From: Clostridium pasteurianum DSM 525 = ATCC 6013
GTDB taxonomy: Bacteria > Bacillota > Clostridia > Clostridiales > Clostridiaceae
Length of the DNA: 64,000 nucleotides
NCBI RefSeq assembly: GCF_000807255.1
Contig: NZ_CP009268.1
Location: forward strand, 3,006,384 to 3,070,383
Direction: 5' to 3'
In this document: positions 1 to 64,000 of the stretch, one piece after another
Layout: each line of letters starts with the position of its first letter
How positions within the stretch are numbered: position 1 is the first letter of the stretch
Notes under the pieces: model-generated
What the model was told of the DNA's origin: nothing
The model's input: the letters and a program-made list of their open reading frames with translations, nothing else
Database searches by the model: none
Made by a program: the position numbers and the translations under genes

Positions 1-560
1 ATTACATTTCTATTTATGTTATTTTCAGATTTACTTAAACTTTTAATGCAATTATAGATAATTAAAAAAGTAAAAATTCTTATAAATATATCTCCTATAC
101 TTAAAATACTATATCCTAAATCAATAATATCAGTAAGAATTTTTAATTTAGCAGCCTCATTCCCCAAGATATGTATGTCATTAGCTCTTGCAAAGGATTC
201 ATTTGTAATATAACCAGTTGTGTAGGACAAAGTGGGAAACACAGGCATCTTGCCACCATTAGCTGAAATAGCTACTTTATTCAACATGGTACCTATAACA
301 ATACATATAGAACCTATAATAGCACTAATATATTGTTTATATTTTATAACTAAAACAAAAAATGTACCTATGTATATTGATTCCAATATACCAGAAAACT
401 TTATAAAACTGTAATTTCCCCAAAATACTCCAATATTTAAGAATATATATATAATAATCATAAATAGCACAGGATATATGTGCCAAGAAGTAAATAATGG
501 TTTTAACTTATATCTTCGTAGTTTAGCTATTACCATTGCTATGAGTACAGCCTCTATCAT
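1..560 (-). CDS. DUF5317-like membrane protein (partial)
   Basis: An open minus-strand frame runs from ATG at 560 to the window edge with no stop, so the C-terminus is missing. A GAGGT ribosome binding site lies upstream of the ATG. The visible protein of about 186 residues has several hydrophobic helices and the signature NGGKMPVFPTLSY followed by a TGY turn, and later a GYSILSIGDIFIR segment. These are the hallmarks I associate with the DUF5317 integral membrane family. Its function is unknown. No partner gene is visible, because the next gene is on the opposite strand. Confidence 0.75.
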   Translation of the reverse strand, partial: MIEAVLIAMVIAKLRRYKLKPLFTSWHIYPVLFMIIIYIFLNIGVFWGNYSFIKFSGILESIYIGTFFVLVIKYKQYISAIIGSICIVIGTMLNKVAISANGGKMPVFPTLSYTTGYITNESFARANDIHILGNEAAKLKILTDIIDLGYSILSIGDIFIRIFTFLIIYNCIKSLSKSENNINRNV

Positions 561-831
561 AATTATATTAACCTCAATTTTTTAATATGTTAATTTATTG
601 TTGTAATCAATTTAATTTTGAAATTATTTAGAGAATTATATCAAATAATTTTTAATCTAATATTTTATTAAGTTATATACATTATACCAACATTTTTTAT
701 TGAATTCCATTTATTTATTAAATTATTAAATTATATTTAACGAGTTATTAAATAAGTGTTATAAGATATATAAAATCACAAATTACACATATTATATAAA
801 ATATACTTTAATTTGAAAGGCTGTGATACCT

Positions 832-1236
832 ATGTCCCCAGAAGAAAAAGCCTATATTGCTGGAATTGTAGATGGTGAAGGAAGTATAATGCTTATAAAA
901 TTTCATAATAATCAATTTCCAGCTCCTTGCTTAAGTATAAGTTCTACAACTATAGAGTTACTGCAATGGTTAAAGAATACAACTGAAATGGGTACTATAA
1001 AAAGTAAAAAAAATTATAATTTAGACAAACATAGAGATTCATTTACTTATATGGTAAAATACAACAATGCTATAAGCTTAATAAAAGAAATAGAACATTA
1101 TTTAGTAATTGAAAGTAAAAGGAAAAGAGCTAAATTAATCATTAAGGAATACAAAAGAGTACTCCTAGAAATGGCAGATATTCATCTACTATACTTGAAG
1201 AAAAAGAAAATTTCTATGCTAAATTTATTGGCATAA
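832..1236 (+). CDS. LAGLIDADG-type homing endonuclease, free-standing
   Basis: This protein of 134 residues carries a single LAGLIDADG-like motif near its N-terminus (YIAGIVDGEGS, residues 8-18), then a basic body rich in Lys. One-motif members of this family act as homodimers that cut long DNA targets. An in-frame GTG exists at 823, but the AAAGG at 816-820 is spaced better for the ATG at 832. The gene converges on the tmRNA gene and ends about 70 bases from its 3' end. That tmRNA gene holds a group I intron, so the endonuclease may be or have been the intron's mobility partner, although it lies outside the intron. No accessory gene lies next to it. Confidence 0.85.
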   Translation: MSPEEKAYIAGIVDGEGSIMLIKFHNNQFPAPCLSISSTTIELLQWLKNTTEMGTIKSKKNYNLDKHRDSFTYMVKYNNAISLIKEIEHYLVIESKRKRAKLIIKEYKRVLLEMADIHLLYLKKKKISMLNLLA

Positions 1237-1261
1237 AATAATTATTATATCTTTTCGAAAA

Positions 1262-1296
1262 AAATCCACATTAAAATTTAATTTTAATGTGGATTT
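1262..1296. terminator. Bidirectional terminator hairpin between the homing endonuclease and tmRNA genes
   Basis: A 15-bp perfect inverted repeat (AAATCCACATTAAAA and its complement) with a 5-nt loop lies between the 3' ends of the two convergent genes, with A/T runs on both sides. Confidence 0.75.
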
Positions 1297-1307
1297 ATAA
1301 TCTTGTA

Positions 1308-1953
1308 TGGTGGAGGCGAGGGGTCGCTCTGGTTCTATTATTTCTAATAGCGCTGACTATATCTTACACATTTTGCATTTTTTATAATAAAAATGTGTCC
1401 TGGCATATTATAGAAGTCATATTATAGTTTAATACTTCTATCCTAGTACTTCTTATTCAATATTTTGAACTTAGAAGCCTATGAGTCGATACACGGCTGT
1501 TGAGTTTCCTCACATACCACTCGGTATTGCCGTCGTCACATATAGTACGTTACGGTTTCACCGATAAAGCCAAGTTATCACTTATGAATCACTTCATAAG
1601 GCGACTCTTATGAATCGAACCCCTGTCCGAAAATAGTAATATCTAAGCATCTCCGAGTGCAGTCTTTCCTTTGACATTCCCTCCATCAGACGCCGAAAGA
1701 CAGGCTTCTGACTTTAGTAGCTTCATAAATTCCGTTTCTAGGTCAAAGCTTTCCTAGACTCGTTTCCCCACTATCGACGCCCATCCTTAAGCCGTGGGAC
1801 TCAAAAGGCGGACGTAGCAGACTAGGCTGCTAAAGCTAAATTATCGTTTTTAGCGTTTATATTTAATCCCATAGTTTTTTAACGCGGGTCCACAGGTTCC
1901 CTCGACTCGCTTCTCAGGTACAACGTATCCCCGTCGAAACCAAATACGCCCCC
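1308..1953 (-). ncRNA. ssrA: tmRNA (ssrA), interrupted by a group I intron
   Basis: tmRNA rescues stalled ribosomes with SmpB, whose gene lies directly upstream. The 5' end GGGGGCG (1953-1947) pairs with CGCCUCC of the 3' end, followed by discriminator A and an encoded CCA (1310-1308). The conserved TTTCGACGGGG segment follows the 5' end. The tag frame at 1854-1822 reads AKNDNLALAA then TAG. The T-arm is split: AGGGG plus TTCGAT (to 1614) and A plus CCCCT (from 1324) are separated by 289 nt. Removing them restores a 5-bp T-stem with a 7-nt loop (UUCGAUA) and gives a 357-nt RNA, a normal tmRNA length. Confidence 0.95.
1325..1613 (-). other. Group I intron in the T-loop of tmRNA
   Basis: This 289-nt insert has the hallmarks of a self-splicing group I intron. 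The 5' exon ends in CGAU, which pairs with GUCG at intron positions 9-12, giving the required U-G wobble at the splice site (P1). The intron ends in G. An AAGATATAGTC element near the 3' end supplies AGUC, which pairs with an upstream GACU (P7). Internal helices include ACGGC/GCCGU, a UGAG-GAAA-CUCA hairpin, two helices with 8-9 bp stems before P7', and a CUAUUA-GAAA-UAAUAG hairpin before the 3' splice site. It encodes no protein. The exact splice sites are inferred from the restored T-loop and the terminal-G rule. Confidence 0.88.
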
Positions 1954-2170
1954 TTGTCATATTACTTTCACAGATATGAAAGTATTCAAAGTAAAACACT
2001 AACCACTAAGTGGAACTAATATTTTACAGTATAACAAAGGTGATACGCTAAATGCCAGCTTTCATAACATATTAAATTTTGTTTGTTTATTAATTACTGT
2101 AACTATATATTACACCATATATATAAGTTAAGCAAGTATTATTTTTAAACATATTTTACATCTTTTTCTA

Positions 2171-2641
2171 TTATCTCATGCTATTTTTCATTTGCCTATC
2201 AATTTCTCGCTTTGCAGCTTTTTCAAGCATTGTATCTCTTTTGTCATAGTCTTTTTTACCTTTAGCTACAGAAAGCTGCACTTTTACTCTTCCATTTTTA
2301 AGATATAAAGATAATGGTACTAGTGTGTACCCCTTCTGTGAAGTATAAGCTTCAAGTTTTCTTATCTCCACTTTATGCAAAAGTAATTTTCTCTTTCTTA
2401 AAGGATCTTTATTAAATATATTTCCCTTTTCATAAGGACTTATATGTACATTACACATAAATACTTCTCCATTATTTATCTCTGCATAACTATCTTTAAG
2501 ATTAGCTTTTCCCTGTCTTATAGATTTTACTTCTGTACCTACAAGTTCTATTCCAGATTCTATAGATTCCTCTATAAAATAATCATGTCTAGCTTTTCTA
2601 TTTTCAGCCAATGTATTGTTGGTCTTATTCTTTTTAGCCAT
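2171..2641 (-). CDS. smpB: SsrA-binding protein SmpB
   Basis: SmpB binds the tRNA-like domain of tmRNA and carries it into stalled ribosomes. The protein is 156 residues, the usual family length, with the typical N-terminal [10 protein letters not shown], the [23 protein letters not shown] core and the basic C-terminal tail ([21 protein letters not shown]). A GTG lies in frame 12 bases upstream, but the ATG start gives the standard MAKK N-terminus. The tmRNA gene follows on the same strand, and rnr lies upstream. RNase R, SmpB and tmRNA act in one trans-translation and decay pathway, so the cluster makes functional sense. Confidence 0.97.
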
Positions 2642-2824
2642 AAAAACACCCACTTTAGTTTATTGTAGTATTTTATTATACTATAAAAGAATATATAGGT
2701 CAATTTTTATTTCTATAATATTCCTATTTTACACTTGATTCACAGTAGGAGAAAAGGACGAAGCTTTTCCCCATTTGATATTTGTTCTTTGAACTTTATA
2801 CTTTGCTTTTTGTTTTTCATTACT

Positions 2825-5095
2825 CTACTCTTCATCTTCACTTATTTCAGGTTTATATGCCTCTAAGGTATCTTTCAATGCTCTTGGAGGATGAATTTCT
2901 TCTATATAATCTTCAGAATCCAGATTTTCATTATCTATTGAATTTTCTTCTGATAATTTATTTTCTTTAAGCTCATTATCATTTTCAGCTATCTCAAAAT
3001 ATATTTCATGGGAAGCCAAATTAACTTTTTGTACTTTTATTCTAACTTCATCTCCAAGCCTATATATTTTTTTGGTTCTTTCCCCAATAAGGCTTAGATG
3101 CTTTTCATCATATATATAGTAATCATCATTTAGATAGCTTATATGCACCAAACCTTCAATAGTGTTGGGCAATTCTACAAACATTCCAAAATTTGTTACA
3201 GAAGATATTATTCCATCATATTCTTCACCAATTTTTCCTTGCATATATTCTGCCTTTTTAAGATCATCTACTTCTCTTTCAGCTTCCTGTGCTACCCTCT
3301 CCATATCTGAAGATTGTACAGATGCATAATCAACAATTCCAATTAATTTTTTTGATCGCTCTTTATCTATTTTCCCGTGCAAAAATTCCTTTATTATTCT
3401 ATGAATCATAAGATCAGGATACCTTCTTATAGGTGAAGTAAAATGGCAATAATACTTGGCTGCAAGCCCAAAATGTCCTACGCATTCTGGTGAATATCTT
3501 GCCTGCTTTAAAGATCTTAAAAGTAAAGTACTAACTACAGTTTCTTCTTTTTTGCCCTTTACTGCTTCAATTATTTTTTGAAGCTCCTTTGGATGTACTT
3601 TATTAGTTCCCCACCTTACCACATATCCGAGATTATGAGCAAATTCATTGAAATGCTCTAATTTTTCTGTGTCTGGATCTTCATGAATTCTATAGACAAA
3701 AGGAAGATTAGTCCAAAACATATGTTCCGCTATGGTTTCATTACATACAAGCATAAATTCCTCAATAACTCTATTAGCTATTGCCCTTTCATAAGGTTTT
3801 ATGTCTATTGGCTTTCCCTGTTCATTTAATATTATTTTACTTTCTTGAAAATCAAAATCTATAGACCCTCTATTTATTCTTCTTTTATACAGTATATTGC
3901 ATAACTCTTCCATAGCCATAAAATCTTCATATAGATACTTATACTTTTCTATAGTTTCTTTGTCCTTATCTCTCATTATCTTTGTTACATCTGTGTAGGT
4001 CATTCTTTCATTTGTCTTTATTATACTTTCAAATACATCATGATTAACTACTTTTCCTTCTTCGTTTATCTCCATAAAGCAGCTTAATGCCAATCTGTCA
4101 ACTTTAGGATTTAAACTGCATATTCCATTTGAAAGCTTTCTTGGCAGCATTGGTATAACTCTATCAATCAGATAAACAGAAGTTCCTCTAAGAAGTGCTT
4201 CTTTATCTAAAGGATTTTTTTCTCTGACATAATTTGAAACATCTGCAATATGAACTCCAAGATAATAGTTACCATTTTCCAATTTTTCTATAGATACAGC
4301 ATCGTCTAAATCCTTAGCATCTTCACCATCTATAGTAACCATTTTTATATCTCTTAAATCTCTTCTATTTTTATATTCTTCTTCTGGTATTGTGTCTGGT
4401 ATCTTATCTGCAAAGTTCAATACTTTATCAGGAAATTCTTCTGGAAGTTTGTGCTTTTTTATAATTGTTAGTATGTCTACACCTTTATCCTCTTTTTTAC
4501 CTAATACTTCAATTATTTTTCCTTCAGGATTTCTCCTCTTTTCCGGCCATTCTATTATTTCTGCAATAACTACATCTCCAGTTTTTGCATTGCCTTTAAC
4601 ACTTTTTGGTATAAATACATCTTGATGTATTCTTACATCATCAGGAACTACAAAGCCAAAATTTTTACTATCTTCATATACCCCTATTATGGTTTTGTTG
4701 GCCCTTTCTAAAATTCTTATTATTTCCCCTTCACATTTTTTCCCGCCATTTTCTTCCCTAGTTATTTTGGCTACAACTTTATCTCCATTCATAGCACCAT
4801 TCATAAAAGAACTAGCTATAAAAATGTCAGGTCTTTCCCATTCACATATAACAAATCCAAATCCCTTTGCATTTCCTTGAAGTTTTCCTACCACAAGACC
4901 CATTCTTTCTGGTACACCATAATGTTTTGTCCTATTTTTAACTATAAGACCTTCCTGTTCCATATCTTTTAAAAGTTTTTTAAAATTTTTAGATTCTAAT
5001 CTCTTTATATCAAATATTCTTGAAAGTTCCAATATATTCATGGGTTTATATGCTTGTTCTCGCATAAATGCCACTATAGATTCTCTTAAGTTCAT
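2825..5095 (-). CDS. rnr: Ribonuclease R
   Basis: This is a 756-residue 3'-5' exoribonuclease of the RNB family that degrades structured RNA and, with tmRNA-SmpB, defective messages. An N-terminal winged-helix/RNase R segment is followed by cold-shock domains, the RNB catalytic core (VTIDGEDAKDLDDAVS, with its Asp cluster) and a C-terminal S1 domain (GEEYDGIISSVTNFGMFVELPNTIEGLVHIS). The tail is acidic. A GGAGTT ribosome binding site precedes the ATG. The gene lies 183 bases upstream of smpB. A terminator at 5203-5239 separates it from secG, so it probably has its own promoter in the AT-rich 5096-5200 gap. Confidence 0.97.
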   Translation of the reverse strand: MNLRESIVAFMREQAYKPMNILELSRIFDIKRLESKNFKKLLKDMEQEGLIVKNRTKHYGVPERMGLVVGKLQGNAKGFGFVICEWERPDIFIASSFMNGAMNGDKVVAKITREENGGKKCEGEIIRILERANKTIIGVYEDSKNFGFVVPDDVRIHQDVFIPKSVKGNAKTGDVVIAEIIEWPEKRRNPEGKIIEVLGKKEDKGVDILTIIKKHKLPEEFPDKVLNFADKIPDTIPEEEYKNRRDLRDIKMVTIDGEDAKDLDDAVSIEKLENGNYYLGVHIADVSNYVREKNPLDKEALLRGTSVYLIDRVIPMLPRKLSNGICSLNPKVDRLALSCFMEINEEGKVVNHDVFESIIKTNERMTYTDVTKIMRDKDKETIEKYKYLYEDFMAMEELCNILYKRRINRGSIDFDFQESKIILNEQGKPIDIKPYERAIANRVIEEFMLVCNETIAEHMFWTNLPFVYRIHEDPDTEKLEHFNEFAHNLGYVVRWGTNKVHPKELQKIIEAVKGKKEETVVSTLLLRSLKQARYSPECVGHFGLAAKYYCHFTSPIRRYPDLMIHRIIKEFLHGKIDKERSKKLIGIVDYASVQSSDMERVAQEAEREVDDLKKAEYMQGKIGEEYDGIISSVTNFGMFVELPNTIEGLVHISYLNDDYYIYDEKHLSLIGERTKKIYRLGDEVRIKVQKVNLASHEIYFEIAENDNELKENKLSEENSIDNENLDSEDYIEEIHPPRALKDTLEAYKPEISEDEE

Positions 5096-5202
5096 AAATT
5101 CAACTCCATTCTTAAACTAATATATTTTAAGTTTTAACCATTAAAGATATAATATTCACATATATAATTATATTTTATATAAAATTGGTTTTATATATAA
5201 AT

Positions 5203-5239
5203 AAAAAAAGTATAATTCTAAATCTCAATAGAATTATAC
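5203..5239 (-). terminator. Rho-independent terminator after secG
   Basis: On the minus strand an 11-bp stem (GTATAATTCTA and its complement) with an 8-nt loop is followed by a run of seven T. It ends the transcript that includes secG and isolates it from rnr. Confidence 0.85.
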
Positions 5240-5250
5240 CTCACTTAACT

Positions 5251-5493
5251 TTAATTTTGTATAAATCTTGATAAGTTTTGTGCTATAACTGAAAGTGCAA
5301 ATATTACAGAAAAAACAATGGTTACTCTAGCTAACATAGATTCACGAGTTTTAGATTTGTTTCTTGAAAAAAATGTATCCGTAGTTCCAGAAACAAAATT
5401 AGCAAATCCATCCATTTTGCTAGGCTGCATTAAAATAGAAACTATGATTACCACTGCAGATATCAATTGAATAACTATCAATAAATTGCGCAC
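5251..5493 (-). CDS. secG: Preprotein translocase subunit SecG
   Basis: This 80-residue protein has two membrane segments (residues about 3-22 and 53-72) and the family-typical region MQPSKMDGFANFVSGTTDTFFSRNKSKTRE between them. SecG is the small accessory subunit of the SecYEG export channel. The start is a GTG behind a strong AGGAGG site. Placement downstream of eno, with rnr and smpB beyond, is a common clostridial and Bacillus order. A terminator follows the stop. Confidence 0.93.
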   Translation of the reverse strand: MRNLLIVIQLISAVVIIVSILMQPSKMDGFANFVSGTTDTFFSRNKSKTRESMLARVTIVFSVIFALSVIAQNLSRFIQN

Positions 5494-5644
5494 AAAAAAA
5501 CCTCCTATAGGTAATTTAAATAAATATAATACTTATTTACACTTAAAATATTATATTTAATACTATGTAATTTTTTAATACATATTTTGTGTTTAATATA
5601 ATTAATTCTAACATAACTAATGAACTATTACAACATCACATACA

Positions 5645-5677
5645 ATACCACTTGATAACAAGAGTATCAAGTGGTAT
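5645..5677. terminator. Stable hairpin downstream of eno
   Basis: A 13-bp perfect stem (ATACCACTTGATA and its complement) with a 7-nt loop lies just past the eno stop. No clear T-run follows on the minus strand, so it may be an RNA-stabilising or processing hairpin instead of a classical terminator. Confidence 0.55.
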
Positions 5678-5695
5678 CTATATTTATGCTAAATA

Positions 5696-7027
<1,332 letters not shown>

Positions 7028-7151
7028 CTATATCCAATTATATATTTAACTAAATATAGTGTATTTACCATAAAATTTTAATTACTTATTTCTCAATTAT
7101 ATTTTAATTTATTTTACCCAAACAATACCATCAATTATTGTAACCCTTTTG

Positions 7152-8684
7152 TTATTTTTTTATTAAACTTTTTCCAGTCATTTCAACTGGTGGCTCAAGA
7201 CCCATAGCATCAAGTATTGTAGGTGCTATATCTGCAAGAGCTCCTCCATCTCTAAGTTCCTTTGATTCCTTACTTACATATACAAATGGTACGGGATCAA
7301 TTGTATGTGCTGTCATAGGATTGCCTGTAGAATAATCTATCATCTGTTCAGCATTACCATGATCAGCTGTTATAAATACAGTACCGTCTTTTTCTAATAT
7401 TTTATCCACAACTTTACCTAAACATACATCTACAGCTTCTATTGCTGCTTTAGCTGCCTCAAATATTCCTGTATGTCCTACCATATCTGGATTAGCAAAG
7501 TTTAATATAATCATATCATACTGATCTGTATCAAGTCTCTTTAATAACTCATCAGTAACTTCATAAGCACTCATTTCTGGTTTAAGATCATAAGTTGCTA
7601 CCTTTGGAGATGCTATTAATGCTCTATCTTCATCCTTATTAGGTTCTTCTACACCACCATTAAAGAAGAAGGTTACGTGAGCATATTTCTCAGTTTCAGC
7701 AATTCTAAGTTGTTTTTTACCAAGGTTACTTACATATTCTCCAAGAGTATTTTTTAGTGTTTCTGGCTTATAAGCTACTTCTACACCTTCTAATGTTGAA
7801 TCGTATTCTGTTAGTGTTATAAAAGTTAAGTTTAAAGTTTCTCTTTTAAAACCATCAAATTCCTTATCGTTTATTGCTCTTGTTATTTCTCTTGCTCTAT
7901 CTGGTCTAAAATTAAAGAATATTACTGAATCATTATTTTTTATAGTAGCTAATGGAGTTCCATTTTCAACTATAACTGTTGGAAGAACAAATTCATCTGT
8001 TTTATTGTCATGATAAGATTTTTCTACAGCTTCTAATGCACTTCCAGCAGTTTCTCCCTGGCCAAGTACTATTGCATTGTATGCAAGCTGAACTCTTTCC
8101 CATCTCTTATCTCTATCCATGGCATAATATCTTCCAGAAAGGCTGGCAATTTTACCAACACCAAGTTCTTTCATATAATCTTCAATTTCTGTTATATATT
8201 CTTTTGCTGAAGATGGAGCTACATCTCTACCATCTAGGAATGCATGTACAAATACCTTTTTAACACCTTTTTCTTTAGCAAGCTTTAATAATCCTTTTAA
8301 ATGGTCTATATGTGAATGAACTCCACCTGGTGATAATAGTCCCATTAAATGTAATGTTGAATCTTTCTCTAAAGCACTAGTAACAGCTTTATTTAAAGCT
8401 TCATTTTCAAATATCTCGCCATCCTCAATAGCTTTAGTTATTCTTGTAAGAGATTGATAAACAACTCTTCCTGCGCCTATATTTAAATGTCCAACTTCTG
8501 AATTTCCCATTTGTCCATCAGGTAATCCAACACTTAAGCCACTAGCCCCTAAAGTTGTACTATAATAATGTGTAAATATATTATCAATATTTGGTTTATT
8601 AGCTGCTTTTACCGCATTTCCATCTACTTTGTCCGTTAGTCCAAATCCATCTAATATCATTAACATAACAGGTTTTTTAGCCAT
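7152..8684 (-). CDS. gpmI: 2,3-bisphosphoglycerate-independent phosphoglycerate mutase
   Basis: This Mn-dependent mutase interconverts 3- and 2-phosphoglycerate. At 510 residues it has the alkaline-phosphatase-superfamily metal motifs [28 protein letters not shown] (containing the phosphorylated Ser), [14 protein letters not shown] and [18 protein letters not shown] site precedes the ATG. It lies between tpiA and eno. The 362-base gap upstream contains a strong palindromic terminator, so gpmI and eno probably have a promoter distinct from that of gapA-pgk-tpiA. Confidence 0.98.
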
Positions 8685-9046
8685 TTCAATTCCTCCACAC
8701 GCTTAAAATTTAATATATATTAACATATAAATATAATAATTATATGTTATTTTCAAGTTTATAAAATTTAAATATAAATACCAAGTATCCTTATGTATCA
8801 AAATAAAACCTTATTTAAGTAATCCATCATAAACTAATTATATAATTTGTTAATACTTTACCTAGATTATATTATATAAATACTATTTTTTGAAGCAAAA
8901 TAAATACAATTTTTATTTTAAATCGAGTTTATTTATACATTTTCTACAAAAAATATTTAATTAAAAAATATTTTCATTGTAATCTATGAAGCACATGTGC
9001 TTCATAGATTACATATCATAAATCTATTTTTTTCTTTAACTTACCT
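8685..9046. other. Intergenic region between tpiA and gpmI
   Basis: This AT-rich 362-base gap holds the tpiA terminator (8978-9013) and presumably a promoter for gpmI-eno. I see no gene or recognisable riboswitch in it. Confidence 0.6.
8978..9013 (-). terminator. 36-bp perfect palindrome, likely tpiA terminator
   Basis: Two 18-bp arms (TGTAATCTATGAAGCACA and its complement) abut with no spacer just past tpiA. The minus-strand continuation is T-rich, with a run of six T about ten bases on. This fits an intrinsic terminator with an unusually long stem. Confidence 0.75.
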
Positions 9047-9796
9047 CTAGAAATTAACAATAGCTGCAAAATCAGAAGCTTTTAAACTTGCTCCTCCAAC
9101 TAGTGCTCCATCAATTTCTGGTTGCTGCATTTGAGCTTTTATAGTTCCTGGTTTAACTGATCCACCATATTGAATTCTCACTTTATCAGCAACTTCCTGT
9201 CCGAAAACTTCAGCAACAGTTTTTCTTATAGCTCCTATTGTTTCATTGGCTTGCTCATCTGTAGCTGTTTTACCTGTTCCAATTGCCCAGATTGGTTCGT
9301 AAGCTATTACAACTTTAGCAGCTTCATCAGCATTTAATCCTGCTAAGTCTAATTTTATCTGTTTTCCTGTAACTTCATTAGTTACATTTGCTTCTCTTTC
9401 TTCAAGAGTTTCACCACAGCAAAGTATTGGAGTTATTCCATGTGCAAATGCAGCTTTTACCTTTTTGTTTAATGCAGCATCTGTTTCATTGAAATATTCT
9501 CTTCTTTCACTGTGTCCAAGTATTACATATTCCACACCTAATTCTTGAAGTGCTTTTAGAGATATTTCTCCAGTGAAAGCTCCACTTTCTTCAAAATGAG
9601 CGTTTTGTGCAGCTACTTTAACATTTGTTCCCTTAACAGCATTTACAACTGCTTCCAAAGCAATAGAAGTAGGTGCTACAACAACGTCTGCCTTTGCATC
9701 CTTAACAAGTGGTTTTAGTTCTTCAATTAATTTTAAAGATTCACTAATTGTATTATTTAACTTCCAGTTTCCAGCTATTATTGGTGTTCTACTCAT
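9047..9796 (-). CDS. tpiA: Triosephosphate isomerase
   Basis: This enzyme interconverts glyceraldehyde-3-phosphate and dihydroxyacetone phosphate. The 249-residue TIM barrel has the substrate Lys motif IAGNWKLN, catalytic His in [10 protein letters not shown], catalytic Glu in [15 protein letters not shown] (also the flexible loop) and IQYGGSV. A GTG lies 9 bases upstream in frame, but the ATG at 9796 is better placed behind GGAGCGTG and gives [12 protein letters not shown]. It sits directly downstream of pgk in the gapA-pgk-tpiA order. Confidence 0.98.
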
Positions 9797-9952
9797 ATAA
9801 TTCACGCTCCAATTTTATAATATAAAATTTATATTAATATTTTATTTTCTAATTATTTATTTTTCAGTTATATTATATCATTAACAAATAGTCTGTAAAT
9901 AACCTTTACAATAATATTTATTATTTAATAATATTTATTAAAGTTAAAGACA

Positions 9953-9986
9953 GAATAGAAAAATTTATCAAACAATTTTTCTATTC
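9953..9986 (-). terminator. Hairpin between pgk and tpiA
   Basis: A 13-bp stem (GAATAGAAAAATT and its complement) with an 8-nt loop lies just after the pgk stop. The bases after it on the minus strand are only mildly T-rich, so it may be a partial terminator or a processing site. Confidence 0.5.
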
Positions 9987-10000
9987 CATATATATCTTAA

Positions 10001-11194
10001 TTATTTATCATTAAGTGCTGCTATTCCTGGAAGTTCTTTTCCTTCTAGGAATTCAAGTGAAGCTCCACCACCAGTTGAAATATGAGTCATTTTGTCTCCA
10101 AATCCTAATTGATTAACAGCAGCAGCACTATCTCCACCACCTATAACTGTTGTAGCATCAGCTTCAGCCATAGCTTTAGCAACAGCTATTGTTCCTTTAG
10201 CAAAGTTTTCGAATTCAAATACTCCCATTGGTCCGTTCCAGATAACTGTTTTAGCTTCTTTAACAGCTGCAGCATATTCTCCAGCAGTTTTAGGTCCGAT
10301 GTCAAGACCCATGTATCCTTCTGGAATATTTGCATCTTCAGTAGTTACTGGTTTAGTATCAGCACTGAACTCTGCTCCAACTACGTTATCTATTGGAAGT
10401 AATAATTTTACACCCTTAGCTTTAGCCTTTTCAAGCATTTCTTTTGCATATTCTACTTTATCTTCTTCAACAAGTGATTTACCAATAGTATATCCTTGGC
10501 CTTTTAAGAATGTATAAGCCATTCCTCCACCAATGATTAATGTATCAACTTTTTCAAGAAGATTGTTTATAACATTGATTTTATCTGAAACTTTAGCTCC
10601 ACCAAGAATAGCTACGAATGGTCTTACTGGATTTTCTACTGCTTCTCCTAAGAATTTTAATTCTTTTTGAATTAAGTATCCGCATGCAGCAGTTCCAACG
10701 AATTGAGTTACACCAACTGTTGAGCAGTGAGCTCTATGAGCTGTACCAAAAGCATCATTTACATATACATCAGCAAGTGAAGCTAATTCTTTTGAGAAGT
10801 TTTCTTCGTTCTTTCCTTCTTCTTTTCTGTATCTTGTATTTTGAAGAAGAACAACTTCTCCCTCTTTTAAGTTTTCAACAGCTTTTTTAGCATTTTCTCC
10901 TACAACAGTATCATCTGCTGCAAAAACAACTTCTTTTCCAAGTAATTCTGAAAGTCTCTTTGCAACTGGAGCAAGAGTAAGCTTTGGATCTGGTCCTTTA
11001 GCTTTTCCAAGATGTGAGCAAAGGATAACCTTTCCACCTTTTTCTGTTAAATATTTTATAGTTGGAAGTGCACCATTAAGTCTGTTTTCGTCAGTTATAA
11101 CGCCATCTTTTAAAGGTACATTAAAATCACATCTTACTAATACTCTTTTACCTTTAACATCAATATCTTCAATTGTCTTTTTGTTATATGACAT
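10001..11194 (-). CDS. pgk: Phosphoglycerate kinase
   Basis: This enzyme transfers the acyl phosphate of 1,3-bisphosphoglycerate to ADP in the first ATP-forming step of glycolysis. At 397 residues it is a standard bacterial Pgk, with [13 protein letters not shown] near the N-terminus, [12 protein letters not shown], the hinge [10 protein letters not shown] and the C-terminal nucleotide site GGGDSAAA and [18 protein letters not shown]. The GAGGTGAAATGAT site precedes the ATG. It follows gapA by 163 bases and probably shares the CggR-controlled transcript. Confidence 0.98.
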
Positions 11195-11357
11195 ATCATT
11201 TCACCTCATAAAAATTATTTAAAAAAATGTTTTATATCTACTAGAATCTATATTTACATATTTAGTTTTAAAAAGGCCCAGCCTCATAGCCTTAACTACA
11301 AAACCAGACCTATTTACTATGTTCACATTTTAAAATTTCAATTATTAACTTTTAAGA

Positions 11358-12392
<1,035 letters not shown>

Positions 12393-12488
12393 TTATATGT
12401 AAATATATAATATTAGCTTTATATATATTAACAAAACATATTATTTACTAAGTATCATAAATAATACTTAATAAAATAAATTGTTTTA

Positions 12489-13520
12489 CTAATTATCATT
12501 TGTTATGTTTAACATTTCTATAGCTGTTCCTTCATCAGTTATAAGTACATTTTTGTCATTACTAAGCTGAGTAGAAACTATGGCATCTGCTTTAGATTTT
12601 CCTCCAGCCACTGCTACAAGGTTATCTATTTTTTTTATATCTTCCATAGACAATCCTATAGATGGAGTAGAATGAACTACTTTTCCCTTTTTATCAAAAT
12701 AATAACCAAAGGCTTCACCTACAGACTTTTTTTCCAATATAACATTAATTTCTTCTTGACTTAATCCTCGTCTTGTACTCATTTCATCAGCTCTTCCAAT
12801 TCCATATATGACAACATCTGCATTGTGAAGCATATTTATGACATTTTTAATGCTCTTCTCATTGAGAATTGTGCTAAAAGCTAAATCACTTAAATTTTCT
12901 GGAACACTTAAAAGTTTGTATTTTGCCCCTAGCTTATTTGCAAATCTAGCGGCAAGAGTATTGGCTTCTGTTTCCACCATTCTTTCCATAGCTCCTCTTG
13001 CAGGAACTACAGTGGTATTTTTAAAATATGGAATACAGGGGAAACTATCAACTACTTCTTTTATAGTAGTACCGCCAGTAACTGCTACAATTGTATTATC
13101 CTTAATAATTCTTTTTACATATTGAGCAGCAGTTCTTCCGAGCTCTTTCATAACTGTATGATCTTCTTCTACATCTCCTGGAACAATTATAACATCTTTA
13201 ATTTTTAAAACCTTCTTCAAAGATTGTTCTATTTCACTTAATCCTTTAAATTCGTGAATAAAGTCTTTAAGCTTATTAATTATTTCTTCACCTTCTGCGG
13301 TTACAGTCATTCCCGGAGTACTTATATTTATCAAATTTTGCTTTTTTAAAAAATTAATCTCCGTTCTGACTATTCTTTCTCCAATCTCTAAATGGTTTGC
13401 CAAAATCCTTCTACCTATTGGCTGATTATAGTAAATTGCTCTAAGAATATTGTATCGTTTTTCAAGTAAGTCCATAAGCTCTGGAACAATTTTTTGCTGT
13501 AACTTTAAAACTTCCTGCAA
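12489..13520 (-). CDS. cggR: Central glycolytic genes regulator CggR
   Basis: CggR is a SorC/DeoR-family repressor of gapA and downstream glycolytic genes. In Bacillus it is released from DNA by fructose-1,6-bisphosphate. The 343-residue protein has an N-terminal winged-helix region (YNQPIGRRILANHLEIGERIVRTEINFL, about residues 30-60) and a sugar-phosphate-binding domain (VAVTGGTTIKEV and VVYGIGRADEM-like segments). The start is a TTG behind GAGGTGG. Two direct repeats that match a CggR operator lie immediately upstream, pointing to autoregulation of a cggR-gapA-pgk-tpiA transcript. Confidence 0.93.
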   Translation of the reverse strand: MQEVLKLQQKIVPELMDLLEKRYNILRAIYYNQPIGRRILANHLEIGERIVRTEINFLKKQNLINISTPGMTVTAEGEEIINKLKDFIHEFKGLSEIEQSLKKVLKIKDVIIVPGDVEEDHTVMKELGRTAAQYVKRIIKDNTIVAVTGGTTIKEVVDSFPCIPYFKNTTVVPARGAMERMVETEANTLAARFANKLGAKYKLLSVPENLSDLAFSTILNEKSIKNVINMLHNADVVIYGIGRADEMSTRRGLSQEEINVILEKKSVGEAFGYYFDKKGKVVHSTPSIGLSMEDIKKIDNLVAVAGGKSKADAIVSTQLSNDKNVLITDEGTAIEMLNITNDN

Positions 13521-13544
13521 TTAAACCACCTCTCTGGCCTTATG

Positions 13545-13574
13545 ATGTCCCAGTAACTCAATTCATGTCCCAGT
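13545..13574 (-). promoter_or_regulatory. Putative CggR operator (two direct repeats)
   Basis: On the minus strand the 10-mer ACTGGGACAT occurs twice with a 20-bp period (13574-13565 and 13554-13545), 24 bases upstream of the cggR start. The Bacillus CggR operator also consists of two direct GGGAC-containing repeats. Occupancy here would repress cggR and the glycolytic genes. Confidence 0.75.
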
Positions 13575-13656
13575 TAATATTATAAAATAAAAATTTTTAT
13601 TTTTAAATAGTATTTTAAAAAAAAATCTAAATTATTTTATTAAAATACTAAAAAGT

Positions 13657-15018
13657 CTAAAATCTTTTTCTTTTACTAGATGATTTTATTTCCATTTCAT
13701 CCCTATATTTTGCTATAGTTCTTCTAGAAATTTTCATGCCTTCATTTTTTAAAATATCACTTATTTGCTGATCTGAAATGGGTTTTGATTTATCTTCCTT
13801 ATCAATTATATCCCTAATATATTTTTTCACTTTTATTGTAGATATATCCTCATTTTTATTATTACTTATGGAAGTAGTAAATAAATCTTTAATTTTCATA
13901 ATACCTCTATCAGTATTTATATATTTATCTCTAATAGCTCTGCTGATAGTAGATTCATGCATATTAATTCTCTCAGAAATATCTTTTAAAGTCATTGGTT
14001 TTAAATAACTATGCTTATCTAAAAAATAATTTCTTTGAATATCAACAATTTGTTCAATAACTCTATAAATAGTATTTCTTCTCATATCTATACTTTTTAT
14101 TAAAAAAGTTGCACCATTTATCTTTTCTTTAACATATTTTTTAGCATCTTCATCCTGAGAATTATTTAAAATATTCTTATATATATTATTAATTGAAATC
14201 TTGGGAATAAAATTGTCATTCATTAAAATATATAAATCTTCTTTGACTTGCTTAATATAAGCATCTGGTATTATATATTCAGTTTCATCACCTGTGTAAA
14301 ATCCCCTAGAGGGTTTTGGTTCAAAGGATTTTATTATGTCTCCATAAATTTGAGCTTCATGAATTGTTATATTCATATCTTTCGCAATTTTATTATATTT
14401 ATTATCAGCTATATCTTCTAAATATCTATCTATTATTTCCTTAAGTTTGTTATCTAATATACCTTTTTTCCTAGCTTGTATCATTAAACATTCCTTTAAA
14501 TCTCTAGCTCCAATACCCGTAGGATCTAGTGACTGTATTACTTTTAGAGCTTCACTTATATATTTAGAATCTACCTTTAAGCTATTAGATAAATTTTCTA
14601 TACTCTCTGATAAATATCCTAAATTATTTATAGATTCAATAATATAAAAACATATGGATCTAATGTAATCATTTTCAAACAAATCTATAATTTGTTCTTT
14701 TAAAAAATCTTTTAATGACTTTTGTTCTGATATGAAATTAAAAGGGGATACATCTTCATTATTTCTAGAGATTTCTTTACTACTGTAATTGTCATCTTCT
14801 AAATATTTAGATAATTTATTGTAATCAATCTCATTATTGTCTTCCTTCAAAACCCCTGAAGCTTCTGCATCTATTACAGGATTTTCTTCTATTTCTTTAT
14901 TTACATAATCTAACAATTCATAATTGGACATCTGCAAAAGTTTTACAGATAATTGCATTTGCTGTGTCATTACAAGTTTTTGTTGTTGTGTCAAATTTAA
15001 ATTAAAATCTAAATTCAT
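13657..15018 (-). CDS. rpoN: RNA polymerase sigma-54 factor
   Basis: Sigma-54 directs polymerase to -24/-12 promoters that need AAA-type activators. The 453-residue protein has the N-terminal Gln-rich activator region (LTQQQKLVMTQQMQLSVKLLQMS), the core-binding domain with LDPTGIGARDLKECL, a helix-turn-helix (TLKDISERINMHESTISRAI) and the C-terminal RpoN box (ISRRTIAKYRDEM). An upstream ATG at 15069 exists, but GGTGATGAT precedes the ATG at 15018, which gives the standard start. It lies upstream of cggR, as in several clostridia. Confidence 0.95.
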   Translation of the reverse strand: MNLDFNLNLTQQQKLVMTQQMQLSVKLLQMSNYELLDYVNKEIEENPVIDAEASGVLKEDNNEIDYNKLSKYLEDDNYSSKEISRNNEDVSPFNFISEQKSLKDFLKEQIIDLFENDYIRSICFYIIESINNLGYLSESIENLSNSLKVDSKYISEALKVIQSLDPTGIGARDLKECLMIQARKKGILDNKLKEIIDRYLEDIADNKYNKIAKDMNITIHEAQIYGDIIKSFEPKPSRGFYTGDETEYIIPDAYIKQVKEDLYILMNDNFIPKISINNIYKNILNNSQDEDAKKYVKEKINGATFLIKSIDMRRNTIYRVIEQIVDIQRNYFLDKHSYLKPMTLKDISERINMHESTISRAIRDKYINTDRGIMKIKDLFTTSISNNKNEDISTIKVKKYIRDIIDKEDKSKPISDQQISDILKNEGMKISRRTIAKYRDEMEIKSSSKRKRF

Positions 15019-15119
15019 ATCATCACCTAAATTAAAATTAATTTGTATTACTAATAAATAGTATAACATACTTACCCATATACAAATAGCCTGTGGCTAT
15101 ATAATACTAAATAATATAT

Positions 15120-15962
15120 TTAGTATTTTTCAATAAAAAATACTCCACAGGCATCAGCTCCCGAATGTGTTCCAACTACACATCCAACTTCACATTCTAT
15201 AAAATTAGTGTTATTATTCTGTAAGTTTGTCCTCAAACTACATCTAACCTCTTCTGAGTCAATATGCAATAATATAGCTGTATCCTTATGAGACACTCCC
15301 AGATCATCTAAATAATTCAAAACAGTTTTTACTGCCTTCTTCGTTCCTCTAACCTTATTCATTACTGAAATTTCTCCATCTTTTATTTCCAATATAAGTT
15401 TTATACCAAGAATACCGCCAATAGTTCCTGCAGTTTTTGATAGCCTTCCTCCTTTTACAAGATTTTCAAGACTATTAAAAATTAAAGCACTTTTAACGTG
15501 GGGAATAGTTTCTTCTATCTGCTTTTTTATTTCATAAAGATTAAGCCCCTCTTCTCTTAGCCTACATGCCTTCAGTACAAGTACTCCAAGACCAGAAGTA
15601 ACATTTAAAGTATCAATAATAACTATATTTTCTTTTTTATCAATCATATCTCTAGCTATACAGGACGCCTGATAAGTACCGCTCATTTTTGAAGACATAT
15701 TTAAAAATAATATTTTATATCCTTCATGAATATATTTTTCAAAACATTCCAGACATCTTTGTGGATTAACCTGAGAAGTAGTCGGAAATTCCTCACTAAC
15801 TTTCATATATTCTAAAAGCTTTGGGGTTTTTATATCTATACCATCTAAATAAGTATTTTCACCTATATTCACTACAAGAGGCAATACTTCTATATCATAT
15901 TTTTTTATTATGTCTTCATTCAAATCTGCAGTACTTACCGTTATAATTTTAATTTTATCCAT
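15120..15962 (-). CDS. DegV family fatty-acid-binding protein
   Basis: DegV proteins bind a single fatty acid; in Firmicutes, FakB members present it to the kinase FakA. The 280-residue protein has the family pattern: ITVSTADLNEDIIKKYDIEVLPLVVNIG at the N-terminus, FPTTSQVNP in the lipid pocket, and the Gly-rich LVKGGRLSKTAGTIGGILGIKLIL. The start is the ATG at 15962, because the in-frame ATG 15 bases upstream is part of the GAGGAG site. It is followed on the other side by trmL after 39 bases. Confidence 0.9.
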   Translation of the reverse strand: MDKIKIITVSTADLNEDIIKKYDIEVLPLVVNIGENTYLDGIDIKTPKLLEYMKVSEEFPTTSQVNPQRCLECFEKYIHEGYKILFLNMSSKMSGTYQASCIARDMIDKKENIVIIDTLNVTSGLGVLVLKACRLREEGLNLYEIKKQIEETIPHVKSALIFNSLENLVKGGRLSKTAGTIGGILGIKLILEIKDGEISVMNKVRGTKKAVKTVLNYLDDLGVSHKDTAILLHIDSEEVRCSLRTNLQNNNTNFIECEVGCVVGTHSGADACGVFFIEKY

Positions 15963-16001
15963 TAAAATTCTCCTCATTATAATTATTTACCTATATTAAA
16001 A

Positions 16002-16484
16002 TTATTTCATGTTTTTAAAACCAATTTGTCTTAATCCTTCATAAGCTACTATAGCTACTGTATTTGAAAGATTCAAGGATCTAAGACTTGTTTTTATCAT
16101 GGGCACTCTTATACATTTTTCAGGATCACTATCTCTTATTTCATCTGGAAGTCCACAGGATTCTCTTCCAAATACAATAAAATCTCCCTGTTTAAAATGA
16201 ACATCATCATAATAATTTTTACCTTTAGTAGTAGAAAAGTAAAAATCTGAATTTTTATATAGCTGTCTTAATTCTTCAAAAGATTCATATACTTTCATAT
16301 CTAATTGATCCCAATAATCCAGACCTGCTCTTTTAAGATGTTTTTCATCTAAACTAAATCCAAGAGGTCTTATTAAATGCAGCTTACTATTTGTAAGCAC
16401 ACAAGTTCTAGCTATATTCCCAGTATTCTGAGGTATTTCAGGCTGAAATAAAACTATATTTAAATTTTCCTGTTCCAAAATCAT
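16002..16484 (-). CDS. trmL: tRNA (cytidine/uridine-34 2'-O)-methyltransferase TrmL
   Basis: This SPOUT-superfamily enzyme uses SAM to methylate the wobble ribose of tRNA-Leu isoacceptors. At 160 residues it has the trefoil-knot motifs: VLFQPEIPQNTGNIARTC at the N-terminus, FGRESCGLPDEI in the middle, and IRVPMIKTSLRSLNLSNTVAIVAYE at the C-terminal knot. These match TrmL closely in length and order. It is likely co-transcribed with the degV-like gene downstream. Confidence 0.94.
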   Translation of the reverse strand: MILEQENLNIVLFQPEIPQNTGNIARTCVLTNSKLHLIRPLGFSLDEKHLKRAGLDYWDQLDMKVYESFEELRQLYKNSDFYFSTTKGKNYYDDVHFKQGDFIVFGRESCGLPDEIRDSDPEKCIRVPMIKTSLRSLNLSNTVAIVAYEGLRQIGFKNMK

Positions 16485-16551
16485 TATAAATCCATCTCCC
16501 GCAAAAAATAAGTTATAAAATTTTATTACTCAAACAAAATATGCTAAACTA

Positions 16552-17373
16552 TCAAAGCACAAATTTTTCTATTACCTTCGCTACACCATCCTCATTATTT
16601 GTATCCGTTATATAATTTGCAATTTTTTTTACATGATCAGTGGCATTTCCCATGGCAACCCCAAGACCTGCAAATTCTATCATTGAAAAATCATTTTCAT
16701 TATCTCCAATGCAAATAACTTCTGATTGTAAAATATTATAAAAATCCGCTAAAACTTTTACTGCTCTACCTTTCGATACCCCTTTAATCATTATTTCTAT
16801 ATTATCTCTATTAGAACTTACCACCTCATAATATCCAGTTTTCAGTATTTCATCCTTTGCCTTTACTAGATTTTCATAATCATCACTAATGCATATACAT
16901 TTTAAAATATCATCGCCTTCTTCTTCAATAATTTTATCTATATCCTCAACTGTAACTAATTTTATCTTATTATTATCAGATAAATTTTTATTCATTATAG
17001 CATAAGTGTTACCTTGGAAGAATCCATTTTTCGTAATTACTGAATCGTATTTATTATAATACACATTAAATTTATACTTATTAAGTATGTTTTGTAATTC
17101 TTTGCACCTATCCACACCTATAGAAAGTTCATAAATAACATCATTTCTATCCTTTTCTCTTATATATGCTCCATTAGAGGCTATAACTGGAGCCTTTACA
17201 CCAATAAGTTCTGCATAATATCTAGCTGAAGCAAAAAGCCTTCCTGTACATACTGCTATTTTTACTCCTTTTTTAATAGCTTCTCTTAAAGCATTTAAAT
17301 TTTTTTCGCTTACTTCTTTTTTATCATCTAAAAGAGTTCCATCCATGTCAATGCAAATTAATTTATAACTCAT
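16552..17373 (-). CDS. Cof-type HAD-IIB family phosphatase
   Basis: The 273-residue hydrolase has all HAD motifs: ICIDMDGTLLDDKK (nucleophile Asp, residues 8-15), AVCTGR (motif II), the Lys in KGVSKGRAVKVLAD, and IGDNENDFSMIEFAGLGVAMGNA (motif IV). The family dephosphorylates sugar phosphates, flavin mononucleotide and other small metabolites; the substrate cannot be told from the sequence. AGGGAGAGG precedes the ATG. It is separated from the next, divergent gene by 365 bases. Confidence 0.93.
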   Translation of the reverse strand: MSYKLICIDMDGTLLDDKKEVSEKNLNALREAIKKGVKIAVCTGRLFASARYYAELIGVKAPVIASNGAYIREKDRNDVIYELSIGVDRCKELQNILNKYKFNVYYNKYDSVITKNGFFQGNTYAIMNKNLSDNNKIKLVTVEDIDKIIEEEGDDILKCICISDDYENLVKAKDEILKTGYYEVVSSNRDNIEIMIKGVSKGRAVKVLADFYNILQSEVICIGDNENDFSMIEFAGLGVAMGNATDHVKKIANYITDTNNEDGVAKVIEKFVL

Positions 17374-17738
17374 ATATAATCCTCTCCCTTATAAAAATAC
17401 GCTCTATATATTATACATTAATAATTTAATCAATTCACCGTTACAGATAATTATTTTTTATTATACATATTAATGTAATTTTACCACCAGTAATTATTAT
17501 CAAATAATCATAATTACTTGAAAAAGTTTTTGATAGAGTTTATACTATCATCAATGAATATTAATAAATCACCATATTTGTTCTATAATTTTTATATAAT
17601 CTTAAATTAGCATGAGAATTATCTTCTATGTCCATATAAGATTTAAATTATTGCTGATTATAGTTCTATAAAATAAAATTATGTAAATATTATTTTTATA
17701 TAATTATTTTATTATACTTCTAGTAGGAGGAAAATACT
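17374..17738. other. Divergent intergenic region
   Basis: This 365-base AT-rich region should carry divergent promoters for the HAD gene and the AAA-RyR gene. The latter has a strong AGGAGGAAAATACT site. I see no other gene or structured RNA. Confidence 0.6.
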
Positions 17739-20318
17739 ATGAATAAAAAACAATTAAAAATAGTGGTATCTGGAGATATTTGTATAAATTTATTGCAGTG
17801 GAAAACTAATAGCTGCATAAGGGGATTAAATTGGCAATCATATCCCTATGTACATAGTGACATAAAACCTGGAGAAGCACTGCTTTTATCAAAATTTATA
17901 GCTGCCGCAACAAATTTACCTGTAATATCACCTGAATTAGATTATTCAAATGGAATTCTACCAAAAGAAATTTTACACTCTACTTCCGAATTAGGACTAT
18001 TTTCTCTAAGCGGCAAAAAAAACGATAAGAATAAAGTATACAGGATAAAAAACTTTTTAGGATATACTGGTCCCTGTGATAAAATACCAGAACTGCTTCC
18101 AGTAGTCAATGATGATGAAAATGCTGATTTAGTTATATTGGATGACGAAGATAATGGATTTAATTCTAGTAAGGAGTTTTGGCCTCTATCACTTAAATCC
18201 CCTAATAAAACTCCTGTAGTTATATACAAAATGAATAATCCCATAGGATCTAATAGTCTTTGGCAGCATCTTGAAAAATTTCATATTAAAAATACTATAG
18301 TAGTTATAAATGCAGATGATTTACGTTCAAAAGGTGTCAATATCAGCAGAAGTCTTTCCTGGGAAAGAACAGCATTAGACTTCATTTGGCAGCTCAATAA
18401 CAATCCCAACCTGTCTTTTCTTGCAAAATGCCATCATCTCATAGTACCTTTCGGACTTGAAGGTGCAATACATTATAGAAATGATGGTACTAATGAATCT
18501 CGCTTATATTTTTTGACAAATGAATTTGAAGGCGATTTTATTAAAGAAGATCAAGGCAGTATGTATGGACTTTTATCCTGCTTTGTAGCAGGTCTCACTC
18601 ATAACGTTGTATTTGGAATTCTAAATAATGAAGACTTAAATGATTCCATAAGTGAAGGTATAAGAGAAGGAATTGTATATTCTCAGAAATATTTTATCCA
18701 TGGCTTTGGAAAAGATGCTAAAGAAGAAGTCTGTCCAAGTGATATATTCCTAGAAGGAGAAAATGATTTTATATACAAAGAACAGATACAGGATGTTGTA
18801 ATACGTAATTCCAACAATCCAAATTGCAGAGCTTGTTGGTATATAATTAAAGATAAAAGCTCTATTAACTTAGCTGAAATAGCCTATGATATAGTAAAAA
18901 ATGGTGAAGAGAGTGCATTAAAGTTTATACCTATAGCACAATTTGGAAATTTAAAAACCGTTGATAGAACAGAAATTGAAAGTTATAGAAGTATCAAAAA
19001 TCTAATGGTGGAATATGTAAATACCAAAAATGCTGTTCGTCCACTTTCCATAGCAGTATTTGGTACTCCTGGTTCTGGGAAATCCTTTGGTGTAACAGAA
19101 GTAGCATCAAGTATTGCTCCTGGTTTAATAAAAAAAATAAATTTTAATCTTTCACAGCTGCAGACATTAGATGATTTAATTAGTGCTTTCCACAAAGTCA
19201 GAGATCTTTCTCTAGAGGGCAAGCTGCCTTTAGTATTCTTTGATGAATTCGACTCAAATTTTGATACAAATTTAGGTTGGTTAAAATACTTCCTAGCCCC
19301 TATGCAGGATGGTGTATTTAGAGAAGGTGACTCCATTCATCCTATTGGTAAAGCAATTTTTGTATTTGCAGGTGGAACAAGCAGTACTTTTGAACAATTT
19401 TGTGGTGAAGAAATTGAAGATGAAAGTGAGAAGAAAAATTTCTTAAAAGAATTTCAAGGTGCTAAAGGTCCTGATTTTATAAGTCGTTTAAGAGGATATG
19501 TAAATATCTTAGGCCCTAATCAGACAGATGAAAACTGGGATCAGTTATTTATCGTTAGAAGAGCTATGTTGCTGCGTTCACTAATAGAACGTAAATTTCC
19601 TCATTTAATAGCTGAAAAAGGAGAGGCCCAAATAGATAATGGAGTATTGAGAGCTATGCTTAAAGTGCCAAAATATAAGCATGAATCTCGTTCTATGGAA
19701 GCTATTCTTGAAATGAGTATGCTAAATAACGCAAAAAAATGGGAGCAATCCTATTTACCTTCAAAAGAACAGCTTAAACTCCATGTAGATGAAGAACAAT
19801 TTTCAAGGCACCTGATGCAGGATGCATTTTTCAGTGAAAAGATTGAAAAACTTGCAATGGATATTTATAAAAGACATGAAATGATGAAAACCACCAGCAG
19901 CAGTAAAAATTATACTCAATTGTGGCATAGTCTTGATGAAGACGTTAAAAATTCAAGTATAGACCAAATAAAACACATACCAGATGCATTACATAGAGTT
20001 AATTATGATATAGTATCAGTGAAAGAAAGAGTAAATGCCATAAAATTTACAGACAAGGAATTAAACACTCTAGCTGCTTATGAACATAAACGCTGGTGTC
20101 TTCAGAAAAAAGAAGCTGGATGGACCTATGGAAGAACTAAAGACTCTCAAGCTAAAACTCATCCGTCCTTAGTTGCCTGGGAAATGTTACCCGAAGACAG
20201 AAAAAAAAGAGTAATTGAAACAGTTAAATTTTGGCCAGAAATATTGGCAGATGCAAACTTTAAAATAGAAAGATTAAAATCTCTATGTTATTGTGAAGTC
20301 CACGGATTATTAGATTGA
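17739..20318 (+). CDS. AAA family ATPase with C-terminal RyR domain
   Basis: This 859-residue protein has three parts. Residues 1 to about 430 form an uncharacterised N-terminal region, with segments such as VVSGDICINLL and ADDLRSKGVNISRSLSWE (from about residue 192) that faintly recall a sugar-kinase-like fold. An AAA ATPase domain follows, with Walker A GTPGSGKS (442-449), Walker B LVFFDEFDS (Asp502-Glu503) and an arginine-rich region after it. The C-terminus (about 765-845) matches the RyR domain, with LAAYEHKRW, GWTYGRTKD and HPSLVAWEMLPED. Bacterial RyR domains have been proposed as small-ligand sensors in conflict systems. It appears to be monocistronic. The function is unknown. Confidence 0.85.
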   Translation: MNKKQLKIVVSGDICINLLQWKTNSCIRGLNWQSYPYVHSDIKPGEALLLSKFIAAATNLPVISPELDYSNGILPKEILHSTSELGLFSLSGKKNDKNKVYRIKNFLGYTGPCDKIPELLPVVNDDENADLVILDDEDNGFNSSKEFWPLSLKSPNKTPVVIYKMNNPIGSNSLWQHLEKFHIKNTIVVINADDLRSKGVNISRSLSWERTALDFIWQLNNNPNLSFLAKCHHLIVPFGLEGAIHYRNDGTNESRLYFLTNEFEGDFIKEDQGSMYGLLSCFVAGLTHNVVFGILNNEDLNDSISEGIREGIVYSQKYFIHGFGKDAKEEVCPSDIFLEGENDFIYKEQIQDVVIRNSNNPNCRACWYIIKDKSSINLAEIAYDIVKNGEESALKFIPIAQFGNLKTVDRTEIESYRSIKNLMVEYVNTKNAVRPLSIAVFGTPGSGKSFGVTEVASSIAPGLIKKINFNLSQLQTLDDLISAFHKVRDLSLEGKLPLVFFDEFDSNFDTNLGWLKYFLAPMQDGVFREGDSIHPIGKAIFVFAGGTSSTFEQFCGEEIEDESEKKNFLKEFQGAKGPDFISRLRGYVNILGPNQTDENWDQLFIVRRAMLLRSLIERKFPHLIAEKGEAQIDNGVLRAMLKVPKYKHESRSMEAILEMSMLNNAKKWEQSYLPSKEQLKLHVDEEQFSRHLMQDAFFSEKIEKLAMDIYKRHEMMKTTSSSKNYTQLWHSLDEDVKNSSIDQIKHIPDALHRVNYDIVSVKERVNAIKFTDKELNTLAAYEHKRWCLQKKEAGWTYGRTKDSQAKTHPSLVAWEMLPEDRKKRVIETVKFWPEILADANFKIERLKSLCYCEVHGLLD

Positions 20319-20385
20319 AAATTAGATAATCTTTATCTTCTGTGATATTTTAGCATATTTAATATGCACTATATTTAATTTTTTA

Positions 20386-20420
20386 ATGAGGATATAAAGA
20401 AAATTTCTTTATATCCTCAT
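20386..20420. terminator. Convergent terminator hairpin
   Basis: A stem of at least 14 bp (ATGAGGATATAAAG and its complement) lies between the convergent AAA-RyR gene and the gene on the minus strand, with T-rich bases on both sides. Confidence 0.75.
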
Positions 20421-20499
20421 CATAATAAACTCTATATTATAAAATCATTTTCTATCTTAATATATTAAGCAATTTATTTATATTAACTATGTATTAAAT

Positions 20500-21084
20500 C
20501 TAATTTGTCTTTTCAACTGAATTTTTTGGAACACATATTTGAGTCTTTTTCTTAACAAACACTTTTTTAGGATTATGCAAATATACATCTGCATACATAT
20601 CATTCACACTTGAAGTAATCAATCCATATCCTTTAAGTTCATAGACATTATATTCATTAGCTTCTATAAGTTTAGCATCATCCTCGTAAGAATTGTCTTG
20701 AACTAATTCCGTGGATTTACTGTCATATTCTTGTAAAGAACCATTTATATTAATTATATAATTTTTAGTATCCCTGTCCAAAATTTCTTTTACATATATT
20801 TTATCATTGGATTTTGATAATGGTTTAATTGTATATGTATTTAAAACTTCATCTTCTAGTTGATATCCTTTTTCTTTAAAAGTCCATATCAGTGATGGTA
20901 AAATAATTGTAATAATAAAAATTATTATACATCCAATAAAAATATCAACCAATACAAATTGACATATCTTTGCATTTTTATACTTGTAACTACATTTTTT
21001 CCTATTTAATTTTTTAAATTGATAACTATAAAGAAAAATAACAGGTATTAAAAATAAAAATGATATATACATAAAGGTAACCAC
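20500..21084 (-). CDS. Hypothetical two-TM membrane protein
   Basis: This 194-residue protein is not recognised. Two hydrophobic segments lie near the N-terminus (about residues 4-20 and 44-68), with a Lys-rich loop between them. The remaining 125 residues are polar and predicted to be extracytoplasmic or cytoplasmic depending on topology, with no motif I know. The start is a GTG behind GAGGTG with a 7-base gap. It lies between a convergent terminator and tRNA-Leu and seems monocistronic. Confidence 0.7.
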   Translation of the reverse strand: MVTFMYISFLFLIPVIFLYSYQFKKLNRKKCSYKYKNAKICQFVLVDIFIGCIIIFIITIILPSLIWTFKEKGYQLEDEVLNTYTIKPLSKSNDKIYVKEILDRDTKNYIININGSLQEYDSKSTELVQDNSYEDDAKLIEANEYNVYELKGYGLITSSVNDMYADVYLHNPKKVFVKKKTQICVPKNSVEKTN

Positions 21085-21216
21085 ATATATTCACCTCATT
21101 TCAATATTATTCTATATTTATACAACAAAAATAGATAAAATGTTAGAATAATGTTATTATATCATATAAATTGTAAAAATTACTCAATATCTATAGTATT
21201 TTAATGATAAAAACTA

Positions 21217-21245
21217 AAGGCTTCCAGTAAGTTACCGGAAGCCTT
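21217..21245 (-). terminator. Terminator after tRNA-Leu
   Basis: A 9-bp G/C-containing stem (AAGGCTTCC and its complement) lies just past the tRNA on the minus strand and is followed by TAGTTTTTATC. Confidence 0.8.
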
Positions 21246-21258
21246 ATATTATATACTT

Positions 21259-21342
21259 TGGTGCGGATAACAGGATTTGAACCTGCACGGCTAAGCCACT
21301 AGCACCTGAAGCTAACGCGTCTGCCAATTCCGCCATATCCGC
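21259..21342 (-). tRNA. tRNA-Leu (anticodon CAG)
   Basis: This 84-nt gene includes the encoded CCA. The acceptor stem GCGGATA pairs with TATCCGC, and the anticodon loop TTCAGGT carries CAG. A long variable arm of the leucine class is present (TGGCTTAGCCGT), as is the T-arm CAGG-TTCAAAT-CCTG. It is transcribed alone, with its own terminator. Confidence 0.96.
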
Positions 21343-21429
21343 ATACTAATTTTTAGGTTATTGCAGCATAACCAACACAATCTATTATACTACAATAGCC
21401 TAAATAATCAAATATTAAATAAAATTAAT

Positions 21430-22785
21430 TTACTTCTTAGTTCCTCTTCTTATAACCTGATTAACAGAATTATATGCATCATTTGCTATCATTTCCTGAG
21501 AAATCATAGTACCATTCTCATAGGTCTGTAAGAACACTTTTACTTTATGTCCTACCAGAGAATTTTGATCAATTCTTGTAGTTCCTGCTGGTAGAGTTGG
21601 ATCATTAATATAAGTGGTTTTAGGCTGAATAGTTTCATAAACATCATTTACAATTTTATAAGTTCTATTAGTTAAGCTGTTATTAGCATATATATTAAAA
21701 GTCTCCACTCCATTGTCTGAAATGCCTTCAATATATATTGGAAAATTCAATGTATTTTTGAATTTGTAATCTAAATTACCATAATCCACAGTAGCATCAT
21801 ACCCTAATGGAACATAGGCAGAAGGTATGGTATGGTGTAATCTTTCAGTAGGTTTTATTCCAGATTGTAATATGGCATTATGAAGAGTAGTGGACACCTG
21901 GCATATACCTCCACCAAGTCCCATTCCCGTACTATATCCTATATCTACCGGTGCAGCTTGATAACCTTTTGCCGCGGTTCTCTCACCTACTACTCCATTG
22001 AAGCTAAAAGATTCTCCTGGCATAAGTACTAAACCACTTATAGCTTTTGTAGCTAGTTTTATATTGGTCACTCTTCCTGCACTAGATCTAGAACCATATT
22101 CTGTACTAAAACTAGATATTAATGTATTAATAGTTTGAAGTTTATCTTTAGTTTTATTGGCCTTTATAGTTTCCATATCTGCAGTTATATTTGTATCAGC
22201 TCCAAGAGTACCATCTATAGAAGCTATTATTTTGTTTTTAAGCTCTTGGTCTTTAAGCTTATATCCATCAGAATCATCTGAAATACTAAAACCAGCTCCC
22301 GATTTTGTAATGGTAGCATTTACAGGTTCTCTATCTACATCTTTTTTAATATTGCCTACAAAATTATCTAAGGGTTTTTTATCATAAGTAAATGTAAGTT
22401 TAAAATCCTTTTTAGCAGCATTTTTTATAATTTTATATTTACTATAAATACTACGATTTTTCCCATAATTAAAGGCTTCTTTTACAACTTTATCAGTATC
22501 ATATTGTGCATTTAACTTAGAATAAGCTATACTGTAACTTTTGTCTTGAGCTTGTACATTTACTTTTTTATCTCCTACCACAGCCTGATACTTATCCGAA
22601 ACCATTTTCTTAGCCTGATCTATATTTTTACCAGAAACATCTATACCTTGAATACTTATTCCTGGATAAATAACACCATCAAAGGATTTAACTTTAGAAT
22701 AAATATTATATGACGGTATTGAAACACCTAAAATTATTAATACCGCAAAGACAATGCCTATAATAATTTTATTCTTTTTTTTCAT
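21430..22785 (-). CDS. VanW family protein with peptidoglycan-binding and G5-like domains
   Basis: The 451-residue protein has a Lys-rich N-terminus and one membrane anchor (about residues 6-27). Next come a putative peptidoglycan-binding region with PGISIQGIDVSGK, and a VanW domain with PGESFSFNGVVGERT, GYQAAPVDIG, GGGICQVSTTLHNA and HHTIPSAYVPLGYDATVDYG. The C-terminus resembles a G5 domain. VanW domains occur in clostridial cell-wall proteins; the activity is unknown. GAGGAGA precedes the ATG at 22785, so an in-frame upstream ATG is rejected. It probably acts outside the membrane, at the cell wall. Confidence 0.88.
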   Translation of the reverse strand: MKKKNKIIIGIVFAVLIILGVSIPSYNIYSKVKSFDGVIYPGISIQGIDVSGKNIDQAKKMVSDKYQAVVGDKKVNVQAQDKSYSIAYSKLNAQYDTDKVVKEAFNYGKNRSIYSKYKIIKNAAKKDFKLTFTYDKKPLDNFVGNIKKDVDREPVNATITKSGAGFSISDDSDGYKLKDQELKNKIIASIDGTLGADTNITADMETIKANKTKDKLQTINTLISSFSTEYGSRSSAGRVTNIKLATKAISGLVLMPGESFSFNGVVGERTAAKGYQAAPVDIGYSTGMGLGGGICQVSTTLHNAILQSGIKPTERLHHTIPSAYVPLGYDATVDYGNLDYKFKNTLNFPIYIEGISDNGVETFNIYANNSLTNRTYKIVNDVYETIQPKTTYINDPTLPAGTTRIDQNSLVGHKVKVFLQTYENGTMISQEMIANDAYNSVNQVIRRGTKK

Positions 22786-22989
22786 AATCAATCTCCTCAG
22801 CTTTCTTACTAATATCTTGTTTATTATACTACAAAACAATTTTCATTAATACATTATCCTCTCTTATAATATATTAAATTTTTCTTATACATAGAATAAT
22901 ATTATTAATGTATACTAAAACTAATTAGATATATTTAAGTTCAAAAAATTTATATATTATGATAGAATTATGGCAAAGGAAGTGATGCA

Positions 22990-24021
22990 ATGTATAACGT
23001 TGATAAAATTAAATATTATCTTAATAATATACTTAAAATACCAAGCCCTACTGGTTTTACTTCTAATATAATGGATTATATAAAAGAAGAATTACATCTA
23101 TTAAATGCATTTTATTCCTCTACAAATAAGGGATCATTAATTGTAAAAATAGATGGTGAAAATAAAGATTATGTAAAGACTTTTTCCTGCCATGTAGATA
23201 CTTTAGGAGCAATGGTTAAGGAAATTAAAGCTAAAGGAACTCTTTCTCTCTCTCCCATAGGTGGATTTATGATGAACTCAATTGAAGGTGAAAATTGTAC
23301 TATTGAAACATTAGAGGGTAAAAGTTTTAGCGCTACTATACAAACCATAAAACCCTCCGTACACATTCATAGTGATGCAAGAGATTTAAAAAGAGAGCCA
23401 TCTAATATGGAAGTAGTACTGGATGAAAAAGTTAATACAAAAGATGATGTAGAAAATCTTGGCATAGATGTAGGAGATTTCATCACTTTTGATCCTAGAA
23501 TAAAATTTACAGATAAGGGCTTTATAAAGAGTAGACATCTAGATGATAAGGCAAGTACAGCTATATTACTTTATGCTATAAAATATATTACGGAAAATAA
23601 TTTAGTTCTTCCCTATACTGTAAATTTTTTATTTACTAACCATGAAGAAGTAGGTCATGGCGGCTCCTTTATTCCCGATAATACAAAAGAATTTATTGCA
23701 GTAGATATGGGAGCTCCCGGTTCTGGTCAAAATTCCTCTGAATATACTGTCTGTATTTGTGCAAAAGATTCCTCCGGACCCTATGATTTAGATCTAAGGA
23801 AAAAACTTACTAATACTTGTAAGAGCAAAAATATAGCATATAAAACAGATATATATCCTAATTATGGCTCAGATGCTTCTTCTGCTTTAAGAGCCGGCTA
23901 TGATATAAAAACTGCTTTAATAGGTACTGGTGTATATGCTTCTCACGGTTATGAAAGAACTCATATAGATGGAATACTCTGTACATTGGATTTAATACTA
24001 AACTACTGCATGGAAATTTAG
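22990..24021 (+). CDS. M42 family metallopeptidase
   Basis: The 343-residue protein matches the M42 aminopeptidase/endoglucanase family, cytoplasmic di-metal enzymes that trim peptides. Visible motifs are SPTGF near the N-terminus, FSCHVDTLGAMV (metal His), KSRHLDDKASTAILL (bridging Asp), FLFTNHEEVGHGGS (Glu-Glu) and AVDMGAPGSGQ, then YPNYGSDASSALRAG and the final metal His in GVYASHGYERTH. AAGGAAGTG precedes the ATG. It is monocistronic, with a shared terminator downstream. Confidence 0.93.
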   Translation: MYNVDKIKYYLNNILKIPSPTGFTSNIMDYIKEELHLLNAFYSSTNKGSLIVKIDGENKDYVKTFSCHVDTLGAMVKEIKAKGTLSLSPIGGFMMNSIEGENCTIETLEGKSFSATIQTIKPSVHIHSDARDLKREPSNMEVVLDEKVNTKDDVENLGIDVGDFITFDPRIKFTDKGFIKSRHLDDKASTAILLYAIKYITENNLVLPYTVNFLFTNHEEVGHGGSFIPDNTKEFIAVDMGAPGSGQNSSEYTVCICAKDSSGPYDLDLRKKLTNTCKSKNIAYKTDIYPNYGSDASSALRAGYDIKTALIGTGVYASHGYERTHIDGILCTLDLILNYCMEI

Positions 24022-24047
24022 TATTTGTTATACAAACTTTTAAAATT

Positions 24048-24094
24048 AAAAAGCTATTCCGCATTGCATATATTGTATTGCGAGATAGCTTTTT
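24048..24094. terminator. Convergent terminator hairpin
   Basis: AAAAAGCTAT and ATAGCTTTTT form the base of a long imperfect stem between the convergent peptidase and HD-GYP genes, with T-runs on both strands. It resembles the hairpin at 56217-56263. Confidence 0.75.
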
Positions 24095-24160
24095 ATCCGT
24101 TCCAATTTTCCTTAAACAATTTATTCTTTTAATATTGGATACTTACTTTTACAGGTTGAT

Positions 24161-26131
24161 TCACTGTTGATTTTTATAAAACCTTTTGTATCTAGACTTA
24201 AACTTTCCTATATTCTTAAAAAATACTTCTGTAATATATGGATCAAAATGAGTGCCTGCATCTTTAGCTATAATTTCTATAGAATCCTCAAAAGAGAAAG
24301 CTTTTTTGTAAGGTCTTTTACTTGTTAATGCATCCAGCACATCTGCTATAGCAACTATTCTCGCACTAAGAGGAATTTCTTCACATTTTTTACCCTGAGG
24401 ATAACCTGTACCATTCCACCATTCATGATGCCCTTCTGCTATTTCTATTCCTAGAGTAAATATGCTTCTTCCTCTTTTCTTAAGATTTTCATCTGCTAAT
24501 CTTAAAACTTTTCCTCCATAGGTAGTATGAGTTTTCATTATTTCAAATTCTTCTTCAGTCAATTTTCCCGGTTTTAATAATATATCATCTCTTATAGCTA
24601 CTTTTCCTATATCATGAAGAGGACTAAAACGCTCTATAGAATTTATATATGTCATATCAATAATGTCTTTATATTTATCTTCTTTGGATAGACATTCAGT
24701 TAACATTCTTGAATAAATTTTCATTCTGTTTAAATGCTCGCCTGTTTCCGGATCTCTTTCCTCTGTCAATACAGCCAAAGCTAGGGTAGAACTTATAACC
24801 ATATCTTCCATTAATATGTCTTCTTCTAGACTCAACATAATGCTGTTAGCCACAATTTTAAGAAACTGTATATGCTCTTTTTTATAAACATCCTTCTTAT
24901 TACTTGAAAAAAATATTATTCCTACAGGCTGATTGTGATTTATTAGTGGAAAAGTTATGGACGCTTTTACACCTTCCTCCAATAATATTTTATTATACTC
25001 ACGAACATTTTTCCCTTTTACATATTCTTCCAAATCATTTATAAGTCTTGCTTTATTATCTTTCAGTAATTTTCCTAAGCTTGTACTATCAATTTCCGCC
25101 TTTAACCCAATCATTCTCTTAACCAAATTTTCCTGTTCTTTTGTTGATGCGGCGTAAGAAGCTCTTATTAATTTATTATTATCTTCAATAAGTGCTACAC
25201 CTATGTATGTATAAGGCACATATTCCGAAAAGGAATTGAATATTTTATCCAATATATTACTAAAAGGCACATTTTTACTTAAATCTTCAATTATGTTGAT
25301 AAGACTTTTCAACTTTTCAAATGCATTTTGAACTTCATAAAATAGTGGTTTTAATTCCTCTCCTTTAAATTTTGGTATAGCTAAACTAAGGTCATTAATC
25401 CCAACATTAGTCATTCCTCTATAGAACTGATTCATAGGTAAAAATACATTTATATAAGTCCTTATTATAAACAAAGCCAATATAATTAATATTAATATGC
25501 CTGCAGCAGTTAAAATATTTATATACACTATGGTTTGATTATTATTATACTCTTGAATTAAACTTGCCATATCGTCATTGTATTTTAACAAAAATTGATT
25601 ATTCTCATTGATATATCTAGTAGATTTCAATAAGTTTTCCATATTATTTTCATTACTTAAAATTATTCCTACATGATAGCTGTATTCAGCCCAAAGTTTA
25701 TCATGTTTATTAAATATATTTTTTAATACATCAGGAGGTATACCCTTAAAAGTAAATATTTTATCATCATATTTTATGTATCCCTGTTTTATGAAATTGT
25801 ATTGATTAATATATTCATCTTTTGTATGTTTTAAATCTTGTAATGTTTTATTCATTTTATTCTGTAAAGAATCTCTAGATTCACCATTGCCATTATATAC
25901 ATCTAATAATGACTTAATTTCAAAAATCCTATTAGAATCCTTTGCCATAGTTTGAGTTAATGTAGACTGATTTGAAAGTACTTTAATCAAATTATTACTT
26001 ACATTATTTCTATAGATACTAAAAATTAACAAAGTAAAAAAAGCAATAATGGACAAAAAGAATAATATCACAATTATTGCAGTATGTTCCCTATAAAGTT
26101 TTAAAATAGACTTACTTTTATTTCTATACAT
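24161..26131 (-). CDS. Membrane GAF/HD-GYP signalling protein
   Basis: The 656-residue protein has a membrane segment at about residues 15-37, an extracellular sensor of about 165 residues, a second membrane segment (about 205-230), a HAMP-like linker, a GAF domain (about 280-430) and a C-terminal HD-GYP domain. The latter has SPLHDIGK (HD near 506) and HHEWWNGTGYP (near 575). HD-GYP domains hydrolyse cyclic di-GMP, so it likely lowers cyclic di-GMP in response to an external and an internal signal. AGGAGAG precedes the ATG. It lies 57 bases downstream of the TPM gene and may be co-transcribed with it. Confidence 0.92.
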   Translation of the reverse strand: MYRNKSKSILKLYREHTAIIVILFFLSIIAFFTLLIFSIYRNNVSNNLIKVLSNQSTLTQTMAKDSNRIFEIKSLLDVYNGNGESRDSLQNKMNKTLQDLKHTKDEYINQYNFIKQGYIKYDDKIFTFKGIPPDVLKNIFNKHDKLWAEYSYHVGIILSNENNMENLLKSTRYINENNQFLLKYNDDMASLIQEYNNNQTIVYINILTAAGILILIILALFIIRTYINVFLPMNQFYRGMTNVGINDLSLAIPKFKGEELKPLFYEVQNAFEKLKSLINIIEDLSKNVPFSNILDKIFNSFSEYVPYTYIGVALIEDNNKLIRASYAASTKEQENLVKRMIGLKAEIDSTSLGKLLKDNKARLINDLEEYVKGKNVREYNKILLEEGVKASITFPLINHNQPVGIIFFSSNKKDVYKKEHIQFLKIVANSIMLSLEEDILMEDMVISSTLALAVLTEERDPETGEHLNRMKIYSRMLTECLSKEDKYKDIIDMTYINSIERFSPLHDIGKVAIRDDILLKPGKLTEEEFEIMKTHTTYGGKVLRLADENLKKRGRSIFTLGIEIAEGHHEWWNGTGYPQGKKCEEIPLSARIVAIADVLDALTSKRPYKKAFSFEDSIEIIAKDAGTHFDPYITEVFFKNIGKFKSRYKRFYKNQQ

Positions 26132-26187
26132 TATTTTATACTCTCCTATGTAAAATATATGGAGTTAAGAGTATTAAAAACCACTTA

Positions 26188-26991
26188 TCACCAGCCTCCA
26201 GAAGACCCTCCGCCTCCAGAATCACCTCCGCCAAAGCCGCCAAAATCATTTCCACCTGAAGAACCTCCATTTGAATTTCCAAAACCACTTCCACCGAAAC
26301 CTCCAAAGCCACCAAAGCCTCCGCCTCCAAGGCCGCTCCCACCTCTTGGTCCATTTCTAAAAGATTTTATAATTAAAACTATAAAAACTAATACTGCAAG
26401 TGCAAATGGAACAAATCCCCATATATCATTACTATTTTCATTTTTATTTCTATCTATTTTTGCATTTAAATTTTTATCCAGACTGACATTATAGGACTTT
26501 GCTATATCATCTGCAAATATAGAATAAACATTTTTTATTCCTGTATTAAAATCTCCCTGCTTGAACTTAGGAGCAGCCTCCGAATCCATAACCCTTGCAG
26601 AATAAATATCTGTTATTGTACCTTCAAGTCCCTTTCCAACTTCCACTCTCCATTTCTTATCTTTAATAGAGATAAGTATAAGAAGGCCATTATTTTTATC
26701 TTTTTCGCCTATTCCCCAAGTTCTGAAAAGTTCATTGGCATAGCTTTCTATGTCTCTACCCTCTAGTGAATTTATTATTACAACAACTTCCTGAGCTCCT
26801 GTTTTATTTTCAAGTTCATTGCCAATGGACACAATAGAATTCTTTGTGTCATCATCTATTATATTAACATAATCATTTACATATTTAAGTTTTGTGGGTG
26901 AAAGATCTTGAGGCTTTGCTTCTATATTATATAAAGGTATAATAATTAATAATATTAACGTCGTTAACATTAGACCTATTTTTTTAGCCAT
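26188..26991 (-). CDS. TPM domain (YgcG family) membrane protein
   Basis: The protein of 267 residues has an N-terminal signal segment, a TPM domain (YVNDYVNIIDDDTKNS through GLEGTITDIYSARVM) and one membrane helix (about residues 197-213). A low-complexity Gly/Ser/Phe-rich tail follows, ending in GGSSGGW. TPM proteins pair with LemA, whose gene lies directly upstream, and are thought to work at the membrane in protein quality control or phosphatase roles. A GTG lies 9 bases upstream in frame; the ATG at 26991 is better spaced from AGGGATG. The Gly-rich repeat gives misleading open frames on the other strand. Confidence 0.9.
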   Translation of the reverse strand: MAKKIGLMLTTLILLIIIPLYNIEAKPQDLSPTKLKYVNDYVNIIDDDTKNSIVSIGNELENKTGAQEVVVIINSLEGRDIESYANELFRTWGIGEKDKNNGLLILISIKDKKWRVEVGKGLEGTITDIYSARVMDSEAAPKFKQGDFNTGIKNVYSIFADDIAKSYNVSLDKNLNAKIDRNKNENSNDIWGFVPFALAVLVFIVLIIKSFRNGPRGGSGLGGGGFGGFGGFGGSGFGNSNGGSSGGNDFGGFGGGDSGGGGSSGGW

Positions 26992-27004
26992 ATTATGCAC
27001 ATCC

Positions 27005-27574
27005 CTACTTTGTAAAATCTACTTTTGGGACCTCTGAAGCACCTTCAGCTGCTTTATAGTAAGGTTTGGAAGTAAATCCAAAAATTCTTGCTACAATATT
27101 ACTAGGGAATTTAACTATAGATGTATTATAGGCATTCACAGCATTATTATAATCCTGCCTTGCTACAGAAATTCTATTTTCACTGCCCTCTAGTGCTACT
27201 GATAAATCTCTAAAATTTTGATTAGATTTTAAATCTGGATATCTTTCTACCACAACCAAAAGTCTTGATAAAGACTGTGAAAGTTCACTATCAGCTGTTG
27301 CTTTTTCTTGAATTCCCTGAGCACCACTAAGCTTTGCTCTAGCATTTGCAACATCAGTAAAAATATCTTTTTCTTGTGCAGCATATCCCTTAACTGTAGA
27401 AACAAGATTAGGAATAAGATCAGATCTTCTCTGAAGCTGAGTATCTATATTTGAAGAAGAGCTAATTACTTTTTGATTTAAAGTTGCTATAGAATTATAA
27501 GTACTTGTAACTGGCACAATAATAATTAACGCAATTACTATAACTATTATTATTGTTTTCAAAGTTTTACTCAT
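27005..27574 (-). CDS. LemA family protein
   Basis: The protein of 189 residues has an N-terminal membrane helix (about residues 6-25), then the LemA helical bundle with NQKVISSSSNIDTQLQRRSDLIPNLVSTVKGYA and FTDVANARAKL, and the C-terminal FPSNIVARIFGF and KPYYKA motifs. The role of the family is not settled. It is placed 14 bases before the TPM gene, the usual pairing. The start is uncertain: ATG at 27574 gives a normal N-terminus, while an in-frame TTG lies 18 bases upstream; neither has a strong ribosome binding site. Confidence 0.92.
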   Translation of the reverse strand: MSKTLKTIIIVIVIALIIIVPVTSTYNSIATLNQKVISSSSNIDTQLQRRSDLIPNLVSTVKGYAAQEKDIFTDVANARAKLSGAQGIQEKATADSELSQSLSRLLVVVERYPDLKSNQNFRDLSVALEGSENRISVARQDYNNAVNAYNTSIVKFPSNIVARIFGFTSKPYYKAAEGASEVPKVDFTK

Positions 27575-27678
27575 ATTATATACTATTGACAAAACCTAAA
27601 AAACCATATTGATTTATTTTTAATACAGTTAATAGGCGTCAAATTCTCCTTTCTTTCATTAAATATCTATTATAAATG

Positions 27679-28023
27679 TTAAAATAATGTTCCGTTATAA
27701 CCCCAATCATCAATTTCATGAAAAATCACATATATATTTTCGCCCTCAATATTGAGTTCGTCCTTTAATAGATTACAAATAGCACCTGTGAGATTTTCTT
27801 TACTTTCTCTGCTTACACTGCCGCATATTTTCACTTCTACAACTGCTGCTCTCTCTTTTTTCTCTCCTCTAAAATATAAAGTTTTATTATCATTAAATCC
27901 AACAAATAACCAATCTTCACTTTTCCCAGGTAAAATACTTATAAGTTCTCCCAATTTTTCTTTTATTTTTTCTTTTTTATCCTCTGTAAGTTTTATTGTC
28001 AAATCTGAATTAATATAAGGCAT
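27679..28023 (-). CDS. MIF-family tautomerase-like protein
   Basis: The 114-residue protein starts MPYINSDL, so Met removal would expose Pro as the catalytic base of the tautomerase superfamily. The length and the C-terminal IYVIFHEIDDWGYNG segment match the macrophage migration inhibitory factor/phenylpyruvate tautomerase branch. The substrate in bacteria is unknown. AGGAGTGTT precedes the ATG at 28023; an upstream ATG nine bases away would bury the Pro and is rejected. Confidence 0.85.
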   Translation of the reverse strand: MPYINSDLTIKLTEDKKEKIKEKLGELISILPGKSEDWLFVGFNDNKTLYFRGEKKERAAVVEVKICGSVSRESKENLTGAICNLLKDELNIEGENIYVIFHEIDDWGYNGTLF

Positions 28024-28114
28024 ATATAACACTCCTAACTAAATTTCCACTAGAATTTTTTGCTACTTTCTGACTGTTAAATTAATTATATCATGATATC
28101 AATAAAATTTACAT

Positions 28115-28747
28115 TTATTTATTTTCAAAAGAATTGCATATCTTATTTAATTTTTCAAGTACTATTTTATAACCATCTTTTATAAAATTATTACCTATTA
28201 AATCTTCATAAGTAATACCATTATCTATGTCTAATTTTGAAATTATTTCCATGTTCTCTCCATAAAGTTTTTCTAAAAATATTTCATAATCTATCCTTAC
28301 AGAATCATAATCTCTACAATTCTTATAATCTAACTTTTTTATATCATGATTTATTTTCTCTATAATTCCATATAATTGATATAAATAGCTCATCTCTTTT
28401 AAATTAAAATCATCTGTAAGAAATGCAATAGCCTTTGAATATTGGGTATTTACCGGTATATATATTGGGTATTTATTAACTTCATTGCTTTGAATATTTC
28501 TTATTGACCTTATGCTTTGAAATATGGCAGTACATATATCTAATTGAAGTATATTAGCATATTGGCAGGTATTTTTTTTTCTTATATTAGCTTCTAATTT
28601 TCTACTTTCATTAAATATTTCATTTTGAACTTTTGTACTTTTATTAGTAGTACTTTTAGCTATAAGATAACTGCATATGGCACCAATAAGAGTTCCACCT
28701 ATAATTGCAGTAGCCGAGATAATTTCTCTAAAAAAAATTTTTGGCAT
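28115..28747 (-). CDS. Hypothetical single-TM protein
   Basis: This 210-residue protein is not recognised. It has one N-terminal membrane helix (about residues 6-28, with GGTLIGAICSYLIA), then a charged helical region that is likely cytoplasmic and coiled-coil-prone (NEIFNESRKLEANIRKKN). GGAGTGGAGG precedes the ATG at 28747. It appears to stand alone. The overall shape, a short anchor plus a helical body, resembles many uncharacterised clostridial proteins. Confidence 0.7.
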   Translation of the reverse strand: MPKIFFREIISATAIIGGTLIGAICSYLIAKSTTNKSTKVQNEIFNESRKLEANIRKKNTCQYANILQLDICTAIFQSIRSIRNIQSNEVNKYPIYIPVNTQYSKAIAFLTDDFNLKEMSYLYQLYGIIEKINHDIKKLDYKNCRDYDSVRIDYEIFLEKLYGENMEIISKLDIDNGITYEDLIGNNFIKDGYKIVLEKLNKICNSFENK

Positions 28748-28970
28748 ATTCCTCCACTCCCTTTGCTGCAAATTAAAAATATATTATATACATACTGATT
28801 ATTATATTTTCTTCATTTTTTCAGTTATTATTCAAAAAAATAAATAGAAAACTTTAATATATAAATGCCCAAAAAAGAAAAAACTCTATACTGATAATCA
28901 AATTATATCTGTATAAAGTTTATAATATTATTAAAAAACATACCTTCTCCATAAATTTTTAATTATAAAT

Positions 28971-29585
28971 TTATTTAAGACTTATAATTCGTCTCATAAA
29001 ATTTAAATTATCCTCAATGCATTCAACTATGTATGGATCAAACATTATAGCTTTATTAATTGATATTTCTCTCATGCAAGTTTCGAAATCCATTTCTTTT
29101 CTATAAGGTCTATTAGAAGTCATGGCATCTATAGAATCACATATAGCTATTATTCTTGCTCCTAACGGAATATCCATTTGAGTAAGCTTACTAGGATAGC
29201 CTCTGCCATCCCACCTTTCATGATGGTACAATACCATTTTAGCTATAGGTTTTAATTTTTTAGATTTACTTAAAATATCATATCCTATTTGAGGATGCAT
29301 TTTCATATACTCCCATTCATGTGGAAGTAATTTGCCATGTTTATTAAGTACCTTATCAGGAACACCTATTTTGCCAATATCATGAAGATGTGCAGCTATA
29401 TGCATATTTTCACAATCTACTCTACTTAATCCAAGCTTTTTAGATAATTCATAGGTCAAAAATGCAACTCTTTTAGAATGACCACTTGTATAGATATCTT
29501 TAGCTTCAAGGGCTGTTACTAAACTTTCAATAATATCATGATATATAGACTTTTCTCTAGTTCTAAATAGAACTTCGCTTATCAT
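28971..29585 (-). CDS. HD-GYP domain phosphodiesterase (stand-alone)
   Basis: This 204-residue protein is almost entirely an HD-GYP domain: YTSGHSKRVA, HLHDIGKIGVPD (HD near residue 68), HPQIGYDIL, HHERWDGRGYPSKL and DSIDAMTSNRPYR. It probably hydrolyses cyclic di-GMP. Its start overlaps the end of the DUF2325 gene by 23 bases with its own GAGGAAA site, so the two are translationally coupled. There is no membrane segment, so it is cytoplasmic. A Fur-like box lies upstream of the operon. Confidence 0.93.
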   Translation of the reverse strand: MISEVLFRTREKSIYHDIIESLVTALEAKDIYTSGHSKRVAFLTYELSKKLGLSRVDCENMHIAAHLHDIGKIGVPDKVLNKHGKLLPHEWEYMKMHPQIGYDILSKSKKLKPIAKMVLYHHERWDGRGYPSKLTQMDIPLGARIIAICDSIDAMTSNRPYRKEMDFETCMREISINKAIMFDPYIVECIEDNLNFMRRIISLK

Positions 29586-29874
29586 TAGTTATTTCCTCGA
29601 TACACCTTTGAATAGTCTTCTCCATACAAGTCCAAGATCTTTTACTAAATGCAATTTTCACATCAGATTTTCTAGATTGCTCCTTTATAGTTTGAGAAAG
29701 TTTGTGTCCTACATAATCTACAAAAACTAATACTAAATCTGTCTTTTCAGGTATTTTAATCTTCTTATCACTTTTTTTCCTTCCGCTAACATGTTCTATA
29801 TCCTCAAAACCTCTTTCCGTCAGTTTATCCTTTATGTTGTCTAATCTGTCCCCTCCAACAAGTAAAATACTCAT
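29563..29874 (-). CDS. DUF2325 domain protein
   Basis: This 103-residue protein begins MSILLVGGDRLDNIKDKL, the Gly-rich start typical of DUF2325, and contains TDLVLVFVDYVGHKLSQTIKEQ and the conserved FSKRSWTCMEK. The family's function is unknown. AGGAGGG precedes the ATG. It overlaps the HD-GYP gene, and a 19-bp Fur-box-like palindrome lies 59 bases upstream of its start. This suggests iron-dependent expression of the pair. Confidence 0.85.
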   Translation of the reverse strand: MSILLVGGDRLDNIKDKLTERGFEDIEHVSGRKKSDKKIKIPEKTDLVLVFVDYVGHKLSQTIKEQSRKSDVKIAFSKRSWTCMEKTIQRCIEEITNDKRSSI

Positions 29875-29932
29875 AAAAAACCCTCCTAATAATTATTATT
29901 TAAATTTATTTTAATATTTATAACTCAATCAT

Positions 29933-29951
29933 AATGATATTGATTATCATT
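29933..29951 (-). promoter_or_regulatory. Fur-box-like palindrome
   Basis: AATGATATTGATTATCATT is a perfect 7-5-7 inverted repeat and closely matches the classical Fur box core (TGATAAT-ATTATCA). It sits 59 bases upstream of the DUF2325 start and so probably controls that operon. A PerR or Zur site of similar form cannot be excluded. Confidence 0.65.
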
Positions 29952-30171
29952 TTCATTTTAATATAAAATTTGCTATTTGTAAATATATTATTTCCATCTA
30001 TACATTTTTTTATCAACTTTAATTGTAATTTTATGATAAAAAATTTATATTTATTTTTATTTATAATATATTTTCTAATATTTCATTTATCATAAAATTC
30101 CAAATTGACTTAATCCTAGGTTTATGATATTATAAACTAAATTTTTAATATAGGTTTATATTTTCGGTTGG

Positions 30172-30250
30172 ACAAATAATTTATTTGTTTTCAAGAGATT
30201 GCGACTTTTGGGGTGGAAAGTTATATACTTTCTGCTTTTTTGTCGTTATT
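30172..30250 (+). promoter_or_regulatory. Structured leader of the antiporter gene, possible attenuator
   Basis: The leader contains a palindrome (ACAAATAA-T-TTATTTGT, 30172-30188). Next comes GCGAC/GTCGT pairing (30201-30205 with 30242-30246) that encloses a GAAAGT/ACTTTC hairpin followed by TGCTTTTTT. The last part looks like an intrinsic terminator about 80 bases before the start codon. I do not recognise a known riboswitch consensus. Confidence 0.35.
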
Positions 30251-30311
30251 TTTTATATTGTTAAAATAAATAATCAACATAAAATATTAAAAAATTACAA
30301 GGAGAAGATCT

Positions 30312-31514
30312 ATGGAAAAGACTTTATTAAATATTGCTTTAATTTTAATATTTACAAAAATAGGTGGTTTAATCAGTAAAAAATTTAAAATGCCTGAAGT
30401 TCTCGGTGCATTGATTGCAGGTGTAATTTTAGGTCCCATGATATTAAACCTGGTTCATTATGATGAAAATATAAAATTACTTTCAAACATAGGTGTAATA
30501 CTTCTTATGTTTCTTGCAGGCATAGAAACCAATGTAAATGAATTTAAAAAATCCGGTTTATCTTCACTAATTATTGCCATTATGGGAATTATATTACCAT
30601 TAATTCTAGGGACCTTATCTGCATACATTTTCTTTGATAACTTCTGGGAAAATGTTCTTATTGGAGTAATCTTAACTGCTACAAGTGTTAGTATTACTGT
30701 TCAAACTTTAACAGAACTTGGAAAATTAAATACAAAAGCTGGAATAAATATTCTTGGAGCCGCTGTAATAGATGATATTTTAGGTCTTATTCTTATTTCT
30801 GTGGTGCTCACCTTGGCTCAGACAAATGCTCCTGTTTCCGCTGCCTCCTCTACAACTATAATACTTTTACTGACTTTTGCTAAAATATCTGTATTTTGTA
30901 TTGCATCTGTTCTGGCAGTAATATATCTCCCAAAACATATTAAAAAATTTTCTAAAAATATAAAACCTAGAAGATCAGTACTCACATTTTCTATAGCCTG
31001 TGCACTATTAATAGCTTACTTAGCTGAATTCTTAGGTATAGCTGGAATTACAGGTGCATATATATGCGGCCTTATTGTTTCATCTCTACAATATAAAGAG
31101 TATCTAGATAGAAGAATAAAAGCAATTTCATCTGGATTTCTATCCCTTATATTTTTTGCAAGTGTTGGTCTTGAAGCTAATTTAACCGGATTAAATTCTA
31201 AAGTAATACTTATTACCATTGTTATGTTCGTAATTGCTGTACTTGGCAAAGTTTTAGGATGCGGTATCAGTGCTAAAATGTTAAAAATGAGCAAAAGTGA
31301 ATCTTTACAAATTGGAGTTGGCATGATTTCAAGAGGAGAAGTGGCTATAATAACTTCAAATATATGCCTTCAAAAGGGTCTTATATCAGAAGAAGTATTT
31401 CTTCCTACTCTAATAGTAGTAATACTGACAACTATTATAACTCCTATATTATTAAAAATTTCTTTTTCACATAAAAATGAAAAACTAATTAATAATAATC
31501 CACAAAACTCATAA
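30312..31514 (+). CDS. CPA2 family cation:proton antiporter
   Basis: The 400-residue protein has about 12 membrane helices and matches the Na+/H+ exchanger (KefB/NapA-like CPA2) fold. The N-terminal GGLISKKFKMPEVLGALIAGVILGP is typical, and helix 6 carries the AAVIDDILGLILIS Asp-Asp pair of the ion site. The C-terminus lacks a TrkA-N domain. GGAGAAGATCT precedes the ATG. The ion, Na+ or K+, cannot be told. The structured leader upstream suggests post-initiation control. Confidence 0.93.
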   Translation: MEKTLLNIALILIFTKIGGLISKKFKMPEVLGALIAGVILGPMILNLVHYDENIKLLSNIGVILLMFLAGIETNVNEFKKSGLSSLIIAIMGIILPLILGTLSAYIFFDNFWENVLIGVILTATSVSITVQTLTELGKLNTKAGINILGAAVIDDILGLILISVVLTLAQTNAPVSAASSTTIILLLTFAKISVFCIASVLAVIYLPKHIKKFSKNIKPRRSVLTFSIACALLIAYLAEFLGIAGITGAYICGLIVSSLQYKEYLDRRIKAISSGFLSLIFFASVGLEANLTGLNSKVILITIVMFVIAVLGKVLGCGISAKMLKMSKSESLQIGVGMISRGEVAIITSNICLQKGLISEEVFLPTLIVVILTTIITPILLKISFSHKNEKLINNNPQNS

Positions 31515-31530
31515 ATTTTAATATCAAATT

Positions 31531-31568
31531 AGAGGCATGTATTACAAATAATTGCAATACATGCCTCT
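31531..31568. terminator. Convergent terminator hairpin
   Basis: A 13-bp stem (AGAGGCATGTATT and its complement) with a 12-nt loop lies between the antiporter gene and the convergent minus-strand gene. Confidence 0.8.
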
Positions 31569-31585
31569 ATAATTAATATGTATTT

Positions 31586-32494
31586 TTAAGGCTTTATTAT
31601 TGTTTCTAAAATAAAAACATAACTTTTTTCCATATCATAATCCCAAATCCAAGCATCAAAAGCATCAAATTTTAATTTTTTATTCATTATACGATCCCAT
31701 ATATCTTCAGCTGCTTGTACAGCGCCAGATACAGGATATCGCATAGCTGTCTTAATTACATTTTCAATATCATTTTTCAATAAAGCTTCCTGTATTAAAT
31801 CATAAAATTTTTCTGTACCATTTTTCAATGATAGCTCCATTAAATCAAAACCTATAAACAATAAGTCTGTTGAATGACTAATTATAGAGTCATTAAAATT
31901 CTTTTCAGCCTGTCTCTTACAAATTTTAAATATATTAATTAAATCTTCTATATCACTTTCATGATAAATTTTCTTTGCCTGTGCTAGCATTATATTTATT
32001 GCCACTAATATTTGACTATGTACACCTAAGCAAAGGCTAATATTATATTTATCTAAATCTTTATTTACTTCATTATTATTTATTATACTATTTTCTAAAT
32101 TTTCTAAATATCTCTTTAATTCATGTACATCACATCTATTTTCAATCAATGAAGAGAATTCTTTGTATATCTTATCAGTATTATCCATAAAATCAACTTT
32201 TTTAATTTCAATATTCTCTCTATCAATGACATTATGTAATATTAAAGCATCTTTCATGGAATCTTCATTTATATCCATCAAGACAACTTTATCAAATTTG
32301 TTGCTTAAGTACTCTAAATCAATATCGTAACATTTACCTGCTCCCCATATTGCAATACTTTTATTGGCATCTAAGTTTAGTTCCTGCATTCTTCTTTCTA
32401 CCACATCTCTAATAATTTCTCTATGTTTACTCCACATTTGAAATTTATGATCATCTTTATCATATATAACTTTTTTTAAATCGTTAAAACTCAA
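31586..32494 (-). CDS. Rossmann-fold, methyltransferase-like protein of unknown function
   Basis: The 302-residue protein has a nucleotide-binding segment typical of SAM-dependent methyltransferases: SIAIWGAGKCYDIDLEYLSNKFDKVVLMDI (about residues 45-75), where GAGKCYD resembles motif I and the Asp ends the next strand. No later catalytic motif is clear, and the C-terminal half is helical. GGGGGAAC precedes a TTG start. It could be a degenerate or divergent methyltransferase, or bind SAM or nucleotide as a regulator. Confidence 0.6.
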   Translation of the reverse strand: MSFNDLKKVIYDKDDHKFQMWSKHREIIRDVVERRMQELNLDANKSIAIWGAGKCYDIDLEYLSNKFDKVVLMDINEDSMKDALILHNVIDRENIEIKKVDFMDNTDKIYKEFSSLIENRCDVHELKRYLENLENSIINNNEVNKDLDKYNISLCLGVHSQILVAINIMLAQAKKIYHESDIEDLINIFKICKRQAEKNFNDSIISHSTDLLFIGFDLMELSLKNGTEKFYDLIQEALLKNDIENVIKTAMRYPVSGAVQAAEDIWDRIMNKKLKFDAFDAWIWDYDMEKSYVFILETIIKP

Positions 32495-32588
32495 AATAGT
32501 TCCCCCCTATCTCTCATTAAAATAATTATTTCTACATAAATATATAAATATCCTTTAATATATCCATATAATTTATTTAATAAAATAT

Positions 32589-32622
32589 AAATTGGTACTA
32601 ATATCTCTACTAATACCAATTT
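32589..32622 (-). terminator. Hairpin downstream of the lipoprotein gene
   Basis: A 9-bp stem (AAATTGGTA and its complement) with further pairing inside lies past the lipoprotein stop on the minus strand and is followed by T-rich bases. Confidence 0.5.
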
Positions 32623-32761
32623 AAAATTTATAGGGTAATGTTATACTTATATACTACACAATAAAGACACAATTGTAAACACTTATAATTACTTTTTAAT
32701 AATTATTTTCCGCAAAGTAATTATATAATCTACAATTACTTCCTTATAAATAAAATATTTT

Positions 32762-33142
32762 CTACTGATCAATTTTATCTATAACTTCTATAATTCTATC
32801 TGCTTGTTCACGTGTAATCACTTTATCTTCTACCAATTTATTTAAATTATCTTTTTGTTTCTGTTCAGTTTGCTTACCTAAATCACTTGCATTTGTCACG
32901 ATAGAATTTAAAACCTTATCAGCTTGATCTTTAGTAATTGTAGCATCATCAACTAATTGTTGAAGTCCTGCTTCATATTTTTTCTTAATTTGATTTCCAT
33001 CCAGTTGTCTTTCAGCTGAATTTTCTGTTGATCTTTTTAAATCAGAAGCACTTTTATTACCACAGGCTGTAAATAAAAGCATAAACATAGTACAGCTTAA
33101 AAAGAAAATAATTATCCTGTTGAAATTTTTATACCTATTCAC
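32762..33142 (-). CDS. Small lipoprotein with two repeated helical motifs
   Basis: This 126-residue protein has a signal peptide ending in the lipobox LFTAC, so it is probably a lipoprotein on the outer face of the membrane. Two repeats follow: LVDDATITKDQADKVLNSI and LVEDKVITREQADRIIEVI, a pattern like the DUF2680 family (a loop of I-T-x-x-Q-A-D). The start is GTG behind GGGAGTG. The function is unknown. Confidence 0.75.
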   Translation of the reverse strand: MNRYKNFNRIIIFFLSCTMFMLLFTACGNKSASDLKRSTENSAERQLDGNQIKKKYEAGLQQLVDDATITKDQADKVLNSIVTNASDLGKQTEQKQKDNLNKLVEDKVITREQADRIIEVIDKIDQ

Positions 33143-33308
33143 ACAAACACTCCCTTTACAATTATTATATATAAACTATACATGGTTATTATGTTATAAA
33201 CTTTTATATTTATACTTAATAAAAAATCACATATTGGATTTTTTACATGAAAAAACACTGATAGATATTTATCAGTGCCTTTCCAACTTAAAATTAAAAG
33301 GAGCTATG

Positions 33309-33319
33309 TTCTTTATATA
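33309..33319. repeat. Target-site duplication, left copy
   Basis: TTCTTTATATA abuts the left terminal repeat of the insertion sequence and recurs directly after the right one (34779-34789). The AT-rich flank makes the exact border ambiguous by one or two bases. Confidence 0.8.
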
Positions 33320-34778
33320 CACCACTTTACAAGTAATTAAAAAATACCAAAAAATACAACGTACCAAATACCTCTAAAATATCAATACTAACTTTGAAAG
33401 AAACCAGTAGAGAATGGAGGTATCTGGTACTATGGTTAGTATTGACCAAAAATCATTAATTCAAACAATAAAAATTTATTTAAGTGAATATAGATCAATT
33501 TTTAAGAAGCGAAGCTTTGTTATATTTGTTATACTCATTGAAGCTATACTAGCGGTTCAAGAGCTTCGCTCAATAAAATTTTTATATGATAATTTTATAA
33601 AAAAATATTGGACTAAAGTTCTAAATAGCTTTTATTACTTTTTATCCTACACCAAGTTTTCGGTAGAGAGTTTAATGATAGTTACAGTTAGAATAGCATT
33701 AACTCTCATTCCAGAAGATATAAAATCATCTATTACTATATTCTTAATTGTAGATGATACTCTTCAACCTAAATTTGGGAACAAATTTGATTGTTATAGT
33801 AAACTTTTTGACCATACACAGCATAATGGTACTTCGTACTTAAATGGGCATTGTTTTGTATCGTTAGTTATAAATATACCTATACTTTTTAATGGAAAAA
33901 TCAAGTATATTAGCCTACCCGTAGGGTATAAGCTCTATGATAAAACAAAAAGTAAACTTGAAATTGCAGGTAATATGATTGTAAATGTTATGCCACTACT
34001 TATAGATTATCAAGTTATTGTACTATGCGACAGCTGGTATACTAAAAAGCCATTTTTAGAAATATCAAAGAATTTCAATAACATTAATGTAATAGGGGCA
34101 GTTCGTTCTGATACGTGCTTATATGATTTACAGCCTAAACCTACAGGTAAAAGAGGACGCCCAAGAAAAAAAGGTGAAAAACTCAATATTAAAAACTTTA
34201 ACTATGAAAAAGTAGATAACTACTATATAGCAACTAAAAAAGTAATAACAAACTTATTTGATGAACCAGTATTTGTAACTGTAACCACTACAGATATTGA
34301 TAAATTTTCATCTGTAAGGTTATATATTAGCTCTATAGAACCTTCAGAATTGGAAGTTTTTAAGAACTACAATACTGATGACTTAACTATCGATAAAAAC
34401 AAACCACATCTTATTCCATTTTATACATACAAAATAAGATGGAACATAGAAGTTATTTTTTATCAACATAAATTCTTCTGGTCTTTTGGTAAATATATGG
34501 TAAGGTCTCAAGAGGCTATAGAGAAATATGTTAACTTACTGGCTATCGCCTACAGTTTTACGGTAATATTACCTTTTATAAATAAAGCTTTTTCGAAATA
34601 CCAATTTAAGAGTCCCCAGGTAACTAAAAATACTATATCTTACCAAATGTCAAAAGAATTAATATTACGCACTTTCGTGCAAAAGCTACAAAAGAACAAA
34701 ATTCAAGAAGAAGTTCTAAAGGTAATTAATTCCTTGGCTTCTCAAGATAACGCTAGTTAATTTTATTGTAAAGTGGTG
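33320..34778 (+). mobile_element. IS4-type insertion sequence, intact
   Basis: The element is 1459 bp. Its 13-bp perfect terminal inverted repeats are CACCACTTTACAA (33320-33332) and TTGTAAAGTGGTG (34766-34778). It is flanked by an 11-bp direct repeat, a size usual for the IS4 superfamily (10-12 bp). It contains a single complete DDE transposase gene. An alternative 14-bp repeat with a 9-bp duplication also fits the border. Both ends and the gene are complete, so it may be active. It marks the left edge of the accessory island. Confidence 0.9.
33432..34760 (+). CDS. DDE transposase (IS4 superfamily)
   Basis: The protein of 442 residues has the DDE triad: Asp in LIVDDTLQPKFG (about 107), Asp in LCDSWYTKKPF (about 199), and Glu in YKIRWNIEVIFYQHK with YMVRSQ downstream (about 338-355), the IS4-type Y-(2)-R-(3)-E-(6)-K signature. 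GGAGG directly precedes the ATG at 33432 at a proper spacing, so I prefer this to an in-frame ATG 18 bases upstream. It has full length and no internal stop. Confidence 0.9.
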   Translation: MVSIDQKSLIQTIKIYLSEYRSIFKKRSFVIFVILIEAILAVQELRSIKFLYDNFIKKYWTKVLNSFYYFLSYTKFSVESLMIVTVRIALTLIPEDIKSSITIFLIVDDTLQPKFGNKFDCYSKLFDHTQHNGTSYLNGHCFVSLVINIPILFNGKIKYISLPVGYKLYDKTKSKLEIAGNMIVNVMPLLIDYQVIVLCDSWYTKKPFLEISKNFNNINVIGAVRSDTCLYDLQPKPTGKRGRPRKKGEKLNIKNFNYEKVDNYYIATKKVITNLFDEPVFVTVTTTDIDKFSSVRLYISSIEPSELEVFKNYNTDDLTIDKNKPHLIPFYTYKIRWNIEVIFYQHKFFWSFGKYMVRSQEAIEKYVNLLAIAYSFTVILPFINKAFSKYQFKSPQVTKNTISYQMSKELILRTFVQKLQKNKIQEEVLKVINSLASQDNAS

Positions 34779-34789
34779 TTCTTTATATA
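34779..34789. repeat. Target-site duplication, right copy
   Basis: This copy is identical to the 11 bases at 33309-33319 and abuts the right terminal inverted repeat. Confidence 0.8.
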
Positions 34790-34956
34790 TATAATACATA
34801 ATTTTCATTATATTTGTCAATACATTTTTGTATAAAATTATGCAAAACAATTTATTTTAATATATAATATAAGTTTTATATGCAATAAATTAACGCCATT
34901 TAATACAAATTAATATTATTTAGAATTTATACTATTATAGATTAAATTTCTATATT

Positions 34957-34988
34957 AAAAAAGGATCTAGAATTAATCTAAATCCTTT
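34957..34988 (-). terminator. Terminator after the Met-rich gene
   Basis: On the minus strand AAAGGATTTAGA pairs with TCTAGATCCTTT across a short loop, followed by a T-run. It ends the transcript of the Met-rich gene. Confidence 0.75.
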
Positions 34989-34995
34989 AAAATAT

Positions 34996-35331
34996 TTAAT
35001 GCATCATATGATGCATTATCGTCATTTCAACAATTCTACTTAGATATTGCCTTGCTTGATCTAATGACATATTGCAATTTGTTAATGTATTTATTAAGTC
35101 AGGATGATGCTTTTCAAACATTTCTACAATTTCTTCAGTATCTGATTTTATTTTTTGCATATCCATATTTGACATATTCATCTTATCTGACATTTGCTCT
35201 TCCATATTAGGCATATGACTTACAGATGGATTTGCATTTATCTTATCTATTCTATCTTCTTCTAATTCTTCTCCTCTAAATAAATATTCTATATTTGGCA
35301 TTATTGGCACTTCATATTTTTTTTGATACAT
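34996..35331 (-). CDS. Small Met/His-rich protein of unknown function
   Basis: This 111-residue protein is not recognised. It contains a Met-rich stretch (MPNMEEQMSDKMNMSNMDMQ), an acidic N-terminal part (YLFRGEELEED) and a helical C-terminus ending in MTIMHHMMH. The GGAGG before its ATG lies inside the end of the half-hsdS cassette, and the two overlap by 20 bases, so translation may be coupled. A metal-binding role is possible given the Met and His content, but this is only a guess. Confidence 0.6.
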   Translation of the reverse strand: MYQKKYEVPIMPNIEYLFRGEELEEDRIDKINANPSVSHMPNMEEQMSDKMNMSNMDMQKIKSDTEEIVEMFEKHHPDLINTLTNCNMSLDQARQYLSRIVEMTIMHHMMH

Positions 35332-35995
35332 TTAATCCTCCAATAAATTTTTCAACAATATCATGATATGTAAATATAGATGTATTTGTTTCCTTTATAA
35401 ATTCAAATTTCAATTTGTCGACTTGGTTAACAAAGGCTGCAAATTGGTTTTGCAGTTCTAGTGGCGGATAAATTATAGGAAACTCCTCCAAATGTTCTTT
35501 ATTTATTTGTCTCTTATCAATTCCTCCAACACATACACTCCTTATATAATCTCTATATTCATTTGTAGTAAGAATAAATAAGACAAATTCATTTATTTCA
35601 CCATCTTGTAACCTTATCAAATAAACGTGTCCATTAATATTCGCACTATCATCTTCTCCTATAAACATAGCTGCTCTACCTAAGCTACTATTTTCAGTAT
35701 TTATTCTACCAGTTTTAGTCATTAAAATATCTCTATTCTTTAAACTACTTTTTAACATTTTATTATGAGTTTCTTTATCTATATATGCTATATCATCAAG
35801 TACCAATTTATTTTTCCAAACATTTTGACTTCTAAAAAACATAATCCCTTCATCAACATAAACTTCACTTCCTCCTTTTGGAGTATTTCCGCTTAGTATT
35901 TTAGTTGATATATTTTTTAATTTTTTAACTTCCCATCCCATAGGATTATTTATAGGGTCACCAAACATCCCTATAAATCTCGATTTATATTCCAC
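35312..35995 (-). CDS. Half-length HsdS specificity cassette
   Basis: This 227-residue protein matches only the second half of a type I specificity subunit: SRFIGMFGDP, then one target-recognition domain and the conserved PPLELQNQFAAFVNQVDKLKFE. It aligns with the second half of the full HsdS (38754-39992), but the recognition domain differs, and the C-terminus diverges after the last repeat. It begins at GTG with no clear ribosome binding site, so it may be a silent cassette. It lies next to a tyrosine recombinase gene. It has the same orientation as the full hsdS, which argues against simple inversion. Confidence 0.85.
   Translation of the reverse strand: MEYKSRFIGMFGDPINNPMGWEVKKLKNISTKILSGNTPKGGSEVYVDEGIMFFRSQNVWKNKLVLDDIAYIDKETHNKMLKSSLKNRDILMTKTGRINTENSSLGRAAMFIGEDDSANINGHVYLIRLQDGEINEFVLFILTTNEYRDYIRSVCVGGIDKRQINKEHLEEFPIIYPPLELQNQFAAFVNQVDKLKFEFIKETNTSIFTYHDIVEKFIGGLNVSKKI
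35402..35466 (+). repeat. hsdS direct repeat B, copy 1
   Basis: These 65 bases match 38835-38899 at 58 of 65 positions, with the first 24 bases identical. They encode the conserved PPLELQNQFA-VDKLKFE region and could serve for recombination. Confidence 0.75.
35958..35986 (+). repeat. hsdS direct repeat A, copy 1
   Basis: These 29 bases match 39379-39407 at 27 of 29 positions. They encode the SRFI-MFGDP boundary of the recognition domain in both hsdS copies. Confidence 0.75.
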
Positions 35996-36016
35996 ATAAT
36001 AACATATAAACTGTAT

Positions 36017-37006
36017 TCAACCAATATACTTTCTATGGGAAATCTTAACATTATTTTGACTAACCATGGCATATTCAAGTGTTGTATCTATCTTTTGATG
36101 ACCTAAAAGATGCTGCACCTGCTCTATAGGCATTCCCTTATCAATAGCTCTTGTTGCCAGTGTTCTTCTGAATTTATGAGGATGTACCTTATTAATGCTA
36201 AGCCTTTTTCCCAAAGTTCTCATTCTAATTTCAACTCCACTGATGTTTAGCCTGTTATATGGCTCTATTAATGAAACAAATAATGCTTTATTATTATCTA
36301 CTCTGCTATCAATATAATTTTGTAAGTGTATCTTAGTTCTTGCATCAAAGTATACTTTTCTCTGCTTATTACCTTTCCCCTCAACGATGCATTCTCTTTC
36401 ATTGAAATTTATATCATCTATATCTAATTTTACTAGCTCTCCAACACGTATTCCAGTAGAATTTAACAAATCTATAATAGCAAGATCTCGTATTTCTTTA
36501 CAATTATCACGCATTATTTCTAAATTCTCATCTGTATATATTTCTTTCACAATCTTCCCAGTTCTTATTTTATGGATTCGTCTTACTGGACTCTTTAAAA
36601 CATAATTTTCATCTTCCAGCCAGGAAAAAAATGTTGATAAAATTCTTCTAATATTATCAATAGTAATCTTACTACAACCACTTTTTTTCTCATATTCCCC
36701 CAAGTATTGCCTTAAATTCTCTGTTGTAATATGCTTAACTGCTTTATTTAACGTTTTCAACATATTTTCTATAGTTGACTTATAATACTTAATAGACTTT
36801 TCTGAACAGCCCTCTACCCTCTTTGCACAAATAAATATATTACAGTAATCAATTTCATCATTTTCGAAAATTTTCTTATTAGACTTGTCTACCAAAGTTA
36901 ATCCTTGAAATTTTCTTAACAAAACTTTATGAAGTTCTTCCATTTGCATGTTATCCAGTAAATTTATCATTTCCTGTTCAATTTCAACAATAAGTTTTTC
37001 CATCAT
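36017..37006 (-). CDS. Tyrosine recombinase (XerC/D-like)
   Basis: The 329-residue protein has an N-terminal SAM-like core-binding domain (VEGCSEKSIKYYKSTIENML) and a catalytic domain with the Arg in STGIRVGEL (about 186), the H-x-x-R box in HPHKFRRTLATRA (about 278) and LLGHQKIDTTLEYAMVS with the nucleophilic Tyr (about 312). TAGGAGCTG precedes the ATG. It sits between the half-hsdS and the ATPase module, so it probably rearranges hsdS sequences. It has its own promoter region, with an inverted repeat at 37036-37070, and follows the terminator of the ATPase module. Confidence 0.93.
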   Translation of the reverse strand: MMEKLIVEIEQEMINLLDNMQMEELHKVLLRKFQGLTLVDKSNKKIFENDEIDYCNIFICAKRVEGCSEKSIKYYKSTIENMLKTLNKAVKHITTENLRQYLGEYEKKSGCSKITIDNIRRILSTFFSWLEDENYVLKSPVRRIHKIRTGKIVKEIYTDENLEIMRDNCKEIRDLAIIDLLNSTGIRVGELVKLDIDDINFNERECIVEGKGNKQRKVYFDARTKIHLQNYIDSRVDNNKALFVSLIEPYNRLNISGVEIRMRTLGKRLSINKVHPHKFRRTLATRAIDKGMPIEQVQHLLGHQKIDTTLEYAMVSQNNVKISHRKYIG

Positions 37007-37035
37007 AATTTTCAGCTCCTAACATCTAATATATT

Positions 37036-37070
37036 ATGGTATATTGCCACTAATTGCATTATTATACCAT
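37036..37070 (-). promoter_or_regulatory. Inverted repeat in the recombinase promoter
   Basis: ATGGTATA and TATACCAT flank a 19-base spacer, 30 bases upstream of the recombinase start. The minus strand reads TGGTATAAT, an extended -10-like box. A similar GGTATA/TATACC pair lies at the same place before the ATPase gene (38665-38698). Confidence 0.45.
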
Positions 37071-37080
37071 TTATAAAAAC

Positions 37081-37123
37081 AATCTGGTTAAAAGTGCTAT
37101 TCAACAACACTTTTAACCAGATT
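37081..37123 (-). terminator. Terminator of the ATPase/nuclease module
   Basis: A 16-bp perfect stem (AATCTGGTTAAAAGTG and its complement) encloses the stop codon of the small gene. On the minus strand the stem is followed by TTGTTTTTATAAA. Confidence 0.85.
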
Positions 37124-37609
37124 ATATTTATTAGCAATCTTATCATTCATTACAATAATTTCGCTTTTCCAAATGGTATTGTGATATGATAATTTCCTCT
37201 TTAGTGCATCTGATATAGGTAATAGCCATTCTATCTCATGTCCTTTAATTACAAGAATAAACTTTAACTTTGCTTGACTATTATTCAATTCAAAAAAGTT
37301 ATTATTCAGTTCCCCATAAGCCTTATTTCTTTTTAAAATAGCTGAATAAAATAAGTTAAAAGAATGTATAAATTTATCTGAAATTTCATCTATAAACTCA
37401 TCAAAACGTATAATATTGTGTTGTGTGGGCCTTGGTGAACTTGATTTTGCTTCAATAAAATTCAGTTCATTTACATTTCTTAAAAGAATGAATTCTACAA
37501 CTTTTATGCCATCTCCTATTTTATTATGTAGTTTAGATTTTTCAATCTTAAAAATTTTATCTTCCTGAAAATCACCAAAAATCATATTAGATTCTTTTAT
37601 CTGCACCAT
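37097..37609 (-). CDS. Putative PD-(D/E)XK-like nuclease partner of the ATPase
   Basis: This 170-residue protein belongs to no family I can name. The segment VEFILLRNVNELNFIEAKSSSPRP (residues 38-61) fits a PD-(D/E)XK pattern, with Glu39, then Glu53 and Lys55 as E-A-K. Its start overlaps the stop of the ATPase gene by one base, so the two are translationally coupled. The pair sits between hsdS and the recombinase in a defence locus. A nuclease effector licensed by the ATPase is plausible, but no activity can be asserted. Confidence 0.6.
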   Translation of the reverse strand: MVQIKESNMIFGDFQEDKIFKIEKSKLHNKIGDGIKVVEFILLRNVNELNFIEAKSSSPRPTQHNIIRFDEFIDEISDKFIHSFNLFYSAILKRNKAYGELNNNFFELNNSQAKLKFILVIKGHEIEWLLPISDALKRKLSYHNTIWKSEIIVMNDKIANKYNLVKSVVE

Positions 37610-38637
37610 TATTCCATCGCCCTTTCAACTTCATCTTTATACAGTTGAATAAAGGTATCCATTATGGTATTATTTTTCAAATCTCCAAACTTAGTATTGT
37701 TCTCACATTTTACGCCATAATTAGTTTTATATAATGAATAATACATAATTTCGTCATTTTCAGATCGTTTAACTTCAAAATATTTTGCAAAAATATAATC
37801 ATGTGTGGTAAGAAAAATTTGAACACCATTTCTCTGTAATTCAATTAATATTTCCACTAAATCTGGAATAAATTTAGGATTAATATTGGATTCCGGCTCA
37901 TCCCATAAAAGAATACTATTCTCTGTTATATTCTCATTCATTAAAAGCTGCCATAACAACCCTATTTTCTTTAATCCTTCTGCTTCTACTGCAAAATCAA
38001 CCATATCACCATTATTTTTTTTAACATAAAATTCTTCATTTTCAATGACAACCTTGCCATCCATCATCTTTTCAAGAATTGGCAGTATTTTCAATGCAAT
38101 CTTAGGTGGTTCTTTTAATTGCCACTGTGAAGCTATTTTTACAATATCAATTAATGTTTTATCAAATGGAAATTCATTAAATTTATCAGCCATTGATACA
38201 AGACCTTTTGAGTGAGTAAGCATATCCTTTGCTGGAATAAATGTACAATTCATTTCCTGTGATGGATATGATATTTCATATGAACATTCATGCTTAATAC
38301 CTGTTTTCGGATTACTTTCATTAATATTAAAATTAGATTTTCCCGCTAAATATTTTTTATCTGACTTATTATTAATATTTAATGCCTTTACTTCTAAAAA
38401 TAACGGTTTAAACTGTTTAACTAAAAAATCACTTTTTAAGTTAACAGATTTAAAGTATTTTGAGATATCCTCTATATTTTTGCTTTTAGAAATTTGAATA
38501 TCTGAATAAATTGCCTTAAGTAATTGTGTTTTTCCTGTGCCGTTCTCTCCAATTATTATATTTATACCCTTTGAAAAATCAGCTTTAAAGTTTTTAAAAA
38601 CAGTAAAGTTTCTTAATTCAACACTTTCTATACTCAC
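37609..38637 (-). CDS. AAA/ABC-type ATPase, putative defence component
   Basis: The 342-residue protein has an ABC-like ATPase fold: Walker A GENGTGKT (30-37), an insertion of about 180 residues, a signature-like region VEAEGLKKIGLLWQLL (about 217-232), Walker B ILLWDEPES (242-250) and the switch His in FLTTHD (276-280). It belongs to the RecF/OLD-type AAA class common in two-gene phage defence systems. The start is GTG behind AAGGAGTGATA. It forms a coupled pair with the next gene and ends in a terminator. The insertion probably carries the specificity. Confidence 0.8.
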   Translation of the reverse strand: MSIESVELRNFTVFKNFKADFSKGINIIIGENGTGKTQLLKAIYSDIQISKSKNIEDISKYFKSVNLKSDFLVKQFKPLFLEVKALNINNKSDKKYLAGKSNFNINESNPKTGIKHECSYEISYPSQEMNCTFIPAKDMLTHSKGLVSMADKFNEFPFDKTLIDIVKIASQWQLKEPPKIALKILPILEKMMDGKVVIENEEFYVKKNNGDMVDFAVEAEGLKKIGLLWQLLMNENITENSILLWDEPESNINPKFIPDLVEILIELQRNGVQIFLTTHDYIFAKYFEVKRSENDEIMYYSLYKTNYGVKCENNTKFGDLKNNTIMDTFIQLYKDEVERAME

Positions 38638-38664
38638 AATTGTATCACTCCTTGTTACCCATAA

Positions 38665-38698
38665 GGTATATTATTAGTTTTCTCTTATATTATATACC
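38665..38698 (-). promoter_or_regulatory. Inverted repeat in the ATPase module promoter
   Basis: GGTATA and TATACC flank a 22-base spacer, 28 bases upstream of the ATPase start, and resemble the repeat before the recombinase gene in sequence and placement. On the minus strand it overlaps a TATAAT-like box. Confidence 0.45.
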
Positions 38699-38753
38699 AT
38701 AATTTACCTGTTTGAAATTAAGTTAATGGTAATTACTTCAAGATCATATATAA

Positions 38754-39992
38754 TTAGCTATACAATTCTCCATTAAAAGCTTTTTGCATCAAAGAATTAA
38801 AGTTGTCCTCTAGTTCTTTTAAACTCTTTTGCATTTCAAATTTCAATTTGTCGACTTGCTTGACGAAATCTGCAAATTGGTTTTGGAGTTCTAGTGGTGG
38901 TATTGGAATATTCAGACTCATTAATCTTTGTTTTGATATATTAGACATAGACTTCGCAGAACCATTAGATAAAGCCTTAATATTTTCTCTAAACAAATCG
39001 TGATTAATTAATTTCCACAAATAAACTTTGTTACATTTTTCATTAGTATTAAACCTAAATATTAAATCAGGCATCATTAAATTAGGAGAAGTTTCATAAA
39101 CATATGCACTCATTCCTACTAATTCTGGAGTGTTTTTTCTTGTAAATAACAAATCTCCATTTTTCACCTCAACACTTTCTACAAATAAATTTTCATCTGT
39201 CAATGCTTTATTTTCAGAAGAATTATATATTCCATATGTTACAGCACTTAATTTTAATATAGCTGGATATTCACCTTTTCTACTATAGTTTTCACATACA
39301 AAGCTTTTTCCATTTTCAATATTAATTAAACACTTTGAAAGCTCTTCAACTATCCATCCCTTAGAATTAGTAGCTGGATCACCAAACATCTCGATAAATC
39401 TCGATTTGACTAATTCATCTAACAACTTAATGGCTTCTTTTCTCTTTTCTAAAGTCTTTTCAGCCTTTTCTAAAACATCAACTATTTTCTTTTGAGTTTC
39501 TAATGGTGGTAATACTATATCTAACTCTAAATATCTCTTCATTTGAAGATTTCTTATTCCTGTTGTTTTATTTTGAAAATATTCTGTTATTCCTTTTTTA
39601 TATATGTCTAGTAAAAAGTACATAACATATTTTGAAACAGCTTTTTTATCATATATTCTTAATACATGTGTAAAATTATTGCAAATATGATTATCTTCAT
39701 ATTTATCAAAGTATACTACTCTACCTACCGGTTGATTTTCACTACCGCCTGATTTTTCTAAAATAATATCTCCATACTTTAACTCTTTCTTTTCAATTAT
39801 TTTTTTATCTATTTTTCTAGTTACAACATTGCTAAAATCTAGCCTTCCACTATTAGTAAAATTAGTAGTTCTTATTACACAAATTCCACTGTTATCAGTA
39901 TCTTCATCACCCCATTCCCCTGCATATTTATCTTCTAATAAATCTTTTAGTTTTTCTAATCTCCATCCTTCAGGTAACTTAACATTTTCCAT
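38754..39992 (-). CDS. hsdS: Type I restriction-modification specificity subunit HsdS
   Basis: HsdS gives the sequence specificity of the type I enzyme. The 412-residue protein has two target-recognition domains (about 1-140 and 215-360), each followed by a conserved helical spacer: LPPLETQKKIVDVLEKAEKTLEKR and IPPLELQNQFADFVKQVDKLKFE. The SRFIEMFGDPATNSKGW boundary between them matches the half-cassette downstream. It starts one base after the hsdM stop. The duplicated helix segments space the two recognition domains in the complex. Confidence 0.93.
   Translation of the reverse strand: MENVKLPEGWRLEKLKDLLEDKYAGEWGDEDTDNSGICVIRTTNFTNSGRLDFSNVVTRKIDKKIIEKKELKYGDIILEKSGGSENQPVGRVVYFDKYEDNHICNNFTHVLRIYDKKAVSKYVMYFLLDIYKKGITEYFQNKTTGIRNLQMKRYLELDIVLPPLETQKKIVDVLEKAEKTLEKRKEAIKLLDELVKSRFIEMFGDPATNSKGWIVEELSKCLINIENGKSFVCENYSRKGEYPAILKLSAVTYGIYNSSENKALTDENLFVESVEVKNGDLLFTRKNTPELVGMSAYVYETSPNLMMPDLIFRFNTNEKCNKVYLWKLINHDLFRENIKALSNGSAKSMSNISKQRLMSLNIPIPPLELQNQFADFVKQVDKLKFEMQKSLKELEDNFNSLMQKAFNGELYS
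38835..38899 (+). repeat. hsdS direct repeat B, copy 2
   Basis: This copy in the full hsdS matches 35402-35466 at 58 of 65 positions and has the same orientation. Confidence 0.75.
39379..39407 (+). repeat. hsdS direct repeat A, copy 2
   Basis: This copy in the full hsdS matches 35958-35986 at 27 of 29 positions and has the same orientation, at the boundary before the second recognition domain. Confidence 0.75.
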
Positions 39993-39993
39993 A

Positions 39994-41544
39994 CTACTTC
40001 ACCATTCCCTTTAACTCAGCTATATTCTCTAAAATAGATTTCTCCAAAATTTCAATCCTCTCCAATATAACCTCTGGCTTTTCATACACAACTTCTTCAT
40101 ATTCTATCTCTTTATACTTATTTATTGATAAATCATAATCATTACCTGCTATTTCTTCTTTTTCTACCCAGAACCATCTATCTTCTTTACTAGGTTCCAA
40201 AGTATTATCTTTCTTTATATCTCTCCATTTTTCAATTATATCTGGAATATCTCCATCAGTATCAAGTTTATTTCTCTTATCATCTAGAGAGTATCCATCG
40301 CTTTCCATATCATAAAACCATACTTTATTTGTTTCTCCACCTTTAGTAAATAAAAGCACTGCTGTTGATACTCCTGCATAGGGCTTAAATACTCCTGAAG
40401 GCATTGATATTACACCTTCTAATTGATTTTCTTCTACTAAATTTTTTCTTATATCCTTATGTGCCTTAGTTGACCCAAATAGTACTCCATCTGGTACTAT
40501 AACTGCGCATCTTCCACCTAAGTCAAGTATTCTGTTTATGAGTTTTATAAATAATAATTCCGTCTTAGTAGTTTTGGCACCTTTTAATAAAGAAGGATTA
40601 ATATCTTCCTTATCTATACTGCCTTTAAAAGGAGGATTAGCTAAAACCAAAGTATATTTATTTTCTTCTTCATATCTTTTTGATAACGAATCCATTTGTC
40701 TAACATTTGGATCATCAATGCTATGAAGCATTAAGTTCATTGAAGCTATTCTGACCATTGATGCATCAAAGTCAAAACCGTAGAACATATCCTTCTTAAA
40801 ATGATCCCAGTCTTTTGGACTCATCATATCTCCAATTCTGTTATGTATATTCCCTTCCTCATCTGTAAATACACTTTCTGATCTTGTATATTTTTCAAGT
40901 ATATATTCTAATGAATTAATTAAAAAACCTGCTGTACCACAGGCAGGGTCACATATCTTATCTTCAGCTGATGGATCCATAAGCTCAACCATCATCCTTA
41001 TTATGTGTCTTGGTGTTCTAAACTGACCATTTACCCCTGATGTGGCAAGTTTTGATAACAGATATTCATATAAATCCCCTTTTGTATCTGCATCATCCAT
41101 ATTTATACCATCTATAAGTCTTACAGATTCTTGAAGTAATGATGGCTTAGGTATCATAAATACAGCATCCTTCATTTCAGCTGTAAAGCTCGATTCTTCT
41201 CCTCCCATAGATTTTATAAATGGAAATACCTTTTGAGATACTACTTCAAACATCTTTTCTACTTCTAAATGCTTAAATTGACTCCACTTTAATAATTCCC
41301 AATTAGAATCATCCTTTATTTTATTCTCTTTCTTTAACTTTTCACTTAATTCCATAAATAAGGATTTAAATGGCTTACCCATCCTATTGGCCATTTTTTC
41401 ATTAGTAGTATCTATATCATCTAATCTCTTTATAAACAATAAATAAGATATCTGCTCTATTACTGTCAAAGGATTAGATATTCCCCCTGACCAAAAATTG
41501 TTCCATAGTTTATCAATTTTACTCTTAATTTCTGTGTGTAACAT
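39994..41544 (-). CDS. hsdM: Type I N6-adenine DNA methyltransferase HsdM
   Basis: HsdM methylates adenine in the site chosen by HsdS, using SAM. The 516-residue protein has the N-terminal HsdM helical domain (LWNNFWSGGISNPLTVIEQISYLLFIKRLDD), the SAM site DPACGTAGFL (about residue 197) and the catalytic NPPF (about 303). The order hsdR-hsdM-hsdS on one strand is standard, with 21 bases from hsdR and one base to hsdS. All key motifs are intact, so the enzyme is probably active. Confidence 0.96.
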   Translation of the reverse strand: MLHTEIKSKIDKLWNNFWSGGISNPLTVIEQISYLLFIKRLDDIDTTNEKMANRMGKPFKSLFMELSEKLKKENKIKDDSNWELLKWSQFKHLEVEKMFEVVSQKVFPFIKSMGGEESSFTAEMKDAVFMIPKPSLLQESVRLIDGINMDDADTKGDLYEYLLSKLATSGVNGQFRTPRHIIRMMVELMDPSAEDKICDPACGTAGFLINSLEYILEKYTRSESVFTDEEGNIHNRIGDMMSPKDWDHFKKDMFYGFDFDASMVRIASMNLMLHSIDDPNVRQMDSLSKRYEEENKYTLVLANPPFKGSIDKEDINPSLLKGAKTTKTELLFIKLINRILDLGGRCAVIVPDGVLFGSTKAHKDIRKNLVEENQLEGVISMPSGVFKPYAGVSTAVLLFTKGGETNKVWFYDMESDGYSLDDKRNKLDTDGDIPDIIEKWRDIKKDNTLEPSKEDRWFWVEKEEIAGNDYDLSINKYKEIEYEEVVYEKPEVILERIEILEKSILENIAELKGMVK

Positions 41545-41565
41545 TTCTTCAATTCCTCTCTAAGT

Positions 41566-44500
41566 CTAAGATATAACGCTTACTTTGAACGGTGCTATTA
41601 AATTAAAAACATCATCTGCCATTGTTCCAAATATTCCATCTACTCCATTGGGGTCAAAGGATGTATAGGGAGTTGTAAATAATGCTGCAAAGGATATGCC
41701 TCTATTTTTAGCAATGTCGTTCTTAATTATTTCTAAAGTTTTAATCTGTGTAGCATTCATTTTATTATGATGTTTTTGAATGAAATCTTCAAATCTCTTA
41801 TTTAATTCTATTTCATCTACCCCTATAAATCTCCTAATGATTCCAACTATGTCCTCTTTATCTATATCAGTTTTATTCGAAAGCTCGTCTACAGTATAAA
41901 CAAAATCTTCTCCAAATATGGAATATATACTATCCATTTCTTCTTGAGAAAGCTTTTCACCTTTCCTTATTTTATGAATTACTAACTGATCCTTCAATCT
42001 TTCTTCAATAGCTGTTTTTACCCTCTTTTCATAAGGTTCCATATTTGCCCCATAAAGAACTGAACCAGCACTAATTTCTTTTACTACTGCTCCAGTATCC
42101 TTTATATCAATTACTACAAAAGCCCCTGCTCCAACTCCCTTATGTTTCATTAAATCTCTTAAATCTATTCTTATTTTCTCTAACTTTTCATAACTAAGAT
42201 TCTCCCAACCTGCTGGCTCCAATAATAACTTTACAAATTCTCTCTTTCCATCAAACTGATTTATATTTGTTTTTAGTCTTGCCAACTTTTCCATAGCAGT
42301 ATTGATTTCTCTAACTAATGAATCCTTATCGTTAGTCTCAAAGCATTGAAGTATTCTATAAATTGAATTGTCAAATAAAATAGCATCTAAATTTTCTTTT
42401 GCTTCAATCCACTGTATTAGCGGTGCTATTTCCAGCTTTAACTTCTTAATGAAGTCTTCACTCAATTGACTCCAGTATTCTTCCTTTTTAACCTGTTCTA
42501 TCTTCTTTCTATTCTTCTTTATCTCTATACTTTCTGATGGCAATTCTCTAATATCAGACTTTAATCTTTCTATAAAATCATTACATATGCCAGTGTTATT
42601 TTTTGACTTATATATTTCTAAAAGCCTGCACATAAGTTCAAACCTAACCTGCATAGATGTTTTTTGAGGTCTTGGAACAAATCCTTTTGGATTCATTTCA
42701 AAAAACTCAAAGTTTTTATAACAGTCAAAGATTGCAAATTCCTTTTTATCTACTCCATCTCCAAATAAGTTATCACATCTTCTTGTGCCCCTGCCTATCA
42801 TCTGCCAGAACTTAACTTTTGAATAAATGGGCTTTGCGAACACTAAGTTAACTATTTCAGGTACATCTATCCCTGTATCTAATAAATCTACCGATATAGC
42901 TATTCTCGGAAAGTCTTCTCCTTTAAAATCTTCTATAAGTCTTTCTTTTTCTGTAATACCTGAGTAAATAACGGCTGTCATCTTACCCTTATACTGAGGA
43001 TACATTTCATTAAATAAAGACTCTAAAAGATTGGCATGCTTTTTATTTTTTGCAAATATAATTGTCTTACCTAGATAGTCTCCTACTTTAATTCCATTAT
43101 CCATTAATGTCTTTAATATGTATCTATTAGTCTCTTTATTTGTTATTTTCTTTTCTAAGGCATCTTTATCAAATTCAATTTCATCACCGTTATATCCCTC
43201 ATCTTCTAATTGTATTCTTTGCTGTTCTGTCATCTGGCTATACTTTATTCCTTTTCTTAAAAAGTCAGTAGTTGTATCAACTACTCTTGGTTCAATAAGG
43301 TATGGAGGTACATGACTCCATGCCTCATCTACTGAAAAATTGAAAGTGGGATCTTCATCATCACAATTGAATAAATCAAAAGTATTTCTTTCTATAAAAT
43401 CTATAGGCGTAGCTGTAAGACCTATAATATGTGCATCAAAATATTCTAATATATCTCTATAGGTCTTGTATATGCTTCTATGTGACTCATCACAAATAAC
43501 AAGATCAAAAAATCCCACACTAAACTTGCTATAATAATTAATCATAGTTTGATAAGTGGAGAAATAAAGTGTAGCTTCTCTATTATCTGAGTTTTTACCT
43601 GTAAACCTACAGGATATTTGCTCTGGCATGAATGTTTTAAAGCTATTCTTGTCCTCTTTAGCTTGTCTAACTAGTTCATCTCTATCAGCTAAAAACAACA
43701 CTCTCTTAGCACAGTTTGCTTCCATCATGCCTTTAGTTAATGCAATAACGGTTCTTGTTTTTCCTGTTCCAGTAGCCATTACTAAAAGAGCTTTTCTATA
43801 TCCATTAGAATATCTTTCATATACCCTTTTTATACCTTCTATTTGATAGGGTCTGCCTGCAATATTTTTATCTATTTCAACTTTATTTAAATCTTTTTTA
43901 TATTTATGCTTAAAGAATAACTCTTCTAAATCATCTAGGGTGTAAAACCCCCAAATTTGTCTTGGCTGACTATACTTGTCATCCCACATATATATTTCAT
44001 ATCCATTGGTATAGAAAACTATAGGTCTAACTCTATAATCTCTTTCAATAGTATCAGCATATTCTACCGCTTGCTGACGACCTATAATAGGATCAACGGA
44101 AGATTTTTTAGCCTCAACTACTGCAACTGGTTTACCTTTTTTATTGAACAATACATAATCAGCAAAACCTTTTTTACCTAATTCTTTATGATTCTCTAGA
44201 TGAAACTCTAATTTAACTAATTCATTATTGCTAACATCCCATCCAGCATCCTTTAACATTATATCTATAAGCTTCTTTCTAGTTTCTGCTTCATTAAGGT
44301 CTAAGGTTTCTTCAACTTCCTTTTCTACAATCTTATCTTTTTCAGTTACAACAGCTGTTTTTGTTTCTTCTTTGACAGAACTTACTTTTTTAGTATGTTC
44401 TTCACTTATTTCTTCCTTTTCTTTAGCATAATCTTCAATATTATATACTGGTGCTTTGGTTGTAACTGGTCTTGGCATCTTGTATGTTAGCGGTTTTATT

Positions 44501-44877
44501 GAAGTGTCCTTTGTTACCTTAATATAAAACCATGCAGCTACCTTATACATAGAAACTAAACACTCTAAGGCATCTTTTTTATTTTCATATCCTTCATGAT
44601 TAGCCTTATTTCCATATCGTCTCACTATATCAAACAAATCTGGAATAGCTCCATTTATTCCCGTAGATCTTAAAAGCTTAATCTTATCATCTTGAGTTGC
44701 AAACCTAGGTACTTCAATCTTTAAAGTTGCTAATATATAATCAATTATCTGTTCCCCAAACATACGCATCTTTAACATTGATGCATTATTATCCGTATGA
44801 AGATAATTTTCAGCTTGTGTTCCTAACTTAGCCAAAATTGTCCATTTCTTATTATTTAAAAAAGTAAAATTGGACAT
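41566..44877 (-). CDS. hsdR: Type I restriction endonuclease subunit HsdR
   Basis: HsdR is the motor and nuclease of the type I enzyme. The 1103-residue protein has an N-terminal coiled region, a PD-(D/E)XK nuclease (FADYVLFNKKGKPVAVVEAKK, about residue 235-260) and an SF2 helicase. The helicase has Walker A MATGTGKT (about 369), DESH (about 463), GLTATP, and the motif VI region MIGRGTRR. The C-terminal domain resembles the EcoEI-type HsdR C-terminus. GAGGGGGATTAGG precedes the ATG. It is intact and leads the hsd operon, with a 283-base promoter region upstream. Confidence 0.96.
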   Translation of the reverse strand: MSNFTFLNNKKWTILAKLGTQAENYLHTDNNASMLKMRMFGEQIIDYILATLKIEVPRFATQDDKIKLLRSTGINGAIPDLFDIVRRYGNKANHEGYENKKDALECLVSMYKVAAWFYIKVTKDTSIKPLTYKMPRPVTTKAPVYNIEDYAKEKEEISEEHTKKVSSVKEETKTAVVTEKDKIVEKEVEETLDLNEAETRKKLIDIMLKDAGWDVSNNELVKLEFHLENHKELGKKGFADYVLFNKKGKPVAVVEAKKSSVDPIIGRQQAVEYADTIERDYRVRPIVFYTNGYEIYMWDDKYSQPRQIWGFYTLDDLEELFFKHKYKKDLNKVEIDKNIAGRPYQIEGIKRVYERYSNGYRKALLVMATGTGKTRTVIALTKGMMEANCAKRVLFLADRDELVRQAKEDKNSFKTFMPEQISCRFTGKNSDNREATLYFSTYQTMINYYSKFSVGFFDLVICDESHRSIYKTYRDILEYFDAHIIGLTATPIDFIERNTFDLFNCDDEDPTFNFSVDEAWSHVPPYLIEPRVVDTTTDFLRKGIKYSQMTEQQRIQLEDEGYNGDEIEFDKDALEKKITNKETNRYILKTLMDNGIKVGDYLGKTIIFAKNKKHANLLESLFNEMYPQYKGKMTAVIYSGITEKERLIEDFKGEDFPRIAISVDLLDTGIDVPEIVNLVFAKPIYSKVKFWQMIGRGTRRCDNLFGDGVDKKEFAIFDCYKNFEFFEMNPKGFVPRPQKTSMQVRFELMCRLLEIYKSKNNTGICNDFIERLKSDIRELPSESIEIKKNRKKIEQVKKEEYWSQLSEDFIKKLKLEIAPLIQWIEAKENLDAILFDNSIYRILQCFETNDKDSLVREINTAMEKLARLKTNINQFDGKREFVKLLLEPAGWENLSYEKLEKIRIDLRDLMKHKGVGAGAFVVIDIKDTGAVVKEISAGSVLYGANMEPYEKRVKTAIEERLKDQLVIHKIRKGEKLSQEEMDSIYSIFGEDFVYTVDELSNKTDIDKEDIVGIIRRFIGVDEIELNKRFEDFIQKHHNKMNATQIKTLEIIKNDIAKNRGISFAALFTTPYTSFDPNGVDGIFGTMADDVFNLIAPFKVSVIS

Positions 44878-45066
44878 CCTAATCCCCCTCAGTTTAACTT
44901 AATAATTATAATAATATTTTATTCGTTTTGACTAAATCATTCAATATATTACATTAATTTTACAAATAATAAATAATTATTATATATACAGTCTTACAAA
45001 AGTTATTTTCAATACCAATAACATAAATGATATTCTTTTATATCAATATTAAAGAATAAAACGTAA

Positions 45067-45102
45067 AAAAGTAACTAAGATATTTCTATCTTAATTACTT
45101 TT
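45067..45102 (-). terminator. Terminator after guaA
   Basis: A 16-base arm (AAAAGTAACTAAGATA) pairs with TATCTTAATTACTTTT with one mismatch, and a T-run follows on the minus strand. Confidence 0.8.
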
Positions 45103-45160
45103 CCCAACTTTATAAATATCCCGTAATCTCTGTAAGTACTGGTTTCACAGTATTTTTATG

Positions 45161-46693
45161 CTATTCCCACTCAATGGTAGCCGGAGGCTTGCTTGTTATG
45201 TCATACACTATTCTGTTTACACCCTTGACTTCATTTACTATTCTTCTGGAAACTGTATCTAAAACCTCATAGGGAATTCTTGCCCAGTCAGAAGTCATGG
45301 CATCAGAACTAGTTACGGCCCTTAGTGCTATTGTATGAGTATAAGTTCTTTCATCTCCCATAACACCAACGGATCTTATGTTTGGAAGACATGCAAAGTA
45401 CTGCCATATAGCTTCATCAAGTTTTGCTTTAGCTATTTCATCCCTGAAAATTGCATCTGCTTCTCTTACAATTTCAAGTTTTTCTTCTGTTATCTCTCCA
45501 AGTACTCTTATTCCAAGACCTGGTCCAGGGAAAGGCTGCCTCCATACTAATCCATGAGGAATACCAAGTTCCTCTCCTACTGCTCTTACTTCATCTTTAA
45601 AAAGCTCTCTAAGTGGTTCAATAAGTTTAAATTCCATATCTTCAGGAAGTCCACCTACATTATGATGGCTTTTTATTGTTGCTGAGGTAGCAGTACCACT
45701 TTCAACTACGTCAGGATAAATTGTCCCTTGTACAAGGTAAGCTATATCTCCTAGCTTTTTTGATTCTTCTTCAAACACTCTTATAAATTCTTCACCTATA
45801 ATTTTTCTCTTTTTCTCAGGATCACTAACCCCGGAAAGCTTACCCAAGAATCTATCTTTTGCATTCACTCTTATAAGATTCATATCAAATTGTTTTCTAA
45901 AAATGTCTTCAACCTGATCACCCTCATCTTTTCTTAAAAGACCATGATCTACAAAAATACATGTAAGCTGTTTACCTATAGCCTTATGCACAAGTACTGC
46001 TGCTACTGAGGAATCAACCCCGCCAGAAAGTGCACAGATAACTTTTTTATCTCCAACAATTTCTTTAATTTCCTTAATTTTTTCTTCTGCAAAAGATGAC
46101 ATGGACCAATCACCCTTTAAGTCACAAACCTTGAATAAAAAATTAGACAACATTTCTTTTCCAAAAGCCGTATGTTCTACTTCCGGATGAAATTGGACTC
46201 CATATATATTCTTCTCTTCATTTGCCATGGCTGCTACAGGGCACTGCTTAGTAGTAGCAGCTATTTTAAAGCCTGCTGGTGGTTCTGATACATAATCTGT
46301 ATGACTCATCAAAGCTATATTATTCTCTTCTATTCCATTGAAAATTTTACAATCTTTAGAAAGATTAATCTCAGCTTTTCCATATTCTCTAATTTCTGCA
46401 CTTTCCACTTTACCACCTAGAGTGTGAGTTATAAGCTGATGTCCATAACATATACCAAGTACTGGAATTCCAAGATCAAATAATTTCTTATCAACCTTTG
46501 GCGTATTATCTCCATAAACACTATTTGGACCACCAGTGAAAATTATTCCCTTTGGAGCTTTTTCTTTTATCTTATCAATAGAATATGTATATGGAATTAT
46601 TTCACAGTATACATTATTTTCTCTTACTCTTCTTGCAATAAGCTGATTATATTGTCCGCCAAAATCTATAACTAAAACAAGTTCTCTGTTCAT
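45161..46693 (-). CDS. guaA: GMP synthase (glutamine-hydrolysing)
   Basis: This enzyme converts XMP to GMP with glutamine and ATP. The 510-residue protein has a class I glutamine amidotransferase domain ([16 protein letters not shown] with the nucleophile Cys, and [10 protein letters not shown]), an ATP-pyrophosphatase domain ([13 protein letters not shown]), and the C-terminal dimerisation domain ending in KPPATIEWE. Full length and all motifs are present. AGGAGGAAAAT precedes the ATG. It lies 70 bases downstream of guaB, so they probably form a guaB-guaA operon. Confidence 0.98.
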
Positions 46694-46763
46694 ATTTTCC
46701 TCCTAATTAAATTATCATTTAAAATTATTATACTATTAATGAATGCCAATAGGTAGTTAATTT

Positions 46764-48233
<1,470 letters not shown>

Positions 48234-48361
48234 TCAGCATATAGTAAACTATTATTAACTTATCTATAACTAGTAGTAACAAGCTCTACCAGTTCTATGC
48301 ACTACAATGGAATAGAAAATATATTTTACCTTTTCTATCCATATCTTTTATATTAATAAAC

Positions 48362-48387
48362 AAAAAAACCAAGAATATTGGTTTTTT
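48362..48387 (-). terminator. Terminator-like hairpin in the guaB leader
   Basis: AAAACCAA and TTGGTTTT form a stem with a 5-nt loop, followed on the minus strand by TTTTTTTG, about 140 bases upstream of guaB. It could be an attenuator or a backup groESL terminator. Confidence 0.5.
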
Positions 48388-48675
48388 AATTTTCTAAATA
48401 AAATTACACACATATAATTATATATTATTCTCAACAATATCACTTATTTTATTTAAAATAAATACATTTGTCAATTGCAAAAATTGCCACATTATAAAAT
48501 ATAAACATCTTAATATTATATATATTTACCAATATAATTATATTTATAATCATATTTTATATAAATAATATTTAATGTACAAATTAATTATTTAAATATT
48601 TAATTTTTATGGGTAAATTGTAATAATTCATAAAAACAAATTATTTTATAATGAAACAATTTTATAATATAAAAA

Positions 48676-48702
48676 TATCCCGTAAACTAAGTTTACGAGA
48701 TA
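48676..48702 (-). terminator. groESL terminator
   Basis: A 12-bp stem (in minus-strand RNA UAUCUCGUAAAC with GUUUACGGGAUA, including one U-G pair) with a 3-nt loop and a following TTTTT lies just past groEL. The wobble pair supports its use as minus-strand RNA. Confidence 0.9.
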
Positions 48703-48728
48703 TTTTTACACTATATTTACTTTTTAAA

Positions 48729-50387
<1,659 letters not shown>

Positions 50388-50406
50388 CTAATTTCTATCT
50401 TAATGA

Positions 50407-51065
<659 letters not shown>

Positions 51066-51734
51066 ATGTCTAATAAAAAAATTTTTATACTTCAATTAGT
51101 TATGTCAATAATTATATTTCTAGCTACAATTGCATTTTTTACTAAAATAGTTTCTAATTTTAAGTCGCTTTATTATTATGATATAGTAAACTTAGACATA
51201 GAAAAAAGTTCTGGCATAGACGTCAGCACTATTAAAACTAACTATAATTATTTAATTGACTTTTTGAACCAATCCAATCCATCAGACTTTATTCTTCCAA
51301 CACTTGACTCATCAGTTAACGGAAAAACACATTTTTTTGAAGTACATAGGATTTTCTCAAATTTAAATTATTTTCTGTACTTTTCTATAATATTTATTAT
51401 TATTTCTGTTATTATAAGCATAAAAAATAAGATATATTTATATTTGAAAGTATCAGGTATAAGTTTAATGGTTTTTCCGTTAATACTAGCCCCTATTCTC
51501 ATGACAGGTTTTACAGATTATTTTGATAGCTTTCATAAAATATTATTCAGAAATGATTTTTGGTTATTTGATCCTAGCGCAGATCCTGTAATTTTAATTC
51601 TTCCTGAATCATTTTTTATGCACTGTCTTATATTAATAGTATTTTTATCAATGCTATTTGGATTTATACTATATGTGATATATAGATTTTTACATAGAAA
51701 ATCAAAGTTTAAAAATACATTAAAGTATATATAA
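51066..51734 (+). CDS. DUF1461/TIGR01906 family membrane protein
   Basis: This 222-residue protein has four membrane segments and the family-typical segment FHKILFRNDFWLFDPSADPVILILPESFF (about residues 158-186). The N-terminal loop contains HFFEVHRIFSNLNYFLYFS. These features match DUF1461/TIGR01906, a membrane family of unknown function. GTAGGAGATAAAT precedes the ATG. It is divergent from groES and convergent with the glycosylase gene, and stands alone. Confidence 0.85.
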   Translation: MSNKKIFILQLVMSIIIFLATIAFFTKIVSNFKSLYYYDIVNLDIEKSSGIDVSTIKTNYNYLIDFLNQSNPSDFILPTLDSSVNGKTHFFEVHRIFSNLNYFLYFSIIFIIISVIISIKNKIYLYLKVSGISLMVFPLILAPILMTGFTDYFDSFHKILFRNDFWLFDPSADPVILILPESFFMHCLILIVFLSMLFGFILYVIYRFLHRKSKFKNTLKYI

Positions 51735-51757
51735 AAAAATCTATTAATTTAAGCAAA

Positions 51758-51802
51758 TAACAAAATCTAGGAATATTTAATAAACATCCCTAGATTTTGT
51801 TA
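51758..51802. terminator. Convergent terminator hairpin
   Basis: A 14-bp stem (TAACAAAATCTAGG and its complement) with a 17-base loop lies between the DUF1461 and glycosylase genes, followed by TTTTT on the plus strand. Confidence 0.75.
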
Positions 51803-51816
51803 CTTTTTAATATCCT

Positions 51817-52695
51817 CTAAACAGTTATATTATTTTCGCGAGCATAGTAGAACAAATACTGTTGAGCAAATCCTGACAGCATTCCAAATTTATTTCTTCC
51901 AAAATCTCTTATTTTTTTTAATGAAACATCCGGAGCTACATAAAAATGCATCATAGCTCTTTTAACCCATACATCTACAGGGAATGCAGAATATTTCTGC
52001 ATTGAAAACAACATTATGCAATCAGCTACTTTAGGACCTACTCCCATGAACTTCTGCAGCTCAATGTGACACTGATTATCATCACAGCTATATATTTTTT
52101 CTAAAATATTATTACTTTCATAAACTCTTTCACAGGTATCCTTTATATACTTTGCCCTGAAACCTGTTCCACATTCTTCAAAGTCTTCTATTGTCTTATC
52201 CTGTAAATCTTCTACTTTTGGAAAAGTATAATAGGTTTCACCTTTATATTGTATTTTCTTTCCCCATTTTTTACTTATAGCTTTTATAGCCCTTTTTATC
52301 ATAGGTATCCTATTATTTGCAGAAATAATAAAAGATATAAGTATTTCAAAAGGCTCTTGCTTTAAAATTCTTATGCCACTTCCAAAATTTACTGATTTCT
52401 TAAGAAGAGGATCTTTACTCAGCTCCTCTTTAATTTCATTATAATCTCTTTCAAGATCAAAATACTTTATCCATATATCATTAAATTCTTTTTCTGTAGT
52501 ATTATGTATTATTAAATCATTACCTTTTCTTTCCACTTCAATTACTCTATCAAAAGCAACTCCAGTAAAAGTACCTTCTTTTGTCTTATTCCATCTAAAA
52601 CATTGTCCACATTCAAATACATGATCTAATTCAAAGTTTCTGATCTCTCTAATTATTACATAATCCTCATTACTTTCAATGCTTTTAAAATCCAT
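51817..52695 (-). CDS. ogg: 8-oxoguanine DNA glycosylase (OGG family)
   Basis: This 292-residue protein resembles the OGG1 type: an N-terminal domain with FECGQCFRWNKTKEGTFTGVA, a helix-hairpin-helix and Gly-Val-Asp loop (FMGVGPKVADCIMLFSMQKYSAFPVDVWVKRAM) with the catalytic Lys in the preceding region (GTGFRAKYI) and the Asp at FPVD. It removes oxidised guanine from DNA and nicks the backbone. GAGGATATACT precedes the ATG. Confidence 0.93.
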   Translation of the reverse strand: MDFKSIESNEDYVIIREIRNFELDHVFECGQCFRWNKTKEGTFTGVAFDRVIEVERKGNDLIIHNTTEKEFNDIWIKYFDLERDYNEIKEELSKDPLLKKSVNFGSGIRILKQEPFEILISFIISANNRIPMIKRAIKAISKKWGKKIQYKGETYYTFPKVEDLQDKTIEDFEECGTGFRAKYIKDTCERVYESNNILEKIYSCDDNQCHIELQKFMGVGPKVADCIMLFSMQKYSAFPVDVWVKRAMMHFYVAPDVSLKKIRDFGRNKFGMLSGFAQQYLFYYARENNITV

Positions 52696-52736
52696 AGTAT
52701 ATCCTCTTTTCAGTAAAAATATAATCTGAATATTTA

Positions 52737-53150
52737 TTAAATATTTTTTACTCTGTATTCTTCTATTAATTGCTCCAAAATTTCAGCAGCAGTATATACC
52801 ATTTTACTACAACGTTCTTCATAATTTGCAAATTTTTCTTTAAGTTCTATACAATTTTTTTCATGAAAAACACTTTGAAATCTATTAAAAAACTCCATAG
52901 ATAATTCCTTTATTTTAGAGCTTTCGTGAGCCTTATCTCTAACAAAAATAATACCAAGCACAGCTAAAGCTCCTGTTATAGCACCACATACGCTACCTAT
53001 TGCCATTCCACCACCAAAAGCTGCCATGGATTTTAGTGTATTTTTATCTAAATTAAGATTATAATTTTCATTTGCTGCATAAATTATTGTTTCCGCACAA
53101 TTTAAATTATATTCTTTATCATAATATTTTTTAACATAATCAATCAACAA
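52737..53150 (-). CDS. C_GCAxxG_C_C family protein
   Basis: This 137-residue protein has a run of conserved Cys in the pattern NCAETI, GGGMAIGSVCGAITGAL, then NCIELKEKF and ERCSKMV near the C-terminus, which match the C_GCAxxG_C_C family. Its role is unknown, perhaps redox or metal-related. The start is TTG behind AAGGTG. It stands near the glycosylase gene, 41 bases away, and may be co-transcribed with it. Confidence 0.85.
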   Translation of the reverse strand: MLIDYVKKYYDKEYNLNCAETIIYAANENYNLNLDKNTLKSMAAFGGGMAIGSVCGAITGALAVLGIIFVRDKAHESSKIKELSMEFFNRFQSVFHEKNCIELKEKFANYEERCSKMVYTAAEILEQLIEEYRVKNI

Positions 53151-53553
53151 ATTAACACCTTATTTCTCTATGTATACCATATAAAAATCAATATAGCATA
53201 AATTATATTATTAATTATAGATATCCAATTTCATAATTGAAGCAAGTTCTTAATTCAGGTGGGGATTCTTTTACCCCATCTGAATTTTAGAACTGCGAAT
53301 GCATGGCTTACTTGGCGTTGAACTCCCACTTTAGGAAAAGCAGAGAGCCCAAATTTTAATTTGGTGCGAGGGCTGTACAGAGTGCGAGGGAGACTTACGC
53401 CAAGTTAGTCAGGTTAAATATTGATAAACATGAATAAGCTGAATAGCTTTATTTAAAAAACTTAAAATTTGTATTTTAAATTGGATATCTATGATACAAA
53501 ATATTTCAGTAAAAACACTTAAGAAATAAATTCAATTTACTAGTAATATATAA
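53151..53553. other. Intergenic region with structured element
   Basis: This 403-base region is filled mostly by the element at 53217-53492. I see no open frame that looks coding. Confidence 0.6.
53217..53492. repeat. Structured 276-nt element with 15-bp terminal inverted repeats
   Basis: ATAGATATCCAATTT at 53217-53231 is mirrored by AAATTGGATATCTAT at 53478-53492. Inside are two strong hairpins. One pairs GTTCT, ATTCAG and TGGGG with CCCCA, CTGAAT and AGAAC. The other pairs ACTTGGCGT, CTCCC and AGCCC with GGGCT, GGGAG and ACGCCAAGT, and contains TGCGAGGG twice. GC content is higher than the flanks. It may be a non-autonomous mobile element or a structured RNA; strand and class are not certain. 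No known family is recognised with confidence. Confidence 0.7.
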
Positions 53554-54936
53554 TTATTTACTTAAATCCTCATGAATAGCTTTGGCTGCCTTTTTTCCTG
53601 CACTCATTGCTAATATTACAGTAGCTGGACCAGTTACCACATCTCCACCAGCATAAATTCTTTCTCTTGAGGTACGCCCAGTTTCTTCATCAATTATTAT
53701 ACGATTTTTCTTATCATGTTCAAGGCCTTCTGTAGTATCATTAATTAACGGATCAGCACCTGATCCTATAGCCATAATTACCATATCTACATCTAAAATG
53801 AACTCTGAGTTTTCAACTGCTGCAGGTCTTCTTCTACCAGATTCATCTGGTTCTCCCAGCTCCATTTTAACACATTTTATACCTTTTACCCATCCATTAG
53901 AATCTCCTAAAATTCCAACTGGATTAGTTAAAAGATGAAATTTAATGCCTTCCTTTTTAGCATATTTTACTTCTTCTGCTCTTGAAGGCAGTTCCTCTTC
54001 TGATCTTCTATATATGAGATGAGATTCTGCCCCAAGTCTTAAAGCGGCCCTTACAGCATCCATAGCTACATTTCCTCCACCTACTACAGCTACTTTCTTT
54101 CCTATTACAGTAGGTGTCATATAATCTTCTCTATAATCTTTCATAAGATTATTTTTAGTTAAGAACTCATTTGCAGCAAGTACTCCATTAAGATTTTCAC
54201 CAGGTATCCACATAAAGTTTGGAACTGCTGCTCCAGTTCCAATAAATACAGCTTCAAAACCTTCTTCTTTTAAAAGTTCGTCTATAGTTATAGTTCTTCC
54301 TATAATAACATTTGTTTCTATTTTAACTCCCAATTTTTTAAGATTATCTATTTCTGGCTTAACTACATCATCCTTAGGCAGTACAAACTCTGGTATTCCC
54401 CAGGCCAAAACTCCTCCTGCCTCATGAAGAGCTTCGAATATAGTAACTTCATAGCCTAGTTTTGCCAAATCACCTGCACAGGCTATTCCAGCTGGACCAC
54501 TGCCTATAACAGCTACCTTTTTACCATTACTTTGGGCTTTTTCATTCAGCTGTATATTATTTTCTCTAGACCAGTCAGCTACAAATCTTTCAAGGTTTCC
54601 TATGGATATTGGTTCACCCTTTATGCCAAGTACACATCCTCCTTCACATTGAAGCTCTTGAGGACAAACTCTTCCACATACTGCTGGCAGAGAACTTGTT
54701 TCAGCAATTATGCTTGCTGCCTTTTTAAAATCTTTTTCTCTTATACATTTTATAAATTGGGGTATTTTATTATTCACAGGACATTTACCCACACATCTAG
54801 GATTTTTACATTGAAGACATCTGTTAGCTTCTTTTATAGCATCTTCTTCTGTATATCCTAAACAAACTTCATTAAAATTTTTTATTCTAGTATTTACATC
54901 CTGTTCTCCAGCAGGTGTTCTCTGTAATTTACTCAT
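53554..54936 (-). CDS. nfnB: NfnB: NAD(P)H/ferredoxin transhydrogenase large subunit
   Basis: This 460-residue flavoprotein has an N-terminal Cys-rich Fe-S region (CLQCKNPRCVGKCPVNNKIP and VCPQELQCEGGCVLG) and two nucleotide-binding folds (VAVIGSGPAGIACAGDL and VAVVGGGNVAMDAVRAALR). It resembles the small subunit of glutamate synthase but is paired with a FAD/NAD-binding partner, as in NfnAB, which couples NADH, ferredoxin and NADP by electron bifurcation. It overlaps nfnA by 8 bases. A glutamate synthase role is less likely, because no GltB gene is present. Confidence 0.9.
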   Translation of the reverse strand: MSKLQRTPAGEQDVNTRIKNFNEVCLGYTEEDAIKEANRCLQCKNPRCVGKCPVNNKIPQFIKCIREKDFKKAASIIAETSSLPAVCGRVCPQELQCEGGCVLGIKGEPISIGNLERFVADWSRENNIQLNEKAQSNGKKVAVIGSGPAGIACAGDLAKLGYEVTIFEALHEAGGVLAWGIPEFVLPKDDVVKPEIDNLKKLGVKIETNVIIGRTITIDELLKEEGFEAVFIGTGAAVPNFMWIPGENLNGVLAANEFLTKNNLMKDYREDYMTPTVIGKKVAVVGGGNVAMDAVRAALRLGAESHLIYRRSEEELPSRAEEVKYAKKEGIKFHLLTNPVGILGDSNGWVKGIKCVKMELGEPDESGRRRPAAVENSEFILDVDMVIMAIGSGADPLINDTTEGLEHDKKNRIIIDEETGRTSRERIYAGGDVVTGPATVILAMSAGKKAAKAIHEDLSK

Positions 54937-55834
54937 GAATATCCTCCTCTACCCCTATAGTGACTTCATTTTCACTATGATTACAAACTCCGTGCTCTTT
55001 TCTATACTGTAATTTAGCTTCATAGCTGCTATAGAAATTTTCTCTTCTCTTAACTTCTTCAAAATCTACAAGATGACCATCAAACTCTGGTCCATCTTGA
55101 CAGGCAAATTTAATATTTCCTGCTATAGTAAGTCTACATCCTCCACACATTCCAATACCATCCAACATTAATGTAGTTAAACTAACTATAGTTTTTATAC
55201 CATAATCTTTAGTAACAGAACAAACCTTTTCCATAAATTCCGTACTACCTATAGATATAATCAAATCATATTTTTTATCTTCATCTAAAATATTTTTTAA
55301 GACAGTTGAAATAGTTCCCTTAATTCCCTTACTTCCATCTTCCGTAGAAATAATCAAATTTTTAGCTATATCTTCAATTTTATCTTCAAATATTATATTT
55401 TTATAACTGTTAAAAGCCACCAAAACATCACTTGCTACATTATTCTTATATAGCCATGAAAGAGCTGGATACACTCTTGCAGCTGACAATTCATCTGTTA
55501 CAAATAATATGTTTTTTTCTTTAAGATCATCTACATTTTCATGCACAAAAAAAGATGCCTGTCCTATAGGTCCTGCTAAATCTAATATACTATCTCCAAT
55601 TTTTAAATTTGAAAGCTGTTTTACGGATGCTTCTTCACTATTTTTAAAGATAATAGTTATTGATTGTTCTTCAATATTATAATCACAAATAGAGAAAGGT
55701 ATTCTTTCTCCCTTTTCATCAATTCTAAGGATTATAAACTGACCTGGTTTTATAGACTTTGCCACCCTTGGTGCCATTATTTTCATGCTATATATATCGT
55801 TAACATCTTTACTGACATCTAATATTTTAAACAT
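54929..55834 (-). CDS. nfnA: NfnA: NAD(P)H/ferredoxin transhydrogenase small subunit
   Basis: The 301-residue protein has the ferredoxin-reductase-like FAD and NAD domains (GQFILRIDEKGERIPFSI-like segment, IVSLTTLMLDGIGMCGGC) and a C-terminal [2Fe-2S] Cys cluster (GMCGGCRLTIAGNIKFACQDGPEF). It resembles dihydroorotate dehydrogenase electron-transfer and sulfide dehydrogenase subunits; next to NfnB it is the bifurcating partner. An in-frame ATG 12 bases upstream is part of the ribosome binding site, so ATG at 55834 is used. Co-localisation with crt-bcd-etfBA-hbd fits a need for NADPH/ferredoxin balance. Confidence 0.9.
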   Translation of the reverse strand: MFKILDVSKDVNDIYSMKIMAPRVAKSIKPGQFIILRIDEKGERIPFSICDYNIEEQSITIIFKNSEEASVKQLSNLKIGDSILDLAGPIGQASFFVHENVDDLKEKNILFVTDELSAARVYPALSWLYKNNVASDVLVAFNSYKNIIFEDKIEDIAKNLIISTEDGSKGIKGTISTVLKNILDEDKKYDLIISIGSTEFMEKVCSVTKDYGIKTIVSLTTLMLDGIGMCGGCRLTIAGNIKFACQDGPEFDGHLVDFEEVKRRENFYSSYEAKLQYRKEHGVCNHSENEVTIGVEEDIHE

Positions 55835-56276
55835 TTTACCCTCCATTTATATATTGCAATAAGATTTTATAAAACTTTTATAACAAATATATAATCATAT
55901 ATTTCTATTGTTTTATGAACATAAATTAAATTTCATTTTATAAAAATTTGAATTAATAATCTCAATTTTCAATTAACACTTATATTTATTAAAATTTACA
56001 CTGAAACTAACTTATTAAATTTATAAACTATTATTTAAATTAAGCAGTTTAATATATATTTTAAACAATATTTATCATCAAGTCAAATATTTAATGTATG
56101 ATATTTATAATTTGTGATATACAACTTGTACAGCAAATATATAAATAATTTCACTAATATTATCATCTATTTATTCAACAATTTTTCATCTTAAACTACT
56201 CAATAAATACAAAAATAAAAAGCTATTTCGCTATGCAATATCTGCACGGTGAAATAGCTTTTTTTATTCTGCAATT
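55835..56276. other. Intergenic region upstream of nfnAB
   Basis: This 442-base AT-rich region contains the butyryl-CoA operon terminator (56217-56263) and the presumed nfnA promoter. No gene or clear Rex site is seen in it. Confidence 0.6.
56217..56263 (-). terminator. Terminator of the crt-bcd-etfBA-hbd operon
   Basis: AAAAAGCTATTTC and GAAATAGCTTTTT form a 13-bp stem with T-runs; it lies 13 bases past the hbd stop. It resembles the hairpin at 24048-24094. Confidence 0.85.
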
Positions 56277-57125
56277 CTATTTTGCGTAGTCGAAGAAACC
56301 TCTTCCAGATTTTCTTCCAAGCCATCCTGCTCTTACATACTTTCTAAGTAAGGAATGAGCTCTGTATTTAGAGTCTCCTGTTTCCTTATAAAGTACATCC
56401 ATTATTGCTAAGCACACATCGAGACCAATTAAATCTCCTAAAGCTAAAGGTCCCATTGGATGGTTAGCACCAAGTTTCATAGCTGTATCTATATCTTCTG
56501 CTGAAGCTATTCCTTCTGCAAATATACCAACAGCTTCATTTATCATTGGTATTAATATTCTATTTACAACAAATCCTGGAGCTTCTGCAACTTCTACTGG
56601 TTCCTTACCAATTGCAACGCTTAATTCTTTTATAGCATCAAAAGTTTCCTGTGAAGTAGCCATTCCCTTTATTATTTCAATAAGCTTCATGATTGGAGCT
56701 GGATTGAAGAAATGCATACCAATAACTTTATCTGGTCTATTAGTTGCAGCTGCCACTTCTGTAATTGAAAGAGATGAAGTATTTGAAGCCAATATAGTTT
56801 CTGGCTTACAAATAGCATCTAACTCTTTAAAAATTTCCTGCTTGATTTTCATATTTTCAACTGCTGCTTCAACTACAAGATCGCAATCAGCTGCCTGATT
56901 TAGGTCAACTGTTCCAGTTATTCTTGTAAGTATTTCAGTTTTTGCTTCTTCAGTGATTTTTCCCTTTGTAACGGATCTTGAAAGATTTTTGTCTATTCCT
57001 TTTATTCCTCTTTCAACGAATTCATCCTTTATATCTCTAAGAACAACTTCAAAACCTTTTGCTGCAAAGGCTTGAGCTATTCCAGCTCCCATTGTTCCTG
57101 CACCAAGTACACACACTTTTTTCAT
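56277..57125 (-). CDS. hbd: 3-hydroxybutyryl-CoA dehydrogenase
   Basis: This enzyme reduces acetoacetyl-CoA to 3-hydroxybutyryl-CoA with NAD(P)H. The 282-residue protein has the NAD fold [18 protein letters not shown], the substrate loop [12 protein letters not shown], the catalytic His in GMHFFNPAP and [18 protein letters not shown] precedes the ATG. It is last in the operon, after etfA, with a hairpin at 57159-57202 between them. Confidence 0.97.
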
Positions 57126-57158
57126 GTCATGTAACCTCCTAAATAAATATACATTTTG

Positions 57159-57202
57159 ATACCTAAATAACTTTTTATTTACATATAAAATTATTTAGGT
57201 AT
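57159..57202 (-). terminator. Hairpin between etfA and hbd
   Basis: ATACCTAAATAA and TTATTTAGGTAT form a 12-bp stem around an A/T-rich 20-base loop in the 131-base gap. It may lower or stabilise hbd expression in the operon; the T-run is weak. Confidence 0.45.
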
Positions 57203-57256
57203 ATGATTTATCAAGTTTAAGATTTCCTCTATGGAGAAAAGTTATTCTAGAAAAGC

Positions 57257-58270
57257 TTATTTTGCGACAGCTTTTACTTGTGATATCAATTCTGGAACAA
57301 CTTTGTTTAAATCTCCAACTATTGCAAGATCTGCCACCTGCATTATTGGTGCATTTTCATCTCTATTAATAGCTACAATGTAGTCACTATCCTGCATTCC
57401 AGCAAGATGCTGAATAGCTCCTGAAATACCACAAGCTATGTAAAGCTTAGGTCTTACAGTTTTTCCAGTTTGACCAACTTGAACTGATTTGTCAATCCAA
57501 TCTTTTTCTATAGCTGCTCTTGAAGCTGCAACTGTTCCGCCAAAAGCATCTGCTAATTCCTGAAGTTTTTCGAAGTTTTCTTTACTTCCAACACCTCTAC
57601 CACCAGCAACTATAACTTCTGCTTCTGATATATCTTCTGCATCTTTAGCTAATTTTACAACTTCTTGGACTTTTGTTCTTATATCGTCTTCTGTTAAATT
57701 AACTGTAACTTTTTCAATTTTTGAAGTATTTTCTTTAGATGAATCTTTATCAAGTTTAGAAAATACTCCTGGTCTTACAGTAGCCATTTGAGGTCTGTGG
57801 TCAGCACATACAATTGTAGCCATAAGATTTCCACCAAAAGCTGGTCTTGTAGCTAATAAATTATTGTTTTCAGCATCTATGTCAAGAGCTGTACAGTCAG
57901 CTGTTAATCCAGTTGTAAGTCTAGCTGCTATTCTAGGTCCTAAATCTCTTCCTATATAAGTAGCACCTATGAATATTATCTCAGGTTTTCTTTCATTTGA
58001 TAATTCGCAAATAACCTTTGCATATGCATCAGTTGAGAAGTGTGATAAAAGCTTATCATCTGCTGCTATTACCTTATCAGCACCATAAGCTAACAATTCT
58101 TTTGCTATATCATCAGTATTATATCCAAGTAATACTGCAACTAATTCTGTATTTAATTTATCTGCCATTTCACGGCCTTTTCCCAAAAGCTCTAATGAAA
58201 CTTTTTGAAGTTCTCCGTCTCTCTGTTCAGCAAAGACCCATACGCCGCCTTTATAATCTGCTATATTCAT
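57257..58270 (-). CDS. etfA: Electron transfer flavoprotein alpha subunit
   Basis: The 337-residue protein binds FAD and, with EtfB, delivers electrons to Bcd. The C-terminal FAD domain has AEVIVAGGRGVGSKENFEKL, AASRAAIEKDWIDKSVQVGQTGKTVRPKLYIACGISGAIQHLAGM and IVAINRDENAPIMQVADLAIVGD. In this context the Bcd-EtfAB complex bifurcates electrons between crotonyl-CoA and ferredoxin. AGGAGGGA precedes the ATG. It lies 22 bases downstream of etfB. Confidence 0.97.
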   Translation of the reverse strand: MNIADYKGGVWVFAEQRDGELQKVSLELLGKGREMADKLNTELVAVLLGYNTDDIAKELLAYGADKVIAADDKLLSHFSTDAYAKVICELSNERKPEIIFIGATYIGRDLGPRIAARLTTGLTADCTALDIDAENNNLLATRPAFGGNLMATIVCADHRPQMATVRPGVFSKLDKDSSKENTSKIEKVTVNLTEDDIRTKVQEVVKLAKDAEDISEAEVIVAGGRGVGSKENFEKLQELADAFGGTVAASRAAIEKDWIDKSVQVGQTGKTVRPKLYIACGISGAIQHLAGMQDSDYIVAINRDENAPIMQVADLAIVGDLNKVVPELISQVKAVAK

Positions 58271-58292
58271 TTTAAATCCCTCCTACATCACT

Positions 58293-59075
58293 TTAAATAT
58301 AGTGTTTTTCTTGTAATTTTGAAACTGCATAACTAACTGCTTCTTTAACTGGCTTATTAACAATTTCTCCTTGGCCCTTAGTCTCCTTAGTTGCTGATCT
58401 CTTAACTTTTGTAGGTGATCCTTTAAGTCCAAGAAGGGATTTATCTACATCTATATCATCTGCACTCCATACTGTTATTTCTTTATCAAATAATCCAAAT
58501 ATATTTTTAACATCCATATATCTTGGTTCATTTAATTCTTTTATAGCAGTAAGTAATACTGGTGTATTAACCTTAACTACTTCATATCCATCTTCCCAAG
58601 CTTTTCTTACTGTTAACTCTTTATCTCCAGTTACATCAACTTTTTCTACATAAGTTATCTGTGGAATTCCAAGATGTTCAGCTATTTCTGGTCCAACCTG
58701 TGCTGTATCTCCATCTATTGCTTGTCTTCCAGCAAACACCACATCATAATCAAGTTTTCTAAGTGCTCCTGCAAGGGCATTTGATGTAGCTAAAGTATCA
58801 GCTCCTGCAAAGGCTCTATCAGATATAAGTATTGCTTCGTCCGCTCCCATAGCCATAGCTTCTCTTAAAGCAGTTTGAGCTTGTGGAGGTCCCATACTTA
58901 ACACGATAACCTTAGCACCAGTATTTTCTTTTATTACTAATGCTTCTTCTAATGCATTTTTATCATCTGGATTTATTATTGATGGAACTCCTTCTCTTAT
59001 AAGTGTTCCTGTCTTAGGATCTATTTTAACTTCAGTTGTATCTGGAACTTGTTTTAAACAAACAACTATATTCAT
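58293..59075 (-). CDS. etfB: Electron transfer flavoprotein beta subunit
   Basis: The 260-residue EtfB has the typical MNIVVCLKQVPDTTEVKIDPKTG start, the SMGPPQAQTALREAMAMGADEAILISDRAFAGADTLATS region and the DGDTAQVGPEIAEHLGIPQITYV motif. It carries the second, NADH-facing flavin in bifurcating Etfs. AAGGAGGTTTATAGGCG precedes the ATG. It lies 18 bases downstream of bcd. Confidence 0.97.
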   Translation of the reverse strand: MNIVVCLKQVPDTTEVKIDPKTGTLIREGVPSIINPDDKNALEEALVIKENTGAKVIVLSMGPPQAQTALREAMAMGADEAILISDRAFAGADTLATSNALAGALRKLDYDVVFAGRQAIDGDTAQVGPEIAEHLGIPQITYVEKVDVTGDKELTVRKAWEDGYEVVKVNTPVLLTAIKELNEPRYMDVKNIFGLFDKEITVWSADDIDVDKSLLGLKGSPTKVKRSATKETKGQGEIVNKPVKEAVSYAVSKLQEKHYI

Positions 59076-59093
59076 CGCCTATAAACCTCCTTA

Positions 59094-60233
59094 TTATCTA
59101 AAAATGTTTCCTGAAATAACTAATTGCTGAACCTGTGAAGTTCCTTCATATATTTCAGTTATCTTAGCATCTCTCATCATTCTTTCTACAGGATAATCTT
59201 TAGTATATCCATATCCACCGAATAATTGAACAGCTTTAGTTGTTACATCCATTGCTACATTTGCAGCATGAAGCTTTGCTCTAGCAGCATCAACAGTATA
59301 TGGTAGTTTCTGATCTTTTTTCCAAGCCGCCTTATAAACCAAAAGTCTAGCTGATTCTATAGCAACTTCCATATCTGCCATCATCCAAGAAAGTCCTTGG
59401 AATTTATACAATTCTCTTCCAAACTGTTTTCTTTCCTTCATATATTCCTTAGCTTCATTAAAAGCGCCTTCAGCAATACCAAGAGCCTGAGCAGCTATAC
59501 CAATTCTTCCTCCATCAAGAGTTTTCATTGCTACGCCGAATCCTTTTCCTTCTTTACCAATCATGTTTTCCTTTGGTACTACCATATCTTCAAATATAAG
59601 TTCTGTTGTAGATGAAGCTCTTATTCCAAGTTTATCTTCAACTTTACCGATTGAGAATCCCTTAAAGCCTTTTTCAATTATAAATGCTGATATTCCTCTT
59701 GTTCCCTTGCTTCTATCTGTCATGGCAAATATAACAAATATGTCTGCTACTCCACCATTTGTTATGAATATTTTTGAACCATTAATTATATAATTGTCAC
59801 CATCAATTACAGCTACAGTTTGTTGTCCAGCTGCATCTGTTCCTGCATTTGGTTCAGTTAAACCAAATGCTCCTATTTTTTCACCCTTTGCAAGTGGTGT
59901 TAAATATTTTTCCTTTTGAGCTGGTGTACCAAATTGATCAATTAGTGATGCACAAAGTGAAGTATGTGCTGAAAGTATAACTCCAGTAGTACCGCATACT
60001 TTAGATAATTCTTCTACAGCTAGTATATAAGATAACGTATCTCCACCAGCTCCACCATATTCTCTAGAAAAAGGTATACCCATCATACCATACTTAGCCA
60101 TTTTCTTTACATTTTCCATAGGGAATCTTTCTGTTTCATCAATCTCTGCGGCTATTGGTTTAACATCAGTTTCAGCAAATTCTCTTACCATCTGTCTTAC
60201 TAATTCTTGTTCTTTAGTCAATGAAAAATTCAT
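59094..60233 (-). CDS. bcd: Butyryl-CoA dehydrogenase
   Basis: This FAD enzyme reduces crotonyl-CoA to butyryl-CoA. The 379-residue protein is acyl-CoA-dehydrogenase-like, with GAFGLTEPNAGTDAAGQ, FITNGG, RIGIAAQALGIAEGAFNEA, and a C-terminal YTKDYPVERMMRDAKITEIYEGTSQVQ with the catalytic Glu in IYEGT. GGAGGTAAGTTAC precedes the ATG. It lies 15 bases downstream of crt and forms the oxidoreductase partner of EtfAB. Confidence 0.97.
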   Translation of the reverse strand: MNFSLTKEQELVRQMVREFAETDVKPIAAEIDETERFPMENVKKMAKYGMMGIPFSREYGGAGGDTLSYILAVEELSKVCGTTGVILSAHTSLCASLIDQFGTPAQKEKYLTPLAKGEKIGAFGLTEPNAGTDAAGQQTVAVIDGDNYIINGSKIFITNGGVADIFVIFAMTDRSKGTRGISAFIIEKGFKGFSIGKVEDKLGIRASSTTELIFEDMVVPKENMIGKEGKGFGVAMKTLDGGRIGIAAQALGIAEGAFNEAKEYMKERKQFGRELYKFQGLSWMMADMEVAIESARLLVYKAAWKKDQKLPYTVDAARAKLHAANVAMDVTTKAVQLFGGYGYTKDYPVERMMRDAKITEIYEGTSQVQQLVISGNIFR

Positions 60234-60248
60234 GTAACTTACCTCCTC

Positions 60249-61037
60249 TTATTTATTCTTAAAATTACCAGTTAAATATTTTTTATCATTCAAGAATGTA
60301 TTCATACCTTCTTTTTGATCTTCTGTAGAGAAACAAGCTCCAAATACTTCTGATTCAATTGACACACCTGTATCAATATCAGTTTGAATTCCTCTATTTA
60401 TTGCTGATTTAGCCAACTTAACAGCTATAGGTGCATTGGCTGCTATAGTATTTGCCAATTGTTTTGCTTCATCTAATAAAGTTTCTGGTTCTATAACTCT
60501 ATTAACAAGTCCTAATCTATAGGCCTCTTCAGCATTTATAATTTTTCCAGTATATATAAGTTCCTTTGCAGCTCCTGGGCCTATTAATCTAGCTAATCTT
60601 TGAGTACCGCCAAAACCTGGAGTTATTCCAAGCTGTACCTCTGGCTGTCCAAATTTTGCCTTAGTAGAAGCTATTCTTATATCGCAAGACATAGCAATTT
60701 CACAACCACCACCCAATGTAAATCCATTAAGGGCTGCTATTACTGGCTTTTCTAAATTTTCAAGTTTTCTGAACACCTTATTACCTAGTATTCCAAATTT
60801 TCTTCCTTCTACTACATTCATGTCTTTCATTTCTGATATATCGGCTCCAGCTACGAAGGATTTTCCCGCTCCCGTTAATACCACTGCTAAAATTTCATTA
60901 TCTTTGTCAATTTCATCAATTACAGAATCAAGCTCAGTTAACGTTTCACTGTTCAAAGCATTAAGAGCTTTAGGTCTATTAATTGTAACTACGGCAATTT
61001 TTTCCTCTTTTTCAAGGATAATATTATTAAAATCCAT
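60249..61037 (-). CDS. crt: 3-hydroxybutyryl-CoA dehydratase (crotonase)
   Basis: Crotonase dehydrates 3-hydroxybutyryl-CoA to crotonyl-CoA. The 262-residue protein has the oxyanion-hole segments SFVAGADISEM and NGFTLGGGCEIAMSCDIR, and both catalytic Glu in the Glu-rich GQPEVQLGITPGFGGTQRL region. AGGAGGATTAGGC precedes the ATG. It leads the crt-bcd-etfB-etfA-hbd operon; the thiolase needed to feed it is not in the window. A Rex-like site lies about 160 bases upstream. Confidence 0.97.
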   Translation of the reverse strand: MDFNNIILEKEEKIAVVTINRPKALNALNSETLTELDSVIDEIDKDNEILAVVLTGAGKSFVAGADISEMKDMNVVEGRKFGILGNKVFRKLENLEKPVIAALNGFTLGGGCEIAMSCDIRIASTKAKFGQPEVQLGITPGFGGTQRLARLIGPGAAKELIYTGKIINAEEAYRLGLVNRVIEPETLLDEAKQLANTIAANAPIAVKLAKSAINRGIQTDIDTGVSIESEVFGACFSTEDQKEGMNTFLNDKKYLTGNFKNK

Positions 61038-61436
61038 GCCTAATCCTCCTACAATTTTAATGCATTGTTAATATTCTAACAATGGAGATTAAAAATACAC
61101 TAAATTTACACTTCGCCTTTAATTATATACTGAATTCAATTAGTTTTCAATAAAAAAATTAAGTTATAACCATTATAGAGCTAAATTCCTATAATTTTTT
61201 TGTTAAATTTATAAGAATTCAGCTCTATAATATAGATAAATGATTTTAATTTTAATAATTTTTTACGTTAATTAACATTTAAACTATTGATTTTTATGTT
61301 AATATAGTATATCTTGTTATTGTAGGATACGTTAACATTGTTATAGAATCTTATAACAAGTAATTTTTTACATAAATTAAAAACTTATAATAATAGCTTT
61401 TGTATTTTAGCAGTATTAAATATGAATGTGAAATCT
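61038..61436. other. Intergenic region between rex and crt
   Basis: This 399-base AT-rich region should carry the crt-operon promoter and the rex terminator. It contains the Rex-like site at 61200-61217 and a GTTAATTAAC palindrome at 61267-61276. No gene is seen. Confidence 0.6.
61200..61217 (-). promoter_or_regulatory. Putative Rex operator
   Basis: TTGTTAAATTTATAAGAA agrees with the clostridial Rex consensus TTGTTAA-N4-TTAACAA at 12 of 14 defined positions. It lies upstream of crt, whose operon is a known Rex target in other clostridia. Confidence 0.5.
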
Positions 61437-62069
61437 TTATATTGTCTTATTCATTAGGCAAGTCAATGTAAGTAAACTTTCACTTAAATGTACATTTTCT
61501 ACCATTACATCCGCTGGAGCTATAAGATCAACTGGTGCAAAATTCCATATTCCTTTAACTCCATTTTTGACTAATATATCACATACACTTTGTGCATTTT
61601 TAGGCGGAACAGAAATAGTAGCTATGTCTATTGGATTTTTTTGTAAAAACGGTTCTAGATAATCAATATCATATATTTCTATATCTCTTATTTTAAGTCC
61701 AAATAATTTTGGATTTATATCAAAAATAGCATTTGTCTTGAAGCCCATTTTTTGAAAATTTGTATAATTAGCTATAGCTTGACCAATATTTCCTGCACCT
61801 ACTATTATAGTTTCATAGTCCTTTGTAATTCCAAGTATATTGCAAATTTGATAGTGTAAATCTTTTACATTATATCCGTATCCCTGTTGCCCAAAATCTC
61901 CAAAACAGTTTAAATCTTGCCTTATCTGCGAAGCTGTGAAACCTATTTTTTCACTTAATTCTTTAGATGAGATTCTATCAACTTCATTATTAACTAATTC
62001 GTTTAGATATCTATGATACTTAGGAAGTCTTTTTATTACTGCCATAGATATATTTTTTTTCTTTTCCAA
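61437..62069 (-). CDS. rex: Redox-sensing transcriptional repressor Rex
   Basis: Rex represses fermentation genes when NADH is low and is released by NADH. The 210-residue protein has an N-terminal winged helix (SSKELSEKIGFTASQIRQDLNCFG) and a Rossmann NADH domain with IVGAGNIGQAIANY. The start is uncertain: the TTG at 62069 lies six bases after AAGGGGTG and gives MEKKKNIS; a GTG at 62078 is also possible. It lies directly upstream of the crt operon on the same strand. Confidence 0.93.
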   Translation of the reverse strand: MEKKKNISMAVIKRLPKYHRYLNELVNNEVDRISSKELSEKIGFTASQIRQDLNCFGDFGQQGYGYNVKDLHYQICNILGITKDYETIIVGAGNIGQAIANYTNFQKMGFKTNAIFDINPKLFGLKIRDIEIYDIDYLEPFLQKNPIDIATISVPPKNAQSVCDILVKNGVKGIWNFAPVDLIAPADVMVENVHLSESLLTLTCLMNKTI

Positions 62070-62252
62070 CTGTTGCACCCCTTACCTCTGAAATATATAC
62101 TTATTATATTCTACCACATATCAGTAATTTTACACTTGTTTTTTGATAAAAATTACACAATACTTATATAAAAATTAAAATATACTGTAATTTTTTAAAT
62201 TAAAATAGTAAAATAATAGTTATACACTTAATATTAGGCTGGTGATTAAATT

Positions 62253-64000
62253 ATGATAGTTTTAAGTACAAAAAATATAACTAAAGGCTATGGAATAGAT
62301 ATAATTTTAGAAGATGTAAACTTTACTATAAATGAAGGTGAAAAAGTAGGTCTTATAGGGGCAAATGGCGCTGGAAAATCTACTTTATTTAAAATCTTAA
62401 CAAATCAACTAGATCAAGACAGCGGCGAACTATTCATAGATAAAAATAAAAGAGTAGGATATCTTTCTCAGCATCTGTCTTTAGATGAATCAAATACAGT
62501 ATATGATGAACTTCTATCTGTATTTAAAGAATTATTGGATATTGAAAAAAAATTAAATAACCTGGAATCAAAGATGAATGAACCTTATGATATTGAAAAT
62601 GAAGAATATCATAACAAAATAATAAAGGATTATACCACTTTAACAGAACTTTATGACACTAAAGGAGGTTATACCTATAAAGGCGAAATAAATAGAGTTT
62701 TAAATGGACTTGGATTTTCCTCAGAAAATTATGATAAAATTATAAATCTTTTAAGTGGTGGTCAAAAAACAAGAGTAGCTCTTTGTAAACTTCTACTCAC
62801 AAAACCAGATATTCTTCTCTTGGATGAGCCAACTAATCATTTGGATTTAGATGCCATTGAATGGCTCGAACAGTATCTTATAGCTTATAAGGGTACTGTA
62901 ATTTTAATATCTCATGACAGATATTTTTTAGATGCTATAACTGAAAAAACCTTGGAAATGATATCTGGCCACGTGAATGTATATTCCGGAAATTATACCC
63001 AAGCATTAGATTTAAAAAAGAAAAATTATGAAGTTCAATTAAAAGCTTATAAATTACAACAGGCTGAAATAAAAAGGCAAGAAGAAATAATTGAAAAATA
63101 TAGATCTTTTAATAGAGAAAAAAGTATAAAAGCAGCTGAAAGCAGGCAAAAATCTTTAGATAAAATTGAAAGAATAAAAGCCCCCGATAAAGATGGAAGA
63201 GCATCAAGAATTAATTTTGAAACTTTAATCAAAAGTGGTAATGATGTACTTCACATCGAAAATTTATCAAAAAGTTTCGGTGAAAAACAGCTATTTAAAT
63301 CTTTAAATCTGGATATAAAACGTGGAGAAAAAACAGCTCTTATAGGTGAAAATGGAAGAGGTAAAACTACTCTTTTTAACATATTGATGGATAATATTAA
63401 AAGCGATACCGGTATAAAGGTTTTAGGTAAAAATGTATTCATAGGATATTATGATCAGGAACAGTCTGATTTGAACGATGAAAAAACTATTCTAGATGAA
63501 GTATGGGATGATTTTCCCAATATGACTACCACAGAACTTAGAAATGCCTTAGCTGCTTTTTTATTTACTGGTGATGACGTTTTTAAGAAAATACATAATC
63601 TTAGTGGTGGAGAAAAATGTAGAATTAATCTTTTAAAATTGATGTTGTCTAAAAGTAATTTTCTTCTTCTAGATGAGCCTACAAACCACCTTGATATAGT
63701 ATCCCGTGAAGCTCTAGAAGAAGCTCTTTTAGGTTATGACGGTACTATCCTTGTAATTTCTCATGATAGATATTTTTTAAATAAGGTTGTTTCTAAAATC
63801 TACGAACTTGAAATAAATGGAGTAAAAGAGTACTTAGGTAATTACACTTATTATATAGAAAAGAAGAGAAATCCTACTAGATTTGAAGAGGAGAAAACAG
63901 TTTTTGGTAAAACAAAAACTCAAATAAATCTGGAGAAAAAGAAAAAAAGAGAAGAAGAAAAATCTAAAAAAGAAGAAAAACTTAAGCTAAAAAATATTGA
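62253..64000 (+). CDS. ABC-F family ATPase (partial)
   Basis: The frame is open to the window edge. Two ABC domains are joined by a charged linker. The first has Walker A GANGAGKST, LSGGQ and LLLDEPTNHLD. The second has GENGRGKTT, LSGGE and LLLDEPTNHLD. There are no membrane segments. This is the ABC-F plan (translation factors and ribosome-protection antibiotic-resistance proteins). A Lys/Glu-rich tail begins near the edge. GGTGAT precedes the ATG. Whether it is a housekeeping or a resistance member cannot be told from the motifs. Confidence 0.93.
   Translation, partial: MIVLSTKNITKGYGIDIILEDVNFTINEGEKVGLIGANGAGKSTLFKILTNQLDQDSGELFIDKNKRVGYLSQHLSLDESNTVYDELLSVFKELLDIEKKLNNLESKMNEPYDIENEEYHNKIIKDYTTLTELYDTKGGYTYKGEINRVLNGLGFSSENYDKIINLLSGGQKTRVALCKLLLTKPDILLLDEPTNHLDLDAIEWLEQYLIAYKGTVILISHDRYFLDAITEKTLEMISGHVNVYSGNYTQALDLKKKNYEVQLKAYKLQQAEIKRQEEIIEKYRSFNREKSIKAAESRQKSLDKIERIKAPDKDGRASRINFETLIKSGNDVLHIENLSKSFGEKQLFKSLNLDIKRGEKTALIGENGRGKTTLFNILMDNIKSDTGIKVLGKNVFIGYYDQEQSDLNDEKTILDEVWDDFPNMTTTELRNALAAFLFTGDDVFKKIHNLSGGEKCRINLLKLMLSKSNFLLLDEPTNHLDIVSREALEEALLGYDGTILVISHDRYFLNKVVSKIYELEINGVKEYLGNYTYYIEKKRNPTRFEEEKTVFGKTKTQINLEKKKKREEEKSKKEEKLKLKNI

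Follow-up and report, generated by a model that had tools for sequence, protein, structure and literature searches.

The tmRNA gene (ssrA) of Clostridium pasteurianum DSM 525 is split in its T-loop by a group I intron, and it faces a free-standing gene for a LAGLIDADG-type endonuclease that lies just beyond its 3' end. Sequence comparisons make it likely that this nuclease gene is tied to the ssrA site and works through collaborative homing, with a predicted cleavage in intronless ssrA that would spread an intron encoding no nuclease of its own. The locus stands near the start of the stretch of 64,000 nucleotides that we analysed (hereafter the window), and its features are collected in the table below.

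Features of the split ssrA locus in the window (positions count from the first nucleotide of the window).
Feature	Position	Strand	Basis
ssrA with intron, 646 nt	1308..1953	-	RF00023, 138.1 bits; ends by eye
tmRNA 5' exon, 340 nt, T-loop end UUCGAU	1614..1953	-	RF00023, by eye, empty site in G003
Tag frame AKNDNLALAA and stop	1822..1854	-	translation
Group I intron, 289 nt, without large reading frame, P2-P9 and P3/P7 pseudoknot	1325..1613	-	
tmRNA 3' exon, 17 nt, CCA end	1308..1324	-	by eye, empty site in G003
smpB (tmRNA partner protein), upstream of ssrA	2171..2653	-	Pfam SmpB, 211 bits
Long inverted repeat between ssrA and the LAGLIDADG gene (convergent)	1263..1295	strandless	by eye, unscored
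Free-standing one-motif LAGLIDADG gene, convergent with ssrA	832..1236	+	Pfam, tblastn, missing C-terminal motif

The tmRNA model RF00023 matches positions 1944-1611 on the minus strand and breaks off where one would expect the 3' exon to continue; this is the one tmRNA match over cut-off in the whole genome. By eye, the insert lies in the T-loop after nucleotide 6, between loop nucleotides 6 and 7, and its borders show a U at position -1, a P1 helix CGAU/GUCG with a U.G pair, and a terminal G at 1325. An earlier note on this DNA, made from the letters alone, had claimed a group I intron within the T-loop of an otherwise intact tmRNA with tag AKNDNLALAA, a U-G wobble at the 5' splice site and a terminal G, and had calculated that removal of 289 nt would leave a 5-bp T-stem and a 7-nt T-loop. 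These claims hold: the wobble and the final G are visible by eye, the same peptide is translated from 1854-1822, and the intron is borne out by the RF00023 match, by the fold of 42 introns described below and by an intronless genome of the same genus (G003). In that genome the empty site reads ACAGGGGTTCGAT then ACCCCTCGCCTCCACCA, which gives the same layout of a 5-bp T-stem and a 7-nt loop, with GGGGTTCGAT joined straight to ACCCC. The intron boundaries are independently confirmed, because this empty site is exact. We infer from the interrupted T-loop, as the earlier note had done, that mature tmRNA must need removal of the intron.

ARAGORN missed the split ssrA of the window, and on loci L221-L280 it returned only three tmRNAs (L223, L225 and L258), all intronless, leaving the intron-form genes unreported. 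The inverted repeat between ssrA and its neighbour is probably a terminator shared by both convergent genes. Elsewhere in the window, a Na+ riboswitch aptamer (RF03071) was found at 30166-30222 on the plus strand with 62.9 bits, well over its gathering score.

The group I identity of the insert was established from its relatives. RF00028, the general Rfam group I model, matched 1628-1334 with 22.5 bits (E=9e-4) in the 351-nt search only, below its gathering score of 50, and was unlisted in two wider searches. Of the covariance-model check that had been proposed, the tmRNA half thus stood (138.1 bits) and the group I half fell short; Rfam alone being too weak a test at 22.5 bits, covariation among related introns was used instead. 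A canonical structure was drawn from the window sequence and then counted on related introns from Clostridia and Bacilli, 42 of 46 selected (the longer introns of L248, L251, L256 and L257 were omitted). Over 64 pairs, 96.1% of cells were standard and 42 pairs had changed on both sides; none of 500 shuffles reached as high, and slid controls gave 35-40%. Three of the two-sided changes fall in P3, the pseudoknot partner of P7, while P7 itself carries no covariation signal because it is nearly invariant among the 42 introns. The group I core, P3-P8 with P7, was found on these introns, and a canonical P2-P9 structure with a P3/P7 pseudoknot is strongly supported by the comparison.

Williams reportedly described intron-form tmRNA genes in 2002, with a group I intron at T-loop position 7. 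Another account counts 883 unique intron-form sequences in 21 phyla, most of them interrupted at loop position 7 (PMC11915505). The intron of the window is of this known kind, since the same position is reported there as the main published site, and the earlier note's suspicion that the position might not be new was well placed. It shares with the published intron-form genes the gene, the internucleotide position, the U at -1, the terminal G, a length of about 290 nt and the lack of an internal reading frame. It also resembles, by description, the self-splicing tmRNA intron of Clostridium botulinum, for which the text available to us gives an intron of 287 nt, a 5' exon of 338 nt and a substrate CGAT, as in P1 of the window (PMC2729099). 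The intron itself is no different from the published ones. The published account counts endonuclease genes inside the intron, and the window has a free-standing one as neighbour. The newer part of the locus is this LAGLIDADG gene, the intron class being already published, and the nearby endonuclease that the earlier note thought worth checking proved the more interesting part. The portion of PMC11915505 available to us contains no mention of a neighbouring endonuclease (term search included), and a free-standing endonuclease adjacent to ssrA was described nowhere in the literature we searched, which consisted mostly of papers open without subscription.

The LAGLIDADG reading frame is listed from a GTG at 823, with an ATG at 832 after a ribosome-binding-like GAAAGG; the gene is not part of the intron and is separated from the tmRNA end by 71 nt. 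Its product matches LAGLIDADG_1 of Pfam with 23.7 bits (cut-off 23.1). Of 18 relatives, 16 match it at E up to 0.01, the first of them with 20.2 bits, below the cut-off. By sequence, the closest proteins of solved structure are LAGLIDADG enzymes encoded in introns, the best of them being I-MsoI, with a profile match of E=2e-8 over residues 3-107 and a DGEG motif in common. Unlike the one-motif I-MsoI, the present family has an extra conserved C-terminal segment, TPRNG[RK]Y, is free-standing and lies on the strand opposite to its predicted target gene. The window copy keeps the catalytic acid motif DGEG, its C-terminal part stands in another frame than in the relatives (two separate tblastn pieces), and TPRNG[RK]Y is missing. 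It is the sole copy in its own genome, which thus holds no intact full-length nuclease. Because the C-terminus is out of frame and this segment is absent, the intron/nuclease pair of the genome is probably a fossil, the nuclease probably having been inactivated by the frame change near its C-terminus. Ribosome rescue must meanwhile still depend on splicing of the intron.

Other species show what the pair looks like at different stages. Among five genomes of the genus, the insert is present in G000, G001, G002 and G004 and absent from G003; the nuclease is intact in G001, interrupted in G002 (C. akagii), reduced to a remnant 13 kb off in G004 and, in the intronless G003, to a short stretch of its N-terminal part, 55 nt away from ssrA. 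We then took in the host family, where a tmRNA was matched in 191 of 206 genomes (E up to 1e-20). One of these (G047) was excluded because its contig ends within ssrA, leaving 190 genomes: 47 intron-bearing, all read from sequence, and 143 called intronless (94 read by script, 3 with ends other than CCA read from printed sequence, and 46 inferred from a full-length match alone). One host-family genome (G100, locus L207) has three tmRNA matches over cut-off.

Nuclease profile matches occur in 47 of the 206 genomes, and they follow the intron. Any nuclease sequence was present in 32/47 intron-bearing vs 15/143 intronless genomes (p=6e-14), and a full-length nuclease in 23/47 vs 3/143 (p=1e-13). 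Intron presence is patchy within genera, and permuting intron status within them gave p=5e-5 both for any and for full-length nuclease. A sensitive search of 145 loci added fragments in the intron-bearing G125 and in the intronless G003, G105, G147 and G191, all five of which were left out of the counts. Fifteen of the 47 intron-bearing genomes have no profile match (G125 among them has its fragment, and three have less than 350 nt downstream); therefore the intron persists without the nuclease.

Full-length copies in intronless host-family genomes number three. That of G174 has lost its catalytic acid, with DSKG for DGEG. In G109 and G110 the T-loop opposite the nuclease carries C rather than U at -1, so that none of the three (three cases only) combines a catalytic copy with an uninterrupted site that offers the U required by the intron at -1. 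C at -1 is common among intronless genes (53 of the 94 read loci), and its occurrence in G109 and G110 is therefore possibly due to chance. The nuclease of these two may have another target, or may have been recently stranded. In both genomes its distance from ssrA is 1.1 kb, and the two genes are separated by an insertion of about 1.1 kb.

A common feature of the family is its position relative to ssrA. In 43 of the 47 host-family genomes with a match, the best nuclease match is on the ssrA contig and convergent with it (tables read by eye); in G049, G054, G092 and G164 the two are on separate contigs, and the nuclease strand is opposite to ssrA wherever both could be placed on one contig. 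The C-terminal end could be read in 30 copies: the tmRNA end is 30-99 nt away for 20 of them (median 34) and 1.1-14.6 kb away for the other 10, while in G036 and G032 the nuclease is about 50 kb from ssrA on the same contig. In several genomes a displaced nuclease is directly preceded by a copy resembling the 3' end of ssrA (e.g. G112, G155 and G180), an arrangement suggestive of integrative elements that entered at the end of ssrA and pushed the nuclease away. Empty-site comparison of nearby species gave no mobile-unit ends, downstream homology being too low in most pairs. No other nuclease was recognised by eye beside intron-bearing ssrA genes that lack the LAGLIDADG family, and the downstream genes in intron-bearing genomes without the nuclease look unrelated, again by eye. 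As an observation in its own right, copies resembling the 3' end of ssrA were seen some kb downstream of the gene in L106 (G112), L120 (G155), L133 (G180), L134 (G161) and L135 (G190); they are probably the ends of integrative elements inserted at ssrA, intron-split ssrA included.

The association extends beyond the host family. Searched against genome contigs, the window protein alone found no relatives, and an alignment of 18 sequences, used without reference to tmRNA, found 251, of which the best 80 were analysed. Of these best 80 of 251, 75 come from genomes with an intron-bearing tmRNA, 4 from intronless genomes and 1 (L254) from a genome in which no tmRNA was found at E up to 1e-15. An opposite-strand tmRNA lies inside the fetched span in 67/80, intron-bearing in 64 and intronless in 3. 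As to other loci, L228, L229, L239, L242 and L243 belong to host-family genomes with an intron-bearing ssrA farther away, L255 is the intronless G174, and L231, L252, L293, L295, L298 and L299 come from genomes with an intron-bearing tmRNA, its nearness being established for part of them only. Over the matched span, 72 of the best 80 of 251 are open and 8 contain stops, the copy at the intronless locus L258 having four, and the catalytic DGEG is present in 78, the exceptions being L255 (DSKG) and L260 (N-terminus outside the match). On the contig of L254, a group II intron fragment (3408-3479, minus strand; RF00029, 41.3 bits) directly follows the nuclease copy at the contig end.

A further 16 genomes of the class or phylum had matches; the T-arm was readable in 14, of which 9 were intron-bearing and 5 intronless, and in all 5 the nuclease copies are partial or stop-containing. 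All 20 Bacillaceae loci scanned with Rfam show the nuclease/ssrA arrangement, so that the same nuclease family stands beside ssrA, convergent with it, in both Clostridia and Bacilli. A search of plasmids gave no match, phage records gave 10, all below 40% identity among the matches listed, and the best match in viral contigs was at about 41%.

Where intact, the nuclease is under purifying selection, the five closest pairs giving dN/dS values of 0.046, 0.035, 0.142, 0.123 and 0.069; the value of 0.046 is that of the G109/G110 pair, which is under purifying selection though intronless. Nuclease and intron distances are also correlated. With 46 loci, out of 63 whose introns could be read, r is 0.92, and the partial r is 0.67 given smpB (n=46, p=5e-4) and 0.43 given the ssrA exon. 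The division between Clostridia and Bacilli may drive part of this correlation; within the host family (16 genomes), the partial r is 0.32 (p=0.0012) given smpB and 0.27 given the exon. Between G005 and G157/G158 the distance is 0.10-0.11 for the nuclease, 0.09 for the intron and 0.21 for smpB, values that fit what joint transfer would give.

We hypothesize that ssrA alleles without the intron are cut by the free-standing endonuclease in their unbroken T-loop region, where the near-palindromic DNA of a gene for a stem-loop would suit a dimeric one-motif enzyme. The intron would split the nuclease target and so protect its carrier from self-cutting, and repair from an intron-bearing copy would transfer both the intron and the nuclease gene a few tens of bases downstream. 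As long as the nuclease was active, loss of the intron would be punished as well. After decay of the nuclease, as in the genome of the window, the intron might persist for a while or be lost, and its loss would leave an intronless ssrA with pieces of the nuclease gene next to it, the state of G003. Such a course of decay can be traced across the genomes, from an intron beside an intact nuclease gene, through an intron with a damaged gene (the state of the window) and an intron on its own, to an intronless ssrA with a remnant; it agrees with a homing cycle that allows loss of the intron only after the nuclease has died.

One feature of collaborative homing is an ORF-less intron adjoining a free-standing endonuclease gene, and the ssrA locus has it. 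The phenomenon is known from phages, as in the cyanophage psbA system with F-CphI, where, in the available parts of the sources, a nuclease of the Endo VII type acts on a protein gene and cleavage has been demonstrated (PMC6083498; review PMC3984707). The published definition, as given in the part of PMC6083498 available to us, fits the ssrA pair, and here too the intron would block self-cleavage. The present system differs from what these texts describe in lying in a bacterial chromosome, in having an RNA gene as its predicted target and a nuclease of the LAGLIDADG type with predicted cleavage, and in being conserved over Clostridia and Bacilli.

The link between intron and nuclease could instead be one of location only, the ORF-less intron being inherited mostly vertically and an unrelated endonuclease using the ssrA 3' flank as a place to insert itself, in a form of intronless homing. 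The flanks of ssrA are hot spots for insertion, displaced nucleases and copies resembling the ssrA 3' end pointing to other insertions at this place, and 15/143 intronless genomes do contain nuclease sequence. Such a history would predict neither the strong dependence on the intron (full-length copies in 23/47 vs 3/143, p=5e-5 within genera, and 75 of the best 80 of 251) nor the correlated divergence of nuclease and intron, and we regard it as unlikely. Some LAGLIDADG proteins are maturases, and a protein that aids splicing of the tmRNA intron would likewise co-occur with it. The maturase reading loses weight through the number of intron-bearing genomes without the gene: in the host family, 15/47 have no matched copy and several more have only remnants. 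The neighbours downstream where the nuclease is absent look unrelated, the catalytic acid is retained in nearly all relatives, and the available text on another clostridial tmRNA intron reports self-splicing in vitro (PMC2729099); a maturase is accordingly quite improbable.

The adjacency might also be a relic, if the nuclease was once encoded in the intron and later expelled beside ssrA. A LAGLIDADG gene does lie inside 36/883 published tmRNA introns, by the available text (PMC11915505). A gene that stands past the 3' exon, that runs opposite to ssrA in every case where the two could be placed on a single contig, and that is under purifying selection where intact speaks against such an origin, which we consider very improbable. 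The intron as a regulatory switch of ribosome rescue has, in our estimate, the slightest chance: mature tmRNA would need splicing, but our analysis, which here covered the fold, turned up no regulatory feature, and the patchy presence of the intron within genera speaks against a switch. The earlier note's suggestion that the intron may act as a control point is left unsupported, as we found evidence neither for nor against regulation.

Collaborative homing of the tmRNA intron would bear on a wider question. LAGLIDADG genes are published from inside only 36 of 883 tmRNA introns (PMC11915505), and a dedicated nuclease just outside ssrA would answer how such introns spread. We give somewhat better than even chances to the general proposal that Clostridia and Bacilli share a nuclease family dedicated to ssrA, which cuts the intronless T-loop, spreads an ORF-less intron in trans and, as an addiction module, prevents an essential RNA gene from losing its interruption. 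If true, this would place collaborative homing in bacterial chromosomes as well as in phages and explain the scarcity of tmRNA introns with their own endonuclease. A dedicated nuclease outside the gene predicts that loss of the intron requires prior decay of the nuclease. For annotators, a LAGLIDADG gene of this family beside ssrA would serve as a marker of a split tmRNA that ARAGORN has missed.
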